Shown here: one piece after another, positions 1-64,000 of the stretch
Numbering within the stretch: the first letter of the stretch is position 1
Layout: each line of letters begins with the position of its first letter
Assembly: GCF_016863115.1 (NCBI RefSeq)
Contig: NZ_BOOG01000035.1
Span: forward strand, 1 to 64,000
Direction: 5' to 3'
Origin: Sphaerimonospora thailandensis
GTDB lineage: Bacteria; Actinomycetota; Actinomycetes; Streptosporangiales; Streptosporangiaceae
DNA length: 64,000 nucleotides
The notes under the pieces: model-generated
Told to the model about the DNA's origin: nothing
Databases searched by the model: none
The model's input: the letters and a program-made list of their open reading frames with translations, nothing else
Made by a program: the position numbers and the translations under genes

Positions 1-16
1 ACCCGCGGCCGGCATC

Positions 17-56
17 GTATGGCGCCGTATGGCGCCGTATGGCGCCGTATGGCGCC
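17..56. repeat. Four exact tandem copies of a 10-bp unit
   Basis: GTATGGCGCC is repeated four times head to tail with no mismatch. It lies about 210 bp upstream of the first glycosyltransferase gene. The rest of the leader up to 265 shows only a short hairpin (CGGGCG gatg CGCCCG, 177-192) and no convincing gene. The role is unknown; a slippage-prone microsatellite in a promoter region is one possibility. Confidence 0.9.
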
Positions 57-265
57 GTTTTCCGCGCAGCGGAGACCCGTCGGGAACACCATGAGAATAT
101 CTCCGGAAAGTCGCCGGAAGGAGGCCCCCGGCTCGTCGCGTCCCGGCACCGATCAAAAGCCCGGCAAGAAAACGATCGGGCGGATGCGCCCGAGCCCGTC
201 CGGGCCGATCGGATAGCCAGGCTTGCTCCCATGGCGACATCTGACATGCGTTCCAGGGGGTCGAC

Positions 266-1423
266 ATGAGAATTCTGCACATCGGACATCGCCTGCCGCC
301 GGAGCCGGGCGGCAAGGAACGTTACATCGAGCGCCTCGTCCATGAGCAACTCCGCCGCGGGCACGGGGTCGTCCTCGCGCATCGGCGGGGCAACGCGCCA
401 CACGGGACGGAGCTCCTGCCGCTCACCCGCACCGCCATGAGCCGGGCCGTGTCGCTGAAGTCCGATGAGATCGCGTTCGCCATGGAGTGTGCGAAGGCCC
501 TCCGCCGGGTCCGCGGCATCGACATCATCCACGCGCACGGCGATCACCGCGAGACGCTTCACCTCGGTCCGGCCGCGCGGCGGCTGGGAATCCCGCTCGT
601 GGTCCATGTCCACGGCGCGCTGAACACCCGCCACCGGCGGGTCATGCCGTGGGCCTTCCGCGATGTCGCCGGGTTCATCGTGTCGGGTACGAGACCCGCA
701 GCGAACCTGCTCGCGGCCGGGGTCCCCGACCGGCTCATCCGCTCGCTGCCGGCCGGCGTGGACCTCTCCCGTCTCACCGCGATCCGGGACAGCGAACAGG
801 TCGAGCGCGGGCTGATCGTCAGTGTGGGGTCGCTGCTGCCGGTGAAGAACCATCCGCTGACCATCGCGGCGTTCCACGAGATCCAGGCCGCGCATCCGCA
901 CGCGCGCCTGGTCATCGCCGGGAGCGGCCCGGAACGGGCCCGGCTCGAACGCCTGGCCGGCCCGGCCGTCCGCTTCACCGGGCAGATCCCGCCGGACGAG
1001 GTCTACCGCCTGGTCAGCCGGGCCGAGGTCTTCGTTCATTCCTCCCATCTGCTGCCCACCATCGGCGAGGGGATCCCCACCGCACCGCTCGAGGCGCTGG
1101 CGCTCGGCGCCGCGGTCGTCGTCTCCTCCGAGGCGTCACTCGAACCCGCGGTCATCGACGGGGCCGCCTACCGTGTGTTCCGCTCGGGATCGGTCGCGGA
1201 TCTGGCCAGGCACCTGCGCGCGCTGCTCGGCGACGACGCGGCGCGGCGACGGATGGTCGCGCGCGGTGTCCGCGCGGCGTCCGATCTCGACTGGCCCCTC
1301 GTGGCCGGGCGCATCGAGGAGTGGTACGAGCGGCTGATGCGTACGAGGGGAACCGAGATCTCGATGCCCTCGTACGCCGACGCCCTCACACCCGGGCTTC
1401 ACGCCCGTACCAGGTCCTCGTAG
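266..1423 (+). CDS. GT4 family glycosyltransferase
   Basis: A 385-aa GT-B fold sugar transferase that probably adds a sugar from a nucleotide donor to a lipid-linked glycan at the cytoplasmic face. The N-terminus MRILHIGHRLPPEPGG is the usual GT4 acceptor-side start. The C-terminal half has the retaining-enzyme E-x7-E pattern (about residues 268 and 276, in EGIPTAPLEALALG) followed by a strand AAVVVSSE. The start ATG has a GGGGG-type ribosome site. The last 25 bp overlap the end of the convergent glycosyltransferase gene. It belongs to the surface-glycan locus; donor and acceptor cannot be read from sequence. Confidence 0.9.
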   Translation: MRILHIGHRLPPEPGGKERYIERLVHEQLRRGHGVVLAHRRGNAPHGTELLPLTRTAMSRAVSLKSDEIAFAMECAKALRRVRGIDIIHAHGDHRETLHLGPAARRLGIPLVVHVHGALNTRHRRVMPWAFRDVAGFIVSGTRPAANLLAAGVPDRLIRSLPAGVDLSRLTAIRDSEQVERGLIVSVGSLLPVKNHPLTIAAFHEIQAAHPHARLVIAGSGPERARLERLAGPAVRFTGQIPPDEVYRLVSRAEVFVHSSHLLPTIGEGIPTAPLEALALGAAVVVSSEASLEPAVIDGAAYRVFRSGSVADLARHLRALLGDDAARRRMVARGVRAASDLDWPLVAGRIEEWYERLMRTRGTEISMPSYADALTPGLHARTRSS

Positions 1424-2568
1424 AGCTCTTCGAACCATTCCGCGGTCGTGGCCATGTCAAGGCTGTCGGGATCGCTCTGGGCGGCGCCGGCCCGCAGCTC
1501 ACGATGGGTCCGCGGGTCCATCGCCTGAATCACGGCGCCGGCGAGGGCGCCGGGCGAGCCGGGGTCGGTGAGAATCCCGTTCCGCCCCGAGGTGATCAGA
1601 TCGGGCAGCCCCCCGACCCTGGTGGAGACGACGGGCACCCCCGCCGCGAGCGCCTCCATGACCACGACGGGCAGCCCCTCGTGGTGGGAGCTGAGAACGA
1701 GGAGGTCGGCCGCCGCGACCAGCCTCCTCGCTCCGGGCACCGGCCCTAGGACGCGCACCTGCCCGCCGAGGCGCCGCCGCTTCACCTCGCGAGCGGTCTC
1801 GTCCCGCAGCGGTCCGTCACCCGCGAGCAGGAAGACGGCGTCCGGACGGGTCCGTATCACCTCGGCGGCCGCCTGAAGGAGCATGCGGTGATTCTTCTCG
1901 GGCCGGAAGTTGGCGACGGTGACGCACAGGAAGGCGGTCTCGGGCACGTCGAACTCACGCCGCACGTCGGCCGCCCGGGCGGCCCACCGCCGCTGCTCCC
2001 CCACGTCGACGCCGTGTACCCGGGTCAGCACGCGGCGGGAACCGATGACGGCGCGAGACCGCGCCACAGTCGGTGACACGGCTACGGTGCGGTCGTCCAG
2101 CCCCCGAGTGAGCCGGTCGAGATACATCGTCTTCGGCCATCGCACGCCGTGAACCGTCGAAACGAGAACGGGCCGGCGCCTGGTGAGGCGGACGAACGGG
2201 CGGAGCGCGATGGCGGGCGCCGGAGAATGCACATTCAGCACATGAGGCGCCATCCGGCGGACCGTGGCGACAAGCCTCGCGTAGACCAGCGCCCGCGGGC
2301 ACGAGCTGAGGTCGATGACCGTGACCCCGGCCGCGCGCAACCGCTCGATGAGCTCACCGGTCGACGCCCGCAGACAGATCACCGTATAGTCCACCGCGCT
2401 GTTCACGATCCGTCTCCGGGCCGCCAGAAGTCGCTCGACGAGCAGCACTTCGGCCCCTCCGGTGTCGAGGGTCTTCACGACCTCGCACACCCTGACACCG
2501 CTCATGGCGGGCCCGGCCAGTGCCACCACATCAGCGCGATCGCAGCCGAAATTGGAATGACGGTCCAT
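1399..2568 (-). CDS. GT4 family glycosyltransferase
   Basis: A retaining GT-B glycosyltransferase of about 389 aa. The N-terminal loop reads LDTGGAEVLLVERL, and the C-terminal donor site reads HHEGLPVVVMEALAAGVPVV then STRVGGLPD, which are typical of WcaL/RfaB-like GT4 enzymes. I place the start at the ATG at 2568 because AGGTGG sits 5 nt before it. An in-frame GTG at 2577 lies inside that ribosome site, and the ATG at 2505 (MSGVRVCEVV) would remove a poorly conserved N-terminus and is an alternative. It is convergent with the previous glycosyltransferase and divergent from the next. Confidence 0.88.
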   Translation of the reverse strand: MDRHSNFGCDRADVVALAGPAMSGVRVCEVVKTLDTGGAEVLLVERLLAARRRIVNSAVDYTVICLRASTGELIERLRAAGVTVIDLSSCPRALVYARLVATVRRMAPHVLNVHSPAPAIALRPFVRLTRRRPVLVSTVHGVRWPKTMYLDRLTRGLDDRTVAVSPTVARSRAVIGSRRVLTRVHGVDVGEQRRWAARAADVRREFDVPETAFLCVTVANFRPEKNHRMLLQAAAEVIRTRPDAVFLLAGDGPLRDETAREVKRRRLGGQVRVLGPVPGARRLVAAADLLVLSSHHEGLPVVVMEALAAGVPVVSTRVGGLPDLITSGRNGILTDPGSPGALAGAVIQAMDPRTHRELRAGAAQSDPDSLDMATTAEWFEELYEDLVRA

Positions 2569-2949
2569 GCGTTCCACCTACCGATTCTTTGTCTGCGCCA
2601 TTCGGAACCACGGGTTTGAAGTGCCTGGTGGTCACCGTGCGTCGGCTCGGCGAGCGTGCCGGAGGATATGTAAAAGGAAATCATCATGAGAGGCACAGGC
2701 AAGCGGAACACGCTCCCCTTGGCATCTCCTTTCCAGCGAACTCGGACCGCTCGTCCACACTCGGGCCAACAGCGGGTCACACCGTCGTGACCAGCTGCTT
2801 TGTTCTACTCGCCCAAGCCGGCATCCGCTCGATCAGCTACGGGTAGCGAATCTGGAAACTCTTCTCCGTGACGGTGAGCGCACCAATGCGGAAATCCTCC
2901 GGCGAGTTAGCTTCTCCGGCGTGAGTCATGCCTATCAGCGAGGAGCCCT
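2569..2949. other. Intergenic region between divergent glycosyltransferase genes
   Basis: About 380 bp, less GC-rich than its surroundings, that should carry both divergent promoters. It includes one short frame (2686-2790, 34 codons, basic product beginning MRGTGKRNTLPL) with AAAGGA 6-8 nt upstream. I cannot tell whether this is translated. No strong inverted repeat or known RNA motif was recognised. Confidence 0.5.
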
Positions 2950-4131
2950 ATGAAGCCGGACAGCCGGATTCGGGTCATGGAAATCATCGCCCGGATGAAC
3001 GTCGGCGGCCCCGCCATGCAGGTTTTGGGGCTGTCGGAGGGCATGAACTCCGAGGAGTTCGACCACCGGCTCTACACCGGCCACGTCGACGACGGCGAAG
3101 GCGACCATCTGCGCCTGCGCGACGCGTCGGTCCGGGTGCATCGGGTGGCAGGCCTCGGCAGGTCGGTCAGCCCGGCGGACGACGTTCGGGCCCTTTTCCG
3201 ACTGGTCGGCGCCATGCGGAGGTTCCGGCCGCACATCGTGCACACCCGTACGGCCAAGGCCGGAGCGCTCGGCCGTACGGCGGCCCGCCTGTCGGGAGTG
3301 GGGGCGGCGCGGATCCACGTGTTCCACGGCCACCTGCTGCACGGATACTTCTCCCCCGCCAAACTGCGCCTTTACATAAGCGTGGAACGGGTGCTCGCGT
3401 CGATGTCGGACCGGCTGGTGACCGTCGGCGCGCAGGTCCGCGACGAACTGCTGGCCGCCGGCATCGGCCGGCCCGAGCAGTACGTCGTCATCCCGCCCGG
3501 CGTACGGCTCGGCCCGGTGCCCGGTAGAGATGCGGCCCGCGCCGATCTGGGACTCCCCCGCGACGCGCCGGTCGTCGCCTACGTCGGACGGCTCACCCGG
3601 ATCAAGCGGCCCGACCGCTTCCTCGACGTGGCCCGCGCGGTGCTCCATCGAGTGCCCTCCTGCCGGTTCATCGTCTGCGGTGACGGCGAGCTGAGGCAGG
3701 AGCTGGAGCGCGGCCTCGAGCCTGTCCGGGGCTCCTTCGACCTGCTCGGGTGGAGAAGGGACGTCGAAACGGTCTATGCCGCCGCCGACGTGGTGCTGCT
3801 GACCGCGGACAACGAGGGCACGCCGTTGACGCTCGTGGAGGCGGGCATGGCCGCAACGCCCGTCGTCTCCACCCGGGTCGGCAGCGTCGCCGAGGTCGTG
3901 CGCGACGGACACACCGGCCTGCTCGCCGCTCCCGACGCCGCCGAGCTCGCGGAGCACGTCGTGCGGCTGCTCTCGGACGCCGGCCTGTCACGCCGGATGG
4001 GCGAGGCGGCCCGTGACTGGACGATGCGCGCGTTCGGCGTCGAACGCCTCGTCTCGGACACCGAACACCTTTACCGATCACTTCGCGGCGCCTCCCGGCA
4101 CCGTCCTACTCTTGAGAGCAGCAACATATGA
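2950..4131 (+). CDS. GT4 family glycosyltransferase
   Basis: A 393-aa GT-B glycosyltransferase. The N-terminus IARMNVGGPAMQVLGLSEGM is the typical GT4 acceptor loop, and the donor half contains YVGRLTRIKRPDRFL followed by NEGTPLTLVEAGMAATPVV with the E-x7-E pair. The ATG has GAGGAG 5 nt upstream. Its stop overlaps the next start (ATGA), so it is translationally coupled to the epimerase gene and begins a tight run of five genes (to 8546) for glycan precursor synthesis, lipid-linked initiation and chain-length control. Confidence 0.9.
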   Translation: MKPDSRIRVMEIIARMNVGGPAMQVLGLSEGMNSEEFDHRLYTGHVDDGEGDHLRLRDASVRVHRVAGLGRSVSPADDVRALFRLVGAMRRFRPHIVHTRTAKAGALGRTAARLSGVGAARIHVFHGHLLHGYFSPAKLRLYISVERVLASMSDRLVTVGAQVRDELLAAGIGRPEQYVVIPPGVRLGPVPGRDAARADLGLPRDAPVVAYVGRLTRIKRPDRFLDVARAVLHRVPSCRFIVCGDGELRQELERGLEPVRGSFDLLGWRRDVETVYAAADVVLLTADNEGTPLTLVEAGMAATPVVSTRVGSVAEVVRDGHTGLLAAPDAAELAEHVVRLLSDAGLSRRMGEAARDWTMRAFGVERLVSDTEHLYRSLRGASRHRPTLESSNI

Positions 4132-5069
4132 GGATCCTTGTGACGGGGGGCGCCGGTTTCATCGGCGCGAACCTCTGCCGCGCGCTCATCACCCGGCCCG
4201 AGATCGAGGCCGTCACGGTGCTCGACGACCTCAGCACCGGGGAACGACGCAACATCGACGACATCGGCGTGGAGCTGGTAACCGGGAGCATCCTGGACCG
4301 GGAGCTGCTCGCGGACCTCGTCTCGGCGGCGACGACGGTCGTGCATCTCGCCGCGCGGCCCTCGGTGCCGAGGTCGCTGGCGGACCCGCTGGCGTCGCAC
4401 ACGGTCAACGCGACGGGCACGCTCCACGTCATGGAGGCGTGCCGGGCGACCGGGCCGCACGTGATCCTCGCCTCCTCGTCCTCCGTCTACGGCAACTGTG
4501 CCGAGCCGTACAAGCACGAGGACCTGCCCACCCGTCCGCTCAGCCCGTACGCCGCGAGCAAGGTCGCCGCCGAGGCGTACGCCCTGGCGTACGCGGAGAG
4601 CTTCGGCCTGCGTGTGCTCCCGTTCCGCTTCTTCAACGTGTACGGCCCCATGCAGCCGGCCGGACACGCGTACGCGGCGGTCATCCCGGCGTTCGTGTCC
4701 GCCGCGCTCAGCGGCGAACCGGTGCCGATCCACGGCGACGGCACCCAGTCGCGTGACTTCACCTACATCGGGACGGTGGCCGAGGTGCTCACCGACGCGG
4801 TGGTCCGCCAGGTCACGAGCGGCACCTCGGTGAACCTCGCCTACGGGACGCGGGTCTCGCTGCTGTCCCTGAAGGACGCCCTAGCCGCGGTGTTCGGCCG
4901 TCCTGTGGAGGCCGCGTTCCTGCCGCCGCGCCCGGGCGACATAGGCGCGTCGCAGGCGTCGCCTCGGCTGCTTGCCAAGCTGTTCCCCGGCGTGCGTCCG
5001 GTGCCGCTGGATGAGGGCCTCTCCCGGACCGTGGAGTGGTTCGAGAAGAACACGGGCACTCCTGCCTGA
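4128..5069 (+). CDS. NAD-dependent sugar epimerase/dehydratase (extended SDR)
   Basis: A 313-aa nucleotide-sugar modifying enzyme. The Rossmann motif TGGAGFIG is at the N-terminus, an SSSVYG strand carries the catalytic Ser region, and the YxxxK pair is in SPYAASKVAAEAYA. The NVYGPMQPAG and DGTQSRDFTYI stretches fit the UDP-sugar 4-epimerase group (GalE/WbpP-like). It overlaps the preceding glycosyltransferase by 4 bp. It probably interconverts a UDP-hexose(amine) for the local glycan; the exact sugar is not determinable. Confidence 0.88.
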   Translation: MRILVTGGAGFIGANLCRALITRPEIEAVTVLDDLSTGERRNIDDIGVELVTGSILDRELLADLVSAATTVVHLAARPSVPRSLADPLASHTVNATGTLHVMEACRATGPHVILASSSSVYGNCAEPYKHEDLPTRPLSPYAASKVAAEAYALAYAESFGLRVLPFRFFNVYGPMQPAGHAYAAVIPAFVSAALSGEPVPIHGDGTQSRDFTYIGTVAEVLTDAVVRQVTSGTSVNLAYGTRVSLLSLKDALAAVFGRPVEAAFLPPRPGDIGASQASPRLLAKLFPGVRPVPLDEGLSRTVEWFEKNTGTPA

Positions 5070-5143
5070 TCGCGTCCCCTCCCGACACATCCGTTTCCCG
5101 AGCCGTCATTCAACCTCAGCGCACCATGTCACGGGAGAATTCG

Positions 5144-6133
5144 GTGACCAACTCACCAAGGCGCACATACCTGATTACCGGGGGGAGCGGCTTCGTCGGC
5201 TCCCATCTGAGCGACGCGCTGCTCACACGCGGCGACTCAGTCGTGGTTCTCGACAATCTGTCGACGGGCCGGCGAGCCAACCTCGCCCCACACCCCAACC
5301 TGCGTTTCGTCCAGGGATCGGTGCTGGACGAGCTGGTGGTCGACGAGCTCGTCCACCAGTGCGACGCCGTCGTCCACCTCGCCGCCGCCGTCGGGGTGAA
5401 GCTGATCGTGGAGCAGCCGCTGCGCTCCTTCACGACGAACATCCGCGGCTCGGAGATCGTGATCGAGGCGGCCCACCGCTATCGCCGCAAGATCCTCGTC
5501 GCGAGCACGAGCGAGATCTACGGGAAGAATTCCGGCGGGCCGCTCACCGAGACGTCCGACCGCGTTCTGGGCAGCCCCGGCGTCGTCCGGTGGGCGTACA
5601 GCACGGCCAAGGCCGTCGACGAGATCCTGGCCAACGCCTACCACCGGGAGCGCGGCCTGCCCGCGATCATCGTCAGGTTGTTCAACACCGTCGGACCTCG
5701 CCAGAGCCCGGCCTACGGCATGGTCATTCCGCGGCTCGTCAGGCAGGCGATCATCGGTCTTCCGCTCACGGTTTTCGGTGACGGCACCCAGACCCGCTGC
5801 TTCGCCCACGTGCTCGACGTCGTGGACGCCCTGGTCCGGCTGCTCGACCATGACGGCGCGGTCGGCCAGACCTTCAACGTCGGCCGCGGCGACGAGGTGA
5901 GCATCCTGGAGCTCGCCAAACTGATCGTCGAGCTGGCCGGAAGCATCTCCGGGGTCGACCTCATTCCGTATGCCGAGGCCTACGGCGCGGGCTTCGAGGA
6001 CATGGAGCGCAGAGTCCCCGACACCACGAAGCTTCGCGAGCTCACCGGGTGGGCGCCACGCCGCACACTCGATGACATCCTGGTGGAGACCATCGCCGAG
6101 GCCCGTGCGGAACTGGCGGCCTCCCGGCGATGA
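5144..6133 (+). CDS. NAD-dependent sugar epimerase/dehydratase (extended SDR)
   Basis: A second extended SDR, about 329 aa, with ITGGSGFVGSHL as the NAD-binding loop, ASTSEIYG for the Ser region and YSTAKAVDE for YxxxK. FNTVGPRQSPAYGMVIPRLV resembles dTDP/UDP-sugar dehydratases and UDP-glucuronate decarboxylases. I choose the GTG at 5144, which has GGGAGA 6 nt upstream; an in-frame ATG at 5126 is the alternative. Its stop overlaps the start of the phosphoglycosyl transferase (ATGA), so both belong to one operon. Confidence 0.85.
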   Translation: MTNSPRRTYLITGGSGFVGSHLSDALLTRGDSVVVLDNLSTGRRANLAPHPNLRFVQGSVLDELVVDELVHQCDAVVHLAAAVGVKLIVEQPLRSFTTNIRGSEIVIEAAHRYRRKILVASTSEIYGKNSGGPLTETSDRVLGSPGVVRWAYSTAKAVDEILANAYHRERGLPAIIVRLFNTVGPRQSPAYGMVIPRLVRQAIIGLPLTVFGDGTQTRCFAHVLDVVDALVRLLDHDGAVGQTFNVGRGDEVSILELAKLIVELAGSISGVDLIPYAEAYGAGFEDMERRVPDTTKLRELTGWAPRRTLDDILVETIAEARAELAASRR

Positions 6134-7158
6134 ACGGCTCGGCTCTCCTCACCGCGGCGGTCAGCGGGTTTCTCCTCGCCGCCGCGGCAACCCATATGCT
6201 CCGCCGGGTCGCTCTGCGCTGGGAGTTCACAGATCGCCCCGGGGGCCACAAATCACACGAGCGGCCCACTCCGTACCTGGGTGGCGTGGCCATCGCACTC
6301 GGCACCATCGTTCCCCCGGTCGCGCTTGTCGGCCTGCCCGATGAGCGAGTCGCCGGGATCATCGTCGGGGCCCTGGTCCTGGCCCTGCTCGGTCTGATCG
6401 ACGATCTGCGGTCGCTCCGCCCGCTCACCCGGCTGACCGTCGAAACGCTGGCCGCCGTGGGCGTGGTGCTGACCGGGGTCCGGGCCACGGTGACCGGCAC
6501 GTGGCTGGACGTCCCGATCACGGTGCTGTGGATCGTCGTCATCACCAACTCCTTCAACCTTCTGGACAACATGGATGGCGCTCTCGCCGCCGTCACCGTT
6601 GTCAGCGCCGCGATCCTCGCGGCGGCCGCCTTCGTGTCCGCCCGACCTGTGGCCGGGCTGATCCTGGTGACGCTGCCGCTGTCCGTCCTGGGATTCCTGC
6701 CGTACAACTGGGTCCCGGCGAAGATCTTCATGGGGGACGCGGGCTCGCTGTTCATCGGATTCGTCCTCGCCTGTTCGGCCGCCCTGCTGATCACCGGTCG
6801 GGACACCGGCACCGCGATCGCCGGCCTGCTCCTGCCGACCTTCGTCGCGACCGTCGACACGGGAGTCGTGGTGCTGTCACGGAGGAGGGCGGGACTGCCG
6901 ATCATGCAGGGCGGGACCGACCACCTGTCCCATCGCCTGTGCCGGCTCGGTCTCAGCAGGAGTCTCGCGGCTCTCGCACTCGCCGCCCTCGCCGCCACGA
7001 CCGGCATGCTGCACCTGGTGATGACGCTGCGCTGGATCTCGTCGCTCACCGCCTCGCTCATCGGTCTGGGATCCGCCTGCATTCTTATCGGCCTGCCTCA
7101 GCGGGTGCGCGTCTATCCGTCGGTTCAGCCGCGGAAAACTCCTACAGGAAAGCGGTAA
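6130..7158 (+). CDS. WecA/MraY-family undecaprenyl-phosphate sugar-1-phosphate transferase
   Basis: A 342-aa polytopic membrane protein that should start glycan assembly by moving a sugar-1-phosphate from UDP-sugar onto undecaprenyl phosphate. Family hallmarks are DDLRSLRPLTR (Mg-binding DD region), NSFNLLDNMDGALA and MGDAGSLFIGFVLA. A His-rich C-terminal loop around GGTDHLSHRLCRLGLS matches the HxH loop of the WecA branch. About ten hydrophobic segments are visible. It is coupled to the SDR gene by ATGA and lies 5 bp before the BY-kinase. Confidence 0.9.
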   Translation: MNGSALLTAAVSGFLLAAAATHMLRRVALRWEFTDRPGGHKSHERPTPYLGGVAIALGTIVPPVALVGLPDERVAGIIVGALVLALLGLIDDLRSLRPLTRLTVETLAAVGVVLTGVRATVTGTWLDVPITVLWIVVITNSFNLLDNMDGALAAVTVVSAAILAAAAFVSARPVAGLILVTLPLSVLGFLPYNWVPAKIFMGDAGSLFIGFVLACSAALLITGRDTGTAIAGLLLPTFVATVDTGVVVLSRRRAGLPIMQGGTDHLSHRLCRLGLSRSLAALALAALAATTGMLHLVMTLRWISSLTASLIGLGSACILIGLPQRVRVYPSVQPRKTPTGKR

Positions 7159-7163
7159 GGAAC

Positions 7164-8546
7164 ATGGAAGCGCTCTATTACATACGACTCGTACGCAGAA
7201 ACTGGCTGTTCCTCCTGCTCTCGCTGCTCATCGGAGTGGGGGTCGCGGTCGTCGTGACCGTGAACACCCCGCCCAAGTACCCCGCGACGATCTCCATGCT
7301 GGTCTCGGGGGATGAAAAGGAGGGCGGCGTGGCCGCCGCCCTCCAGGCCGGCGCACTGTCCCAGCAGCGGGTGCGGTCCTACGCCACCCTGCTGACCAGT
7401 CGCCGGGTCATCGGCCAGATCGCGGCCGGCCGGGACGTTCCCGAGCTCCAGGCGAACATCACCGCTGAAGTCATCCCCGACACCGCTCTGCTGCGCGCCA
7501 CCGTCACCGACACCGACCCGGCGCGGGCGGCCCAGCGGGCCAACGCCCTGGGGGCGGCGTTCACCAAGCTGATCGACCAGATCGAGCGGCCCTCCCCCGG
7601 AAGCCGTCCGACGGTCCGGGTCACCGTGGTCGATCGGGCGGAGATCCCACGCGCACCGGTCTCTCCCAAGCCGTCGGTCAACGTGGCGCTCGGCGTGCTG
7701 CTCGCACTGTTCGTCGGCATCGGCGCGCTCACGCTGCGCGATCGTCTGGACACCTCCGTCAAGACCTCGGACGAGCTGCGGCAGGTTGCCAAGATCCCGG
7801 TCCTCGGGGTGATCGGGTACGAGCGGGACGCGCGGCGTCACCCGTTGATCCTCCGCGGCGACGGCCGATCGTCGCGATCGGAGTCCTTCCGGTCCCTGCG
7901 GACGAACCTGCAGTTCATCGGAGTCGACAGCCAGCCCAAGTCCCTCGTCGTGACCAGCTGCCTGCCGAACGAGGGTAAGTCCTCCACCTCCACCAACCTG
8001 GCGATCACTCTGGCGCAGGCGGGCTGGCGCGTGATCCTGGTCGACGCCGATCTCCGCCGCTCTCGCATCGCCGACTACCTGGGCATCGAGGGCGCCGTAG
8101 GCCTCACCGACGTCCTCATCGAGAAAGCACACCTCCATGAGGCCGTCCAGGCGTGGGGCCGGCCGGGCCTGTCGGTACTGCCGAGCGGCCAGGTCCCACC
8201 GAACCCCAGCGAACTGCTCGGGTCGAAGGGGATGCGTGCGGTGCTCGCTCGGCTCACCCAGGACTATGACATGGTGATCCTCGACGCGCCGCCGCTGCTG
8301 CCCGTCACCGACGCGGCGGCACTCGGCGCGGTATGCGACGGCGCGCTGTTGGTCGTGCGGTACGGCAAGACGCGACGCGAGCAGGTGACGCGAGCCGTCG
8401 AACTCCTGTCGTCGGTCAACGCCCGGCTCGTCGGTGCCGTACTGAATTTCACGCCGGTCAAACAGGACGGCTACTACGGATACGGCTACGACCCGGAGCC
8501 GGAGCGGGAGACGTCGGAGGTGTTCAGGACGCCGGCGGGTGTTTGA
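7164..8546 (+). CDS. Wzz/BY-kinase: polysaccharide co-polymerase fused to tyrosine autokinase
   Basis: A 460-aa protein controlling glycan chain length or export. The N-terminal Wzz part has two membrane segments (about residues 14-33 and 175-193) flanking an extracytoplasmic loop. The cytoplasmic kinase has Walker A (LPNEGKSSTSTN), Walker A' (VILVDADLRRSR) and Walker B (MVILDAPPL). Near the C-terminus a Tyr cluster (YYGYGYDPE) is the expected autophosphorylation tail. The ATG at 7164 follows TAAGGA; the open frame continues upstream, but that part lies inside the previous gene. The 3' end overlaps the opposing phosphatase gene by 23 bp. Confidence 0.92.
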   Translation: MEALYYIRLVRRNWLFLLLSLLIGVGVAVVVTVNTPPKYPATISMLVSGDEKEGGVAAALQAGALSQQRVRSYATLLTSRRVIGQIAAGRDVPELQANITAEVIPDTALLRATVTDTDPARAAQRANALGAAFTKLIDQIERPSPGSRPTVRVTVVDRAEIPRAPVSPKPSVNVALGVLLALFVGIGALTLRDRLDTSVKTSDELRQVAKIPVLGVIGYERDARRHPLILRGDGRSSRSESFRSLRTNLQFIGVDSQPKSLVVTSCLPNEGKSSTSTNLAITLAQAGWRVILVDADLRRSRIADYLGIEGAVGLTDVLIEKAHLHEAVQAWGRPGLSVLPSGQVPPNPSELLGSKGMRAVLARLTQDYDMVILDAPPLLPVTDAAALGAVCDGALLVVRYGKTRREQVTRAVELLSSVNARLVGAVLNFTPVKQDGYYGYGYDPEPERETSEVFRTPAGV

Positions 8547-9096
8547 GCAGCCGGAGCGGCGCGGCGAGCGACTCGGCGATCCGTCGCGCCGCGTCCCGGA
8601 AATCCCTGCGGGAGCCGCCGTAGGGGTCGGCGATGTCGGGATGGTCCACCCGGACCAGCCCGCGTAGCGCTCTCGCCTCCGTGACCAGAGTGTGAGCCCG
8701 CCGTTCCGGCTCGCGATGGCGCGCGATGTTCTCAGCGGGTACGGCCCGAGCCAGCGCGCCGAACTCGGCGATCGTGAATGCGCGCGCCGCCGCGAGGGGA
8801 TGCAGCGCCACCGCCTCGGCACGGTGCTCGGACGAGGCGGCGAGCACGAGGTCAGCGGTGACCACCAGCTCGGCGGTGAGCGGGCACGAGACGAAGCCCT
8901 CCGCCTCCCCGCCGAGCCGGGCCAGCTCCCGCCGCGCCCGCTCGGCCATCGGGCGTCCCGGCACGGCCCGGGTCCCCGCGCTGCTCACGGTGAGCGGGGA
9001 GCCCGGCCCGAGCATCGACCGGGTCAGCCGCTCCGCCAGCGCCGACCGGCAGATGTTGCCGGTGCACACGAACAGGATGTGAAAGCCGCCGTTCAT
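8524..9096 (-). CDS. Low-molecular-weight protein tyrosine phosphatase
   Basis: A 190-aa cytoplasmic phosphatase whose P-loop CTGNICRS (C-x5-R-S) lies near the N-terminus and whose general-acid Asp is in the DHPDIADPYGG segment. It probably dephosphorylates the BY-kinase Tyr cluster encoded directly opposite, as Wzb does for Wzc. The ATG at 9096 is chosen because it places the P-loop about 10 residues in, as in the family. It is downstream of the DUF4012 gene on the same strand, so it is likely transcribed with the wall-protein genes rather than with its kinase. Confidence 0.9.
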   Translation of the reverse strand: MNGGFHILFVCTGNICRSALAERLTRSMLGPGSPLTVSSAGTRAVPGRPMAERARRELARLGGEAEGFVSCPLTAELVVTADLVLAASSEHRAEAVALHPLAAARAFTIAEFGALARAVPAENIARHREPERRAHTLVTEARALRGLVRVDHPDIADPYGGSRRDFRDAARRIAESLAAPLRLLKHPPAS

Positions 9097-9119
9097 GGGC
9101 GCGACCGTAGGCCGTCCTC

Positions 9120-9144
9120 GGCGTGCCGCCGCCCGCGGCACGCC
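9120..9144. terminator. Perfect 9-bp hairpin between DUF4012 and phosphatase genes
   Basis: GGCGTGCCG and CGGCACGCC flank a 7-nt loop. It lies just after the DUF4012 stop and before the phosphatase start. There is no clear T-run in the minus direction, so it could be a weak terminator, an attenuator or an mRNA-stabilising stem. Confidence 0.5.
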
Positions 9145-9155
9145 GTTCTTTACGG

Positions 9156-10934
9156 TCAAGGGGCGCAGTTCTGGCCTTCCTGCCGGATCACGGTCTGCTG
9201 AGGCCGGACGAGCGGTTGCACCGGAACGACCGGCGGCGCCGCCGAGTAGGGCTCGATCAGGTCGAACTCGAGCGTCCTCGCCTGACGGGGAGCGAACTCC
9301 AGCACGGCCGAGTAGACGGGATGCGACCGCTCCGTCTCCGCGTAGAAACCGACGGGCCGGCCGTCGAGGCGGGCCGCGGTCGCCCTGGCGCCGATTCCCG
9401 CGTAGAGCGACACCCACAGCCGGTTGGAGCCGGGCGGGTGCGAACGTCCCGGGGAGTCGAGCCGATCGGTGACGTAGGTGGGCAGACTTCCCCGCGGCAC
9501 ATCGTTGGCGAGCCGGATCCGTACCGTGCTGGCGCGCAGCCCGTCACCGCGGCAGGGCCCCTGCGTGTAGGTCAGAGAGCGCTTGAGGTAGTAGTCCAGC
9601 TTAGTGCCGCCCGAGTTGTTGATCACCAATCCGGCGAACGGCCCCGGCCGCTCCGGCAGCACACCGCCGAGCGGGGTGGCCGCGAGACGCCGCTCCTCGG
9701 CGTCCCTGCGACTCCAGATCTGGATCCTCCGCTCGTCCACCATCCGCGACAGGACCGGCAGCAACCGGGTCGGTTCAGCGAAGGCGTCCGATCTGACCAG
9801 CGCCTCGCTGACCGCGGCGGCGACCTTGATGAGGAACCTCTTGCGCTCCGCCGGATCCGGATATCGGCTGTACGTCGTGCGCTCGGTGAGATCGACGACG
9901 TTGCCGGCCGTCACCCTCTCGCCCCCGGGCAGCCTGACCGGCCCGATCAGCCCCAGCAGATAGGAGAGGCCGACCGGGTCGGTGGCGATGGCGCCGTCCA
10001 GGGACCGGCCGGTCTTCCGCTGCCACAGTCCGGTCCAGGTGGCCGCGGCGTACGGGAAATGCGGCGACAGGTTGGAGACGGAGAGCATGGCGGTCGCGCC
10101 CCGGCCGTAGCGTGAGCGGAAGTCCGGCCCGAAGTCGGTGACAGAGGTGGAACTGAGAGCGAGTCCGTTGTTGGCCGAGAGCCGCTCGATGCCGAGCCTG
10201 CCGTGATCGGCCGTCAGGATGCCGAACGCGCCGACCAGGCCCCCGGTGCCGCGCGCCTCGGCGTTGGTCTGGAATGCCAGGAAGTATCGGCGCGGGCCGT
10301 CGCGCCCGAGCATCGGGGGGATCAGCGAGGCGGCGTCCGCGCCCGTACGCACCCAGCCGCGCAGCCGATCCACCTCACGCAGCATCGTGTCGCGTGCCTG
10401 GTCCAGGGCCGCCACTCCGGTCCGCGCCGGCGTCCCCGCCACCAGCGACCGCACCGCGGCCAGTCGTGTGACGGCACGGTCGAGGACCGGCGCCGCCGCG
10501 TCGAGGCCGGCCAGGACCGGCCGCAGATCACCGACAGATGCGGGTCCCGCCCCCACCTCGATGAGCGGCGCGCCGGCGCGTTCGATGTCGGCCAGCATGT
10601 CGGTGACCTGCGCGACGGCTTCGGCCAGCCCGCGGGTGGTCGTGGCGCCGTCCCCCACGACCGGAGCGTGGGTGAACAGCCGCCATTCGGGGCGGTCGGT
10701 GAGCCTGCGCGCCTCGGCCGCGTGTCGCCGGGCGTCCGCGAGCGTTCCGGCCGCGGTCGTCACCGCGGTTCGCGGGTCGGCCGAACGGAGCCGGAGCAGA
10801 TCGGCCCTGGTCGCCTCCAGATGGTCTCGCACGCTCAACACGAGGTGCGCCGACCAGCCCCCGGCCAGCACGAGGCCGAGGGCCAGCGACGGCAGGCCGA
10901 TGACGACGGCCCGACGACTTCTCCTACCGAGCAC
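9156..10934 (-). CDS. DUF4012 domain-containing membrane-anchored protein
   Basis: A 592-aa protein with a single N-terminal membrane segment (about residues 11-30, ending WSAHLVLSV), a long helical stretch rich in Ala/Arg, then the DUF4012 core with RYFLAFQTNAEARGTGGL and a C-terminal beta-rich part. DUF4012 proteins are commonly found in actinobacterial exopolysaccharide loci, but their biochemical role is not established. The gene starts with GTG inside the end of the LPFTG gene (11-bp overlap), so the wall protein and this protein are co-transcribed. The product probably lies outside the membrane. Confidence 0.85.
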   Translation of the reverse strand: MLGRRSRRAVVIGLPSLALGLVLAGGWSAHLVLSVRDHLEATRADLLRLRSADPRTAVTTAAGTLADARRHAAEARRLTDRPEWRLFTHAPVVGDGATTTRGLAEAVAQVTDMLADIERAGAPLIEVGAGPASVGDLRPVLAGLDAAAPVLDRAVTRLAAVRSLVAGTPARTGVAALDQARDTMLREVDRLRGWVRTGADAASLIPPMLGRDGPRRYFLAFQTNAEARGTGGLVGAFGILTADHGRLGIERLSANNGLALSSTSVTDFGPDFRSRYGRGATAMLSVSNLSPHFPYAAATWTGLWQRKTGRSLDGAIATDPVGLSYLLGLIGPVRLPGGERVTAGNVVDLTERTTYSRYPDPAERKRFLIKVAAAVSEALVRSDAFAEPTRLLPVLSRMVDERRIQIWSRRDAEERRLAATPLGGVLPERPGPFAGLVINNSGGTKLDYYLKRSLTYTQGPCRGDGLRASTVRIRLANDVPRGSLPTYVTDRLDSPGRSHPPGSNRLWVSLYAGIGARATAARLDGRPVGFYAETERSHPVYSAVLEFAPRQARTLEFDLIEPYSAAPPVVPVQPLVRPQQTVIRQEGQNCAP

Positions 10935-11871
10935 CGGAAGACCGGCGGCGCCGTACGGAGATCAGCATGCAACCGATGGCGGCGGCGAGCAGGCCGAGCC
11001 CGGCCGCGGCGATCCCGGCCGGTGCACCGGTGAACGGCAACTGGCCCGCACCGCTCGATGCCATGGCACCTCCCGGACCGACGTTCTGCGGGGGCATGAC
11101 GCCCATCGGCATCGCCTCCGGACCGACGGCCTCTTCAGGAGCCGCCTCCCCGGAAGCGGCCTCATCAGCTGCCTCTTCCTCCTCCGACTCGTCGGAATCG
11201 TCAGACTCCTCCGGCTCGGCCGCCTCGGGAGCGGTCTCCTCCCATGGTCCGGCGGCTACTCCCGGGGCGGTTTCGTCCCATGGTCCGGCGGCTGGTCCGG
11301 CGGCTGGTCCGGCGGCCGCCCCCGGGGCGTTCTCCATGCCCGGCTGAACGGCGGGTCCCACGGGAGCGGCCTGGTTCTGCGCCGCGGGCCCGACGATGGG
11401 CGTAACCTGATGCGTCGTCCCGTTTGGCGTCCCGTTTTCGCCCGTTCCTGGGCCCATGCCGTTCCCCGGCCACATGTTGGGCATATATTGCCCAAAGCCG
11501 CCCTGGGGGTACCAGCCCGGATATCCCCCATAGCCGGGATAGCCCACGTTGCCCGGGTTGCCCTGGACGGCCGGGGCCGCCTGGTTGGCCGGCACCACCT
11601 CGTCGACCAGGACCGGGTTGGTCTGCGCCTGCTCGACCTGCACAGGTTCGGACTGGAGTTGGGTAGCCGGCGTGACGACTTGCTGGGCCGGGGGCACGAA
11701 TGCCGCGATAGGCGCGGCGGGGAGGGGCGGATAAGGATTCGTATCCCCCCGAACCACGACACTGGACGGCGACAGACCGGTCGCGGCCGCCGCCACCCCT
11801 CCCGTCGCCAGGGTAAGTCCGCCCGCGGCCGTCACCGCCAGCAGAATGGGTATCGTATTATTTCTCGCCAC
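10924..11871 (-). CDS. LPFTG cell-wall-anchored protein, Pro/Gly/Tyr-rich
   Basis: A 315-aa secreted wall protein. It has an N-terminal signal peptide ending near GGVAAAATG, a low-complexity Pro/Gln/Val region, a Gly/Tyr/Pro segment (YPGYGGYPGWYPQGG), an acidic Glu/Ser/Ala tract and a C-terminal sorting signal QLPFTG plus a hydrophobic helix and RRRR tail. The start is GTG with GGGGG 5 nt upstream. No enzymatic domain is visible; it looks like a structural surface protein. Its signal peptide, sorting signal and 5' region match those of the neighbouring LPFTG gene, while the middle is unrelated. The local sortase is the likely anchoring enzyme. Confidence 0.85.
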   Translation of the reverse strand: MARNNTIPILLAVTAAGGLTLATGGVAAAATGLSPSSVVVRGDTNPYPPLPAAPIAAFVPPAQQVVTPATQLQSEPVQVEQAQTNPVLVDEVVPANQAAPAVQGNPGNVGYPGYGGYPGWYPQGGFGQYMPNMWPGNGMGPGTGENGTPNGTTHQVTPIVGPAAQNQAAPVGPAVQPGMENAPGAAAGPAAGPAAGPWDETAPGVAAGPWEETAPEAAEPEESDDSDESEEEEAADEAASGEAAPEEAVGPEAMPMGVMPPQNVGPGGAMASSGAGQLPFTGAPAGIAAAGLGLLAAAIGCMLISVRRRRSSGAR

Positions 11872-11951
11872 TTGGACCCCCGATAACCGTCGTTCAGGTC
11901 ATAGCGCAGTTCGCCCGAAATGCTGGCGACTTGTTCGCCACTCGACAGTTA
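11872..11951 (-). promoter_or_regulatory. Structured 5' leader of the first LPFTG gene
   Basis: On the minus strand TAACTGTCG (11951-11943) pairs with CGACGGTTA (11892-11884), closing a loop of about 50 nt just before the GGGGG ribosome site and GTG start. The enclosed sequence shares GGCGAA twice and GACCTGAA with the leader at 13232-13297. One stem pair changes C-G to T-A between the copies, and a second is a G-U wobble here and A-U there, which preserves pairing. The function is unknown: a cis-acting RNA or a protein site. Confidence 0.6.
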
Positions 11952-11990
11952 TATGTGTCCGGTGAATGAGCGTCCCGCCCCGCCACACGA

Positions 11991-12031
11991 TGCTTACCGA
12001 GAGATCGGTGACCGTTCCCGGTTCATTGACG
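11991..12031 (-). promoter_or_regulatory. Conserved promoter block of the first LPFTG gene
   Basis: A 41-bp block matching 13337-13377 at about 35 positions and placed at the same distance (36 bp) from the leader stem. On the minus strand it contains GGGAAC about 15 bp before CGGTAAG, reminiscent of ECF sigma factor promoters of the GGAAC type. The sigma factor assignment is inference. Confidence 0.5.
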
Positions 12032-12106
12032 AACCGCACCCGGCCGCACCCGCCCCGGCTTCCGGCCGACCTTAGACCGGGGGTTCGGCGATATGTGGGA
12101 CCTGAC

Positions 12107-13219
12107 CTACTTCGCACCGGCCGAACGGCGGCGCCGTACGGAGACCAGGGCGGCGCCGGCGCCCGCGGCGAGCAGGCCTGCCCCCGCCAGGGCGATCCCC
12201 GCCGGTGCGCCCGTGAACGGCAACCCTCCGGGGATGTGGCCGGACGGCACGCCGTCCCGCAGCACGGGGATGTGCGGCGGTGCGATGTCCCGCGGCGTCT
12301 TCCCGGCAGGCGTGAAGCCCCCCTGCGGGGTGGCCGTCTCCCCCGGCGGGTTCACCACCGGCCCGGAGGCGTCCCTGGGGTCCGGCCGTCCCCCCGGCTG
12401 GGCCGGCCCCCCGGGTGCGTTCCCCTTTCCCGTCTGTCCGGGTCGTCCGGACCGTTCGGGCTGCCCGGGCCGTCCGGGCCGTCCGGGGCCGTTCCTGTCA
12501 CCGGTGCCCACCCCTGGCACGACGACGGACAACGCCACAGCGGGATCTTCCGGTGCCGTTCCCCTGCCCGGCCTCCTCGGGCAAGGGACGGGGACCGGTT
12601 GCCCGCAGCCGCCCCGGAGCGACGCCCCGTCTTCCTCGCGCGCCCCGCCGTACTCAGGGACCTCCTCGTCCTCGCGCGCCCAGCCGTACTCAGGGACCTC
12701 CTCGTCCTCGCCCACGCCGTCGTCCGCGGGCGCTCGGGTGTTCGCATCGCCCGGGCCTACCTGCCCGGCCTCGTCTGCCGGGCCGGCAGGAGCCTCCTCG
12801 CTGACCCCGCTGGTCGCGGTGGCCCTCCTGTCACCGCACGGGGTGGCCCGCTGGTTACACGCGGCCCGATCGCCGGCGTCGTTCCGGCAGTGGTGGGCGT
12901 GGCCGCCCTCGTCTGCCTCCCCGCATCGGGGCTTGTCGAGGCAGACGTGGTCGGCCCGCTTCAGCCGGTTGCCTCGGCAGCCGGGACTTACCGGCCAGAC
13001 GCGTTCGATGTGGCTCGGACCGCAGACGGCCGGCCCGTGCCGAGGAATGAAGATCGCCAGCGATGCGGCGAGGACCGGCGGGGTGAGACTCGCGTTCTCC
13101 CGCGCTGTGGCCTTGGGCGGCGGGCAGGGCGCCGCGACCGCGACCGCGCTGGTGCCCAGCGCGAGGCCGCCCGCGGCCGTCAGCGCCAGAAGAATTGGTC
13201 CCGCATGCTTCCGTGTCAC
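12107..13219 (-). CDS. LPFTG cell-wall-anchored protein with Cys-rich ectodomain
   Basis: A 370-aa secreted protein: signal peptide (LLALTAAGGLALGTSAVAVA), a Cys-rich part (about residues 60-120, with at least eight Cys), an acidic 12-residue repeat (EDEEVPEYG twice), a Gly/Pro/Arg collagen-like stretch and the anchor GLPFTGAPAGIALAG with an RRRR tail. I place the start at the GTG at 13219 because GGAG lies 5 nt upstream and the arrangement matches the paralogue at 11871; an ATG at 13231 overlaps that ribosome site. It lies upstream of, and divergent from, the sortase gene. No known domain is recognised. Confidence 0.78.
   Translation of the reverse strand: MTRKHAGPILLALTAAGGLALGTSAVAVAAPCPPPKATARENASLTPPVLAASLAIFIPRHGPAVCGPSHIERVWPVSPGCRGNRLKRADHVCLDKPRCGEADEGGHAHHCRNDAGDRAACNQRATPCGDRRATATSGVSEEAPAGPADEAGQVGPGDANTRAPADDGVGEDEEVPEYGWAREDEEVPEYGGAREEDGASLRGGCGQPVPVPCPRRPGRGTAPEDPAVALSVVVPGVGTGDRNGPGRPGRPGQPERSGRPGQTGKGNAPGGPAQPGGRPDPRDASGPVVNPPGETATPQGGFTPAGKTPRDIAPPHIPVLRDGVPSGHIPGGLPFTGAPAGIALAGAGLLAAGAGAALVSVRRRRSAGAK
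12648..12710. repeat. In-frame 36-bp direct repeat in the LPFTG gene
   Basis: A 27-bp identical core beginning CCGTACTCAGGGACC recurs with a 36-bp period. It encodes two copies of an acidic EDEEVPEYG unit in the wall protein, consistent with slippage-driven spacer length change. Confidence 0.85.
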
Positions 13220-13297
13220 CTGGACTCCCATTAACTGTTGTTCAGGTCTGTACGGCATTCGCCCCGATCAGGTGCCGTATTCGCCAGCCAACAGTTA
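13220..13297 (-). promoter_or_regulatory. Structured 5' leader of the second LPFTG gene
   Basis: On the minus strand TAACTGTTG (13297-13289) pairs perfectly with CAACAGTTA (13240-13232). Inside is a second perfect pair, TACGGCA (13279-13273) with TGCCGTA (13257-13251). The 3' arm ends just before the GGAG ribosome site, so the fold could control translation. It corresponds in position and sequence to the leader at 11884-11951. I do not recognise a known riboswitch class. Confidence 0.65.
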
Positions 13298-13336
13298 TAT
13301 TCGGCGGGGCCGGGACCCGTTCCCTCATCTACCTAT

Positions 13337-13377
13337 TGCTTACCGAATCATCGGCCACCGTTCCCGGTTCGTTGACG
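13337..13377 (-). promoter_or_regulatory. Conserved promoter block of the second LPFTG gene
   Basis: Nearly the same 41-bp block as 11991-12031, again 36 bp from the leader stem. The identical ACCGTTCCCGGTTC core (plus strand) suggests a common sigma factor or activator for the two wall-protein genes. Confidence 0.5.
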
Positions 13378-13525
13378 TTCGGCCCGCGTTTCGTCCGTCT
13401 CGGCTCTCTCAAGGAATGCAGCCGACCTCGGCGGTGCCAAAGAATTCCCCGATCTCCGGCGAACGGCCGCCGCCTCCTGTCGAACGAGGCGATACTCGAC
13501 CTGTGCTCACCGACCTGACTTCACC

Positions 13526-14158
13526 ATGAGGGCTCTGCGCGCCATCGGCGAGCTCGGCATCTCCATGGGACTGGTGCTGCTGCTGTTCTATGCGTACCTG
13601 CTCTGGGGCACCGACTCATACACCGAGGGGCAGCAGCACACGCTGCAGCGGCAGCTCGACCATATGTTCAGCCACGAGACCACCGGGAAGAAGAGCGGCC
13701 ACGCCCTGGGCAGGATCAGGCTCGGCCACGCCCTCGCGCTGCTCCGCATCCCACGGCTCGGCGCCGATTACAAGTACGCCGTAGTCGAGGGCGTGGGAGC
13801 GGATGAGCTGCGCAAGGGGCCCGGCCATTACCCCGGTACGGCAATGCCCGGCCAGATAGGAAATTTCGTGATATCCGGACATAGGACCACATATGCGGCA
13901 CCGTTCAACCGGATCGACGAGCTACGACGCGGCGACGACATCGTGGTGGACGTGGCGGACGCGCGCTATACCTACCGGGTCGACCACAAGGAGATCGTGG
14001 ACCCGACCGATCTGGCCGTCGTCGACCCCGTGCCCGGACACCCCGCGCTGCGACCGTCGAAGGCGATGATCACGATGACCACCTGCCACCCGAAGTATTC
14101 GGCACAGCAACGCCTGATCGTGTACGGAGTGCTCGCCACCCGCGAGGAGCGGTCATAA
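13526..14158 (+). CDS. Class E sortase
   Basis: A 210-aa membrane-anchored transpeptidase that attaches secreted proteins with a sorting signal to the peptidoglycan cross-bridge. One N-terminal membrane segment (about residues 8-30) is followed by the catalytic domain: His in VISGHRTTYAAPF, Cys in MTTCHPKYSAQQR and Arg in RLIVYG. The TTCHP form is the class E signature. It is next to two LPFTG genes that are its obvious clients, although class E enzymes are usually linked with LAXTG signals. It is followed closely by a tiny membrane protein gene. Confidence 0.92.
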   Translation: MRALRAIGELGISMGLVLLLFYAYLLWGTDSYTEGQQHTLQRQLDHMFSHETTGKKSGHALGRIRLGHALALLRIPRLGADYKYAVVEGVGADELRKGPGHYPGTAMPGQIGNFVISGHRTTYAAPFNRIDELRRGDDIVVDVADARYTYRVDHKEIVDPTDLAVVDPVPGHPALRPSKAMITMTTCHPKYSAQQRLIVYGVLATREERS

Positions 14159-14168
14159 GGGGATGGAC

Positions 14169-14315
14169 ATGTACGGATTGATCTGGCGACGGCTGCCCGG
14201 CGGCACCGCGGCACGGGTCGTCGTGTCCCTGCTGCTGATCGGCGCCGTGGCGGCGCTGCTCTGGTACGTCGTGTTCCCCTGGCTGACGCCGCTGCTGCCC
14301 CTCGACGCGATCTGA
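14169..14315 (+). CDS. Small single-pass membrane protein downstream of sortase
   Basis: A 48-aa protein with a short basic N-terminus (IWRRLPGG), one membrane helix (VVVSLLLIGAVAALLWYVV) and a C-terminus FPWLTPLLPLDAI. AAGGGG lies 6 nt before the ATG at 14169; the ATG at 14163 abuts that site and is less likely. It lies 10 bp after the sortase stop and ahead of a strong hairpin, so it is in the sortase transcript. Similar tiny proteins occur beside class E sortases in actinomycetes; the function is unknown. Confidence 0.7.
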   Translation: MYGLIWRRLPGGTAARVVVSLLLIGAVAALLWYVVFPWLTPLLPLDAI

Positions 14316-14319
14316 TCGG

Positions 14320-14344
14320 CCCGGCCCCTTTGGAAGGGGCCGGG
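14320..14344. terminator. Strong bidirectional terminator hairpin
   Basis: Perfect 11-bp arms (CCCGGCCCCTT / AAGGGGCCGGG) with a 3-nt loop lie between the end of the sortase operon and the end of the opposing msiK gene. It probably serves both transcripts. Confidence 0.85.
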
Positions 14345-14352
14345 AACTGCGA

Positions 14353-15573
<1,221 letters not shown>

Positions 15574-15598
15574 ACCGGCCCCCTGAATACAGAAGATG

Positions 15599-15612
15599 TG
15601 GATACGTTTTCA
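15599..15612. promoter_or_regulatory. LacI-type operator candidate upstream of msiK
   Basis: TGGATACGTTTTCA fits the LacI-family half-site pattern TGnAAnCGnTTnCA with one deviation. It lies 26 bp upstream of the msiK start. Confidence 0.5.
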
Positions 15613-15674
15613 CAACTGTCCCGTGAAACCCCGTCCAGTGTCAATATTTCGATTGATTCGGCCATGAAACTATG

Positions 15675-15690
15675 ATGGAATCGTTTCCAT
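15675..15690. promoter_or_regulatory. LacI-type operator overlapping the regulator start
   Basis: ATGGAATCGTTTCCAT is a perfect 6-bp-arm palindrome with the central CG typical of LacI-family sites. It overlaps the start codon of the LacI gene and suggests autoregulation. Confidence 0.65.
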
Positions 15691-16693
15691 GAACGGTCCA
15701 ATGCAGCGCCGTACGACGATCAAGGACGTGGCGGAGGCGGCGGGTGTCGGGGTGGCGACGGTGTCTCGCGTCCTGTCGGGCGGCTCGGCGAGCGCGCAGA
15801 CGCGGGAGCGTGTGCTGGCCGCCGCCGCGCGGCTCGACTACCACCCCAGCGCGCTCGGACGCAATCTGCGCCGGCAGCGGACCGGCGGCATCGGCCTGCT
15901 GATCCCGGACATCACCGATGCCTTCTACGCCAAGCTCACCGACGGCGTGCTCTCATGCGCCCGTTCGTACGGCGAGCCGGTAACGGTGGGCGTCACCGGC
16001 GACGACCCCGAGCGGGAGGCCGAACTGATCGGCGCGCTGATCGAGCAGAGCATGGACCGGGTGATCGCCGTCCCCTCCCGCGACGGGGAGACGGCCGGGG
16101 AAACCTGGGCGCCGGCACTGCGGGCCGGGCTGAACGTCGTCTTCGCCGACCGCCGGGTCCGGGCCGACGTGCCCAGCGTGGTCGCCGACGACGCGGCGGG
16201 CGTGCTGACGGCGATGGAGTACCTCATCGGCCTGGGCCACAGGAAGATCGCGTTTCTGGCGCGGCACGGGCAGTCGCGGCGAGTGGCCGCCTTCACCGAC
16301 GCCCTGACCTCGCTCGGCGTCCCGGCCGATCGGGGACTCGTCGTGCACGCGCGAGCCAGCCGAGACTCGGCGTACGCGGCGGTCGCCGGGCTGCTGCAGA
16401 ACCGGCCCGACGTCACCGCGCTCCTGGCCGGGGGAAACGTGCTCGGCGAGGCGGCCGTGCTGGCCGCGCGCGAGCTCGACGTGCGGATACCGAAGGACGT
16501 GTCGCTGATCATGTTCGACGACGTGCCGTGGGCGGAGCTGTGCTCCCCCCCGCTGACCGTGGTCGCCCGGCCGGCGCAGGACCTCGGCTACCGCGCGGCC
16601 GAACTCGCGCTGCGGCAGGGGCGCCGCCCCCGCACGGTCGCCCTGCCCACCGAACTGGTCGTACGGGCCAGCTGCGGACCTAGGTCGCGATGA
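15689..16693 (+). CDS. LacI family transcriptional regulator
   Basis: A 334-aa repressor-type protein. The N-terminal helix-turn-helix reads TIKDVAEAAGVGVATVSRVL and is followed by a hinge helix (SALGRNLRRQRT) and a periplasmic-binding-like effector domain (LLIPDITDAFYAKL through SLIMFDDVPWAE). Divergence from msiK and two LacI-type palindromes between them suggest it controls msiK and itself in response to a sugar. The effector is unknown. Its stop overlaps by 14 bp the end of a short peroxidase remnant on the other strand. Confidence 0.9.
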   Translation: MNGPMQRRTTIKDVAEAAGVGVATVSRVLSGGSASAQTRERVLAAAARLDYHPSALGRNLRRQRTGGIGLLIPDITDAFYAKLTDGVLSCARSYGEPVTVGVTGDDPEREAELIGALIEQSMDRVIAVPSRDGETAGETWAPALRAGLNVVFADRRVRADVPSVVADDAAGVLTAMEYLIGLGHRKIAFLARHGQSRRVAAFTDALTSLGVPADRGLVVHARASRDSAYAAVAGLLQNRPDVTALLAGGNVLGEAAVLAARELDVRIPKDVSLIMFDDVPWAELCSPPLTVVARPAQDLGYRAAELALRQGRRPRTVALPTELVVRASCGPRSR

Positions 16694-16802
16694 CCTTCTC
16701 GACCGCCTCGACGATCTCCGGAGCCTCCGGCTCGACACGCGGGCGGAACCGCGCGACGACCTCGCCGTCCAGTGTGTTCACAGGGATCTCGAGGATGCTC
16801 AT
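16680..16802 (-). pseudogene. Internally deleted glutathione peroxidase remnant (40 aa)
   Basis: A 40-codon frame reading MSILEIPVNTLDGE followed directly by VVARFRPRVEPEAPEIVEA. The first part matches the usual start of bacterial glutathione peroxidases and the second matches their last 25 residues (DGEVVARFRP...). About 120 internal residues, including the catalytic Cys/Sec, Gln and Trp, are missing. The junction falls on DGE, a triplet expected at both places, so recombination between short direct repeats is a simple explanation. No strong ribosome site is seen. It is probably non-functional; a retained micro-protein cannot be excluded. Confidence 0.6.
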
Positions 16803-17069
16803 GCCGTGACTCTAACCGCGCCCCGCACGAGAGTCGGCGAAGGGGGCTGGATCGGCAAAGAATCACCCAGCACGGACCGGCGTCGGGGGCCTACGGCCGC
16901 ATGCGCGTATTTCAATCCCGCTGAGGACCCGTCGCGGCGCCCACCGGGAAACCGGATCCGGTGCAGGCCGAGCGGACGGCCGCGCTCACTCATGGGCGCG
17001 GTACGGCACGGCGGGCACGGTGTCTGCCGCCGCCCGCCCTCCGCACGCGACCCGACGACAAGGACCGAT

Positions 17070-17570
17070 TTGGACAGCTACAGAAGCGCGCGACATGCCG
17101 CGGCCACCGCCGTTATCGCCTTCGCCGTCACCGGCTTCGCCAACTGCCCGCCGGCATGGGCCCGGGAAGGGGTCCCCCCGGGGACCCATCCGCCCTCGGC
17201 CACTCACCTGGGAGTGTGGCGGACCCAGGCCAAGGCGGACACCCGGAAGGCCCGCCGGGCTGACACCAAGGAGCGCAGCAAGGCCTTCGCCTTCCGGCTC
17301 GTGACCCGGCGCTCCTGGTCAGGCGACCAGTTCCAGTGCCTGGACAGCCTCTGGACCAGGGAGAGCAACTGGGACCATCGAGCTCACAACGCGGGCTCGG
17401 GCGCTTACGGGATCCCCCAGGCGCTGCCCGGCAGAAAGATGCGCTCGGCCGCGAGCGACTGGCGGATCAATCCGCGGACCCAGATCAAATGGGGGCTGAG
17501 TTATATCGAAGCCCGGTACGGCTCGCCGTGCGGCGCCTGGGGCCACTTCCGGTCCCACAACTGGTATTGA
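17070..17570 (+). CDS. Secreted transglycosylase-like (aggregation-promoting-factor type) protein
   Basis: About 166 aa. A signal peptide (HAAATAVIAFAVTGFANC then PAWA) is followed by a basic linker and a C-terminal domain with WTRESNWDHRAHN, SGAYGIPQALPG and YIEARYGSPCGAW. This is the lysozyme-like fold with catalytic Glu (RESNW) seen in actinobacterial transglycosylase/Apf proteins, and it probably cleaves or remodels peptidoglycan. I choose a TTG at 17070 with AAGGA 5 nt upstream, because it puts the signal peptide at the N-terminus; upstream in-frame ATGs at 16806 and 16992 would add a non-secretory extension. Confidence 0.8.
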   Translation: MDSYRSARHAAATAVIAFAVTGFANCPPAWAREGVPPGTHPPSATHLGVWRTQAKADTRKARRADTKERSKAFAFRLVTRRSWSGDQFQCLDSLWTRESNWDHRAHNAGSGAYGIPQALPGRKMRSAASDWRINPRTQIKWGLSYIEARYGSPCGAWGHFRSHNWY

Positions 17571-17610
17571 CGGCCCCTTCTCGACTCCCCGGGGGCGGCC
17601 GACACCACCG

Positions 17611-18246
17611 CTATCCCTCGTGCCCGGCGGCCTGCTCCGCCCGTACGGCCATCGTCTGGACGAGCAACTCCAGGCCGAAGTCGAACTCCTCCTCGTGGTC
17701 GCAGGCCATCAGATCCGGCGCGAACGCGCTCACCATGGGGAACAGCGCCGGGTCCACCTCCGCCACCGCGATGTCGGGCCGCACCGGCGCGAACGTCGGG
17801 GTCACCCCCACCTCCCGGAGCAGGGAGCCGACGATGTAGGCGATGAACACCCGCAGCATCTGGACCGCCTCCCTGCCGTCGAAACCGGCGTCACGCAGGG
17901 TGGCCAGGGCGCGTTCGACCGGCAGCAGCCCGGCCGTCGACCTGAGCTGCCGGCTCACCACGACCATGGTGCAGCGTGGAAAGTGGTGGGCGATCTGCCG
18001 GAACGCCCTGGCCTGCATGCGGACCCGCTGCGTCCAGTGCGCCGCCGGGTCGTCGGTGAACTCGATCTGCGACAGCACGGTCTCGGCCACCGCGTCGAGC
18101 AGCGCCGACTTGTTCGGGACGTGGTTGTACAGGGACATCACCCCGACACCCAGCTCCGCGGCGATCCGGCGCATGGACACCGCGTCGGCGCCCTCGCGCT
18201 CGATGACGGCGATGGCGGCGGCGACGATCCTGTCCCGGCTGAGCAT
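17611..18246 (-). CDS. TetR family regulator with TetR_C-type ligand domain
   Basis: A 211-aa repressor-type protein. The helix-turn-helix lies near the N-terminus (RRIAAELGVGVMSLYNHVPN, about residues 25-45), and the remaining helices form the ligand and dimer domain. The ATG at 18246 has GGGAGGA 8 nt upstream. It is divergent from the diiron protein gene, with two long palindromes between the starts, so it probably represses both. The inducer is unknown. Confidence 0.88.
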   Translation of the reverse strand: MLSRDRIVAAAIAVIEREGADAVSMRRIAAELGVGVMSLYNHVPNKSALLDAVAETVLSQIEFTDDPAAHWTQRVRMQARAFRQIAHHFPRCTMVVVSRQLRSTAGLLPVERALATLRDAGFDGREAVQMLRVFIAYIVGSLLREVGVTPTFAPVRPDIAVAEVDPALFPMVSAFAPDLMACDHEEEFDFGLELLVQTMAVRAEQAAGHEG

Positions 18247-18269
18247 GACCAGATCCTCCCGCACCGTTG

Positions 18270-18318
18270 ACGTACGTACAGCGTACGTGACACGCTCACA
18301 AGTACACGTACGGTGTAC
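18270..18318. promoter_or_regulatory. Two TetR-type operators between divergent genes
   Basis: Site 1 is ACGTACG tacag CGTACGT (18270-18288). Site 2 is GTACAC gtacg GTGTAC (18302-18318). Both have 5-bp centres, and they lie about 28 bp apart centre to centre in the only intergenic space between the TetR gene and the diiron gene. Site 2 ends just before the AAGGAGG ribosome site of the diiron gene. Confidence 0.75.
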
Positions 18319-18333
18319 GTCAAGGAGGCTCCC

Positions 18334-19449
18334 GTGTCGACCCACGAGCTCTACACCATCCCCGCCGAGCTCTCCACCTGGGACGTGGAGATGGCCGGCG
18401 CCGCCCGCTTCACCTGGGAGTACGACGAGGGTCGCGATCGCATGCTCGCCCTCTACCAGAAGGGCAAGGACAAGCAGTGGGACTCGGTCAAACGGATTGA
18501 CTGGGACCTCGAGGTCGATCCGTACGACATCCTCGGCATTCCCGACCAGACGATCGCGATCTACGGCACCCCGCTGTGGGAGCGGATGGACGAAAAGCAG
18601 CGCCGGGAGGTGCGCAGACACGGCGCGGTCTGGCAGTTCTCCCAGTTCCTGCACGGCGAGCAGGGGGCGATGATCTGCTCGGCCCGGATCGTCGAGTCGG
18701 TACCCGATCTGGACTCCAAGTTCTACGCCGCCACTCAGACGATGGACGAGGCGCGGCACGCCGAGACCTATGCCCGGTTCCTGCAGGAGAAGGTCGGGCT
18801 CGCCTACCCGATCAACAAGCATCTGAAGGCACTGCTGGACAGCACGCTCAGCGACTCCCGGTGGGACATGCCCTACCTCGGCATGCAGGTGCTGATCGAG
18901 GGGCTGGCGCTGGCCGCCTTCGGCGTGATGCGCGACATCACCACCAAGCCGCTGCCCAAGCAGATTCTGGCGTACGTGATGCAGGACGAGGCCCGGCATG
19001 TCGCCTTCGGCCGGATGGCCCTGCGCGACTATTACCGCAGCCTGTCGGAGGCCGAGCTGCGCGAGCGTGAGGACTTCGTCATCGAGGGCTGCCACCTCAT
19101 GCGGGACCGCCTGCGCGGCCAGGAGACGTGGGAGAACCTCGGCCTGTCCAAGCAGGAGGTCTCCGAGGCCATGCGGTACGTCGACCAGTCCGAATATCTG
19201 CGACTGTTCCGGTCGCTGCTGTTCAGCCGCATCGTGCCGTGCGTGAAGGACATCGGACTGTGGAGCCCCCGCCTGCAGCAGGCCTACGCCGACATGGGCG
19301 TGCTGGAGATGGCCGGGCAGAGCCTCGACGCGCTGATGAAACAGGACGAGGACATCGCCGACAAGCTGGACGCGGAGCGCTTCGCCGTCGAGGAGGCCGA
19401 ACGCCACGCGGAGGTCGCCGAGACCATCGACGCGGCCCAGGGAAACTAG
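18334..19449 (+). CDS. Ferritin-like diiron protein, putative oxygenase/oxidase
   Basis: A 371-aa all-helical protein with two canonical diiron half-sites: E in LHGEQGAM with TMDEARHAETY, and E in LIEGLALAAFG with MQDEARHVAFGRM. This E...ExxH...E...ExxH layout occurs in the ribonucleotide-reductase-R2/AurF-like superfamily and suggests oxygen activation on a small substrate. Start GTG 18334 follows AAGGAGG. It is controlled by the divergent TetR protein, which suggests an inducible detoxification or modification step. No redox partner is adjacent; the substrate is unknown. Confidence 0.8.
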   Translation: MSTHELYTIPAELSTWDVEMAGAARFTWEYDEGRDRMLALYQKGKDKQWDSVKRIDWDLEVDPYDILGIPDQTIAIYGTPLWERMDEKQRREVRRHGAVWQFSQFLHGEQGAMICSARIVESVPDLDSKFYAATQTMDEARHAETYARFLQEKVGLAYPINKHLKALLDSTLSDSRWDMPYLGMQVLIEGLALAAFGVMRDITTKPLPKQILAYVMQDEARHVAFGRMALRDYYRSLSEAELREREDFVIEGCHLMRDRLRGQETWENLGLSKQEVSEAMRYVDQSEYLRLFRSLLFSRIVPCVKDIGLWSPRLQQAYADMGVLEMAGQSLDALMKQDEDIADKLDAERFAVEEAERHAEVAETIDAAQGN

Positions 19450-19466
19450 GTCGTGATCGGTACGGC

Positions 19467-19787
19467 TCAGGCCGCCGCGGCGATCACCACGGCCAGTGCG
19501 CCGGCGACCACGGCCAGCGTGCCCAGCCAGGCCAGCCGGGCATCCGCGGTGACGTCGAGGGGGTGACCCTCGCGCATCGCCCGCTCCACCCGCCGGAACC
19601 GGACTCCCGTGCGGACCAGCAGCACCGCGCCGCTGAGCGCGGCCAGCGCGAAGGGCGCCACGATCCAGGCAGGGGCCTCGTGGCGCAGCGCCACCCCCGC
19701 CGAACCCAGCGCACCGGCGGCCAGCAGCGCCGCCGTGCGGACCCAGGCCAGCCGGGTGCGCTCACTCTGCAGGCCCTTGTCCGCCAC
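19467..19787 (-). CDS. DUF202 family small membrane protein
   Basis: A 106-aa protein with three hydrophobic segments and the family opening (SERTRLAWVRTAALL). DUF202/YidH proteins are small inner-membrane proteins of unknown biochemical role. It lies 7 bp downstream of a second DUF202 gene on the same strand; such tandem pairs are common and may form a hetero-oligomer. Confidence 0.85.
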   Translation of the reverse strand: MADKGLQSERTRLAWVRTAALLAAGALGSAGVALRHEAPAWIVAPFALAALSGAVLLVRTGVRFRRVERAMREGHPLDVTADARLAWLGTLAVVAGALAVVIAAAA

Positions 19788-19794
19788 GGTCGAG

Positions 19795-20130
19795 TCACCT
19801 GTTCACGAGGACGAACACGAGCGCCAGCACCGCCACGGCCGCCACGCCGTACCCCAGGAGGGGGGCGAGCGCGGGCGGCGGGAGCGGCTCGTCCCGGCGC
19901 AGCGCCACCTGGATTCGCCGCCACCGCGGATAGGCGGAGCCGGCCGCCACGGCGGCCAGCAGCACCAGCACGACGGCCAGCGGCGTGCGCACCCACGATC
20001 CGAAGACGTCCGCCGGCGCCACCGCCAGGCCGATGCCCCCCGCGCTCAGAGCGAGCGAGGTGCTGAGCCAGGTGAGAAACGTGCGTTCGTTGGCCAGCGT
20101 GAACCGCGGATCGGGTTCGTTCCCTTCCAT
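19795..20130 (-). CDS. DUF202 family small membrane protein (YidH-like)
   Basis: A 111-aa membrane protein beginning MEGNEPDPRFTLANERTFL; the ANERTFLTWLSTSLAL stretch is the DUF202 hallmark. Three membrane helices are visible. It is the upstream member of a two-gene unit with the 106-aa paralogue. Function unknown. Confidence 0.87.
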   Translation of the reverse strand: MEGNEPDPRFTLANERTFLTWLSTSLALSAGGIGLAVAPADVFGSWVRTPLAVVLVLLAAVAAGSAYPRWRRIQVALRRDEPLPPPALAPLLGYGVAAVAVLALVFVLVNR

Positions 20131-20183
20131 GGCAATCAGGCTAGTTCCGCTGTATTTCCCCTGGATTTACCGGGGTTAGGACG

Positions 20184-21167
20184 TCAGCGTCCCCAATCGT
20201 CCTCGTGTCGCCGGCCGAGTTGCTGATCGTCCGGGCGCAGGCGCTCGCCGGTGACGTACATCGGATCCGGGACGTACGGCCGGGCCACGCCGAGACCGAG
20301 GGGATCATCGGGGTCCACGTCGGGCTCGGGCGAGGGGGCGGCGACCAGGCGATCCGGAGCGGAGGCCCCGCGGGCGACGAGCACGTCGTTGGAGACGGGT
20401 GGGGGAATCGGCGGCCGGGCGTACTGTCCTGTGCCCGGGTAGTCGGGATAGTCCTGGTACGGAGCCTGGTCCTGCTGATAGGGCGTGTTGTCCTGGTAAC
20501 CCTGCTCCTGGTAACCCTGGTCCCGGTAGGCGACCTGCTCCTGGTACCCCTGATCCTGGTAAGTCTGATCTTGGTAGCCCTGATCCTGGTAACCCTGGTC
20601 CCGGTAGGCGACCTGTTCCCGGTAGCCCTGATCCTGGTACGCCGCCTGGCTCTGATAGGCGGTTTGATCGTGGTAGGCGGCGGTCTGATCCTGGTACGTC
20701 CCGTGATCCTGATAACTCTGGTCTCGGTAGGCGCCCTGATCCTGGTAGCCCTGATCCTGAAAACCCTGATCCGGAAAACCCTCGTGCGGCGGCGCGTATC
20801 CCTCTGGGCCCGCAGGGGCCGGTCCGTCCGGGATCTGGGCGTTCGGGATCTGGACGTCCGGGTTTTGGGGGCCCGGGATTTGGGCCTCCGGGTTTTGGGG
20901 GCCCGGGAACGGTCCGGTCGCCGGATCATCGGCGCCCTCGTCGTCGTGGCCGTCGACCTCGGCGAGCCCCTCGTCGAGGGTGTCGATCAGACGGTCCACT
21001 TCGGCCATCGGCATCCGGAAACTCGCGGTGCACATCTCGCCTCGCCACAGGCTCAGCACCAGCGTGCCTTCATGCCAGGTGACCCGGAGCACGCGGTCCT
21101 GACCTCGGGCGTCGAAGAACACCTCACCGAACGATGGCAGCGGGACAACTTCTGACATGGCAGACAT
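20184..21167 (-). CDS. Protein with conserved N-domain and Tyr/Gln/Asp repeat region
   Basis: A 327-aa cytoplasmic protein without a signal peptide. Residues 1-75 form a folded domain (PSFGEVFFDARGQDRVLRVT, SLWRGEMCTASFRMP) typical of a small actinobacterial family. Residues about 118-245 are a disordered run of YQDQG/YRDQG pentapeptide-like repeats, followed by a Pro-rich tail ending YVTGERLRPDDQ. The repeats are Tyr- and Gln-rich without hydrophobic residues, as in prion-like or condensate-forming segments. The start ATG 21167 has AAAGG 4 nt upstream. It is divergent from the helicase gene. Function unknown. Confidence 0.75.
   Translation of the reverse strand: MSAMSEVVPLPSFGEVFFDARGQDRVLRVTWHEGTLVLSLWRGEMCTASFRMPMAEVDRLIDTLDEGLAEVDGHDDEGADDPATGPFPGPQNPEAQIPGPQNPDVQIPNAQIPDGPAPAGPEGYAPPHEGFPDQGFQDQGYQDQGAYRDQSYQDHGTYQDQTAAYHDQTAYQSQAAYQDQGYREQVAYRDQGYQDQGYQDQTYQDQGYQEQVAYRDQGYQEQGYQDNTPYQQDQAPYQDYPDYPGTGQYARPPIPPPVSNDVLVARGASAPDRLVAAPSPEPDVDPDDPLGLGVARPYVPDPMYVTGERLRPDDQQLGRRHEDDWGR
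20440..20790. repeat. Degenerate 15/30-bp coding repeat (YQDQG array)
   Basis: About twenty degenerate 15-bp units of the type CTGGTAACCCTGATC on the plus strand encode the Tyr-Gln-Asp-Gln-Gly array of the minus-strand gene. Longer blocks (for example around AYRDQGYQDQG/EQVAYRDQGY) recur, showing block duplication. Length variation between strains is likely. Confidence 0.8.
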
Positions 21168-21337
21168 AGTGCCTTTACCTGGCCTTATCCGTCCACTCGA
21201 CCTCTGTAGATCACCACTGATCTCGAAAGCGTGCGGATTCAGTGTGCCATGCCGATCGGCGTCGAGTTTCTGGAACGTCAGGATGTGCCCAAGCGGTCAC
21301 GCAACGAATGTCGGTGGCAGCGGGTACGGTTCTTCCC

Positions 21338-23374
21338 GTGCCCAAAGACCTGCCGCCCGTCGAAGAGTTGCTCACCGTCGCTGTGAAGGCGCTCGGGGGG
21401 GCCGAGCGTCCCGGACAGGTCAAGATGGCCCAGGCCGTTCAGCAGGCGGTGGAGGACGGCGAGCACCTCGCGGTGCAGGCCGGCACCGGCACCGGCAAGT
21501 CGCTGGCCTACCTGGTGCCCGCGATCCGGCACTCCGCCGAGACGGGCGATGCGGTCGTGGTCTCGACCGCGACGATCGCTCTGCAGCGCCAGTTGGTGGA
21601 CCGCGACCTGCCCAGGCTCGCCGACGCGCTGGAGGGCCACCTGCCGCACCGGCCGGAGTTCGCCATTCTCAAGGGCCGCCGCAACTACCTGTGCCGGTAC
21701 AAGATGGGCGCCGACATCCCGGACGACGAGGAGGAGCAGCTCTTCGACCCGCGCGAGGTCAGCGCGACCGGTCGGATGGTGCAGCGCATCCTGGACTGGG
21801 CGAACGAGACCGAGACCGGCGACCGTGACGAACTGGTGCCCGGGGTGAGCGACCAGGCGTGGCGGCAGTTCTCGGTGAGCGCCAGGGAGTGTCTGGGCGC
21901 GGCGCGCTGCCCCAGCGGCGCCGAGTGCTTCGCCGAGTTGGCACGCGAGCGCGCGGGAGAGGCCGATGTCGTGGTGACCAACCACGCGCTGCTGGCCATC
22001 GACGCCATGGAGGAGTTCGCGGTCCTGCCCGACCACGATGTGGTGGTGGTGGACGAGGCGCACGAGCTCGTCGACCGGGTGACCTCGGTCGTCACCGGTG
22101 AGCTGTCGGAGAACAGCGTGGCCCTGGCCGCCCGCCGGGTGGGCAGGCTGATCGAACAGGGGTTGGCCGACCGCCTTCAGGAGGCGGGCGAGGACCTGCG
22201 CGCCCTGCTCGCCGTGGCCCCGCCCGGTCGGATCGACGACCTGCCCCGGTCGCTGGGCGCGACACTCGCGCTGGTGCGCGACGCGGCGTCCGCCTGCCGT
22301 ACGGCCCTGGGTCCGCGAGGTAAGGAGGACCAGGACGCGGCGGCACGCAAGGCCGCCTTCAGCATGCTCGACGAGATCCACGACACCGCGCAGCGGATGC
22401 TCGACGCGTTCGGTCCGCCGCCGGAGGGCGGCTCGACGAGTGATTCCGGCGGCGGTTCCGACGGTGACTCCGGGGGGAGCGTGTCGGAGATCGACCGGGC
22501 CGAGGTCGTCTGGCTCGATCCTGCGCACGAGCACGGGCGTGGCCGCGTCCCGCCGACCCTGCGCGTGGCGCCGCTGTCGGTCGGCGGCATGCTGCGCGAC
22601 AAGCTCTTCGGCGAGCGGACGGTCGTTCTGACGAGTGCGACGCTTGCGCTCGGCGGCACGTTCGACGGGCTGGCCCGCCAGTGGGGCCTCGGCGCCGACG
22701 ACTGGACCGGCCTCGACGTCGGCTCACCGTTCGATCACCCGCGCCGGGGCATCCTCTACGTCGCCACGCACCTCCCGCAGCCGGGCCGCGACGGGCTCCC
22801 GGAGGCGTACCTGACCGAGATCATCGAACTGATCGAGGCGGCAGGAGGTCGGACGCTCGGGCTGTTCTCCTCCATGCGGGCGGCCAAGGCCGCCACCGAG
22901 GCCCTGCGCGAGCGGCTGGAGGTGCCGTTGCTGTGCCAGGGCGACGACTCGACATCACAGCTCGTCAAACAGTTCGCGGCCGACCCGGCGACCTGCCTGT
23001 TCGGCACGCTCTCGCTGTGGCAGGGCGTCGACGTGCCGGGGCCGTCGCTCTCCCTCGTCGTCATCGACCGGGTCCCTTTCCCCCGGCCCGACGACCCACT
23101 CACCTCCGCCCGGCAACGGCACGTCGCCGCGAAGGGGGGCAACGGCTTCATGACCGTCGCGGCCACCCACGCCGCGCTGCTCCTGGCCCAGGGGACAGGC
23201 CGGCTGCTTCGCTCGATGGACGACCGGGGGGTCGTCGCCGTACTCGATCCGAGGCTGGCGACCGCGCGATACAGCGGGTTCCTGCTGAGCTCGCTCCCGC
23301 CGTTCTGGCGCACCACCGACCCGGCCAAGGTCCGCGACGCCCTGGTTCGGCTCAGCGCCGCCGCAGGGGCGTGA
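21338..23374 (+). CDS. DinG/XPD-like ATP-dependent DNA helicase
   Basis: A 678-aa superfamily 2 helicase. Walker A AGTGTGKS, the DEAH box VVDEAHELVD, and helicase motifs GLFSSMRAAKAA and QGTGRLLRS are visible. Four Cys between the first motifs (NYLC, then RECLGAARCPSGAEC) are the expected 4Fe-4S ligands of the XPD/DinG family. It should unwind 5'-tailed DNA, D-loops or R-loops in repair. I choose the GTG at 21338 because it leaves about 20 residues before GGAERPGQ as in homologues; an ATG at 21308 is the alternative. A Gly/Ser-rich linker around residue 370 is unusual. Confidence 0.88.
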   Translation: MPKDLPPVEELLTVAVKALGGAERPGQVKMAQAVQQAVEDGEHLAVQAGTGTGKSLAYLVPAIRHSAETGDAVVVSTATIALQRQLVDRDLPRLADALEGHLPHRPEFAILKGRRNYLCRYKMGADIPDDEEEQLFDPREVSATGRMVQRILDWANETETGDRDELVPGVSDQAWRQFSVSARECLGAARCPSGAECFAELARERAGEADVVVTNHALLAIDAMEEFAVLPDHDVVVVDEAHELVDRVTSVVTGELSENSVALAARRVGRLIEQGLADRLQEAGEDLRALLAVAPPGRIDDLPRSLGATLALVRDAASACRTALGPRGKEDQDAAARKAAFSMLDEIHDTAQRMLDAFGPPPEGGSTSDSGGGSDGDSGGSVSEIDRAEVVWLDPAHEHGRGRVPPTLRVAPLSVGGMLRDKLFGERTVVLTSATLALGGTFDGLARQWGLGADDWTGLDVGSPFDHPRRGILYVATHLPQPGRDGLPEAYLTEIIELIEAAGGRTLGLFSSMRAAKAATEALRERLEVPLLCQGDDSTSQLVKQFAADPATCLFGTLSLWQGVDVPGPSLSLVVIDRVPFPRPDDPLTSARQRHVAAKGGNGFMTVAATHAALLLAQGTGRLLRSMDDRGVVAVLDPRLATARYSGFLLSSLPPFWRTTDPAKVRDALVRLSAAAGA

Positions 23375-23423
23375 CCGGGTCGCCGATGGAGATCGTGCCG
23401 GTGCCGCAGGACCAGATGCAAGA

Positions 23424-24200
23424 TCACGCGGAGGGTGGGGGGAGGGGGGTGAGATCGGGGCGCTTGGGGTCGAGGCCGTCGCCGGAGGACCTGCCGCGAA
23501 GCCGGCGGCCGATCCACGGGCTGAGGTGCTCCCTGAGCCAGCGCGCGTCCTCCCGGCGCCTGGCCCGGGGGTCCGCCCACTCGCGCGGCGGCCACGTCTT
23601 GCGCCAGTCGTCGTCGATCGGCACGCCCAGAACGTCGAGCACCTTCGCCGCGACCAGGCGGTGGCCCTCGGCGTTCATGTGCAGCCGGTCCTCGCTCCAC
23701 GCCCGCCAGTCCCGCAGGCCCTGCATCGACCACTGGTCGATCAGGCGGCAGCCGTACAGGTCCGAGATCGAGCGGACGTGCAGGTAGAAGACGGCGAACT
23801 TGCCGCGCACCCGGCGCATGATCGGTATGTCGCGCGGGTCGACGCCGGTGAACAGCACCACCTCGGCGCCGGTGGCACGCAGGTCGCGTACGGCGGCCGC
23901 CAACTTCTTGGCCATCCGGTCGGGGTCGCTGCCCGGCCGGAGCAGATCGTTGCCGCCCGCGCACAGGCTGACCAGATCCGGCCTCAGCTCGACGGCCCTG
24001 GGCACCTGATCCTCGATGATCTGGTCGATCAGCTTGCCGCGCACCGCCAGATTCGCGTACCGGAAGCCGGGCTCGAGCTGAGCCAACCGCTCGGCCACCC
24101 GGTCGGCCCAGCCTCGAAATCCCGTCGTCCCGGCGGGATCGGGGTCGTTCAGCCCCTCGGTGAAGCTGTCGCCGACCGCCACGTACGACCTGTAACCCAT
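23424..24200 (-). CDS. SGNH/GDSL hydrolase
   Basis: A 258-aa esterase-like enzyme: block I VAVGDSFTEG (nucleophile Ser), block III CAGGNDLLRPG and a C-terminal DxxH (DRLHMNAEGH). There is no signal peptide, so it is probably cytoplasmic. A role in deacylating a sugar, lipid or cell-wall compound is typical of the family, but the substrate is not evident. It is convergent with the helicase gene and lies downstream of aroQ on the same strand. Confidence 0.88.
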   Translation of the reverse strand: MGYRSYVAVGDSFTEGLNDPDPAGTTGFRGWADRVAERLAQLEPGFRYANLAVRGKLIDQIIEDQVPRAVELRPDLVSLCAGGNDLLRPGSDPDRMAKKLAAAVRDLRATGAEVVLFTGVDPRDIPIMRRVRGKFAVFYLHVRSISDLYGCRLIDQWSMQGLRDWRAWSEDRLHMNAEGHRLVAAKVLDVLGVPIDDDWRKTWPPREWADPRARRREDARWLREHLSPWIGRRLRGRSSGDGLDPKRPDLTPLPPPSA

Positions 24201-24233
24201 CGATCCCGCCCTGAACGTCTTTTTGCCGTTACG

Positions 24234-24668
24234 TTACTCCTCAGTATCCGCGATCGCGCGCAGCGCGAGCTCATAGGAGCGCATGCCGAAACCGGCGATC
24301 GTGCCGGTCGCCACCGCCGCCACCACCGAGGTGTGGCGGAACTCCTCCCGGGCGTTCGGGTTGGAGATGTGCACCTCGACCAGCGGCGCCGTACGCTGCG
24401 CGATCGCGTCACGCAGGGCATAGGAGTAGTGCGTGAACGCGGCCGGATTGAGCACGACGGGCGTGCGGCTGTCGGCCGCCTCGTGGATCCACGACACCAT
24501 CTCGGCCTCGTCGTCGGTCTGCCGCACCTCCACAGAAAGACCCAGCTCGCGGCCGGTCTCCCGGCACAGGGCCGCCAGATCCTCGAAGGTCTGCGCGCCG
24601 TACACGTCGGGCTCCCGGCTGCCGAGCCGGCCCAGGTTGGGGCCGTTCAGCACGAGCACCTGCCTCAC
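24234..24668 (-). CDS. aroQ: Type II 3-dehydroquinate dehydratase
   Basis: A 144-aa enzyme of the shikimate pathway that converts 3-dehydroquinate to 3-dehydroshikimate as a dodecamer. Hallmarks: [16 protein letters not shown] with the catalytic Tyr loop, [16 protein letters not shown], and [15 protein letters not shown]. Its start overlaps the aroB stop (ATGA), so it is the last gene of aroC-aroK-aroB-aroQ. Confidence 0.95.
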
Positions 24669-25741
24669 CGTGCCACCTCCCCGTAGGCGGCCTCCAGCAG
24701 TTCCTCGGCCGGGTCCTCCAGGCGGGAGACCTGGGCGATCCCGTCGAGCACGATGAACCGCAGCTTCGCGCCGCGTGCCTTCTTGTCCACTCGCATGTGA
24801 TCACGCAGGTGCGGCCACGCGTCCCGCCGGTACGACGTGGGCAGCCCGACGGACTCCAGGATCGAGCGGGTGCGGTCGACCACGTCCTGGCCGATCCTGC
24901 CGTCCAGCCGGGACAGTTCGGCGGCGTAGACGAGGCCGATGGCGACGGCCTCACCGTGCCTGATGCGGTAGTCCTCCACCCGTTCGATGGCATGGGCCAG
25001 CGTGTGCCCGTAGTTGAGGATCTCCCGCAGGCCGCTCTCACGCAGGTCGGCGCCGACGACGTCGGCCTTGACCTGGATCTTCCGTTCGATGAGCTCCCGG
25101 GTGTGCTCGCCCTCCGGGGTGCAGGCGCCGGCCGGGTCGGCCTCGACCAGCGTGAGGATCGCCGGATCGGCGATGAACCCGCCCTTGATGATCTCGGCGA
25201 GACCGGCGACGTAGTCCTGGCGCGGCACGCTCACCAGCGTGGCCAGATCGCACAGCACGCCCACCGGCGGGTGGAAGGAGCCGACGAGGTTCTTGCCCTC
25301 GGGCGTGTTGATGCCGGTCTTGCCGCCGACCGCGGCGTCCACCATGGCCAGCAGCGTGGTCGGGACCTGCACCACCCGCACGCCGCGCAGCCAGGTCGCG
25401 GCCACGAACCCGGCGAGGTCGGTGGTCGCTCCCCCACCGACGCCGACGACCGCGTCGGACCTGGTCACGCCGTACCGCCCGAGCGCGGACCACAGCCCGG
25501 CGGCGACCTCGGCGCTCTTGGCCGCCTCGCCGTCCGGCACCGGCAGCGGGACCACCTCATACCCTGCCGCCTCGATCGCGCCGCAGACCGGGCGAGCGAT
25601 CTCCGGCAGCCCGGCCGGGTGGATCACCGCCACGGTCCGCACCCCGTCGCCCAGCAGGCCGGGCAGCTCGCCCAGCACGCCGGCGCCGACCACGACGTCG
25701 TAGGGGTTGTCGCCCCGCACGGTGATCCGCGTCGTGCTCAC
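24665..25741 (-). CDS. aroB: 3-dehydroquinate synthase
   Basis: A 358-aa NAD- and metal-dependent enzyme that cyclises DAHP to 3-dehydroquinate. Visible motifs are [20 protein letters not shown] (NAD loop), [11 protein letters not shown] and [12 protein letters not shown] (metal-binding His). The stop and start overlap those of aroQ and aroK (4-bp ATGA/GTGA style), indicating translational coupling. Confidence 0.96.
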
Positions 25742-26307
25742 TGCTCCCCCGTTTCGCCGGCGGTCTTCTCGGAGCCCGTCTCGGCGTGCTTGCCGGCGCT
25801 CTCCTCAGAGGCGATCTCGGCCGCGATCTGCGCGGCCACGTCCTCGGGGTCGCGTTCGTCGGTGGCGACCGTGATCGCGGCGAGGCTCTCGTAGATCGGG
25901 CGGCGCTCCTCCATCAGCTTCCTGAGCCGGCTGCGCGGGTTGAGCACCAGCAGCGGCCTGGCGGAGGCGAGGCCCACCCGCCTGACCGCCTGATCGAGGC
26001 CCACCCGCAGGTAGACGACACGGCGGCCGGCGAGCAGCTCCTGGGTCGGCTCATGCAGGATCGCCCCGCCGCCCAGCGACAGCACGCCCTGATGGCCGTG
26101 CACGGCCTCCCGTACGGCTGCCGCCTCCAACTCACGGAACCGGGCCTCGCCGTCCTCGACGAAGATGTCGCTCACCGACTTGCCCGCGACGGCCTCGACA
26201 TCGCTGTCGGTGTCGCGGAACGGCACACCGAGGCGGTCGGCGAGAAGCCGCCCGACCGTGGATTTCCCCGAGCCCGGCGGGCCGATGAGAACCACGAGTG
26301 AATTCAT
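25738..26307 (-). CDS. aroK: Shikimate kinase
   Basis: A 189-aa kinase that phosphorylates shikimate with ATP. Walker A GPPGSGKSTVGRLLA, the shikimate-binding DTD in FRDTDSDVE, GGGAILHEPT and the LID region (RPLLVLNPRSRLRKL) are all present. It has an extra C-terminal tail of about 20 polar residues (Glu, Ser, Lys), absent from typical 170-aa enzymes. It overlaps aroB by 4 bp. Confidence 0.94.
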   Translation of the reverse strand: MNSLVVLIGPPGSGKSTVGRLLADRLGVPFRDTDSDVEAVAGKSVSDIFVEDGEARFRELEAAAVREAVHGHQGVLSLGGGAILHEPTQELLAGRRVVYLRVGLDQAVRRVGLASARPLLVLNPRSRLRKLMEERRPIYESLAAITVATDERDPEDVAAQIAAEIASEESAGKHAETGSEKTAGETGEQ

Positions 26308-26325
26308 GATCAGGACCTTATTGTG

Positions 26326-27504
26326 TTATTTGATCACCAGGGATGACAGGTACCCCGCGAGGTTGCGCGCGACCTCCTCGACGGAGTCGCCGCCGAACTT
26401 CTCGACCGCGGCGTCGGCCAGCACCAGCGCCACCATCGCCTCGGCGACGATCCCGGCGGCCGGCACCGCGCAGACGTCGGACCGCTCATGGTGCGCCTTG
26501 GCCGGCTCCCCGGTCAGCACGTCGACCGTCGCCAGTGCGCGGGGCACGGTTGAGATCGGCTTCATCGCGGCGCTGACCCGAAGCGGCTCGCCATTGGTCA
26601 TGCCGCCCTCGATCCCGCCGGCCCGGTTGGTGATCCGGCGCACACCCTCCGCGGTGTTCTCGATCTCGTCGTGGGCACGCGAGCCGGGGCGGCGCGCGGT
26701 CTCGAACCCGTCGCCGACCGCCACCCCCTTGATCGCCTGGACGCCCATCAACGCCGCGGCCAGGCGGGCGTCGAGCCGCCTGTCCCAATGGGTGTAGCTG
26801 CCCAGGCCCGGCGGCAGGCCGTACGCGATGACCTCGACCACCCCGCCCAGCGTGTCGCCGTCCTTGTGCGCCTTGTCGATCTCGGCGACCATCGCGGCGC
26901 TCGCGCCCGGATCCAGGCAGCGCACCGGGTCGGCGTCCACCGCGGCCATGTCGTCGGGGCCGGGAAGCACGTCGGGCGGGGCGCTCGCCTGTCCGATGGA
27001 CACGACGTGGCTGACGATGTCGACGCCGATGGCCTGCTTGAGGAAGGCCCGCGCGACCTGGCCGAGCGCCACCCGGGCCGCGGTCTCCCGGGCGCTGGCC
27101 CGATCGAGGACCGGCCTGGCGTCGTCGAAGCCGTACTTCTGCATGCCGGCCAGATCGGCATGACCGGGCCGGGGGCGCGACCGCGGCGCGTTGCGCGCCT
27201 GCCCCTCCAGGACGGCGGGGTCCACCGGGTCGGCCGCCATCACGGTCTCCCACTTCGGCCACTCGGTGTTGCCGACACGGAGGGCCACCGGCGAGCCGAG
27301 CGTGCGGCCGTGCCGTACGCCTCCGGAGATCGTCACGACGTCCTGCTCGAACTTCATCCGCGCGCCCCGGCCGTAGCCGAGCCGCCGTCGGCGCAGCGCC
27401 TCATCGATCTGGGCGGTCGTCACCTCCACGCCCGCGGGCAGGCCTTCCAGGATCGCGAGAAGTTCGGGGCCGTGGGATTCCCCGGCGGTCAACCAGCGCA
27501 ACAT
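26326..27504 (-). CDS. aroC: Chorismate synthase
   Basis: A 392-aa FMN-dependent enzyme that converts EPSP to chorismate. The N-terminus [18 protein letters not shown] is the family signature and fixes the start at 27504, although the frame remains open 13 codons upstream. Other signatures are [40 protein letters not shown] and the Ser/Met-rich [17 protein letters not shown]-like end. It is first in the run aroC-K-B-Q, 18 bp before aroK. Confidence 0.96.
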
Positions 27505-27582
27505 GGTGACAAGTCTTCCATGAGCGCCCGACTGCGCCGTCACCAGACACAGTGGTTGTGGACCAACGCCGCCGGCCCCGCT

Positions 27583-28248
27583 TCATTCGAGGGGCAGGGC
27601 CGCCGCCGCGAGTGCGGCCACGAGCATGAACGGCCCGAACGGGAACTCGGTCTTGCGCGTCCCCCGCCTGGTGACCAGCAGCCCCACCGCGTAGAGGGCG
27701 CCCAGAAGGAAGCCGCCCATCCCCGCCGCGACCGCCGTCCGCACGCCGAGCGCACCGGTCAGCAGGCCGATCAGCCCGGCCAGCTTGACGTCGCCGAGAC
27801 CGATGCCGGTGGGACGTCCGAACCACATCACCGTGTAGAACGAGACGAGCACGCCCCCCGCCGAGATCGCGTCGAACCATCTTCCTGACGGCGCGAGCAG
27901 GGCCAGCAGCACCGGATAGGACGGCAGTGTGATCACATCCGGCAACCGCCAGGTCCGCCAGTCGATCACGGCGAGCGTGACGCCCACGACGGCCGCGTAC
28001 AGCCAGGCCGCCGTGACCCAGCCGCCCGCGCCCGGGACCCGCCAGGCGACCAGGGCGGCCGCCACCGCCGTGGCGGCCTCCACCACGTACGGCCTTCGGG
28101 GCACCGGCGCGGTTCGCACGGCCGTGTCGAAGGCCTCCCGGAGCTCCCCGGGATGACCGGCCGGGCCGAACCCGGCTGCGAAAGCACGGACGTACGCCCC
28201 GGCGACCAGTCCCAACGCCGAGACACCCGCGACGACAAGGGGAGTCAC
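27583..28248 (-). CDS. Prepilin peptidase (A24 family)
   Basis: A 221-aa polytopic membrane aspartic peptidase that cleaves type IV-type (pre)pilin leaders. The two catalytic Asp are in LAVIDWRTWRLPD and IGLGDVKLAG (GxGD motif). About seven hydrophobic helices are visible; the N-terminal methyltransferase Cys domain of PilD is absent, as in many actinobacterial TadV-like forms. Start GTG 28248 is chosen because it puts the first helix at the N-terminus. No pilin genes lie nearby; the position before aroC is a common actinobacterial arrangement. Confidence 0.88.
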   Translation of the reverse strand: MTPLVVAGVSALGLVAGAYVRAFAAGFGPAGHPGELREAFDTAVRTAPVPRRPYVVEAATAVAAALVAWRVPGAGGWVTAAWLYAAVVGVTLAVIDWRTWRLPDVITLPSYPVLLALLAPSGRWFDAISAGGVLVSFYTVMWFGRPTGIGLGDVKLAGLIGLLTGALGVRTAVAAGMGGFLLGALYAVGLLVTRRGTRKTEFPFGPFMLVAALAAAALPLE

Positions 28249-28258
28249 GCCGCCGACA

Positions 28259-28837
28259 CTAGCGGCGGCCCCACCCGCCCCACCAGCGTCTCTTGGAACG
28301 TTCGACAGTGCCGCCCGCCTCGATCCTGGCGACGGTCGCACCCGGTACGGCATGGGCGAGCCGGTCGAGCGCGGCGGGATCGCGTCTGGCCTCCTCGACG
28401 AGCGAAAGCGCCCGCAGCATGCCGCCCTCGATCACGAACGGGATCGGGCCCGCGACGTCGACGACCACGGCCGCGGCCTCCTCATGTCGTGCGGCCTGAC
28501 AGACCTGGGGCGCCGTGGCCTGCACCGGGCGTGCGTCCGGCCGCCACTTCTTCATCGGATCGACCCCGGTGAACGCCAGCACCGCCTCCCTGCCGTCCCT
28601 GCCGACCAGCTTGGGGAGCGCCATCTCGCTCTCCTTCTCCTGGCGCAGGCCGTGTTCCCCCACCTCCGACTCGGTCAGCAGGGCGACCACCGGCACCAGC
28701 AGCCTGGTCTCGGCGAGGGCGGCCAGCACGTCGGCGGCCGTAGCCGTACCGGCCTGGAACCCGGTCAGCGCCGAGGCGACCGCCTCGTCGGCGCCGCCGT
28801 CGTCGTCTGGGCGCATGGGCTGCGGAATCACTGGCAC
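28259..28837 (-). CDS. SseB-like protein
   Basis: About 192 aa. The core LVPVVALLTESEVGE, ALPKLVGRDGREAVLAFTGV and VVVDVAGPIPFVIEGG resembles the SseB N-terminal domain family of unknown function. The start is uncertain: GTG codons at 28837 and 28831 and an ATG at 28816 precede the domain. It lies 10 bp upstream of the prepilin peptidase gene on the same strand. No catalytic residues are recognised. Confidence 0.7.
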   Translation of the reverse strand: MPVIPQPMRPDDDGGADEAVASALTGFQAGTATAADVLAALAETRLLVPVVALLTESEVGEHGLRQEKESEMALPKLVGRDGREAVLAFTGVDPMKKWRPDARPVQATAPQVCQAARHEEAAAVVVDVAGPIPFVIEGGMLRALSLVEEARRDPAALDRLAHAVPGATVARIEAGGTVERSKRRWWGGWGRR

Positions 28838-28966
28838 GCCTGCCAATCCTAGTGCCGCCCCCCCGCACCCCCCTCGCCGCACCCGTGCACGAACGTTCAA
28901 GACAGGCGCCGTCCGCGCCGCGTACAACCGGGTCGACGCATCGGCTTCGCTGGAGGTGGGCGGCGC

Positions 28967-29875
28967 ATGGACATGGTGGGGTTCATCGGGCTGGGAGTGA
29001 TGGGCCGACCGATGGCCCTGAACCTGGTCCGGGCGGGCGTTCCGCTGATCGTGTGGAACCGTACGGCGTCACGCTGCGACCCGGTGGTCGCCGCGGGGGC
29101 CCGGCGCGCTGACGGCCCCGGCGAGGTGTTCGAGCGCTCCGAGGTGGTGCTGCTGATGCCGGCCGACGAGACGGCGATCGACGCCATCTTGGGCCGCGGG
29201 TCCGCGGAGTTCGCCTCCCGGGTGCGCGGCCGTACGGTCGTGCAGATGGGCACGATCGACGCGTCGTACTCTCTCGACCTGGCCGCGGAGATCGCGGCGG
29301 CCGGCGGTGACTACGTCGAGGCGCCGGTGTCGGGTTCACGCGGCCCGGCCGAGACCGGCGAACTGGTCGGGATGCTGGCCGGCGCCGATCGCGCGGTCGA
29401 GCGGGTCCGTCCGCTGCTGGCGCCCATGTGCGCGGAGGTGTTCGTCTGCGGCGCGGTGCCCTCGGCGCTGGTCATGAAGTTCGCGGTCAACCTGTTTTTG
29501 ATCACAATGGTGACCGGGCTCGCCGAGGCCTTCCACTTCGCGGAGGAGAGCGGCCTGGACGCGACGCTGTTGGAACGGATCCTCGACGCGGGCCCCATGG
29601 CGTCGGCGGTCTCGCGGGTCAAGGCGCGCAAGCTGGTGCGGAGCGACTTCGAGGTGCAGGCCGCGATCGCCGACGTGTTGAAGAACAACCAGCTGATCGC
29701 GGACGCGGCCCGTGGCCGGGGGGTCGCCGCCCCGCTGCTGGACGCCTGTCACGCGCTGTTCGCCGAGACGCTCGACCTCGGACACGCCGGTGCGGACATG
29801 GCCGCGGTGATCCACGCGCTGCGGGCACGCACCGGCACCCGCCCACGTGACAGTCGCCGTTCGCTATCCGGATAA
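28967..29875 (+). CDS. NAD(P)-dependent 3-hydroxyisobutyrate-dehydrogenase-family oxidoreductase
   Basis: A 302-aa beta-hydroxyacid dehydrogenase. N-terminal Rossmann motif [13 protein letters not shown], substrate loop [17 protein letters not shown], and the catalytic Lys in [13 protein letters not shown]. It oxidises or reduces a small hydroxyacid such as 3-hydroxyisobutyrate or tartronate semialdehyde. The ATG at 28967 follows GGAGG; an ATG at 28973 is also possible. It stands alone between divergent and convergent neighbours, so the physiological substrate is not clear. Confidence 0.85.
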
Positions 29876-29890
29876 CAGCCTCGCCGGGAG

Positions 29891-29919
29891 GATAGCTGAT
29901 CGCCATGGGAATGGCTATC
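29891..29919. terminator. Inverted repeat after the dehydrogenase gene
   Basis: GATAGC and GCTATC flank an inner GCCAT ggga ATGGC; the two stems share bases and are alternative folds. A T-run (gtttttaag) follows 16 bp later, so termination of the dehydrogenase transcript is plausible. Confidence 0.45.
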
Positions 29920-30100
29920 TTCCAATTCGGACAGTTTTTAAGACCGCGTGAATCAACCCGAGTGGCATCGCAGGACAACGGAGAAACGAGCATCGGCGGA
30001 TCCGTTGAACGGTAACAGCGCGAACGGCGCGAAGGAATCGCTGGCCGCCAGTCCTTCTCCATGCGAGGCCTGTCTCCGGGTGACCGAGGAGCGCAGCACT

Positions 30101-30547
30101 ATGACCTACCAGATCTTCGATGACTCCGCCGCCGTCGCCGCGATGCTGCAGATGGCGAATGTCTACACCTGTCCCGTGCCGCACATGCTTGGGGCAGCGG
30201 GGGTGGTGCGCCGCCGCGCACAGAACGTGCTCGCAGCCTGGGGGATTCCGGCCGCCGCCGCCCAGGAGGCCCTGCTGGTGATCTCTGAGCTGGTCACCAA
30301 TGCCGTTCTGTACGGCCTGCCCCCTGCCGAGTTGCGGCTCTGCCTGCACCGCCAAGGTGTGCGCACGGTCGTGCGCGTCGAGGTCGCCAACGCTGGAGCA
30401 GGGCTGGCTTCCGCATGGCCGGACAGCGCTCCGCGCGCGCGTGACCGCGGGTGCGCCAACTCCGTCGTCAAGGCATTGGCCATCCGGGACGGCACCGACA
30501 GCCTTTCCGGCACGATCATCCGATGGGCGGAACTGCCGGCCTTCTGA
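30101..30547 (+). CDS. GHKL ATP-binding anti-sigma-factor-like protein
   Basis: About 148 aa. The stretch ALLVISELVTNAVLYGLPPA is the N-box of HATPase_c domains, and the rest matches the short, stand-alone RsbW/SpoIIAB-like ATPases that are abundant in actinomycetes. The later G-boxes are poorly conserved (SAPRARDRGCAN), so ATP binding is uncertain. ATG 30101 follows GAGGAG; a GTG at 29948 would add 51 non-conserved residues. It probably acts in a partner-switching or serine-kinase signalling step; no partner gene is adjacent. Confidence 0.75.
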   Translation: MTYQIFDDSAAVAAMLQMANVYTCPVPHMLGAAGVVRRRAQNVLAAWGIPAAAAQEALLVISELVTNAVLYGLPPAELRLCLHRQGVRTVVRVEVANAGAGLASAWPDSAPRARDRGCANSVVKALAIRDGTDSLSGTIIRWAELPAF

Positions 30548-30578
30548 CGGTCGTCCGGCAGTCCTTCCCGGATTCGGG

Positions 30579-31652
30579 TCAACGGTACAGCGTCTCCGAT
30601 GGGGTCTCTCCGAACCGCTGGCGATAGGCGAGGGAGAAGCGCCCCAGGTGTACGAACCCCCAGTGAAAGGCGATGTCGGTGACCGTGGAGGTTCTCGGAG
30701 CGCCGACGGTCAGCTCGGCGCGCACCCGGTCCAGGCGCACGTCCCGCAGGTAGGTCATCGGCGTGGCGCTCAGGTGGCGGCGGAACCCCTCCTGGAGCGC
30801 GCGGGCGCCCACTCCGACGGCCTCGGCGATGTCCGCGGTCGTGAGCGGCTCGGCGGCATGCGCCTCGATCAGGTCCAGGGCCCGCTTCACCGTGGGCGGC
30901 GCGACGCGTAGCTGTTCCCCCAGCAGAGCCGGGGTGTAATTGCTGGGCTGCGCCAGGAGAAGCTGCGTCATCAGCAGCTCTTCCAACTGTTTGAAGGCCA
31001 GCGGCTGAGCGAGCAAACCGCCGCCGCGCTCCGCCTCCCCGCGAAGCAGGTCCACGATCGACAACCAGGAACGCACGGAAGGCCGGAGCAGGTCCATGCC
31101 CAGCGAGAAGACGAGAGGGCGATGCACCTGCCGCCCGAGCATTCGGCCGAGGTGGGCTTCGAGCTCAGAGCGATCCAGCGTCGTGACGAGCTGACAGGTC
31201 CCAGCCGCCCAGCGCATGTATTTACCCACCTCCGGCGACAACACGGAGGCGCGCTGCGGGGTCGCCACGATGTGCTCCCGGTCGCGGGACACCTCGGCGA
31301 TGCCGACCAGCGGAATCTCGACGAAGAAACAGCTGTCCGAGGTATCTGACGTGATCAGTACCTCCGCCCCGTAGCCGATGCAGTACAGGCCGATCCGGTC
31401 GAACGTCACCGCGTTCATGTAGGCGTCGAGCCGAGCCCCATGCTCAACCAGCCGCAGCCTGTGAGGAGAGAACACACTCCCGACTTTCGCGCAGGCCTCA
31501 TCGATCTCGTGCGTGCGAAACCGCTCATACTCGGCGAGCGGCAGCAGCTGAGCGGCCACCTCACCCACCCCCTCAGCGTCGCGCGATCCGGCGGCCACCA
31601 CATCAGGCGGACAGCGGCCGCATACCCATACCGGACCTGGCTCAACTCGCAT
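30579..31652 (-). CDS. AraC family transcriptional regulator
   Basis: About 357 aa. The C-terminal domain has two helix-turn-helix units (TTADIAEAVGVGARALQEGF and TVTDIAFHWGFVHLGRFSLA then YRQRFGETPSETL). The N-terminal half is the AraC-binding-like ligand domain. The start is uncertain; ATG 31652 is the last ATG before the domain, but no clear ribosome site precedes it. The effector and targets are unknown. Confidence 0.85.
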   Translation of the reverse strand: MRVEPGPVWVCGRCPPDVVAAGSRDAEGVGEVAAQLLPLAEYERFRTHEIDEACAKVGSVFSPHRLRLVEHGARLDAYMNAVTFDRIGLYCIGYGAEVLITSDTSDSCFFVEIPLVGIAEVSRDREHIVATPQRASVLSPEVGKYMRWAAGTCQLVTTLDRSELEAHLGRMLGRQVHRPLVFSLGMDLLRPSVRSWLSIVDLLRGEAERGGGLLAQPLAFKQLEELLMTQLLLAQPSNYTPALLGEQLRVAPPTVKRALDLIEAHAAEPLTTADIAEAVGVGARALQEGFRRHLSATPMTYLRDVRLDRVRAELTVGAPRTSTVTDIAFHWGFVHLGRFSLAYRQRFGETPSETLYR

Positions 31653-31712
31653 GATAAGAGCCGCGACGAGGCGGGGTTGACGAAGGGGCACGCTCTCTTG
31701 TGTCCAATGGAG

Positions 31713-32591
31713 TCAGGATCGTCGGATAAGACGATGGCCATGGGCCGTACCGACCGCCGTTGCCCAGGCCGCGGGGGTCAGGCCGTATGCCCGCTTGAAC
31801 ATCCGGGTCAGGTGGGCCTGGTCGGCGAACCCGGCCATGACGGCGACATCGGACAGCCGCCGGCCGGTACGGATCAGCCGTCGAGCCATGTCGAGCTGTC
31901 GCATCGTGCGGAACCGGGTGGGGCTCGTGCCGAAGGCGGCACGGAACTGGCGGGCCACCGACCAGCGGTCCAGACCCGCCACGATCTCGAGTTCCTCGGC
32001 ACGGTGACGCGTGGTGGGATCATCAGACAGCAGGGCGCGGACGCGCCGCACGGCCGTCATGTCCAGTGCGACCGGGCGACGGCGGGAGGGCGCCGCGTGG
32101 GTACGCAGCACATCTGCTATCGCCGTCGCCGTCTCGGCCGCCTCGACGTCGTCGAGCGGCTCGTCGATGTTGGTGAGGAATCCGGCCAGATGCGACGGCA
32201 CCGCGTGGATCACCGGATCGGCCACGAAGGGCAGCGGCCCGCCGCCGAGGGCGTCCCGTACCAGGACCGGGTCCAGATAGATGATCCGGTAGCCGAAGCC
32301 GTCCTCGGTGCCTGCGGCGCCGTCGTGAAGCTCGTCGGGGTGCAGGACGTGCCATTCTCCGGGCAGGCAGTGACGCCGCTCGCCGCGATAGCGGAACGTC
32401 TGGACACCCGCCAGCGTGATGCCCACGGCGTAGGTGTCGTGCCGGTGCGGTGAGAACGCCTCCCCCACGAGCGCGGCCTCCAGCCGCTCGATGCCCGGGG
32501 CGCCACCACCGAGCCGGAAGCGATTCCCCCCCGACGGCAGGTGCCGCCGCAGCAGCTCAACTCCGCCCGCGTTGTCGCGCATGTTCGGCAC
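31713..32591 (-). CDS. AraC family regulator with cupin domain
   Basis: A 292-aa regulator. The N-terminal cupin (AFSPHRHDTYAVGITLAG, PGEWHVLHPDELHDG) should sense a small ligand. The C-terminal HTH_18 domain includes RWSVARQFRAAFGTSP and LSDVAVMAGFADQAHLTRMF then KRAYGLTPAAW. The first codon is GTG 32591, with ATG 32582 as an alternative. It lies downstream of the amidohydrolase terminator; a link to that operon is possible but not shown. Confidence 0.87.
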   Translation of the reverse strand: MPNMRDNAGGVELLRRHLPSGGNRFRLGGGAPGIERLEAALVGEAFSPHRHDTYAVGITLAGVQTFRYRGERRHCLPGEWHVLHPDELHDGAAGTEDGFGYRIIYLDPVLVRDALGGGPLPFVADPVIHAVPSHLAGFLTNIDEPLDDVEAAETATAIADVLRTHAAPSRRRPVALDMTAVRRVRALLSDDPTTRHRAEELEIVAGLDRWSVARQFRAAFGTSPTRFRTMRQLDMARRLIRTGRRLSDVAVMAGFADQAHLTRMFKRAYGLTPAAWATAVGTAHGHRLIRRS

Positions 32592-32687
32592 ACTACGGGT
32601 GACCGTCCAAGATTTCGATCGCTTGGCCAGGACGGGATATATGAGGATGAATCGACAGAGACTCCCCTCATCGCCCGAGCACCCGGT

Positions 32688-32750
32688 AATCGACCATGAC
32701 GTTAGTGCTGCGGAAAAGGCGTTTTCACAGCACTAACGTCGTGATCGATT
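32688..32750. terminator. Long near-perfect palindrome after the amidohydrolase gene
   Basis: A perfect 13-bp arm (GACGTTAGTGCTG, 32698-32710, with CAGCACTAACGTC, 32728-32740) is extended outwards by AATCGA/TCGATT and inwards by GAAAA/TTTTC. The full stem approaches 25 bp over 63 bp. It lies 34 bp after the end of the amidohydrolase/carbamate kinase operon and could terminate it, but it lacks a trailing T-run. Confidence 0.65.
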
Positions 32751-32783
32751 CGTTCCGACAGGCGGCGAACGCTGGTCGCGGCG

Positions 32784-33890
32784 TCAGGAGAGGTCGGCGA
32801 TGGCGATGACCGGGCCGCCGCCGGAGGGGCCCTGGTGTACGGCCGCCACCGAGACGAACACCGCCGGGTCGCCGGTCACGCTCGCCACGACACCGCCGAC
32901 GGTGGCCTTGATCTGCCGGTGCCAGTGCACGTCGGAGTCGTCGAGCATGATGTTGCGGCGGCCGCGCACCCGCCCGGACGGGTCGGCCTCGCACTTCAGG
33001 AAGAGGTTGACCAGTCGGCCGCCGAGATCGCTCGGGTGCGGCCGCTCGGGCAGTTCGATGCCCGCGTCGCGGATGGCCGCCCAGACGCCGTCGGTGTCGA
33101 GTGCGTCCTTCATGACCGAATGCCCGGCGCGGTACCGCCCGCCGATGCCGCGCACGTTGCCGACCACCACGATCTGCGCGCGGTCGAGCTCCACGCCGCT
33201 GGAGCACGAGGCGACCGACGAGAAGAGCGACAGGTCCTTGTGGATCTGCTCGGCCGTCGGCATCTCGATCTCGCCGAGCGCCACGGCGATGCCGAGGGCG
33301 GTGGTGGAGTTGGAGATGTCCATCGACTTGAGCGTGTCCTCGGTGACGACCGTCTGGCCGCGCTCCTTCGCGTCGGTGATGGTGGCGAGCGTGAGCAGCG
33401 GCGTCTTGGTCTGCACGTAGTGCACGTCGGCCGGGTCGTCGATGCCCGCGATCTTCATGGCCTCCCGCACTCCGGCGGCGACCTTCTCCACCATCGCGGG
33501 CCTGCCGATGTCCTCGGGCAGGATGACCTCGCTCATGGCCACGCCGACGCTCAGTCGCGGCTCGTCGGACTGTACGGCCTGGGCAGGGTCGATCGTCGCG
33601 AAGATCGTCGCGTGCGGGCTGAGCACGCCGTCGGTGCCGCCGGACCAGACGAGCGGCACCTGCGCCGCCTCTTCGGGCGTACGGGTGCCCTTGGCCACGA
33701 GAACCTCGCGGAAGGCGCGGTCGGCCAGGATCCGGGTGTAGTCGTTGACGCCGCCGTTGCCCTCGGTCTTGCCGATCACCGCCAGCACCCGGTCGGCCTC
33801 GATCACTCCGTCGTCGATGAGTCGTGCGAGTCCGGAAGCGTCGGTGACGCTCTCGATGGCGACTTTCCGTACCTCGATCGGATCCGGCAT
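32784..33890 (-). CDS. Ring-opening amidohydrolase (barbiturase/cyanuric acid hydrolase family)
   Basis: A 368-aa enzyme of the small AtzD/TrzD/barbiturase family, which hydrolyses the ring amide of barbiturate or cyanuric acid. Family features: [53 protein letters not shown] (active-site Ser) and [15 protein letters not shown]. The family uses three Ser-Lys pairs in a trimeric fold. It abuts the carbamate kinase gene with no gap, so the two form one operon. The neighbourhood favours a pyrimidine or related amide substrate over triazine degradation, but the substrate cannot be fixed from sequence. Confidence 0.9.
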
Positions 33891-34877
33891 CTATTCCTCC
33901 ACCCCTCTGGACACCCTTGTCCCGATATTTCCTGATAGGGCCTCGCCGATGTGTTCCAGCGAGGTGATCACCGCACGTTCCCCGCCCTGCTCGACGAACC
34001 GCAGCGCGGCTTCCACCTTGGGGCCCATGCTGCCGCTCGCGAAGTGCCCCGCGTCCTGCAACTCGCGCAACTCGCGCACGGTCACCGCCTCGACGGGCTT
34101 GGCGTCCGGGCCGCCGAACCCGACGACGGCATGCGGCACATCTGTCGCGATGACCAGGTCGGTCGCCCGTACGGCCCGCGCCAGAACATCGGCGGCGAGA
34201 TCCTTGTCGATCACGGCCTCGACGCCGCGCAGCGTCCCATCGGGGTCGCGGACCACCGGCACTCCCCCGCCACCGGCGGCGACGACCGTGTAGCCCAGCT
34301 CCATCAGCGCGATGGCGGCCGGGGCGTCCAGCACCTCGACGGGATCCGGTGAGGCGACCACCCTGCGCCAGCCGCGTTCGAACCGCCGCCAGATCTGCCC
34401 CTGCTCCTCGAAACGCCGGGCCTCGTCCTCGTCGAAGTACCGCCCGATGGGTTTGGTCGGACGCTGGAACGCGGGGTCGTCCGCGTCGACCAGGGTCCTG
34501 GTCACGACCGTGGCGACCCGGGCCGGCTCGGGCGCCGGCGCCTGTTCGAGGGCGTTCATGATCAGGTTGCCGATCGTGCCCTGTGTCTGCGCCACGCACC
34601 AGTCCAGCGGGACCGGCGGCACCGTGTGAGCGGCGAGCTGGTTCTTCAGGATCAGGTTGCCGACCTGGGGACCGTTCCCGTGGGTGAGCACGACCTGGTG
34701 GCCCGCCGACATGAGCGCGGCGACATGGGTCATCGCGCGCCGGACGGCATGCCACTGATCCGCCGGTGCCGCGCTCCCGTCGGAGGTCGTCATGGCGTTG
34801 CCACCCAGCGCGATCAGCACGCGTTTGCCCACATCAGGCAAACTATCCAGCCCGCGGCACGCCTTCATTGGCGACAT
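33891..34877 (-). CDS. arcC: Carbamate kinase
   Basis: A 328-aa kinase that makes ATP and carbamate from carbamoyl phosphate and ADP in catabolism. Signatures: LIALGGNAM, VVLTHGNGPQVGNLIL, VVAAGGGGVPVVRD, VIDKDLAADVLAR and ASGSMGPKVEAAL. The ATG at 34877 has GAGGGGTGGG about 8 nt upstream; a shorter start nearer KRVLIALGG is possible. It overlaps or abuts the amidohydrolase gene. No arginine deiminase genes are present, so carbamoyl phosphate probably comes from another ureido compound, for example oxamate via the AllFGH-type genes at the window end. Confidence 0.92.
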   Translation of the reverse strand: MSPMKACRGLDSLPDVGKRVLIALGGNAMTTSDGSAAPADQWHAVRRAMTHVAALMSAGHQVVLTHGNGPQVGNLILKNQLAAHTVPPVPLDWCVAQTQGTIGNLIMNALEQAPAPEPARVATVVTRTLVDADDPAFQRPTKPIGRYFDEDEARRFEEQGQIWRRFERGWRRVVASPDPVEVLDAPAAIALMELGYTVVAAGGGGVPVVRDPDGTLRGVEAVIDKDLAADVLARAVRATDLVIATDVPHAVVGFGGPDAKPVEAVTVRELRELQDAGHFASGSMGPKVEAALRFVEQGGERAVITSLEHIGEALSGNIGTRVSRGVEE

Positions 34878-34966
34878 TCGCCCACCCCTCACCCGCCCCT
34901 GGGCAAGATTCACCAAGGTGATCGGTGGGAGGTCCGTACGCGTTGATCGCGAGACAGAATCGGAAT

Positions 34967-35317
34967 ATGCCCCCCGTGAACGAGCAGCCCGAGAAGCTGG
35001 AAGCCACCGAGTTGGGCGCCGCCTTCGCGGCCCGGCGCGAGCTCGGCCCGCAGTACGAGCTTGAACTCGCCGAGTCGCTCACCGACCGGATCAACGCGGT
35101 GATCGACAATCGGCTGGCCGCGCAGAAGGTACGGCGCCCGCCGCTGGACTGGGCCCAGATGACACTCGGCCTCGGCTCCCTCTCCCTGTCGATCCCCCTC
35201 GTCGCGATCACAGCTGGTACAGGCGGCGGCACCGCCGCCATGCTCCTCATCTTCGCCGTGGTGGCCATTGTCAATCTGGCCTACGTCCTCACCCGCGCAC
35301 TCCACCGCCGCGACTGA
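34967..35317 (+). CDS. Small membrane protein of unknown function
   Basis: About 116 aa. A charged N-terminal half (LGAAFAARRELGPQYELELA and TDRINAVIDNRLAAQ) is followed by two membrane helices (LSLSIPLVAITAG and AAMLLIFAVVAIVNLAYVL). Similar small proteins with a DUF1707-like or helical head are common in actinomycetes. The start is uncertain: ATG 34967, or GTG 34925 which has AAGGTGAT upstream. Function unknown. Confidence 0.6.
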   Translation: MPPVNEQPEKLEATELGAAFAARRELGPQYELELAESLTDRINAVIDNRLAAQKVRRPPLDWAQMTLGLGSLSLSIPLVAITAGTGGGTAAMLLIFAVVAIVNLAYVLTRALHRRD

Positions 35318-35391
35318 GGGATGTGCCCAGAAGGGTTCACCCGGCTGTCACCAGAGGTAGTCATCCCGGGCGTTTCTCGTCGAGGTGATCA

Positions 35392-35595
35392 TCATTCAAC
35401 GAACTCATGTAGCGTGCCGCCGCCGTTCTCCAGCCGCTCGATCGCCATCATGAGACGACGAGCATTCGCCGGGCTGCGCAACAGGCAGGCCGCCTCCCGC
35501 CGCGATCGATCATCGTCCAGAGAGACGGTTACCACCGACTTGCGGCCAGTACCCGTGACCGCGACATCATCACGATCTTTCTCGGCGCGCGTCAT
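35392..35595 (-). pseudogene. N-terminally truncated YefM/Phd-type antitoxin
   Basis: 67 codons. RKSVVTVSLDDD and then ACLLRSPANARRLMMAIERL are the C-terminal two thirds of a Phd/YefM antitoxin. The first 17-20 residues, which form the DNA-binding beta-strand and helix, are missing and replaced by MTRAE. No RelE/YoeB toxin gene follows. The ATG overlaps the stop of the XRE regulator gene (ATGA), so translation by coupling is possible, and a toxin-neutralising fragment could persist. It is most simply a remnant. Confidence 0.6.
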
Positions 35596-36899
35596 GTACT
35601 GGCGGTGAGCCGGAGGGCGAGAAGCTCGCGGAACTCGCCGACGGCGGGGCGTTCTCGCTGTTCGCGCGGTACGGCACGGAGCACCCATCGGGCCGTCTCG
35701 GTCGTCATGGCGCTGCTGGCCTCGGGACGAATGTCACCCATCACCGTCGCGGCAAGGCGCACGCCCTCGTCTACGCCCCCGTTGAGGATCACGCACAGGG
35801 CCGTGTGCAACTGGATCATTGCCAGGTACTGGTTATCACGGGTCGATGCCAGCGCGACTTCGCGGGCCTGCAAGTGGGCGGACTCGTCGCCCGTGCCCGC
35901 GTAAATCATGCACTCCCCGTAGGCCAATTGGCCCGCGCGCCAGTAGCCCGGCATGATGCTGGCCCCCGGAGGATCGGCCGCCAGCAGGTCACGGGTGACG
36001 TCGAGTGCTCGCCGAGCCTCCTCGTGCCTGCTGAGCAGGGCGAATGCCTTGGCCTGAGAACACGTGGCCAGCGCCAGCCCCAGGGACGGCCGAGATCCGG
36101 CGATCTGCTGCGCGTTCTGAGTGAGTTGGAGAACGGCCTCCGGTGCGCGCTGGCCGTACAACCCGTGGCCGGTCTCCGTTGCCAGGACGCACAGCATGAG
36201 TTCGAGATCACCGGAGGCGTCGGCGGACTGGCGGGCCGTACGCCACCAGCGCAGGGCGGCTCCGTGCTCGCCGAGCCGGGTCAGCGCGTTGGCGTGGACG
36301 GTCGCGAGCGCGGCCGTGACCCGCTGCAGCTCGGTCACGTCGGCGGGCGTGGCCGTCTCGATCTGCCGCCGTAGGGCCATCAGGTCGATGAGGAGATCGG
36401 CCGCGACCTGCGCGGGAGGGCGAGTCCGCAGCGCGTACAGGTGATCGGCACAGGCGAGGTTCCAGTCCTCGTTGCTACGGGGCTCGCCGTTCATGGCCAG
36501 GTCGAAAAGGCGGCGCACCGGCTCGTCCCCAGGACTGATCGCCCCGAAGCCGATGCCGGCGACGGCCATCTGGAGCAGGCGACGACGCTCCATCATGTCA
36601 CTCTCGTCACGATTTGAGGTTTCGGTCTTGGCCACGGCCTGGAGCCGCGCCAATTCGGCCACTGCCCGATGAAGCGCGATGAGGAATCCGTCCGCCCGGA
36701 GGAAGCCGTCCAAGCGCTGCACCGAATCGGCATGAGGCAGACATTCCCCGCGTTCCCACCGGGCAATCCTCGACCAATCGGTATGAGTTTCTCGACCCAC
36801 CTCGACCAGGGGAATCTCACCACGACTCCGGCGCAGCGCGAACCCGAACAGGTGCAACGGCGATGCGCTCGGGTCCACCGGGTTGGGTTTACGCGACAT
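35592..36899 (-). CDS. XRE-family regulator with C-terminal TPR-like repeats
   Basis: About 435 aa. The N-terminus carries an XRE helix-turn-helix (RRSRGEIPLVEVGRETHTDW then SRIARWERGE), followed by an alpha-helical, Ala/Leu-rich TPR-like body (for example AALATVHANALTRLGEHGAA). This architecture is widespread in streptomycetes and relatives, often beside small unknown genes. ATG 36899 follows GGAG. It is coupled by ATGA to a YefM remnant and divergent from the two small genes at 37107-37741, which it may regulate. Confidence 0.82.
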   Translation of the reverse strand: MSRKPNPVDPSASPLHLFGFALRRSRGEIPLVEVGRETHTDWSRIARWERGECLPHADSVQRLDGFLRADGFLIALHRAVAELARLQAVAKTETSNRDESDMMERRRLLQMAVAGIGFGAISPGDEPVRRLFDLAMNGEPRSNEDWNLACADHLYALRTRPPAQVAADLLIDLMALRRQIETATPADVTELQRVTAALATVHANALTRLGEHGAALRWWRTARQSADASGDLELMLCVLATETGHGLYGQRAPEAVLQLTQNAQQIAGSRPSLGLALATCSQAKAFALLSRHEEARRALDVTRDLLAADPPGASIMPGYWRAGQLAYGECMIYAGTGDESAHLQAREVALASTRDNQYLAMIQLHTALCVILNGGVDEGVRLAATVMGDIRPEASSAMTTETARWVLRAVPREQRERPAVGEFRELLALRLTAST

Positions 36900-37106
36900 G
36901 CTGTGCTGCTCCAATTGGCGTTGTTGGCTTGCGCATTCCGGCCAGGTGAAACCGCTTCAGCGGTCTTTGATCCACCGTCAGTATGAACCTGAAAACGCCC
37001 AGCGTCCTGGAAATAAGGACGGCAACAAACCCCGGAAACAGCGGGACCCGCAGGCGCTGCCCACGCCGTACGGGCCCCTTGATCAGGAAGTGAGGTTTCC
37101 TGACCC

Positions 37107-37325
37107 GTGTCAAACGATAAAGCCACCGAGCCCGCTACGGCGTTCGCCGGGTGGCGGATCATGCGGAGCGACGTCGGACGCCTGTGGGCCAGCCGCGAGC
37201 AGCCGTTCCCCCCGGCGGCCGAGCAGGCGGGCGCCTACCGTACGGTCGACGGCGACGACCTCCGCGAACTGTGCCGCGCCATCGCCGAGCAGGAGAGCCT
37301 GGCCGAGCTGGCGGTGACCCAGTGA
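37107..37325 (+). CDS. Small hypothetical protein
   Basis: A 72-aa acidic protein (AFAGWRIMRSDVGRLWASRE, then DLRELCRAIAEQESLAEL). No known domain. It starts with GTG and ends in a GTGA overlap with the next gene. Divergence from an XRE-TPR regulator is a recurring actinomycete arrangement in which the small gene is the target. Function unknown. Confidence 0.65.
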   Translation: MSNDKATEPATAFAGWRIMRSDVGRLWASREQPFPPAAEQAGAYRTVDGDDLRELCRAIAEQESLAELAVTQ

Positions 37326-37741
37326 CCGCGAACGACGTCAGGAGCCAGGCCGGAAACGACGCCGACGCTCACGGCACAAGCGGCGGCGGCGAACTCGTGG
37401 ACGGCCCCGCCCCGGGCAACCGTGCAAAGCGGCCTCTCTCCAACCAGTCGTGCCCGCCCTGGTGTATGGAAGCCCACATCGACGAGCACCCCGGCGAGCG
37501 CATCCACAACGCCTGGATCCGGGCCGTCGACCTGAACGCCCTCCCCCTCCCCGGGCCTCCACAGCAACTGTGGCTCGACCTGTTCCTCGGCCCCGGAGAC
37601 AAAGACCCGCGCGTCCACGTGCAGATCGACGACCGCTTCATCGCCGAGCTGACGGTGGCCGAAGCACGGGCCATCGGAACCCACCTCATCGGGATGGCCG
37701 CCCTCGGCGTCATGGAGATCCCCCCGACCTCGCCCGCCTGA
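37322..37741 (+). CDS. DUF6907-like protein
   Basis: A 139-aa protein with a disordered N-terminus and a core SCPPWCMEAHIDEHPGERIHN then VDLNALPLPGPPQQLWLDLF. The CPPWC...H motif is the hallmark of DUF6907-type proteins that sit beside XRE regulators in actinomycetes. GTG 37322 overlaps the previous stop (GTGA). A metal-binding role for Cys/His is possible. Function unknown. Confidence 0.65.
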   Translation: MTANDVRSQAGNDADAHGTSGGGELVDGPAPGNRAKRPLSNQSCPPWCMEAHIDEHPGERIHNAWIRAVDLNALPLPGPPQQLWLDLFLGPGDKDPRVHVQIDDRFIAELTVAEARAIGTHLIGMAALGVMEIPPTSPA

Positions 37742-37777
37742 CGACCCCGTGCGGCCGCATCCCACCCAACGGCCCGT

Positions 37778-38089
37778 CTACCGGACAGCCCCTAACGGCA
37801 GGCGGGCCACGGCATGCAACTCGGGCGTCTGCTTCACCGGATACCTCTGGAGCCGAGTAGACGTCACTGACTGCCCCGCCAGCTCGTCGAGCGCAGCCGC
37901 TGCTGCCTCCATGTCGTCCGCGTCGTACGGCGCCGCGGGATCACGCCCCTTCGGCGGGCGGCTCCACAGCAGGAACGCCACGCCGTACTCACCGCCGCGA
38001 TTGCACCGCCCCGCGCGCTGCACGATTGAGCTCCATGGCGCGACCTCGGTGAACAGCGTCCGGGACGTAATATCCACCCCCGCCGGCTC
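37778..38089 (-). pseudogene. Fragment of a CRISPR-associated Cas3 helicase
   Basis: About 103 codons. EPAGVDITSRTLFTEVAPWS and SIVQRAGRCNRGGE match helicase motifs V and VI of Cas3, and KGRDPAAPYDADDMEAAAAA then SVTSTRL matches the following region. The N-terminal HD nuclease, the Walker A and DEAH motifs and the C-terminal domain are all missing, and the frame stops after 40 unrelated residues. No other cas gene or CRISPR repeat was found nearby. Confidence 0.65.
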
Positions 38090-38098
38090 CACTGGCGC

Positions 38099-38121
38099 GT
38101 GGACACTCGGAGGGTGTCCAC
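38099..38121. other. Hairpin at the break of the Cas3 fragment
   Basis: GTGGACAC and GTGTCCAC are perfect 8-bp arms around a 7-nt loop, at the point where Cas3 similarity begins. It may mark a recombination scar. Confidence 0.4.
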
Positions 38122-38252
38122 ACACCCAATGGAAGTCGCATCTACCGCAGACCAACCATGACCGGCCAAGCAGTACGAGATAGAGATCGCGAAACTGTTG
38201 TACGTCCTCGGCGGCCAGATCGTGAACCTGCCGACCCCGAGGTACGGGCTCA

Positions 38253-38324
38253 TCAAACGAAGCGGTTGAGGGGAGACCGCGACATCAGAGGCCGTTGGAG
38301 ATTCTGATCGAGCAGGACCTTCAC
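38253..38324 (-). pseudogene. Decapitated DUF5615 (PIN-like) toxin remnant
   Basis: A GTG start preceded by GGAGAGC reads VKVLLDQNL, the standard opening of DUF5615 toxins, and then departs after about 10 residues into an unrelated tail with a stop at codon 24. The start overlaps the ancestral antitoxin stop as GTGA, the usual layout of DUF433/DUF5615 pairs. The body of the toxin, with its acidic active site, is gone. Confidence 0.6.
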
Positions 38325-38580
38325 ACGCTCTCCGCCTGCGGGAGTAGATCTCACGCTGGATCAGGGAGAGGGCATAGCCGAGTGCCTGGCGGATGTCTTC
38401 GGGCTCGATGAAAGGGAACTCTTCGATGATGCGCTCGTCGTCCCAGCCGTTGACGTGCAGTTCCACCAGGTGCTCAGCTGTGAACCGGTACCCCCGGATA
38501 CAGGGCTGGCCGCCCATCTTGCCCGGTTCCACGGTCAGGCGATCGAACCCAGGTACTGTCTGCGTCACGTGGGACGTCAT
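38321..38580 (-). pseudogene. Frameshifted DUF433 antitoxin
   Basis: MTSHVTQ through GKMGGQPCIRGYRFTAEHLV and DDERIIEEFPFIEPEDIRQA is a normal DUF433 antitoxin. From ATG 38580 to the expected stop that overlaps the toxin start is 260 nt, one short of a multiple of three, so a single-base deletion near 38350 has shifted the end. As read now, the frame stays open to 37864 and adds some 160 junk residues. The ATG overlaps the stop of the ribbon-helix-helix gene upstream. Confidence 0.65.
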
Positions 38581-38783
38581 TGAGCGAGGCGGTTGAGAAG
38601 GGACTGCCAGCGGTGGGAGGCTTCCACTGCCAGCTGATGGACCTCCTCGTCGCCGTCTGCACGGGCAAGGTACTCGCCGATCGCGGTAACGACGATCTCC
38701 GGCACGCTGCGGCCTTCTATCTCGGCCCGGCGATAGAGAGCCCTGGTCAGCTCGTGAGTCAGGTGAATGGTCATCATCCTCAC
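38577..38783 (-). CDS. Ribbon-helix-helix (CopG/Arc-type) small protein
   Basis: A 68-aa protein: MMTIHLTHELTRALYRRAEI is a beta-strand plus helix typical of RHH DNA-binding antitoxins, with IVVTAIGEYLARADGDEE completing the fold. Start GTG 38783 is preceded by GGAGG; ATG 38777 or 38774 could also serve. It is coupled by ATGA to the DUF433 gene. It probably regulates this now-broken toxin-antitoxin operon. Confidence 0.7.
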   Translation of the reverse strand: MRMMTIHLTHELTRALYRRAEIEGRSVPEIVVTAIGEYLARADGDEEVHQLAVEASHRWQSLLNRLAQ

Positions 38784-38904
38784 ACCACCTCCATGCTCGT
38801 GCAGGACAAGTCACGGAGAGCATATGGGTCCACACACGGCGTTGGCGGAGGTTTGACTGGTGGGAGAACGCTCAGACCACGGCCGCACAGTCGCCCTTCA
38901 AAGA

Positions 38905-38935
38905 AACGGAGGCGCCCGGTTGGGGCGCCCCCGTT
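38905..38935 (-). terminator. Terminator of ahpC-ahpD
   Basis: AACGG-a-GGCGCCC and GGGCGCC-c-CCGTT form a 12-bp stem with one mismatch. On the minus strand it is followed by TTCTTTG, the expected T-rich tail. It lies about 20 bp after the ahpD stop. Confidence 0.8.
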
Positions 38936-38956
38936 GGTGTGTCTCGTGAACCTGGA

Positions 38957-39490
38957 TCAGACCGTGGCCAGGGCGGTCTCGGCCTCGAGGGTCGTGGCGA
39001 CGGCGTTGACGACCGCCGCGATCTTGATGGCCTCCTGGACCTGCTCACGGGACAGGCCCGCGGAGCGGACGACCTTCTCGTGGGACTCCAGGCACTGGCC
39101 GCAGCCGCCGATCGCGCTGACGGCGAGGCTCCACAGCTCGAAGTCGAGCTTGTCCACGCCCGGGTTGCCGATGACGGTCATCCGCAGCCTGGCCGGCATC
39201 GTGGCGTACTCGCCACCGATCAGGTGGGCCGAGCGGTAGTAGACGTTGTTCATCGCCATGATGCTCGCCGCGGCCTTGGCCGCAGTGTGCGCCTCGGCCG
39301 ACAGGTGGTCGGCCGCCTCGTTCGACACCTCGGCGATCACCGGCTGGGACTTCGTCGCGACCGCCGTGGCGAGCAGCGTCCCCCACAGCTGCTGCTCGCT
39401 CAGCGACGAGGTGGTGACGAGCGATCCCAGGTTGAGCTTGATGTCCTTGGCGTACCCGGGCAGGGCGCCCTTGAGGTTGTCGATGGACAT
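38957..39490 (-). CDS. ahpD: Alkyl hydroperoxide reductase AhpD
   Basis: A 177-aa carboxymuconolactone-decarboxylase-fold protein that recycles oxidised AhpC. The active site [12 protein letters not shown] has the CxxC pair and the neighbouring His. Full length. Its ATG shares one base with the ahpC stop (TGATG), so the two are coupled; both are divergent from oxyR. Confidence 0.95.
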
Positions 39491-40044
39491 CAGGCGCCCG
39501 CCAGCAGCTTCTGGGCGTCGAGCGTCTCCTCACCCTTGTTCCAGTTGCACGGGCAGAGCTCGTCGGACTGGAGGGCGTCGAGGACCCGCAGGACCTCCTT
39601 CACGTTCCGGCCCACCGAACCGGCCGTGACCATGGTGAACTGGATCTCGTTGTTCGGGTCGACGATGAAGGTGGCGCGCTGGGCGACGCCGTCCTCGCCG
39701 AGGACGCCCAGCTCCGACGTCAGCTCGCGCTTGATGTCGGACAGCATCGGGAACGGCAGCTCGCGCAGGTCGGGGTGGTTCTTGCGCCAGGCGTGGTGAA
39801 CATATTCGGAGTCGACGGAGACGCCGAGCACCTGGGCGTCGCGGTCGGCGAACTCCTCGTTCAGCCGCCCGAACTCGGCGATCTCGGTCGGACAGACGAA
39901 GGTGAAGTCCTTCGGCCAGAAGAAGACGACGCGCCACTTGCCGTCGTAGGTCTTGTGGTTGATCGTCTCGAACGCCTTATCAGAGTCGAGCGAGACACAG
40001 GCGGTGAGCTCGTACTCGGGGAACCGGTCACCCACGGTAAGCAT
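39490..40044 (-). CDS. ahpC: Alkyl hydroperoxide reductase AhpC (2-Cys peroxiredoxin)
   Basis: A 184-aa peroxidase that reduces hydrogen peroxide and organic peroxides. The peroxidatic Cys is in [14 protein letters not shown], and the resolving region CPCNW near the C-terminus has two Cys. It is transcribed away from oxyR, and its upstream region carries palindromes likely to bind OxyR. Followed by ahpD. Confidence 0.95.
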
Positions 40045-40060
40045 ATGAATCCCCCCTCCT

Positions 40061-40135
40061 CTGGGACATTTTCATCCCAGACGCCGGATTTGTCCCCTTC
40101 AGATTGCCGGAACTACCATTGATATGAGAAATCGA
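40061..40135. promoter_or_regulatory. ahpC-oxyR control region
   Basis: The 112-bp divergent region contains CTGGGA cattttca TCCCAG (40061-40080), a perfect 6-bp-arm palindrome close to the ahpC start, and TTGAT atgagaa ATCGA (40119-40135), an imperfect LysR-type T-N11-A element closer to oxyR. OxyR binding to one or both is expected. Confidence 0.5.
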
Positions 40136-40156
40136 GCAGTTGGACCAATCTGAGAG

Positions 40157-41158
40157 GTGATCCCTATCAGTGAACCGCTCCCGACCATAGCCCAGCTGCG
40201 GGCGTTCCTGGCCGTGGCCGAGCATCTGCACTTCAGGGAGGCCGCTTCGGCCCTCCGCATGAGCCAGCCCGCCCTGTCCAGCGCGGTCGCCGCTCTGGAG
40301 GAGACCCTGCAGACCCGGCTGCTGGAGCGGACCACCAGGAAGGTGCTGCTCACGCCCGCCGGCAGGCGGGTGAGCGTGCACGCGGCCCGGGTCCTCGCCG
40401 ATCTCGACGACCTGGTCGCCGATGTCGCCCGGACGCGGGAGCCGTTCAGCGGGCCGACCCACCTGGGCGTCATCCCGACCGTGGCACCCTACCTGCTGCC
40501 GCTGCTGCTGCCGATGTTCGCCAGGCGTTTCCCCCGCCTGAAGCTGATCGTCCAGGAGGCCAAGACCGAGACGCTCCTGGCGGAGGTGCGCGAAGGCCGG
40601 CTGGACATGGCGGTGCTCGCGCTGCCCACGGACGTGACCGGCCTGGCCGAGGAACCCCTCTACGACGAGGACTTCCTGCTCGCCCTGCCCTGCGATCACC
40701 CGCTTGCGCGGGACGACGCGCCGCTGAGCCGGGACGCGCTGCAGGGGCTGGACATCGTGCTGCTCAACCAGGGTCACTGCCTGCGCGAGCAGGCCATCGA
40801 CGTGTGCCGCGAGGTGGGCGTGCGGACCACGATGACGACGTACGCCACCAGCCTGCCGACACTGATCCAGCTCGTCTCCGGCGGTCTCGGCGTGACGCTC
40901 ATCCCCGAGCTGGCGGCCCACGCGGAGATCGGTAAACCCCTCGGGCTGGCGCTGCGCCGCTTCGAGCGGCCGCCCGGCCGCCGGATCGGCCTGACCTACC
41001 GTGCCACCTCTCCCAGGGACGGGGAGTACGGCGAGCTCGCGGCCGCCATCCGTCTGGCGATCCAGGCCGAGCGCCTGCCGGTCCGCATCGTCGGGGAGGT
41101 CGTCACCGAGGGCGCCGACTGCGCGGCGTTGCCGCACGAGAGTTCCTTTACAAGGTAG
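40157..41158 (+). CDS. oxyR: OxyR, LysR-type peroxide sensor
   Basis: A 333-aa regulator. The LysR helix-turn-helix is at the N-terminus (FREAASALRMSQPALSSAVA). In the effector domain two Cys (ALPCDHP and NQGHCLREQAIDVC) match the redox-active pair of OxyR. Divergence from ahpC-ahpD supports the call. The start is GTG 40157 with GAGAG upstream. It is convergent with the aminotransferase gene. Confidence 0.92.
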   Translation: MIPISEPLPTIAQLRAFLAVAEHLHFREAASALRMSQPALSSAVAALEETLQTRLLERTTRKVLLTPAGRRVSVHAARVLADLDDLVADVARTREPFSGPTHLGVIPTVAPYLLPLLLPMFARRFPRLKLIVQEAKTETLLAEVREGRLDMAVLALPTDVTGLAEEPLYDEDFLLALPCDHPLARDDAPLSRDALQGLDIVLLNQGHCLREQAIDVCREVGVRTTMTTYATSLPTLIQLVSGGLGVTLIPELAAHAEIGKPLGLALRRFERPPGRRIGLTYRATSPRDGEYGELAAAIRLAIQAERLPVRIVGEVVTEGADCAALPHESSFTR

Positions 41159-41159
41159 A

Positions 41160-42329
41160 TCAACCGCCGAGGCGGCGCAGGCGGGTGACGGCCTCGCCGA
41201 TGACCTCGTCCTTCTTGCAGAACGCGAACCTCAGGAAGTGCCGGCCGCGGGAGACGTTGTCGTAGAAGGCCTGGGTGGGGATGGCGACGACCCCGGCGAG
41301 CTCGGGCAGCCGCCGCGCCAGCTCCAGTCCGTCGTCGAAACCGAGCGGCCGGATGTCGGTCTGCACGAAATAGGTGCCGGCCGGGCGGAGCACCCCGAAG
41401 CCGGCCGACTCCAGACCGGTGATCAGCCGGTCCCGCTTGGCCTGCAGATCGGCCCGCAGCCCGTTGACCCAGTCCATCTCCTCGCGCAGGCCGTACGCCA
41501 CCGCGAGCTGCCAGGGGGCGGCGGCGGTGAAGGTGAGGAACTGCTTGACCGCCTGCACGGCGGCGACCAGCGGCGCCGGAGCGCAGATCCAGCCGGTCTT
41601 CCAGCCCGTCACGCTGAACGACTTGCCCGCCGACGAAATCATGACGGTCCGCTCGCGCATGCCGGGCAGCGTGGCGAGCGGAACGTGCTCGACACCGTCG
41701 AAGGTCAGGTGCTCGTAGACCTCGTCGCTGATCGCGACCAGGTCGCGTTCCCGGCAGACCTCGGCGATGGCCTCCAGTTCCTGCCGGTTGAACACCGTTC
41801 CCGTCGGGTTGTGCGGTGAGTTGACCAGGACCGCCCGGGTACGCGGACCGACCGCCGCCGCCAGCTCCGCCGGGTCGAACGTGAACCGCCCGGCGTCCAC
41901 GCGCAGCGTCACGGGCCGGCGTACGGCGCCCGCCAGCGCGACCGCGGCGGCGTAGGAGTCGTAGTAGGGCTCGAAGACGATGACCTCGTCCCCCGGCTCG
42001 CACAGGGCGAGCACGGCGGCGGCGATCGCCTCGGTGGCCCCGACCGTGACCAGCACCTCTCCGTCGGGGTCGTAGGCCAGGCCGTACCACTTCTCGCGGT
42101 GCTCGGCGACCGCCCGGCGCAGCTCGGGGACGCCGGGGCCGGGCGGGTACTGGTTGAATCCGTCGCGGACGGCCTCCACTGCGCGTTCCAGCATCCGCGC
42201 GGGTCCGTCGGTGTCCGGGAAACCCTGGCCGAGGTTGATCGAACCGGTCTCCACGGCCAGCTTGGTCATCGTCGCGAAGACGGTCGTGCCGAACTCGCGC
42301 ATCCGCCGTACCAGAGGCTCGTCGCTCAC
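41160..42329 (-). CDS. PLP-dependent aminotransferase (glutamine transaminase K/methionine type)
   Basis: A 389-aa class I/II aminotransferase. NLGQGFPDTDGP, NQYPPGPGVPELRRAVA, SPHNPTGTVF, ISDEVYEHL and SSAGKSFSVTGWKTGW (PLP Lys) are visible. They fit the kynurenine/glutamine-transaminase-K group (YbdL-like), which uses glutamine as amino donor. Start GTG 42329 (VSDEPLVRRM) begins the conserved protein, although the frame stays open upstream. It is divergent from a Nit2-like omega-amidase gene 48 bp away, its expected partner, which hydrolyses the keto-acid amide that glutamine leaves. Confidence 0.88.
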   Translation of the reverse strand: MSDEPLVRRMREFGTTVFATMTKLAVETGSINLGQGFPDTDGPARMLERAVEAVRDGFNQYPPGPGVPELRRAVAEHREKWYGLAYDPDGEVLVTVGATEAIAAAVLALCEPGDEVIVFEPYYDSYAAAVALAGAVRRPVTLRVDAGRFTFDPAELAAAVGPRTRAVLVNSPHNPTGTVFNRQELEAIAEVCRERDLVAISDEVYEHLTFDGVEHVPLATLPGMRERTVMISSAGKSFSVTGWKTGWICAPAPLVAAVQAVKQFLTFTAAAPWQLAVAYGLREEMDWVNGLRADLQAKRDRLITGLESAGFGVLRPAGTYFVQTDIRPLGFDDGLELARRLPELAGVVAIPTQAFYDNVSRGRHFLRFAFCKKDEVIGEAVTRLRRLGG

Positions 42330-42377
42330 GTGGGCCAGAGTATCGGCGGCGGCGACATAACCGGCACACTGTGAGGC

Positions 42378-43169
42378 ATGACCCGTGTAGCGCTCTGCCA
42401 GATCCCGGTCGTCCGCGAGCCGAAGACGAACCTCGAGACCGCCCGTGACGCCCTCGCCCGCGCCGCCGAGCAGGGCGCGGAGCTGGCCGTGTTCCCCGAG
42501 GCGACGCTGACGCGGTTCGGCGGCGGCGTGACCGAGACCGCCGAGCCGCTGGACGGTCCGTTCGTGTCGGGGCTCGCCGACGCGGCACGCGAACACGGCA
42601 TCGCGGTCATCGCGGGCGTTTTCGAGCCGTCGGGGGACGGCAGGGTGTTCAACACGGCCGTCGCCCTCGACGCCGGCGGCCGGCTCGCCGCGGCCTACCG
42701 GAAGATCCACCTGTTCGACTCGTTCGGCGCCCGCGAGTCCGAGCTGGTCGCGCCCGGGGACGTCCCGGCCGTGGTCGAGCTGGCCGGGCTGCGGATCGGC
42801 CTGATCACCTGCTACGACGTGCGCTTCCCCGAGCTGGCGCGCGCGCTGGTCGACCGGGGCGCCGACGCGTTCGCGGTCATCGCCGCCTGGGGCGGCGGGC
42901 CGATGAAGGAGGAGCACTGGGTCACCCTGATCAGGGCCAGGGCCATCGAGAACACCACGTGGACGATCGCGGTCGGCCAGGCGCCCACCCCCTCGGCCAA
43001 GGACGGGTTCGGCGTGGGCCGCAGCATGCTGGTCGACCCGATGGGGGTCGTACGGCACGACCTCGGCCCCGGCCACGCCGTACAGGTCGGGGAGATCGAC
43101 CCCGCGGTCACAGCGAGCACGCGGGCGACCCTTCCGTGTCTGGACCACCGGAAGCTCAACAAATCGTAA
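42378..43169 (+). CDS. Carbon-nitrogen hydrolase, Nit2/omega-amidase-like
   Basis: A 263-aa nitrilase-superfamily amidase. The catalytic triad is visible as Glu in VFPEATLTRFGG, Lys in YRKIHLFDSFG and Cys in ITCYDVRFPELAR. The most likely substrate is alpha-ketoglutaramate, because the gene is divergent from a glutamine-transaminase-type aminotransferase. A carbamoyl-amide substrate is another option in this nitrogen-catabolic neighbourhood. Confidence 0.88.
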   Translation: MTRVALCQIPVVREPKTNLETARDALARAAEQGAELAVFPEATLTRFGGGVTETAEPLDGPFVSGLADAAREHGIAVIAGVFEPSGDGRVFNTAVALDAGGRLAAAYRKIHLFDSFGARESELVAPGDVPAVVELAGLRIGLITCYDVRFPELARALVDRGADAFAVIAAWGGGPMKEEHWVTLIRARAIENTTWTIAVGQAPTPSAKDGFGVGRSMLVDPMGVVRHDLGPGHAVQVGEIDPAVTASTRATLPCLDHRKLNKS

Positions 43170-43179
43170 ACTGATCCCC

Positions 43180-43638
43180 ATGAGTGAGCCAGAAGGCCGG
43201 AACCGGATGCTGAAGGTGATCCCGCCGAGGCTGCTCGTGCCGTATCTGTCGGGCCGGCGGACGATCATCTCGGGGTACGTCTACCGCGAGCAGGACTGCG
43301 CGCGCCTCACCAGCCCGGCCGCCCTCGTCGAGGCGCTCGACCTGGGCTTCGACGGTTCGGAGCTGACCCCGGAAGTGCCCGAGCTGTACGTCATGCGGTG
43401 GTGCGCGCGGGACATCGACACCTACGTCGTGCCGTACGGCGAGCAGATGGGCGGGGATTGGAGCGATGCACCGCCGTTCACGGGCAACGGATTCACCACC
43501 TCGCGCGAGCACGTGGTGCCGCAGTTCCACACGATGCCGATGCCGATCCCGGCGGAAGCCGAGATCGTGCACCTGACCGGCTCCGGCGAGCGCCGGTTCG
43601 CCGACTACGACGGGCTCACCTGGCGGCCGGCCGCATGA
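43180..43638 (+). CDS. Hypothetical protein
   Basis: A 152-aa soluble protein (KVIPPRLLVPYLSGRRTIIS, TSREHVVPQFHTMPMPIPAE) with no domain that I recognise. It follows the amidase by 10 bp and overlaps the next gene by ATGA, so it is co-transcribed and coupled to it. The PFTGNGFTTSREHVVPQF stretch with spaced His looks ligand-like but is not a known motif. Confidence 0.7.
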   Translation: MSEPEGRNRMLKVIPPRLLVPYLSGRRTIISGYVYREQDCARLTSPAALVEALDLGFDGSELTPEVPELYVMRWCARDIDTYVVPYGEQMGGDWSDAPPFTGNGFTTSREHVVPQFHTMPMPIPAEAEIVHLTGSGERRFADYDGLTWRPAA

Positions 43639-44108
43639 CCGGGACCGAGCGGGTCGAACCCGCGGGGCTGGGCTTCATCGCCGGCTACCGGAACCGGACC
43701 TTCGCCGCGGCGATCGGGCCCGGCGGCGACGACGTGGTGCTGTTCAGCGAATCGGCGGAGGACGGCTTCACCCGCGCCGGGAGTTACTGGCGGCTGCGGG
43801 TGCAGCGGGCCGATCTGGAGTCGCTGACCCTGCTGCGCACGGTCGGCGCGTTCGGCGGCGAGCCGTGCCTGGTGCTCGACGAGGACGACGGCGACGGTGA
43901 GGGCGAGGAGGGCGGCCTGCACATCGCCTACCTCGGGCACAGCGGCACCCGGGCCGAGAACCTCGGCTACTGGCTCATCGACCACGGGGCCTACGAGGTC
44001 GTGGTGCCGCGCGAGGAGGTCCAGGCGATCCGCGTCGAACGCGTACCCGTGCCGACGACGCCGGCGAGCGGCGATCAGGAACTGGGTGACGAGCCCAGCG
44101 ATCGGTAG
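43635..44108 (+). CDS. Hypothetical protein
   Basis: A 157-aa acidic, beta-rich protein (GFIAGYRNRTFAAAIGPGGD, SYWRLRVQRADLESL) with an Asp/Glu-rich loop EDDGDGEGEEG. No known domain. It is coupled to the preceding unknown gene (ATGA), so the two probably act together. Its end overlaps the carboxyltransferase gene by 34 bp on the other strand. Confidence 0.7.
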   Translation: MTGTERVEPAGLGFIAGYRNRTFAAAIGPGGDDVVLFSESAEDGFTRAGSYWRLRVQRADLESLTLLRTVGAFGGEPCLVLDEDDGDGEGEEGGLHIAYLGHSGTRAENLGYWLIDHGAYEVVVPREEVQAIRVERVPVPTTPASGDQELGDEPSDR

Positions 44109-45610
44109 CGGGCGAACCGGGCGGCGACGCGTTCCCGCGCCGGCTGCCCGAGCAGACCGATGATCTCGTATTCGAGCGTCCTGGCCACCCGGCGGCAGAA
44201 CTCCTCCGGCTCGACGGCCGCGTCCGGGCATTCCGGAACGATCCGGTCGACGATGCCGTCTCGCCTGAGGTCGGCCGCCCGCACGCCCTGGGCCGCGGCG
44301 ATCCGCGGGGCGAAGTCCGTGGTCCGATGCATGATCGCCGAGGCGCCCTCGGGCGGGAGCGGGGACAGCCAGCCGTGCTGCGCGCAGACGACCCGGTCGG
44401 CGGGCAGCAGGGCCAGGGCGGCGCCGCCCGCGCCCTCCCCGAGCAGGAGGCAGACCGTGGGCGCTTCGAGCATGACCAGGTCGGCCAGCGAGCGGGCGAT
44501 CTCGGCGGCCAGGCCCCCCTCCTCGGCCGCCTTCGACAGCGCCGCACCCGGCGTGTCGATGACCGTCACCAGCGGGAGGCCCAACTCGGCGGCCAGGCGC
44601 ATGCCGCGCCGGGCGACCCGCAGCCCGGCCGGGCCGAGCGGGCCCGCCACGCGCTGGCGCCCCCAGTCCTGGCCGAGCACGACGGCCGGAGCCGTACCGA
44701 ACCGGGCGAGCGCGAGCAGCAGGCCGGGGTCCTCCTCGCCGGTCCCGGTGCCGTGCAGCGGGGTGACGTCGTGGGCGGCGAGCTTGAGCAGGGCCCGCAC
44801 CCCGGGCCGGTCGTCGCGGCGCGACCGGGTGATCGCCTCCCAGGCCGGCACGTCGGCGTCCGCCTCCTCCGGCTCCGGGCCCCGATCCAGCTCGCTTGTG
44901 GGCGCGCACAGCACGGCGAGCGCCCGGATGGCCACCTCGCGGGCGTCCTCCGCCGACACCACCGCGTCCACGAGGCCGTTGGCGAACAGGTTCTCCGCGA
45001 CCTGCACGCCCTCGGGGAACGGGTACCCGTACAGCGCCTCGAACACCCGAGGCCCGAGGAAGCCGATCAGCGCGCCGGGTTCGGCCGCCGTGACGTGGCC
45101 GAGCGAGCCCCACGAGGCGAACACCCCGCCGGTGGTCGGGTGGCGCAGATACACGACGTACGGCAGGCCGGCGGCGCGGTGGGCGGCCACCGCGGCGGTG
45201 ATCTTCACCATCTGGGCGAAGGCCAGCGCGCCCTCCTGCATGCGGGTGCCGCCGCTGGCCGGCGCGGCCAGCAGCGGCAGCCGTTCGGCGGTGGCCCGCT
45301 CGACGGCCCTGACCAGCCGTTCGGCCGCCACCACCCCGATCGAGCCGGCCAGGAAGGAGAACTCGCAGGCCACGATCGCGACCCGGCGGCCGTCCAGCGT
45401 CCCCTCCCCGGTGATCACCGATTCGTCGTAACCGGTCCTGTCCCGGGCCGCCGCCAGTTCCTTCGCGTACGGCGAGCCGGGGGCGGCCCGGTCCACGGGC
45501 GGCTCGTCCCACGACTGCCACGAACCGGCGTCGAGGACCCGGGAGATCAGGGTGCGGGCATCCGGCCGATTCCCCCTTTCCGTACGGTTCATCCTCTCTG
45601 GCCGATTCAC
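44075..45610 (-). CDS. Fused acyl-CoA carboxylase carboxyltransferase (beta-alpha)
   Basis: A 511-aa two-domain crotonase-fold protein. The N-half has the AccD-like PASGGTRMQEGALAF and PYVVYLRHPTTGGVFASWGS; the C-half has the AccA-like VTVIDTPGAALSKAAEEGG and LLGEGAGGAALALLPA. The Cys4 zinc finger of AccD is absent. It should transfer a carboxyl group between biotin and an acyl-CoA, but no biotin carboxylase or carrier gene is nearby. It is coupled (ATGA) to a CaiB-type CoA-transferase, which suggests processing of a specific dicarboxylic or acyl-CoA, possibly decarboxylation. Confidence 0.85.
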   Translation of the reverse strand: MNRPERMNRTERGNRPDARTLISRVLDAGSWQSWDEPPVDRAAPGSPYAKELAAARDRTGYDESVITGEGTLDGRRVAIVACEFSFLAGSIGVVAAERLVRAVERATAERLPLLAAPASGGTRMQEGALAFAQMVKITAAVAAHRAAGLPYVVYLRHPTTGGVFASWGSLGHVTAAEPGALIGFLGPRVFEALYGYPFPEGVQVAENLFANGLVDAVVSAEDAREVAIRALAVLCAPTSELDRGPEPEEADADVPAWEAITRSRRDDRPGVRALLKLAAHDVTPLHGTGTGEEDPGLLLALARFGTAPAVVLGQDWGRQRVAGPLGPAGLRVARRGMRLAAELGLPLVTVIDTPGAALSKAAEEGGLAAEIARSLADLVMLEAPTVCLLLGEGAGGAALALLPADRVVCAQHGWLSPLPPEGASAIMHRTTDFAPRIAAAQGVRAADLRRDGIVDRIVPECPDAAVEPEEFCRRVARTLEYEIIGLLGQPARERVAARFARYRSLGSSPSS

Positions 45611-46854
45611 TCCCTGCGACCTTCCTCCGTCTGCTCCCGCTCGCGCAGCCAGTCGAGCACGGCGTCGTTGTCCTGACCCAGGGCGGGAGGCGGCGTGTGA
45701 CGATGCGGGTCCTCGCCATTGGACCCTTCCGGGGTCTCGAAGCCGTCCGGGGTCTCGAAGCCGTCCGGGGTCTCGAAGCCGTCCGGGGTCTCGAAGCGCA
45801 GCGGCGGGCCGGGAAGCTCGATCGGGCCGAGGACCGGATGGTCGACGGTCACCAGCAGGCCCTGGGAACGCACCTGGTCCCAGGCGTACACCTCGTCGAT
45901 CGACCGGATCGCGCCCGCCGGCACGCCCAGCTCGCCGAGTGCGGCCAGCCAGTGCGCCCGGCCGTGCACCGCCAGCGCCTTCTCCATGTCCGCGATCAAC
46001 TCGTCCCGATACGCGAACCGATCCCGATTCGTCGTATATTTCGTGATTTCAGGGTCGATGTCCAACAGCGTGGCCACCTTGCGCCACTGACCCTCGTTGG
46101 CCACCGCGATCTGGATCATCCCGTCGGCGCAGCGGAAGGCTCCGTACGGGGCGATCGACGCGTGATGGTTGCCACCCGCCCCGGGCACCCTGCCGCCGAC
46201 CGTCCAGGCCGTGCCGTGATAGGAGTGCACCCCGACCACGGAGGCGAGCAGCGACGTCCGCACGACCCTGCCCCGTCCCGTCCGCTCGCGCTCGTACAAC
46301 GCGGCGACCACGCCGTAGGCGCCGTGAATGCCGGCCAGCAGGTCGGCGATCGAGGCGCCCACCCGGTACGGCTCGTCCCGCGACGGCCCGGTCAGCGACA
46401 TCAGGCCCGCCTCCCCCTGGGCGATCTGGTCGTACCCCGGCCGGCCGCCCTCCGGACCGTCATGACCGAAACCCGTGATCGACAAAATCACCAGGCGCGG
46501 GTTCAGCTCGTGCAGCCGCCCGAACGACAGACCCAGGCGGTCCAGCACCCCCGTACGGAAGTTCTCGATCAGCACATCGCTCTGCCGGACCAGCCGCTCG
46601 ATCAGCTCACGGCCCTCATCGGACTTCATGTCGACCGTGATGGACCGCTTGTTACGGTTGGCCGCAAGGAAATAGGTGGAAATTTCCTGATCGGGGCCGA
46701 CGAACGGCGGCCCCCACCCCCGCGACTCGTCCCCCGACGGATGCTCCACCTTGATCACATGGGCGCCCAGGTCCCCGAGCATCTGCGCCCCGTGCGGCCC
46801 GGCCAGCGCCCGGGAAAGATCCAGAACGACGATGCCGCTGAGGGGTCCCTGCAC
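45607..46854 (-). CDS. CaiB/BaiF family CoA-transferase
   Basis: A 415-aa class III CoA-transferase that moves CoA between carboxylic acids. Signatures: VVLDLSRALAGPHGAQMLGD, VIKVEHPSGDESRGWGPPF (catalytic Asp nearby), NRNKRSITVDMKSDEG and GFGHDGPEGGRPGYD. GTG 46854 has GGAGG 7 nt upstream. A four-fold FETPDG repeat in the C-terminal part is unusual. Coupled by ATGA to the fused carboxyltransferase. Confidence 0.9.
   Translation of the reverse strand: MQGPLSGIVVLDLSRALAGPHGAQMLGDLGAHVIKVEHPSGDESRGWGPPFVGPDQEISTYFLAANRNKRSITVDMKSDEGRELIERLVRQSDVLIENFRTGVLDRLGLSFGRLHELNPRLVILSITGFGHDGPEGGRPGYDQIAQGEAGLMSLTGPSRDEPYRVGASIADLLAGIHGAYGVVAALYERERTGRGRVVRTSLLASVVGVHSYHGTAWTVGGRVPGAGGNHHASIAPYGAFRCADGMIQIAVANEGQWRKVATLLDIDPEITKYTTNRDRFAYRDELIADMEKALAVHGRAHWLAALGELGVPAGAIRSIDEVYAWDQVRSQGLLVTVDHPVLGPIELPGPPLRFETPDGFETPDGFETPDGFETPEGSNGEDPHRHTPPPALGQDNDAVLDWLREREQTEEGRRE
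45728..45797. repeat. Four tandem 18-bp units in the CoA-transferase gene
   Basis: TCCGGGGTCTCGAAGCCG is repeated four times (the last copy diverges at its end), encoding FETPDG-type hexapeptides just after the catalytic domain. The copies are nearly identical, which indicates recent expansion. Confidence 0.95.
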
Positions 46855-47015
46855 GTTCAGCCTCCAGAGTGTCGTGCCACGGAGAGCCTGTTCCGGCCTC
46901 CATGTCACAGCCTGGCAGGTCGCCCGCGGTCTCGACAGCCCCGCGACGTGCCAAGGAGCCCCCAGCGTTTTTGGTCGGATGTGGACGCCCGCACCCCTTC
47001 CCTCAGGTCTCAGGC

Positions 47016-47171
47016 TCAGCGCCTGTGCCGCTGTTCCCGCCACTGGTCCACGAAATGGCGCAGCCGCTGCCGCGTGTGCGGGTCGCGGGTCATCGTCCTG
47101 GCCTTGTCACGGGTCTGGCGGCCCGACTGGCTGTTCAGGTAGTTCCTGATCCGCTCCATGATCGACGGCAT
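47016..47171 (-). CDS. Small basic hypothetical protein
   Basis: 51 residues, MPSIMERIRNYLNSQSGRQT followed by a strongly basic C-terminal helix rich in Arg/Gln (QRLRHFVDQWREQRHRR). GGGGGG lies about 9 nt upstream. Codon usage is like that of the neighbours. The charge suggests nucleic-acid or ribosome association. Function unknown. Confidence 0.6.
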   Translation of the reverse strand: MPSIMERIRNYLNSQSGRQTRDKARTMTRDPHTRQRLRHFVDQWREQRHRR

Positions 47172-47274
47172 CTGTCGTCACCCCCCGTACGCCGGACTGT
47201 TTACCGGCTTATCCGGATACGGTTACCCACCGTCGCCAAGGTCAATCACCCACGCGGCCTCTCGTGCCGATCGA

Positions 47275-47583
47275 TCAGGGGATCACATCGATGACGCGGC
47301 CCGTCAGCCACCGAGACAATGCGTCGGCGACCACATCGGGGACGGTCGGCGTGATGGTCTCGCAGTCCTCCCCGGACTCGTCCCGAAAGAGGATCTCGTA
47401 GGTCTCGTCTTCCCGTAGAGACACCCGTGCACGCCACTCGGCGTCGGCCTGGTCGGGTTGGACCGTCATGAACGTGTTGTCCACATGGTTCAGCTCGTTG
47501 ATCAACACGACGAGCGCCACATGCGAGGGATCGTCGACGTGGTAACCGTCCTGGGTCCTGGCACAGTAGTGCCGCGCGGCCAT
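47275..47583 (-). CDS. Hypothetical protein
   Basis: A 102-aa acidic soluble protein (ARTQDGYHVDDPSHVALVVL, DETYEILFRDESGEDCETIT). ATG 47583 has a GGGGGCGGAG ribosome site. It resembles small immunity- or sensor-like proteins in size and acidity, but I cannot assign a family. Confidence 0.6.
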   Translation of the reverse strand: MAARHYCARTQDGYHVDDPSHVALVVLINELNHVDNTFMTVQPDQADAEWRARVSLREDETYEILFRDESGEDCETITPTVPDVVADALSRWLTGRVIDVIP

Positions 47584-47736
47584 CTCCGCCCCCTTCTCGC
47601 CGACCGGCTGGAACCCCAAGCATGGCAGATATCGTCACCGTACGTAGCATCTTCATCACTATTCGCTCAACGGGATCACGACGAAACCGACCGTCGGCAC
47701 CGGTGACGCATCGCGGTTCCTCTGATCGAGGCGGCC

Positions 47737-49569
47737 TCAGATCGTGTCGACATCCGGGTAGGGGGGGCCGCCGGAGAGGCGGGCATATCCGGGGCCGCGG
47801 TCGAAGAACGGGGTGTCCTCGGGCGCGGCCGCGCGCAGTTCCGCCCGTAGCCGCTCGGTCGCCTCGGCGTCGATCCGCAGGTCGTCCCGCGGGCCTGACA
47901 GCACGACGCCGTAGTCGTCGCGGGCGCCCTGCACCGACACCTTGCCGTCGCGGACGTCGGCCGCGACCCGTTCGGCCGGGCGGTCGTACGGCGAGCCCCA
48001 GCCGCCGCCCCCGGTGGTGCGGATCCTGACGATCTCTCCGGCCCGCACCGGGAAGTCGTCGACCAGGCCCTCCATCTCCACCCCGTTGACGGTGACGACG
48101 AAGGGCCGCCCGGCGTGGCCGCCGTTCACGCCCCAGCAGGACAGGATCGACCGGTCCGCGATCGACATGTACGACGCGTCCCGCAGCATGTGGATGTGCT
48201 TGTCGTAGCCGAGGCCGCCGCGGAACTCCCCCGGCCCGCCGCTGTCGACGGCCAGCCCCAGCCGCTCGACCCGCATCGGCCAGCGGGCCTCGGCGAACTC
48301 GACCGGGATGTTCCGCGAGTCCGGCACGACGTGGATCGTGTCCTCACCATCGGCGTACCACCGGCCGCCGGAGCCGCCGCCGAGCACCTCGCGCATCAGG
48401 TACGGACCGTCGTCGGAGGTTCCGTACACGCCGGTGTAGCGGATGGTCTCCTGGTCGGCCGGCATCCGGCCGCCGGTCGCCTTGGCCAGCACCCCGGCCA
48501 GCACGCCCAGCAGCCTGAGGATGACGAACGTGCGGGCGTTGGTCGGCGCCGGGAAGATCGGCGTGAGCAGTGTGCCCTTCTCCGGGAAGACCATCGTGAT
48601 CAGCGGCACGACGCCCTCGTTGACGTCCAGCTCGGCCATCCGCTCGGGCGTGTCGGCGAGGTTGCGCAGGATCGGGGCGAGCCATTTCTTCAGGAAGACC
48701 CCGTCGGCGTAGTCGCCCGCGTGGTTGATCGGCCCCTTGGCCTGCGGCGAGGTGCCGGTGAAGTCGATGGTCAGCGGCGCTTGCGCGGAGTGGTCGACGG
48801 TCAGCGTGATCCGCTGGGTGTGCAGCCGCGGCTCGTCCACCCCGTCGTGCTCGGCGTAGTCCTCCCAGACGTGCACCCCCTCGGGGATCTTCGCCAGCAG
48901 CTCCCGGCGGAACGTCTCGGTGGTCTTGGAGATGATCGCGTCGAAGCAGCTCTCGACGGCCGCCCGGCCGTACCGGTCGAACAGCTCGCCGAGGCGGCGC
49001 GCCCCCATCAGGCAGGCCGAGCACTCCGCGTCGAGGTCGCCGGCGAGCGAGTCGGGCATCCGGGAGTTGCGCGTCATGATCGTCAGTGCGGCGCGGTTGG
49101 GCACGCCGCGGTCCCAGAGCTTGATCGGGGGGACCATGAGGCCCTCCTCGAAGGCGCTGCGGGCGTGCGAGGGCATCGATCCCGGTACGGCGCCGCCGAT
49201 GTCGTCGTGGTGGCCGAACGCCTGGACGAACGCCACGACCTGCCCGGCGTGGAACACCGGCACGGTGACGCACAGGTCGGGGAGGTGTCCGATGCCGCCC
49301 TCGGACAGGTAGACGTCGTTGTGGAAGAAGACGTCGCCCGGCCGCATCGTCTCGACCGGGAAGTCCCGCACGATCGGCTGCACCAGCGCCGAGTACGACC
49401 TGCCGGTCAGCTTGCGCAGCCGTACGTCATGGATGCCGGCCCGGAAGTCGTGCGCGTCGCGGATCATCGGCGACCTGGCGGTCCGCGCGATCGCGGTCTC
49501 CACCTCCGTCTCGACGGAGGCGAGCGTACCCTCGACGATCTCCACGAGGATCGGATCGACAATGCTCAA
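47737..49569 (-). CDS. hyuB: Hydantoinase B/oxoprolinase subunit
   Basis: A 610-aa subunit of an ATP-dependent hydantoinase, N-methylhydantoinase or related carboxylase/oxoprolinase. SPMIRDAHDFRAGIHDVRLR, PGDVFFHNDVYLSEGGIGHLP and the C-terminal GYDKHIHMLRDASYMSIADR are typical. The TTG at 49569 overlaps the hyuA stop (TTGA), and no good ATG exists, so coupling is assumed. Acts with HyuA to open or hydrolyse cyclic amides. Confidence 0.9.
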   Translation of the reverse strand: MSIVDPILVEIVEGTLASVETEVETAIARTARSPMIRDAHDFRAGIHDVRLRKLTGRSYSALVQPIVRDFPVETMRPGDVFFHNDVYLSEGGIGHLPDLCVTVPVFHAGQVVAFVQAFGHHDDIGGAVPGSMPSHARSAFEEGLMVPPIKLWDRGVPNRAALTIMTRNSRMPDSLAGDLDAECSACLMGARRLGELFDRYGRAAVESCFDAIISKTTETFRRELLAKIPEGVHVWEDYAEHDGVDEPRLHTQRITLTVDHSAQAPLTIDFTGTSPQAKGPINHAGDYADGVFLKKWLAPILRNLADTPERMAELDVNEGVVPLITMVFPEKGTLLTPIFPAPTNARTFVILRLLGVLAGVLAKATGGRMPADQETIRYTGVYGTSDDGPYLMREVLGGGSGGRWYADGEDTIHVVPDSRNIPVEFAEARWPMRVERLGLAVDSGGPGEFRGGLGYDKHIHMLRDASYMSIADRSILSCWGVNGGHAGRPFVVTVNGVEMEGLVDDFPVRAGEIVRIRTTGGGGWGSPYDRPAERVAADVRDGKVSVQGARDDYGVVLSGPRDDLRIDAEATERLRAELRAAAPEDTPFFDRGPGYARLSGGPPYPDVDTI

Positions 49570-51629
49570 CGGTCGCTCACCACCAGCAGGTTTCCGTAGT
49601 CGTCCATGGTCGCCGTGAAACCGGGATGCACCGGGAGGGTCGAGCCGTACTCCTCGATGACCGCGGGGCCGCGCACCACGGCGCCGGCGCCGAGGCCGGT
49701 GCGGCGGTAGACGACCGTGCGGCCCCACTGCTCGTAGTACACGTCGCGGGTGCACACCGGGCTGGGTTCGTCCTCCTGGCGCGGCAGCCGGGCTATCGCG
49801 GGACGGGTGATCGGGCCGATGCCGGACACCCGGAGGTTGACCCATTCGACGGCGTGCCGGGGGTCGTCGCGGTAGCCGTACCCGTAGAGCCGCTCGTGCT
49901 CGGCATGGAACCGCTCGGTGACCGCGGCGGCCCACGCCTCGTCCACCGGGCCGTCGGGGGCGGCCACCCTGACCTCGTACGCCTGGCCGAAGTACCGCAG
50001 ATCGGCGCTGCGCGCGTACACGTGGTCGGCGAAGCCCTCACGGTCGAGCGCGGCGGCGGCCTCGGCCTCCAGCTCGGTGAAGATCTCCCCCACGGCCTCG
50101 GGCGAGGGGTCGCGCGACACGTGCGTACGGACATAGTCGTTCTTGACGTCGACCGTGAGCAGGCCGAACGCCGAGACGTTGCCCGGGTCGGGCGGGACGA
50201 TCGCGGCGCGCAGGCCCAGGATGTCGATCAGTGAGCAGGCCAGCAGCGGCCCGGACCCGCCGAAGGCGACCATCGGGAAGTCCCGCACGTCGAGGCCGCG
50301 CTTGATGGTTATCTGGCGGATGGCGTTCGACTGGTTGAACGCGCTGATCTCCAGGATGCCGGTGGCGCAGCGCTCGGGGGTCAGGCCGAGCTTTCCCGCC
50401 AGCGCCTCGATTCCGGCGCGCGCGGCCGCGACATCGAGGGGGATCTCGCCGCCGAGCAGGTGCGGGGGCACCCGGCCGAGGTAGACGTGGGCGTCGGTGA
50501 CGGTGACCTCGGTGCCGCCCTTGCCGTAGCAGATCGGGCCGGGGTCCGCGCCGGCCGATCTCGGCCCGACCTTGAGCGTCCCCTCGGGTGAGATCCACGC
50601 GATCGAACCGCCGCCGGCCCCGACCGTCACAATGTCGATCATGGGGATCTTGCACGGGTAGCGGCCGATCGTGCCCTCGGTGGTCAGGGACGGCTCGCCG
50701 TCGACGATCACGGCGACGTCGGTGGAGGTGCCGCCGCCGTCGAGCGTGATGGCCCCGGAATGACCGCCCACGCCGGCGATCAGCGCCGCGCCGAGGGCGC
50801 CGGCCGCCGGGCCGGACAGGACCGTGGTGATCGGCTGGTGCACGACCTCGGACGCCGACAGGATCCCGCCGTTGCTCTTCATGACCGAGAACCCGCGGCC
50901 GAGCCGCTGCGACAGGTTGGCGATGTACCGCCGCATGATCGGTTTCACGGCGGCGTCGACCAGCGTGGTGACCGAGCGCTCGTACTCCCGGTACTCCCGC
51001 AGGACGTCGCTCGACAGCGACACGACGGCGTCGGGGTGCTCCCGCGTCAGGACCTCGCGCATCCGCCGCTCGTGCTCGGGGTTCGCGTAGGAATGCAGGA
51101 AGCACACCCCGATCGCGGTCACGCCGTTGTCCCTGAACCACCGGGCCACCTCGACGGCCTGCGTCTCGTCGAACGGCCGGACCTCCCGGCCGAGGTGGTC
51201 GACGCGCCCGCCGACGGCCTTCACGCGGTGCGCCGGGACGATCCTCGGTGGTTTCACCCAGAAGTAGGAGTTGCCGTACCCGTCCGGCACGCTCTGCCTG
51301 GCGATCTCCAGGATGAGCTCGAAGCCCTCGGTGGTGACGAACCCGAGATCGGCGGTGCCGCGGTCCTCCAGGAGCTGGTTGGTGGCGACGGTCGTGCCGT
51401 GCACGATCGCGACTGTGTTGAACACCCGGGGCGCACCGAGGTCCACGTCGCCGCCGGTGCCGTCATGGGCCTCCAGCACCTTGTGCACGGCCGCCATGAA
51501 CCCGTCGGCGGGATTGGCAGGAGTCGATGGGGTCTTGGTCGTGATGATCTGACCGGTCTCCTCGTCGACGAGGACCACGTCGGTGAACGTGCCTCCGGTG
51601 TCGACCCCGATGCGGACGCTGCTGGGCAT
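49566..51629 (-). CDS. hyuA: Hydantoinase A/oxoprolinase subunit
   Basis: A 687-aa ATPase subunit of the hydantoinase/oxoprolinase family. The N-terminal actin-like nucleotide motif is VDTGGTFTDVVLVDEETGQ; further landmarks are MKSNGGILSASE, LSGPAAGALGAALIAG and GGGTSTDVAVIVDGEPSLT. It works with HyuB in ATP-driven hydrolysis of hydantoins, 5-oxoproline or similar lactams. Downstream of a CoxG-like gene on the same strand, 92 bp away. Confidence 0.92.
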   Translation of the reverse strand: MPSSVRIGVDTGGTFTDVVLVDEETGQIITTKTPSTPANPADGFMAAVHKVLEAHDGTGGDVDLGAPRVFNTVAIVHGTTVATNQLLEDRGTADLGFVTTEGFELILEIARQSVPDGYGNSYFWVKPPRIVPAHRVKAVGGRVDHLGREVRPFDETQAVEVARWFRDNGVTAIGVCFLHSYANPEHERRMREVLTREHPDAVVSLSSDVLREYREYERSVTTLVDAAVKPIMRRYIANLSQRLGRGFSVMKSNGGILSASEVVHQPITTVLSGPAAGALGAALIAGVGGHSGAITLDGGGTSTDVAVIVDGEPSLTTEGTIGRYPCKIPMIDIVTVGAGGGSIAWISPEGTLKVGPRSAGADPGPICYGKGGTEVTVTDAHVYLGRVPPHLLGGEIPLDVAAARAGIEALAGKLGLTPERCATGILEISAFNQSNAIRQITIKRGLDVRDFPMVAFGGSGPLLACSLIDILGLRAAIVPPDPGNVSAFGLLTVDVKNDYVRTHVSRDPSPEAVGEIFTELEAEAAAALDREGFADHVYARSADLRYFGQAYEVRVAAPDGPVDEAWAAAVTERFHAEHERLYGYGYRDDPRHAVEWVNLRVSGIGPITRPAIARLPRQEDEPSPVCTRDVYYEQWGRTVVYRRTGLGAGAVVRGPAVIEEYGSTLPVHPGFTATMDDYGNLLVVSDR

Positions 51630-51721
51630 GCTCAGTGTCTACCTGTCCGGACCGATCCGCAGAACCGGCGCACTCTGCCGAATAATCGCCATCTCGTCGT
51701 CACACCCTGCCACCGGATCCG

Positions 51722-52384
51722 CTACCCGCGCCGCTGCCGGCCGAGCAGCCAGCCGATGACGGCGCTGCCGAGCGCGATCCCGGCGCCCATGCCGAACGCG
51801 GTGAGCACCGGCCACGCCGGGCCGCCCGTACGCGCCGTGCGGGGGGCGGCGGGCCGGGTGAAGACCTCCGGGCTCCCACCTGCGGCGGCCGACGCCGTTT
51901 CGGATTCGGCGGCGGACTCAGGTGCGGACTTGGCGGCCTGCCCGGACAGGAGGTGACGCTCGACGGCGGAGAAGAACTCTCCGGCGGTGCGCTTGGCCAC
52001 CGAACCGAGCATGCGCTGGCCCACGCCGCCGATCATGCCGCCGACCACGGCCTCCGCCTCGTAGTCGACGCGGGTGCCGCCCTCGGCTTCGCTGAGCCGT
52101 ACCCGAACCGTGGCCTCGACGGTGCCCGGCGCGCCCTGGCCGCGGGCGCGCAGCACGAACCGCTCCGGCTCCTCCGGTTCTGCGAGGGCCACCTCCCCCT
52201 GGTAGACGCCCTTGAACGAGGCGACGCCCGCCGTCACCGTCATCTTGTAGACGTCCTCGCCCATCGCCTCCAGCCGCTCGCAGCCGGGGATCGTCCGTGC
52301 CAGGACGCCGGGGTCCTGGAGGGCGTCCCAGACCCGCTTGCGCTCCACTCCGAGCAGTGCACTGCCCACGACCTTCATGGCCAC
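51722..52384 (-). CDS. CoxG-like SRPBCC protein
   Basis: A 220-aa protein. The first 150 residues form a SRPBCC domain (MKVVGSALLGVERKRVWDAL, GEDVYKMTVTAGVASFKGVY) like carbon monoxide dehydrogenase subunit G. A polar linker and one C-terminal membrane helix (FGMGAGIALGSAVIGWLLG) follow. CoxG proteins attach molybdenum hydroxylases to the membrane. It precedes hyuA-hyuB and lies within 4 kb of a molybdenum hydroxylase operon, so it may tether that enzyme. Confidence 0.85.
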   Translation of the reverse strand: MAMKVVGSALLGVERKRVWDALQDPGVLARTIPGCERLEAMGEDVYKMTVTAGVASFKGVYQGEVALAEPEEPERFVLRARGQGAPGTVEATVRVRLSEAEGGTRVDYEAEAVVGGMIGGVGQRMLGSVAKRTAGEFFSAVERHLLSGQAAKSAPESAAESETASAAAGGSPEVFTRPAAPRTARTGGPAWPVLTAFGMGAGIALGSAVIGWLLGRQRRG

Positions 52385-52537
52385 CTCCGATGCCGAGCAC
52401 CTTAGACACTCACCGACATCGGCGAGAACGGCAACATCTGCTTACACGGCGGTTTTGGCCTCGTCAGGTCTCTTTCGGGGATGACGAGGATGCCCGGATG
52501 ATCCGCTTGAGCCAAATTTGGGACAAGATGGCCGGTT

Positions 52538-53398
52538 ATGAAGGGCAAACGACGACTGACCGGCCTGATCATCGGACTCACCTTCGCCGCCGGCTGCGGC
52601 GGCGGTGTCACGAGTGCGGGGTCACCGGGTTCGTCGAAGTCGCACAGCCCATCGGGCACCCGGTCTCCCGCCACGCCCCGCGTCTCCCCGCCACCGCGGA
52701 CCGGGCTCCCCCGGCCGGGCGAGGTGGCGCGGATCCCCGTGCCGGCCAACGGGGTGCCGGTGATCAGCAGCATCCCCACGAAGCGGAAGGTCGTCTTCCT
52801 GACCATCGACGACGGGTGGGAGCAGGATCCCGGGTTTCTGCGCCAGGTGCGCGACCAGCGCATCCCGATCACGGTGTTCGCCATGCGGGACGCGGTCGAG
52901 GCCACCGGCTCGCCCGACGCCGCCTCGGGAGGCGGCCGGTACGTGGGCGCCGGCGGGTGGGACTACTTCCGCGAACTGCGGGACGCCGGCGCGCCCATCG
53001 AAGGCCACACCCTCACCCATCCCAATTTGCGGGCCCTCGGCTACGAACGGCAGAAGGCGGAGATCTGCGGGATGAGCACCCTCATCCGCCGGGAGGTCGG
53101 ACGCCGTCCCGCGCTGCTGCGGCCACCGTTCGGCAACTACAACGCGGACACCATCCGGGCGGCCGCCACGTGCGACATCAAGGCGATCATGATGTGGACC
53201 GCGACCGTCCAGCCGGAAGGAAAGATCGCCTATCAGGTGCCGGACAAGCGACTGCGTCCGGGCGACATTCTGCTGCTGCACTTCCGGCCCAACCTGGCCA
53301 GGGACTTCCGAGTGCTGGTCAAGAAGATCAAGCGTCGCGGGTTCGAGATCGGCGACCTGGGCGCCTACCTGAAGGCGGCAGGAGTGCCCGTCTCCTGA
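52538..53398 (+). CDS. Lipoprotein polysaccharide deacetylase family protein
   Basis: A 286-aa exported lipoprotein: N-terminal signal MKGKRRLTGLIIGLTFAAGC with the lipobox Cys, then a disordered Ser/Pro linker. The NodB-like core has VVFLTIDDGWEQD (metal-binding Asp), the IEGHTLTHPN His pair, and RPPFGNYNADTIRAAA. It probably removes acetyl groups from a cell-surface glycan or peptidoglycan. Monocistronic, divergent from coxG. Confidence 0.88.
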   Translation: MKGKRRLTGLIIGLTFAAGCGGGVTSAGSPGSSKSHSPSGTRSPATPRVSPPPRTGLPRPGEVARIPVPANGVPVISSIPTKRKVVFLTIDDGWEQDPGFLRQVRDQRIPITVFAMRDAVEATGSPDAASGGGRYVGAGGWDYFRELRDAGAPIEGHTLTHPNLRALGYERQKAEICGMSTLIRREVGRRPALLRPPFGNYNADTIRAAATCDIKAIMMWTATVQPEGKIAYQVPDKRLRPGDILLLHFRPNLARDFRVLVKKIKRRGFEIGDLGAYLKAAGVPVS

Positions 53399-53578
53399 AC
53401 CTCGTCCGCCCCGAGGCGTACGGCGGAATCAGCCGCGCGGGGGACGCGCGGGGCGCCCCCTTCCCCCGATCCTTCATCCCGCCGGACCGTTCGCCGCGGT
53501 GCCCGGCACGCCGGGCGGGGGAAGGGCGGGGGCGCCACCCGGTTGTGACGAAGATCGCACCCACGGGAGGAAGCAATG

Positions 53579-53625
53579 CTCTACAAATCGTAGTACTACT
53601 GATCGTAGGACTACTCGCTGTAGAG
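53579..53625. promoter_or_regulatory. Multi-palindrome operator upstream of cydA
   Basis: A perfect outer pair CTCTACA/TGTAGAG encloses two direct repeats ATCGTAGTACTACT and ATCGTAGGACTACT (15-bp period), each itself a palindrome of the CGTAG-CTAC type. TACTAC/GTAGTA half-sites resemble those of BlaI/MecI/CopY-family repressors. It ends 16 bp before the cydA start, next to the ribosome site. Confidence 0.6.
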
Positions 53626-53641
53626 TTCCGCGAGAGGGGAC

Positions 53642-55078
53642 ATGGACGCGCTGGACCTGGCACGGTGGCAGTTCGGGGTCACCACCGTGTACCACTTTCT
53701 TTTCGTACCTCTGACGATCGGTCTCGGCGTGTTCGTCGCCGCCATGCAGACCGCCTGGCACCGGACGGGCAAGGCCCACTACCTGACCCTCACCAGGTTC
53801 TTCGGGAAGCTCTTCCTGATCAACTTCGCGATGGGCGTGGTCACCGGACTGGTGCAGGAGTTCCAGTTCGGGATGAACTGGAGTGAGTACTCCACCTTCG
53901 TGGGTGACGTCTTCGGGGCGCCGCTGGCGATGGAGGCGCTGCTCGCCTTCTTCCTGGAGTCGACGTTCCTCGGCCTGTGGATCTTCGGGTGGGACCGGCT
54001 GCCCAAGCGGGTGCACCTCGCCTGTCTGTGGGCCGCGGTCATCGGATCCAACCTGTCGGCCTACTTCATCCTCGCCGCCAACGCGTGGATGAAGCACCCG
54101 GTCGGCTACGAGGTGGTCGACGGCCGGGCCAGGATGACCGACCTGTGGGCCGTGCTGACCAACTCCACGGCGCTCGCCCAGGTGCCCCACGTGGTCGGCG
54201 CGGCGTTCGTCGTCGCCGGGGGCTTCGTCCTGGCGGTCAGCGGCTACCGGCTCCTGCGGGAACGCGGCAGCGGCGAGCGGCCCCACATGTGGCGGGCGGC
54301 CCTGCGCACCGCCCTGGTCATGACGGCGATCGCCGGTGTCGTGGTCGCGGCGAGCGGCGACCTGTCCGGGCGGTTGCTGCACGAGCAGCAGCCGATGAAG
54401 CTCGCCGCCGCCGAGGGGCTGCGGCACGACACGGCCGGCGCGTCGTTCAGCGTCGTGCCCGGCGTCGAGGTGCCCGGCATGCTCAGCCTGCTCGCGGCGC
54501 ACGATCCGGCCGCCGTCGTGCAGGGTGTGGACGACGTCCAGGCCCGGTACGAGCAGGAGTTCGGCCCGGCCGACTACATGCCGAACCTCCCGGTGATCTA
54601 CTGGTCGTTCCGGGTGATGATCGGCTTCGGCATGGCCACGGTCGGGCTGTCCGCCCTCGGGCTGTGGCTCACCAGGCGCGGGCGTGGACACGGGCACGGC
54701 CGCGGGCGGCGCCGTACGGCACAGGCGGTCCCCGACTGGTTCGCCCGCGCGTGTGTGCTGGCCCTCCCGCTGCCGACGCTGGCGGTCATCGCCGGCTGGC
54801 TGCTCAGCGAGATCGGCCGCCAGCCGTGGACCGTGCAGGGCGAGCTCATGACGGCGGCGAGCGTCTCACCCGGCGTCAGCCTGACCGAGGTCGCGATCTC
54901 CCTCGCCGTCTTCACGGTCCTGTACGGCGTGCTCGCCGTCGCCGAGGGGGCGCTGCTCGTGCGCCACATCAAGGCGGGTCCGGAGGACCGGCCCGGCGAT
55001 CACCCCGAACGGCCCGTGCCCGCCCCCGCCGAGACCGAGCCGGGCGAGGCGCGGCTCACTCCCACGCTGATGTACTGA
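53642..55078 (+). CDS. cydA: Cytochrome bd quinol oxidase subunit I
   Basis: A 478-aa membrane protein carrying hemes b558, b595 and d, which reduces oxygen to water with quinol. WQFGVTTVYHFLFVPLTIGL contains the heme ligand His, EIGRQPWTVQGELMTAASV is the conserved periplasmic motif, and the short Q-loop form is typical of Gram-positives. The ATG follows GAGAGGGG. It is the first gene of the cydAB operon and lies behind an unusual palindrome array. Confidence 0.95.
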   Translation: MDALDLARWQFGVTTVYHFLFVPLTIGLGVFVAAMQTAWHRTGKAHYLTLTRFFGKLFLINFAMGVVTGLVQEFQFGMNWSEYSTFVGDVFGAPLAMEALLAFFLESTFLGLWIFGWDRLPKRVHLACLWAAVIGSNLSAYFILAANAWMKHPVGYEVVDGRARMTDLWAVLTNSTALAQVPHVVGAAFVVAGGFVLAVSGYRLLRERGSGERPHMWRAALRTALVMTAIAGVVVAASGDLSGRLLHEQQPMKLAAAEGLRHDTAGASFSVVPGVEVPGMLSLLAAHDPAAVVQGVDDVQARYEQEFGPADYMPNLPVIYWSFRVMIGFGMATVGLSALGLWLTRRGRGHGHGRGRRRTAQAVPDWFARACVLALPLPTLAVIAGWLLSEIGRQPWTVQGELMTAASVSPGVSLTEVAISLAVFTVLYGVLAVAEGALLVRHIKAGPEDRPGDHPERPVPAPAETEPGEARLTPTLMY

Positions 55079-55088
55079 GGAGCAGACC

Positions 55089-55994
55089 ATGGTCACGTTC
55101 TGGTTCATAGTGATCGCGTTCCTCTGGACGGGCTACTTCGTGCTGGAGGGGTTCGACTTCGGGGTGGGCGCGCTGCTGCCGGTGCTGACACGCGGCGATG
55201 CCGAGCGCAGGCAGCTGCTCGGCACCATCGGGCCCGTGTGGGACGGCAACGAGGTGTGGCTGATCACCGCGATCGGTGCGATGTTCGCCGCGTTCCCGGC
55301 CTGGTACTCGGGACTGCTGAGCGGCTACTACCTGCCCTTCTTCCTGGTCGTCGTGGGTCTCATCGCGCGCGGCATCGGCCTGGAGTGGCGGGGCAAGGTC
55401 GCCTCCCGGCGGGAGGTCGCCCTGTGCGACGCCGGCATCGTGACCGGCAGCGTGCTGACCGCGTTCCTGTGGGGCGCGATCTTCGGCCACCTCGTCCGCG
55501 GCACCGCGGCCGCGACCGTCATCGGGGGCGCGCTGTCCCTGTCGGTCGCCGTGCTGCACGGCGCGGTGTTCCTGTCGCTCAAGACCACCGGACCGGTCCG
55601 CGTCCGGGCCCGGCGGGCCGCGCTGCTCGCCTCGGCCGGCGCGATCCCCCTGGCGGTGCTGGCACTGCCCGGCATCGCCGACGCGGCGCCGTCGACCTGG
55701 CTCTGGGGCGTCGCGCTCGCGGCGACGGCCGCGCTCGCCGTCGGTGTCGCGCTGATCGCCCGGCGACGTGAAGGCGCGGCCTTCACCGCCACGACCGCGT
55801 TCATCATGCTGTCCACGGCCACGCTCTTCAGCGCGCTGTGGCGGGCTCCCCTGCCCGGGCTGACCGTGGCCGAGGCCGCCTCGGCTCCCTACACACTGAC
55901 CGTCCTCACCTGGATCGGCCTGCTCGCCCTGCCCGGCGTGCTCGCCTACCAGGCCTGGACGTACTGGGTCTTCCGCAGGCGCCTCACCGTGTGA
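55089..55994 (+). CDS. cydB: Cytochrome bd quinol oxidase subunit II
   Basis: A 301-aa membrane partner of CydA: FVLEGFDFGVGALLPVLTRG, WDGNEVWLITAIGAMFAAFP and GLLSGYYLPFFLVVVGLIAR are typical. It is somewhat shorter than the usual 330-340 aa. It lies 10 bp after cydA, and its end overlaps the molybdenum hydroxylase gene by 11 bp on the opposite strand. No cydCD transporter genes follow. Confidence 0.95.
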   Translation: MVTFWFIVIAFLWTGYFVLEGFDFGVGALLPVLTRGDAERRQLLGTIGPVWDGNEVWLITAIGAMFAAFPAWYSGLLSGYYLPFFLVVVGLIARGIGLEWRGKVASRREVALCDAGIVTGSVLTAFLWGAIFGHLVRGTAAATVIGGALSLSVAVLHGAVFLSLKTTGPVRVRARRAALLASAGAIPLAVLALPGIADAAPSTWLWGVALAATAALAVGVALIARRREGAAFTATTAFIMLSTATLFSALWRAPLPGLTVAEAASAPYTLTVLTWIGLLALPGVLAYQAWTYWVFRRRLTV

Positions 55995-58368
55995 GGCGCA
56001 GGGTGTGGAGGTCTGATGGGGAGATCGGCATCCGGTCGATGGGGATGCCCTCGGCGTCTTCGATCGCGGAGGCGATGACCGCCGAGACCGGGATCACCCC
56101 GGCCTCGCCGGCGCCCTTGATGCCGAGCGGGTTGAGCGGCGACGGCGTCTCCAGGTGGGCGGTCTCGATGCGGGGCACCTCGGTGGCGTAGGGCATCAGG
56201 AAGTCCATGAACGACGCGTTGAGCAGCTGGCCGTGCTCGTCGTAGGCCATCTTCTCGTAGAGCGCGCCGCCGACGCCCTGGGCCACGCCACCGTGGATCT
56301 GCCCCTCGACGATCATCGGGTTGATCAGCCTGCCGCAGTCGTGGACGACGGCGTAGCGCAGGATCTCGATCTCGGCGGTCAGCGGGTCGGTCCGCACAAT
56401 GGCCGCGTGCATGCCGCAGGCGAAGGTCGACCGGATCGGCGAGTAGTAGTCCTTGCCCTCCAGTCCCGGCTCCTGCCCCTCCTCGATGGGCGGCCGGTCC
56501 ATCGATGATGCCCCGGAGAACTGCGTGGCCCGCTGGGCCTCCTCGTCGAAGGCGTACCGCAGCGGGTTGGACAGCACGGCGACGGTCGCCAGCGGGATCG
56601 ACGCCGACGGCGCGCCGGCCACGTGGACGACCCCGTCGGTGATCTCCAGGTCGCGCGGGTCGGCCTCCAGGGCGTCGGCCGCGATCCGCAGCGCCTTCTC
56701 GCGCACCTTCCGGCAGGCGAGCGCGATGGCGTTGCCGCTCATGACCGCGGCACGCGAGGCGAAGGTGCCCACGGCGTACCCGAACCGCCGGGTGTCGCCG
56801 GTGACCACCGACACCTTCTCGATCGGCACGCCGAGTTCGGTGGCGGCGATCTGGGCGAACACGGTCTCATGACCCTGCCCCTGCGAGGTCAGTCCGGTCG
56901 ACACGTGGACCCGGCCGTCGGAGGTGATCTGCACGTGGCCGCCCTCGTACGGTCCGACCCCGGTGCCCTCGACGTAGCAGCCCAGCCCGATGCCGATCGT
57001 GCGGCCCTCGGCGGCGGCCGCGGCCTTCAGCTCCGGGAAGGAGTCCCAGCCGATCAGCTCCTTCAGCATGCGCAGCGCCTCGGGATAGTTCCCGCTGTCG
57101 TAGATCAGCGGCCGGCCGTCCTGGAAGATCAGGCCCTGGTCGTAGGGGAACTCGTCGGACTGGATGAAGTTCGCCGCGCGCACCTCGGTCCGGTCCAGGC
57201 CGAGATGCGCGGCGATCTTGTCCATCGTCCGCTCCATGCAGAACACGCCCTGCGGGCGCCCCGCGCCCCGGTACGGCGTGACCTGCACGGTGTTGGTGTA
57301 GATCGAGGAGAACTCCACCCGGTAGGCGCCGATCTTGTACGGCCCGAGCAGCTGGGTGGAGGTGATGATCGGCACGATGATTCCGTACGGCGTGTAGGCG
57401 CCGTGGTCGTGCAGGATGTTCACGTCGAGGCCGAGGACGCGGCCGTCGTCGTCGAAGCCGACCCGGACGTACTGCACCTGGCCCCGCTCGTGGGCGGAGG
57501 AGACGAAGTGCTCCCGGCGGTCCTCGGTCCACTTGACCTCGCCGCCGAGCAGCCGGGCCGCCCACGGGATCAGGACCTCCTCCGGCCACGGATGGACGAT
57601 CTTCACGCCGAAGCCGCCGCCCACGTCCGGCGCGATGACCTCGACCTTGGGCAGCGGCAGTCCCAGCTTGGCCGCGATCGCCATCCGCACGCTGGTGGAC
57701 GACTGCGTGGAGGAGTAGACGCGCAGCGACCGGTCGTCGTCGTCCCAGCGGGCGTACACCCCCCTGCCTTCCAGCGGCATGCTGGCGCTGCGCTCGACGT
57801 CCAGCCGGAACGCGAGCGTGTGCGGGGCGGTCTCGACGGCCTCGCGGGCCGACCTCCCGTCGGCCGACGGCACCTCCTGGACCAGGTGCGCCCCGACGTT
57901 GCCCGGCACGTCCCCGTGTACGAGGTGTACGGCCCGGGCCGCCTCCTCCACCCCGACCACCGGCGTGAGGATCTCGTAGTCGACGCGGATCAGCGAGCAG
58001 GCGTCCTCGGCCAGGTACCGGTCGCGGGCGACGACCATGACCACGGGCTCCCCGACATGCCGGACGATCTCGCGGGCGAGCGGACAGGCCGTGCGGCCGT
58101 GCGTCAGCGCGGGATGCGGGATCAGCAGCGGCAGCGGCTCGGCCAGCGCGCCCGGCAGGTCCTCCCAGGTGTAGATGGCGACCAGCCCGTCCACGTCGAG
58201 CGCCGCCGAGACGTCGATGTCCAGGATCCGGGCGTGCGCGTGCGGCGATCTGACGAAGGCGGCGGCCGGCGCACCCGCGCCGAGGTCGTCGAGGTAGCGG
58301 CCCCGGCCGGTGATGAGCCTGGCGTCCTCGCGCCGCTGGACCGGCTCCCCGAACAGTTTCGTCGTCAC
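55984..58368 (-). CDS. Molybdenum hydroxylase large (molybdopterin-binding) subunit
   Basis: A 794-aa xanthine-dehydrogenase-family catalytic subunit that hydroxylates an N-heterocycle or aldehyde using water. KLFGEPVQRREDARLITGRG, VGGGFGVKIVHPW, PYRGAGRPQGVFCMERTMD and the catalytic Glu in IKGAGEAGVIPVSA are visible. The CO-dehydrogenase loop AYxCSFR is absent, so it is not a CO dehydrogenase. The GTG at 58368 overlaps the preceding stop (GTGA). Last gene of permease-FAD-FeS-Mo; a pyrimidine is a likely substrate given the permease. Confidence 0.92.
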   Translation of the reverse strand: MTTKLFGEPVQRREDARLITGRGRYLDDLGAGAPAAAFVRSPHAHARILDIDVSAALDVDGLVAIYTWEDLPGALAEPLPLLIPHPALTHGRTACPLAREIVRHVGEPVVMVVARDRYLAEDACSLIRVDYEILTPVVGVEEAARAVHLVHGDVPGNVGAHLVQEVPSADGRSAREAVETAPHTLAFRLDVERSASMPLEGRGVYARWDDDDRSLRVYSSTQSSTSVRMAIAAKLGLPLPKVEVIAPDVGGGFGVKIVHPWPEEVLIPWAARLLGGEVKWTEDRREHFVSSAHERGQVQYVRVGFDDDGRVLGLDVNILHDHGAYTPYGIIVPIITSTQLLGPYKIGAYRVEFSSIYTNTVQVTPYRGAGRPQGVFCMERTMDKIAAHLGLDRTEVRAANFIQSDEFPYDQGLIFQDGRPLIYDSGNYPEALRMLKELIGWDSFPELKAAAAAEGRTIGIGLGCYVEGTGVGPYEGGHVQITSDGRVHVSTGLTSQGQGHETVFAQIAATELGVPIEKVSVVTGDTRRFGYAVGTFASRAAVMSGNAIALACRKVREKALRIAADALEADPRDLEITDGVVHVAGAPSASIPLATVAVLSNPLRYAFDEEAQRATQFSGASSMDRPPIEEGQEPGLEGKDYYSPIRSTFACGMHAAIVRTDPLTAEIEILRYAVVHDCGRLINPMIVEGQIHGGVAQGVGGALYEKMAYDEHGQLLNASFMDFLMPYATEVPRIETAHLETPSPLNPLGIKGAGEAGVIPVSAVIASAIEDAEGIPIDRMPISPSDLHTLRLTR

Positions 58369-58868
58369 CGGGCCCCCTCCTCCTTGTCGGCTCGGGTCTC
58401 GGCCTGGAGTTCGGCCGCGCGGTGGACCGCCTTGATGATGTTCTGGTAGCCGGTGCAGCGGCACAGGTTTCCGGAGATCGCCTCGACGACCTCCTCGTCG
58501 GTCGGTGCGGCGTTCTCCCGCAGGAAGGCCGTCACCGTGCACAGGAAGCCGGGGGTGCAGAAGCCGCACTGCAGGCCGTGGCACTCGGCGAAGGCCCGCT
58601 GCGCCGGCGACAACGTGCCGTCGGCGGCCGCCAGTCCCTCGACCGTGGTGATCTCGTGGCCGTCCGCGGTCGCCGCGAACATCAGGCACGAGCGGACCGG
58701 CTCGCCGTCGAGCAGCACCGTGCAGGCGCCGCAGACTCCGTGCTCGCAACCGACGTGGGTGCCGGTCAGGCCCAGATCGTGGCGCAGGCAGTCCGACAGC
58801 AGCCGCCGCGCGGGCACCGTCGCCTCCCGCACGACGCCGTTCACGGTCAGCGTGATCGGGTGGTTCAT
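58365..58868 (-). CDS. Molybdenum hydroxylase 2Fe-2S subunit
   Basis: A 167-aa electron-transfer subunit. The plant-type cluster CEHGVCGACTVLLDGEPVRSC and the second cluster region CGFCTPGF followed by NLCRCTGYQNIIKA are complete. It carries electrons from the Mo site to the FAD subunit. Overlaps both neighbours by 4 bp. Confidence 0.95.
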   Translation of the reverse strand: MNHPITLTVNGVVREATVPARRLLSDCLRHDLGLTGTHVGCEHGVCGACTVLLDGEPVRSCLMFAATADGHEITTVEGLAAADGTLSPAQRAFAECHGLQCGFCTPGFLCTVTAFLRENAAPTDEEVVEAISGNLCRCTGYQNIIKAVHRAAELQAETRADKEEGAR

Positions 58869-59746
58869 GTCCCCTCTTCTCCGGCCGCTTCGACGGCGGC
58901 GCCGCGCAGCGCCCGTACGGCGAGCACGCCGGTGAGATGCCGGCGGTAGTCGGCGGTCGCGTGGATGTCCGCTTCCGGCTCGATCCGGTCCCGTACGGCG
59001 GCCGCCGCCGCGGCCCAGTCGGCGGACGCCTCCGGACGTCCCCCACATGCATCGGCGACGTCCACGACCACCGGGATCGGGCCCACGCTGACGCAGGCGA
59101 CCCGGGCCGCCGCGATGCGGAAGTCCTCGTCCAGCGTCACCGCGGCCGCCACCCCCGCCATCGCGTAGTCGCCGTGCCGCCTGGCCACCTCGCAGAACGC
59201 GGTGCCCGACCGCGGCGGCCGCGCGGGGAAGAACGCGGAGACGGCCAGCTCTCCCGGTGCCGCGGCCGACTCCATCGGCCCGGTGAAGAACTCCGCCGCC
59301 GCCACCTCGCGCTCGCCGCCCCGGTGGGCGAGCCGTACGGAACCTCCGAGCAGGGCGAGAACCGCGGGCAGCTCGGCGGAGGGGTCGGCGTGTACGAGGC
59401 TGCCGACCACGGTTCCCCGGTTGCGGATCACCGGGTGGGCGACCAGGCGCAGCGCCTGGCCCAGCAGCGGCTGGACGGCCGCGGCCGGGGTGGACCGCTC
59501 GACGGTCGCGTGCCGGGCCAGTGCGCCCACGCGGACCCCGCCGGGTCCGGCCTCGACCGTGGCCAGCTCGGTCAGCCGGTTGATGTCGACGAGGTGCGCC
59601 GGCGCGGCCAACCGCATGTTGAGCAGCGGGATCAGGCTCTGGCCGCCCGCCAGGACCTTGCCGCCGTCCGGGCCGACCCGGGCGAGGACGTCGAGCGCCT
59701 CATCCAGGTCGGCCGGGGCGTGATAGTCGAACGGAGACGGTTTCAC
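58865..59746 (-). CDS. Molybdenum hydroxylase FAD-binding subunit
   Basis: A 293-aa FAD-binding subunit. KVLAGGQSLIPLLNMRLAAP is the FAD-binding signature and RNRGTVVGSLVHADPSAELP the second. The C-terminal CO-dehydrogenase-flavoprotein-like domain is also present. It lies 18 bp downstream of the permease and is coupled to the 2Fe-2S gene. Confidence 0.94.
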   Translation of the reverse strand: MKPSPFDYHAPADLDEALDVLARVGPDGGKVLAGGQSLIPLLNMRLAAPAHLVDINRLTELATVEAGPGGVRVGALARHATVERSTPAAAVQPLLGQALRLVAHPVIRNRGTVVGSLVHADPSAELPAVLALLGGSVRLAHRGGEREVAAAEFFTGPMESAAAPGELAVSAFFPARPPRSGTAFCEVARRHGDYAMAGVAAAVTLDEDFRIAAARVACVSVGPIPVVVDVADACGGRPEASADWAAAAAAVRDRIEPEADIHATADYRRHLTGVLAVRALRGAAVEAAGEEGT

Positions 59747-59764
59747 CGGCGTGGAACCTGCCTG

Positions 59765-61135
59765 TCAGCCGACCGCCGGGTCCTGTTCGCGTCCGATCTC
59801 CCCAACGGAGGCCTCCTTTGCCGGTCTGCGCGCGATGGCGCGGAGCAGGTGATATCCACCAAGTACCACGATGGTGCCGAACGCGATGCCGGCCAGCGAG
59901 AAGTCGCCGGTGACCTGGTGGGAGACCGGGCCGATGGCGAGGATGATGCCCGCGCCGACCGGCACCATGTTGATCGGGTCGGCGAAGTCCACCCGGTTCT
60001 CGACCCAGATCTTCGCGCCGAGCATGCCGATCATGCCGTAGAGGATGACCGTGATGCCGCCGAGCACGCCGCCGGGCGTGGCGGCGACGAGCGCGCCGAA
60101 CTTCGGGCACAGGCCGAACAGGATCGCGACGATCGCCGCGACGTAGTAGGCGGCGGTCGAGTAGACCCGGGTCGCCGCCATGACGCCGATGTTCTCGGCG
60201 TAGGTGGTGGTCGGCGAGCCGCCGACCGCGCTGGCGATCACGGTGCCGACGCCGTCGGCCGCGATGGCCTTGCCCATGTGGGGGTCGACGTCGGCGCCGG
60301 TCATCTCGCCGACGGCCTTGACGTGGCCGACGTTCTCCGCGATCAGGGCGATCACCGCGGGCAGCACGAGCACGACCGCCGACACCTGGAAGGTCGGCGC
60401 GTGGAAGTTCGGCAGGCCGATCCAGTCGGCGTCGATCACGCTCTGGAAGCTCACCCGGGGGTGCGTGTCGATCTCACCGATGCCCGCGTTGAACGCGGTG
60501 ATGTCCCCGAAGACCTTGTCCACGACCCAGGACAGGACGTAACCGAAGACCAGCCCGAGCAGGATGCCGATCCGGCCCAGGAACCCGCGGAACAGCACGA
60601 TGATCAGGAACGTCGCGATCATGGTGATCAGGGCGATCCAGGGGTCTTGCGGCCAGTAGGTTTCGGCCACCACGAAGGCGAGGCCGAAGCCGATCAGCAT
60701 GACCACCGCGCCGGTCACGACCGGCGGGAAGATCCGGTTGATGATCTGGGCGCCGAGGAAGTGGACCGCCACACCGATGGCGATGACCACCACGCCGACG
60801 ACGAGGATCGCACCGGTGACCGTGGCGCTGTCGCCTCCGGCCGCGCGGATGGCGACCACGCCGCCGACGAACGCGGCCGAACTGCCGACGTAGCTGGGGA
60901 TCTTGCCCTGCACGATGAGCAGGAAAATGATCGTCGCGACACCCGACATCATCACGGCGATGTTGGGGTCGAGTCCCATGACCAGGGGGAACACGAATGT
61001 GGCGCCGAACATCGCGATGACGTGCTGGGCGCCGATGCCGACCGTGCGCGGCCAGCTCAGGCGCTCATCGGGCTTTACTACCTCACCCGGCGCCAGGTTT
61101 CGCCCATCGCCGTGTACTTTCCATTTCAGAGCCAT
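59765..61135 (-). CDS. Nucleobase:cation symporter-2 (UraA-like uracil-type permease)
   Basis: A 456-aa permease with about 14 membrane segments. IAMFGATFVFPLVMGLDPN and TTYAENIGVMAATRVYS are the NCS2 motifs. The latter is very close to the uracil transporter UraA, whereas xanthine/urate permeases carry QNxG forms. ATG 61135 has AAGGGG 6 nt upstream. It probably brings a pyrimidine to the downstream molybdenum hydroxylase. Confidence 0.92.
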   Translation of the reverse strand: MALKWKVHGDGRNLAPGEVVKPDERLSWPRTVGIGAQHVIAMFGATFVFPLVMGLDPNIAVMMSGVATIIFLLIVQGKIPSYVGSSAAFVGGVVAIRAAGGDSATVTGAILVVGVVVIAIGVAVHFLGAQIINRIFPPVVTGAVVMLIGFGLAFVVAETYWPQDPWIALITMIATFLIIVLFRGFLGRIGILLGLVFGYVLSWVVDKVFGDITAFNAGIGEIDTHPRVSFQSVIDADWIGLPNFHAPTFQVSAVVLVLPAVIALIAENVGHVKAVGEMTGADVDPHMGKAIAADGVGTVIASAVGGSPTTTYAENIGVMAATRVYSTAAYYVAAIVAILFGLCPKFGALVAATPGGVLGGITVILYGMIGMLGAKIWVENRVDFADPINMVPVGAGIILAIGPVSHQVTGDFSLAGIAFGTIVVLGGYHLLRAIARRPAKEASVGEIGREQDPAVG

Positions 61136-61244
61136 ATGAAGCCCCTTCGGGTAACGGGCCGTGGGCCGGTGGCCACCCGCACTCGACCGTTTGGGGCACT
61201 TTAGGTCTGGCCGCGCCCATAGACATGGGCATGATCTGCCAAAC

Positions 61245-62837
61245 TCAGATGCCCCGCATGCGCAGTACGTGCAGTGCCAGCGTGAGGTTGAGCCGGAGGT
61301 GGGCGTCCTCGGTGAAGTTGCCCAGCATGCGTTCCAGCTTCCCGATGCGATAGCGCAGCGTGTTGTAGTGGAAGTGCAGCCGGCGGGCCGTCTCCGCCAC
61401 GTTGAGGTTGGTGTCCAGCAACATCTGCAGGGTGCGCCGCAGGTCGGCGTTCTCGGCGTCGTCGTCCCCGGCCAGTGAGCCCAGCGTCTCGCGCACGAAC
61501 GCGTGCAACTCACCCGTGTCGTTCACCAGCGACAGCAGCCGGTAGACGCCCAGCTCGTCGAAGTGGGCCACCGCCCCCGCGCCGTGGAGCTGGCGGCCCA
61601 CCCGGGCGGCCTTCAGGGCCTGGCCGTACGCCCCCGGAATCGCGTCGACCCCGTCGGCGACACGGCTGAGACCGGTGGAGAACGTGCCGTCGCAGACGGC
61701 GGCGAGCGCTTCGCGGGCGAGCCTGGTCGTGTCCACCGCGGCCCCGACGATCGCGACCACCTCGTGTGAGAACCCGGCCACCGCGCCGCGCGGGTCGTGC
61801 CTGCGGACGGCCGCCTGCCAGGCGGCGAGCATGCGGTCCTGGACCGGCCGGTCCTCGGCGTCCGGGTCGAGCTCGGCCACCACGACGCCGACCCGGCGCT
61901 CCAGGTCCCAGCCGAACCCCCTGGCCCGCTCGGCCACCCTGGTCCCGCCCCGGCCGGTGAGCACGTCCCTGAGGAAGTCGGCACGGTACTTGCTCTCGAC
62001 CGCGGTGACCGCCTCCTGCCGGGTGATGACCAGGGCGGCGACGGTCGCCGCGCGTTCGAGCAGCCCGATGTCGCTGGGGGTGAGCGGACCGGCCGCGCCG
62101 TACGCGATGATCTTGCCGTGGTGGTGGCCCCCGGCGACCACCGGCACCGCGGTGCAGCGCCCGCCACCGGACGTCCTGCTCCCGCGCGGCACGACCAACT
62201 CCTCGCGCAGCAGCGCCACCTGATCGGCCTCCCCCGCCGTGGCGAGGATCCGGCCGGAGGTGTCGACCATGGCCACGGCCACCTGAAGCAGCCCGGCCAC
62301 CTCGGCTGCCACCTCGCGCATCCCGCCCCCGGCGAGCACGATCTGCACGAGCGCACGATGCGCCTCCTCCGCGCGCGCGAGGGTCGCGGCCTGGCGGTTG
62401 AGGATGTCGGTGAGCACCTGGTTGAGGATGTCGTCGAAGGCGACGTCGTTGGGGAGCAGGATCAGCGGGAAACCGAGCCGGTCGGCCTGCTCGACCATCT
62501 CGCCGGGCAGTTCGTCCAGATAGCGCCCGAGCTTGATCGCCAGCGCGGCCAGGCCGCGCTCGTCGAGATCCGCCACCAGGCGGTCCAGCGACTGCGGGGT
62601 GTTGCGCAGCGGATAGCCGGTGGTGAGCAGCAACTCGTGCGGCTTCACCCAGGCGAGGATGTCGGGCACCTCCATGACGTTGAGCCGCTGGACGATGCGG
62701 TCCAGGCCGCTCCGCCCCGCGATCAGCCGGGCCTCCGCGAGAGTCGACACCCCCAGCACCTCGCCGACGGACACTCCGTACAGGATCGTTCCGGTGCTGG
62801 CCAGACGCATCGCCGGAGGAGCCGGATCGTTCTTCAT
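61245..62837 (-). CDS. PucR family transcriptional regulator
   Basis: A 530-aa regulator. The N-terminal PucR sensor domain (VLGVSTLAEARLIAGRSGLD through LAWVKPHELLLTTGYPL) is followed by a GGDEF-like/GAF middle and the C-terminal helix-turn-helix (MLLDTNLNVAETARRLHFHY, then NTLRYRIGKLERML). PucR proteins regulate purine and other nitrogen catabolism. It lies 110 bp upstream of the permease operon on the same strand and is divergent from the AllH gene, so it could control both. Confidence 0.9.
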   Translation of the reverse strand: MKNDPAPPAMRLASTGTILYGVSVGEVLGVSTLAEARLIAGRSGLDRIVQRLNVMEVPDILAWVKPHELLLTTGYPLRNTPQSLDRLVADLDERGLAALAIKLGRYLDELPGEMVEQADRLGFPLILLPNDVAFDDILNQVLTDILNRQAATLARAEEAHRALVQIVLAGGGMREVAAEVAGLLQVAVAMVDTSGRILATAGEADQVALLREELVVPRGSRTSGGGRCTAVPVVAGGHHHGKIIAYGAAGPLTPSDIGLLERAATVAALVITRQEAVTAVESKYRADFLRDVLTGRGGTRVAERARGFGWDLERRVGVVVAELDPDAEDRPVQDRMLAAWQAAVRRHDPRGAVAGFSHEVVAIVGAAVDTTRLAREALAAVCDGTFSTGLSRVADGVDAIPGAYGQALKAARVGRQLHGAGAVAHFDELGVYRLLSLVNDTGELHAFVRETLGSLAGDDDAENADLRRTLQMLLDTNLNVAETARRLHFHYNTLRYRIGKLERMLGNFTEDAHLRLNLTLALHVLRMRGI

Positions 62838-62859
62838 GGGCAGATTGTGCCCGACCGAC

Positions 62860-62900
62860 CTTCCTGGCAGGAAGAGCCAAGCATTCGCCGGACTGTTGGC
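62860..62900. promoter_or_regulatory. Inverted repeats between pucR and allH
   Basis: CTTCCT ggc AGGAAG (62860-62874) and GCCAA-N15-TTGGC (62876-62900) lie side by side in the 150-bp divergent region. They are candidates for PucR binding; neither is a proven operator. Confidence 0.4.
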
Positions 62901-62987
62901 ATCTTTCCCCGTACGGGCTCCGCCGGTGGCGCTTTAGCGTCGGCAGCAGATGGCCGAGGTGTCCCGGCCGGCAGGAGGGGAGGTCCG

Positions 62988-63899
62988 GTGACCGTTGGCA
63001 CGCGCCCTCGAAGGGTGACGCGGGTGACCGGGGCGGCCAGCGCCGCCCTGCGCTCCACACTGGAGTCGCCGCGCCGGCCCGCCCGCGTGCTGGCGGCCTT
63101 CCCGCTCGCGGTCTACCTGGAGGTCAGGAGCGAGACAGAACCGCACGTCATCGCGGTCGTCACCGGAGAGGCCAGCCGGCTGCCCAACGCGGTCGTGCTG
63201 ACCGAGCCGCTCGACGGGCTCTCCTCGGGCGACGAGGGCTGGGCGGGCGACGGAACCGTCGGGATCGGCGGGCTGGAGGTCGGGGTCCGCCGGTGGTGGG
63301 ACCCGGCGCCGCCGTTGGGCGCCGCCGATCCGGTACGGCTGCCCGCCGCCCTGGCCGTGCTCGACGCGATCGGCGCCAGGTCGCCCCGGCGGCCGGGGCT
63401 GGACCCGGCCGGAGCCCCGGCCCTGCTGGCGCGGGGCTGCCTGTCCGGCTCCCTGGTGGACGGTGTCACGGCGGCCGAGGGACTCATCGGACTCGGCCCG
63501 GGACTGACCCCGAGCGGCGACGACATGCTGTCGGGGCTGCTGGTCACGCTGCGGCACCTCGGCCGGGCCGCGGACGCACCCGGTGCCGTGCGGCTGGCCG
63601 ACTGGCTCGCGGCCGCGGTGACCTACGACGCCCGCACCCGGACGACGCCGATCTCGGCCACCCTGCTCCACTGCGCCGCCCACGGTCAGGCCGGCCCGGA
63701 GGTGCTGGGGGTGCTGCGCGGCGTCGCAGGTCTCCAGGCGCTGGAGCCCGCGGTCCACCGTCTGCTCCGCCTCGGCCACACCTCGGGCGCCGACATGCTG
63801 CTGGGCATCCGCATCGGCCTGTCCGCCGTCATCGCCGAGGCCGCCCCGTCCGAGGCCGCCCCGTCCGAGGCCGTCATGTCCGGGAAGGAGCGTTCTTGA
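62988..63899 (+). CDS. DUF2877/AllH-like subunit of oxamate carbamoyltransferase
   Basis: A 303-aa protein with LVDGVTAAEGLIGLGPGLTP and SGDDMLSGLLVTLRHLG, the DUF2877 signature. In E. coli the DUF2877 protein (AllH/YlbF) with AllF (FdrA) and AllG (DUF1116) forms oxamate carbamoyltransferase, which turns oxalurate plus phosphate into oxamate and carbamoyl phosphate. GTG 62988 follows GGAGGGGAGG. Its stop overlaps the next start (TTGA). A small PSEAAPSEA repeat occurs near the C-terminus. Confidence 0.85.
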   Translation: MTVGTRPRRVTRVTGAASAALRSTLESPRRPARVLAAFPLAVYLEVRSETEPHVIAVVTGEASRLPNAVVLTEPLDGLSSGDEGWAGDGTVGIGGLEVGVRRWWDPAPPLGAADPVRLPAALAVLDAIGARSPRRPGLDPAGAPALLARGCLSGSLVDGVTAAEGLIGLGPGLTPSGDDMLSGLLVTLRHLGRAADAPGAVRLADWLAAAVTYDARTRTTPISATLLHCAAHGQAGPEVLGVLRGVAGLQALEPAVHRLLRLGHTSGADMLLGIRIGLSAVIAEAAPSEAAPSEAVMSGKERS

Positions 63900-64000
63900 A
63901 CGATCTGGTGGAAGTCCGCGCCGGGGTCTACCGCGACTCGGTGAGCCTGATGCGCGTGAGCCGGGCGCTGACCGCCCGGCCATGGGTGAGCGTCGCCCTC
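63896..64000 (+). CDS. FdrA/AllF-like acyl-CoA synthetase-fold protein, partial
   Basis: Only the first 35 codons are in the window: LNDLVEVRAGVYRDSVSLMR then VSRALTARP, the standard opening of FdrA. It starts with TTG coupled to the allH stop. The rest lies beyond the right edge. Together with AllH it indicates an AllFGH operon; a DUF1116 (AllG) gene should follow. Confidence 0.85.
   Translation, partial: MNDLVEVRAGVYRDSVSLMRVSRALTARPWVSVAL

Follow-up and report, generated by a model that had tools for sequence, protein, structure and literature searches.

Two LPFTG surface-protein genes in a 64,000-nt stretch of Sphaerimonospora thailandensis DNA (the window) are each preceded by a copy of a region that is conserved in sequence, geometry, periodicity and gene context, and that precedes related genes in 53 of 341 genomes of the family. 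We give about even weight to the reading that each gene has its own copy of a conserved promoter, made up of an activator array and a -10 box and followed by a ~70-nt leader and an LPXTG-DUF4012 operon. The region looks like an old control element that many soil actinobacteria keep before a cell-surface gene, and mainly like a protein-binding promoter rather than an RNA switch. It provides a testable control point for the conserved Streptosporangiaceae LPXTG-DUF4012 operon and suggests a tie between cell-surface proteins and a PhoP-like regulator. Our search of the open-access literature, with subscription papers mostly outside its scope and broader searches judged by their top titles, found no paper on this element or on the LPXTG-DUF4012 operon. 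The genes and regulatory features of the window are as follows:

9156–10934, minus strand: DUF4012 protein, downstream of gene 1
10924–11871, minus strand: gene 1, LPFTG surface protein of 315 aa, GTG start at 11871
12107–13219, minus strand: gene 2, LPFTG surface protein of 370 aa, GTG start at 13219
13526–14158, plus strand: class E sortase (NCBIfam), divergent from gene 2
11993–12030, minus strand: upstream block of gene 1, GTCAA...GGGAAC...CGATC...CGGTAAG, four units with a period of ~11 bp
13339–13376, minus strand: upstream block of gene 2, with the architecture of the gene 1 block
11948–11953, minus strand: -10-like hexamer TATAAC of gene 1, 39 bp after the block
13294–13299, minus strand: -10-like hexamer TATAAC of gene 2, 39 bp after the block
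11943–11951, minus strand: 5′ arm of the outer stem of gene 1, TAACTGTCG, overlapping TATAAC
11884–11892, minus strand: 3′ arm of the outer stem of gene 1, CGACGGTTA
13289–13297, minus strand: 5′ arm of the outer stem of gene 2, TAACTGTTG, overlapping TATAAC
13232–13240, minus strand: 3′ arm of the outer stem of gene 2, CAACAGTTA
11910–11940, minus strand: leader hairpin region of gene 1, TGGCGA/TCGCCA, or alternatively its TCGCC paired with a downstream GGCGA; its place relative to the transcription start is predicted
13251–13279, minus strand: leader hairpin of gene 2, TACGGCA/TGCCGTA

The inverted repeats, the letters shared between the two leaders and the upstream block all lie where the initial annotation had placed them. 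Similar blocks do stand at equal distances upstream of the two genes, with 34 of 40 positions identical rather than the roughly 35 of 41 first counted. A repeat search of the window matched the gene 1 and gene 2 regions over 52 nt at 79% and over 149 nt at 70%. The outer stem is 9 bp long in both genes, with arms that enclose 50 nt (gene 1) or 48 nt (gene 2), and it ends directly upstream of the ribosome site; its 5′ arm consists of the final four letters of TATAAC and the five letters that follow. Rfam gave no match in the window at the gathering score, and none of the three sub-threshold matches obtained in the window at E up to 10 fell on the leaders. Folded alone, the 86–87 nt leaders are only weakly distinguished from shuffled sequences (z of -0.67 and -2.20), and longer versions are weaker still (z of -0.32 and -0.41).

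Both proteins end in LPFTG and a sorting signal, and neither is assigned a family by NCBIfam or Pfam; a search of a collection of genome contigs for relatives of the gene 1 protein returned none. The frames of gene 1 and the DUF4012 gene, as called by an ORF finder with a predicted DUF4012 start, overlap by 11 bp (10924–10934, minus strand), and given this overlap the two genes may be co-transcribed and coupled. Of the 23 named loci, 20 have a DUF4012 relative downstream on the same strand, and the remaining three end within 0.8 kb. Gene 2 contains tandem 36-bp units (12625–12732, minus strand) coding for EDEEVPEYG(W/G)ARE-like repeats. The divergent gene at 13526–14158 scores 234.5 bits against the NCBIfam class E sortase family, whose cut-off is 160. 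Class E sortases prefer LAxTG; this one neighbors substrates that end in LPFTG.

Relatives of the region were collected with a sequence-only model (R1), built from 13 sequences with no stem assumed; at E ≤ 0.1 it found 68 places, spread over 63 of the 341 genomes of the family. Our analysis set leaves out 10 weak places and holds the 58 at E ≤ 0.00123, from 53 genomes and seven genera: Sphaerimonospora, Microbispora (g65), Nonomuraea (g4), Streptosporangium (g6), g23, g32 and g61. All of these copies come from one gene family, and shared descent adds to every count given below. An LPxTG frame follows 51 of the 58 copies, and in three more the fetched DNA ends first; the copies with no clear LPxTG frame are G143, where the frame is broken or short, and Nonomuraea G099, G286 and G291, where there is none. 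Two motif copies ~1–2 kb apart, before tandem LPXTG paralogues, are also present in three Microbispora genomes (G186, G199 and G065).

A second model (R2), which covers the block and excludes the hexamer, has matches in 53 of the 345 genomes sampled from the order and in seven genera, the sample being nearly all from this family. Relative to the 58-copy set, it gains two copies, G222 and G100, and lacks G202 and G147. Within single genomes, R2 recovers the known site or sites at E < 1e-8 in nine of 10, with no other match below E 0.26; in the remaining genome, G202, it missed even the known site. An exact block-and-hexamer pattern returned 23 loci from a collection of 84,980 species (11 Nonomuraea, 8 Microbispora, 3 Streptosporangium and 1 Sphaerimonospora) and none in that collection outside these four genera. 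An exact-pattern search of 297 family genomes returned nine Microbispora genomes besides chance matches. BLASTN with the leader gave matches in 22 of 297 family genomes. Beyond the genus, two were judged true (G220 and G118); the other matches were judged to be chance among those inspected, which were part of the loci.

The similarity exceeds chance, as a second Sphaerimonospora genome carries both copies (that of gene 2 at 85% to the query, that of gene 1 by cross-match at 69%) and the sequence-only model recovers the region in other genera. The initial annotation was right to propose regulatory conservation here, in a promoter block and in a leader under constraint, and the region does recur before LPXTG genes in other genomes.

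Block and hexamer are held at a nearly fixed distance, which is 38 bp in 34 copies, 39 bp in 23 and 40 bp in one of the 58; the block itself, measured from GTCAA through CGGTAAG, is 37 or 38 bp long in 56 of the 58. The interval between block and hexamer is mostly weakly conserved, except for a modestly conserved GTGCGNCG directly after the block. Such a combination of rigid distance and largely free sequence is expected of proteins on DNA, not of an RNA linker. In a scan that accepted four hexamers only, all 58 copies had a hexamer of the consensus TANAA[C/A] (TATAAC in 44, TACAAC in seven, TATAAA in five and TAGAAC in two), with variation confined to letters 3 and 6. The copies outside the 58 have TACAAC (G100) and a fifth hexamer, TACCAC (G222), both 39 bp after the block. 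From hexamer to start codon, the distance is 78–87 nt in 54 of the 58 copies and 52–66 nt in the other four, with the start codons of G143 and G205 assigned by reading, and block and hexamer are retained in short-leader copies (G220, G138, G205 and the second G065 copy). In G222 (Streptosporangium; L199, ~285–412), most of the leader is lost, with only 40 nt from hexamer to start, and the block and its spacing are kept.

We infer that TANAA[C/A] acts as a -10 box, although its last letter and the missing -35 box count against this. The sixth letter is C or A and never T, which is unusual for a sigma-70 -10 box. We found no TTGACA-like -35 box 16–18 bp upstream of the hexamer, where a G-rich GGNGC lies at 17 bp in some copies only, and a promoter scan found no promoter.

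The block is periodic. Among the 12 shifts tried, its self-similarity peaks at 11 (p = 0.0012), with 7 standing out as well (p = 0.008); two of 34 rows were dropped for this test and three of 34 for the test of unit patterns, and alignment A4 omits 24 of the 58 copies (three by hand as odd, 21 as near-identical). In the cited parts of PMC4415409 and PMC6988585, the Streptomyces PhoP PHO box is described as 11-nt direct repeat units with a conserved GTTCACC, and the corresponding parts of PMC12323332 and PMC10704036 give MtrA sites as GTAACC-N5-GTAACC and GlnR boxes as gTnAc-n6-GaAAc. On the strand opposite to the LPXTG gene, four GTTCACC-N4 copies match at 65%, compared with 33% in shuffled columns (0/1000), and both blocks of the window are PHO-box-like when the plus strand is read. 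The units are weak individually and are oriented away from the LPXTG gene. In each of the five genomes examined, GTTCAYC pairs spaced at 11 bp are more frequent than in the reversed control. Because MtrA-type units (0.56, four copies) and GlnR-type units (0.60–0.61) also beat shuffles (p ≤ 0.002), the family of the putative regulator is better supported than PhoP itself, which is the best candidate only as the best of three related unit patterns. R2 found no further site, though many genes should carry a PHO box; the model is too specific to probe the regulon. Separately, three in-phase GTTCACC-like units stand directly upstream of a nucleotidase gene judged SurE-like by eye in a Nonomuraea genome (L174, ~1490–1518) and are likely a PHO box.

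We favor a promoter in which the four 11-bp units, arranged in tandem between about -89 and -51, would bind a regulator head to tail on one face of the DNA. This regulator would most likely be a response regulator of the OmpR/PhoB family, with PhoP as the leading candidate, and would recruit RNA polymerase to a TANAA[C/A] -10 box that lacks a good -35. Transcription would then start ~7 nt after TATAAC, and the resulting leader of roughly 70 nt, which may form a short hairpin in several genera, would end in the LPXTG gene's ribosome site, with the DUF4012 gene following downstream. The initial annotation had held that transcription starting downstream of the outer stem's 5′ arm would speak against its RNA; if TATAAC is the -10 box, that arm would be mostly untranscribed.

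We consider it unlikely, by comparison, that transcription starts farther upstream and that the TAAC...GTTA stem acts in the mRNA to control surface-protein translation, perhaps with a bound protein or ligand. The case for such an RNA comes from close relatives. All four Sphaerimonospora copies have the complete stem (9 of 9 pairs), with one double change (C-G to T-A), and 7–8 of 9 pairs are present in seven of 12 Microbispora, two of three g23 and three of 13 Nonomuraea copies; the arms of one Nonomuraea copy (G226) reach -18.5 kcal/mol, stronger than every cross-genus pairing. Across 13 close sequences, 86.3% of outer-stem cells are paired, a level attained by two of 500 shuffles, and RNAalifold gives a structure that includes most of the stem. 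These signals fade in the wider alignment (A3), which holds 48 leaders from seven genera after 10 of the 58 were dropped as near-identical: pairing there is 62.1% compared with 60.4% when shuffled, a slide of +3 columns scores higher covariation than the true register (0.139 versus 0.130), and RNAalifold finds no consensus structure. Only 3–5 of 9 pairs are present in all 10 Streptosporangium copies, all three of g61, all three of g32 and eight of 13 from Nonomuraea.

Pairing between arms of the same gene tells a similar story when set against pairing across genera, a comparison that left out four of the 58 copies for their short leaders. Same-gene arms are clearly better only in Sphaerimonospora (-14.0 versus -9.1 kcal/mol) and less so in Microbispora (-10.4 versus -8.7); in the other five of the seven genera they are little or no better, being slightly stronger in g32 and Nonomuraea and weaker in Streptosporangium, g23 and g61 (genus-balanced p = 0.052). 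In addition, the 5′ arm overlaps a hexamer that is itself placed within 1–2 bp relative to the block, and a -10-like box can mimic one arm of a covarying RNA stem if only two paralogues are compared. The outer stem is kept in Sphaerimonospora, partly in Microbispora and in a few others, and is not a helix maintained family-wide by compensatory change; it may have a lineage-specific role. Under the promoter reading we favor, the outer stem would be mostly a by-product of the overlap between its 5′ arm and the -10 box. The initial reading as a whole is partly supported, with its RNA stem weakened.

Less likely still is the reading that GGGAAC...CGGTAAG, which the initial annotation tentatively tied to an ECF sigma factor, is the promoter of such a factor, with a start ~30 nt before TATAAC and TATAAC serving as a second promoter or an RNA element. 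GAAC and CGGTAAG are indeed among the best conserved letters. However, the spacer and the 12 bp upstream are as well conserved as the boxes (GATC in the former, GTCAA in the latter), and GGGAAC is replaced by GAAAAC in nine of 17 Microbispora copies. ECF promoters have GGAAC and CGT-type boxes with a spacing of 16–17, compared with which the 13–14 found here is short. The pattern GRRAAC-N13/14-CGGTAAG occurs only 0–2 times elsewhere in each of 10 genomes. One match in the window, GAAAAC-N13-CGGTAAG at 7134–7159 on the plus strand, ends 4 nt before the likely ATG of a polysaccharide chain-length/kinase gene; it is probably a chance match, too near the start codon to be that gene's promoter. The ECF factor BldN serves surface genes in Streptomyces. 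It is reported to recognize CGTAAC-N16-CGTTGA, boxes that, as given in the cited part of PMC2375139, differ from GGGAAC...CGGTAAG.

Whole leaders have a mean z of -1.18 when folded from TATAAC and -0.70 when folded from the predicted start. Inner hairpins include GAACAT-TCGC...GCGA-ATGTTC in Nonomuraea and GACATGTCGCTCG...CGAGCG in Streptosporangium. Same-gene arms of this hairpin are better than cross-genus arms in Nonomuraea, g23 and Streptosporangium, with a slight advantage in g1 and g61; the cross-genus arms do better in g32 and Microbispora, in whose leaders other hairpins appear (genus-balanced p = 0.024, for one of four windows compared, with five other windows tried separately). On A3, pairing is 68.5% compared with 66.6% when shuffled (16/500); Microbispora rows are shifted in the first hairpin of this alignment, making that hairpin's pairing score too low there. 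A single TCGC segment often has a choice of two GCGA partners, which would account for the repeated GGCGAA of gene 1, and both alternatives have at least 5 pairs in 10 of the 48 aligned copies. From this, one could imagine a bistable leader in which TCGCC/TCGCT lies between two GGCGA-like copies and its choice of partner, perhaps together with the outer stem in Sphaerimonospora, tunes surface-protein translation, transcription being set by the rigid four-unit activator array with its non-standard -10 box. We regard this elaboration as more doubtful again than the ECF promoter.

Very improbable is a role for the block as the divergent promoter or operator of the sortase gene. The TTGAC at the outer end of the block does read toward the sortase, and eight of nine Microbispora and Sphaerimonospora loci have a divergent sortase, but the gene 1 block faces none, and we rejected the reading on context: of the Nonomuraea and Streptosporangium loci, 11 have 1 kb or more of DNA upstream, and all of these keep the block and have no divergent sortase. 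Because the sortase is absent from these 11 loci and DUF4012 lies downstream, the block belongs to the LPXTG gene. Most improbable of all, and already disfavored, is plain shared descent, in which the copies are a tandem duplication and their similarity has no function: the 149-nt similarity does continue into signal-peptide codons and tandem pairs exist in the three Microbispora genomes too, but block, hexamer and spacing persist over seven genera and most of the intervening sequence does not.

Among known systems, ECF promoters such as those of BldN resemble this region in placing two boxes before a surface-protein gene; they differ, as far as the cited part of PMC2375139 describes them, in the boxes and their spacing, and the region here has extra conserved units and a rigid link to a second hexamer. 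Like the cis-regulatory leaders in Rfam, it includes a conserved 5′ leader with hairpins directly before the ribosome site; unlike them, it matches no family and yields no consensus structure on 48 sequences. MtrA sites and GlnR boxes, as described in the cited parts of their sources, share with the block an 11-bp period and a match above shuffled columns, though a poorer one (0.56 and 0.60–0.61, respectively, versus 0.65 for PhoP). The PHO box, in the form described in the cited parts of its sources, shares the 11-bp period and the several head-to-tail units and fits best among the unit patterns tried, whereas the units here are weak singly, run opposite to the LPXTG gene and, with TATAAC as the -10 box, would occupy about -51 to -89. 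Taken as the promoter and leader of a surface-protein operon, the conserved region is of a kind already known; its place here is new.
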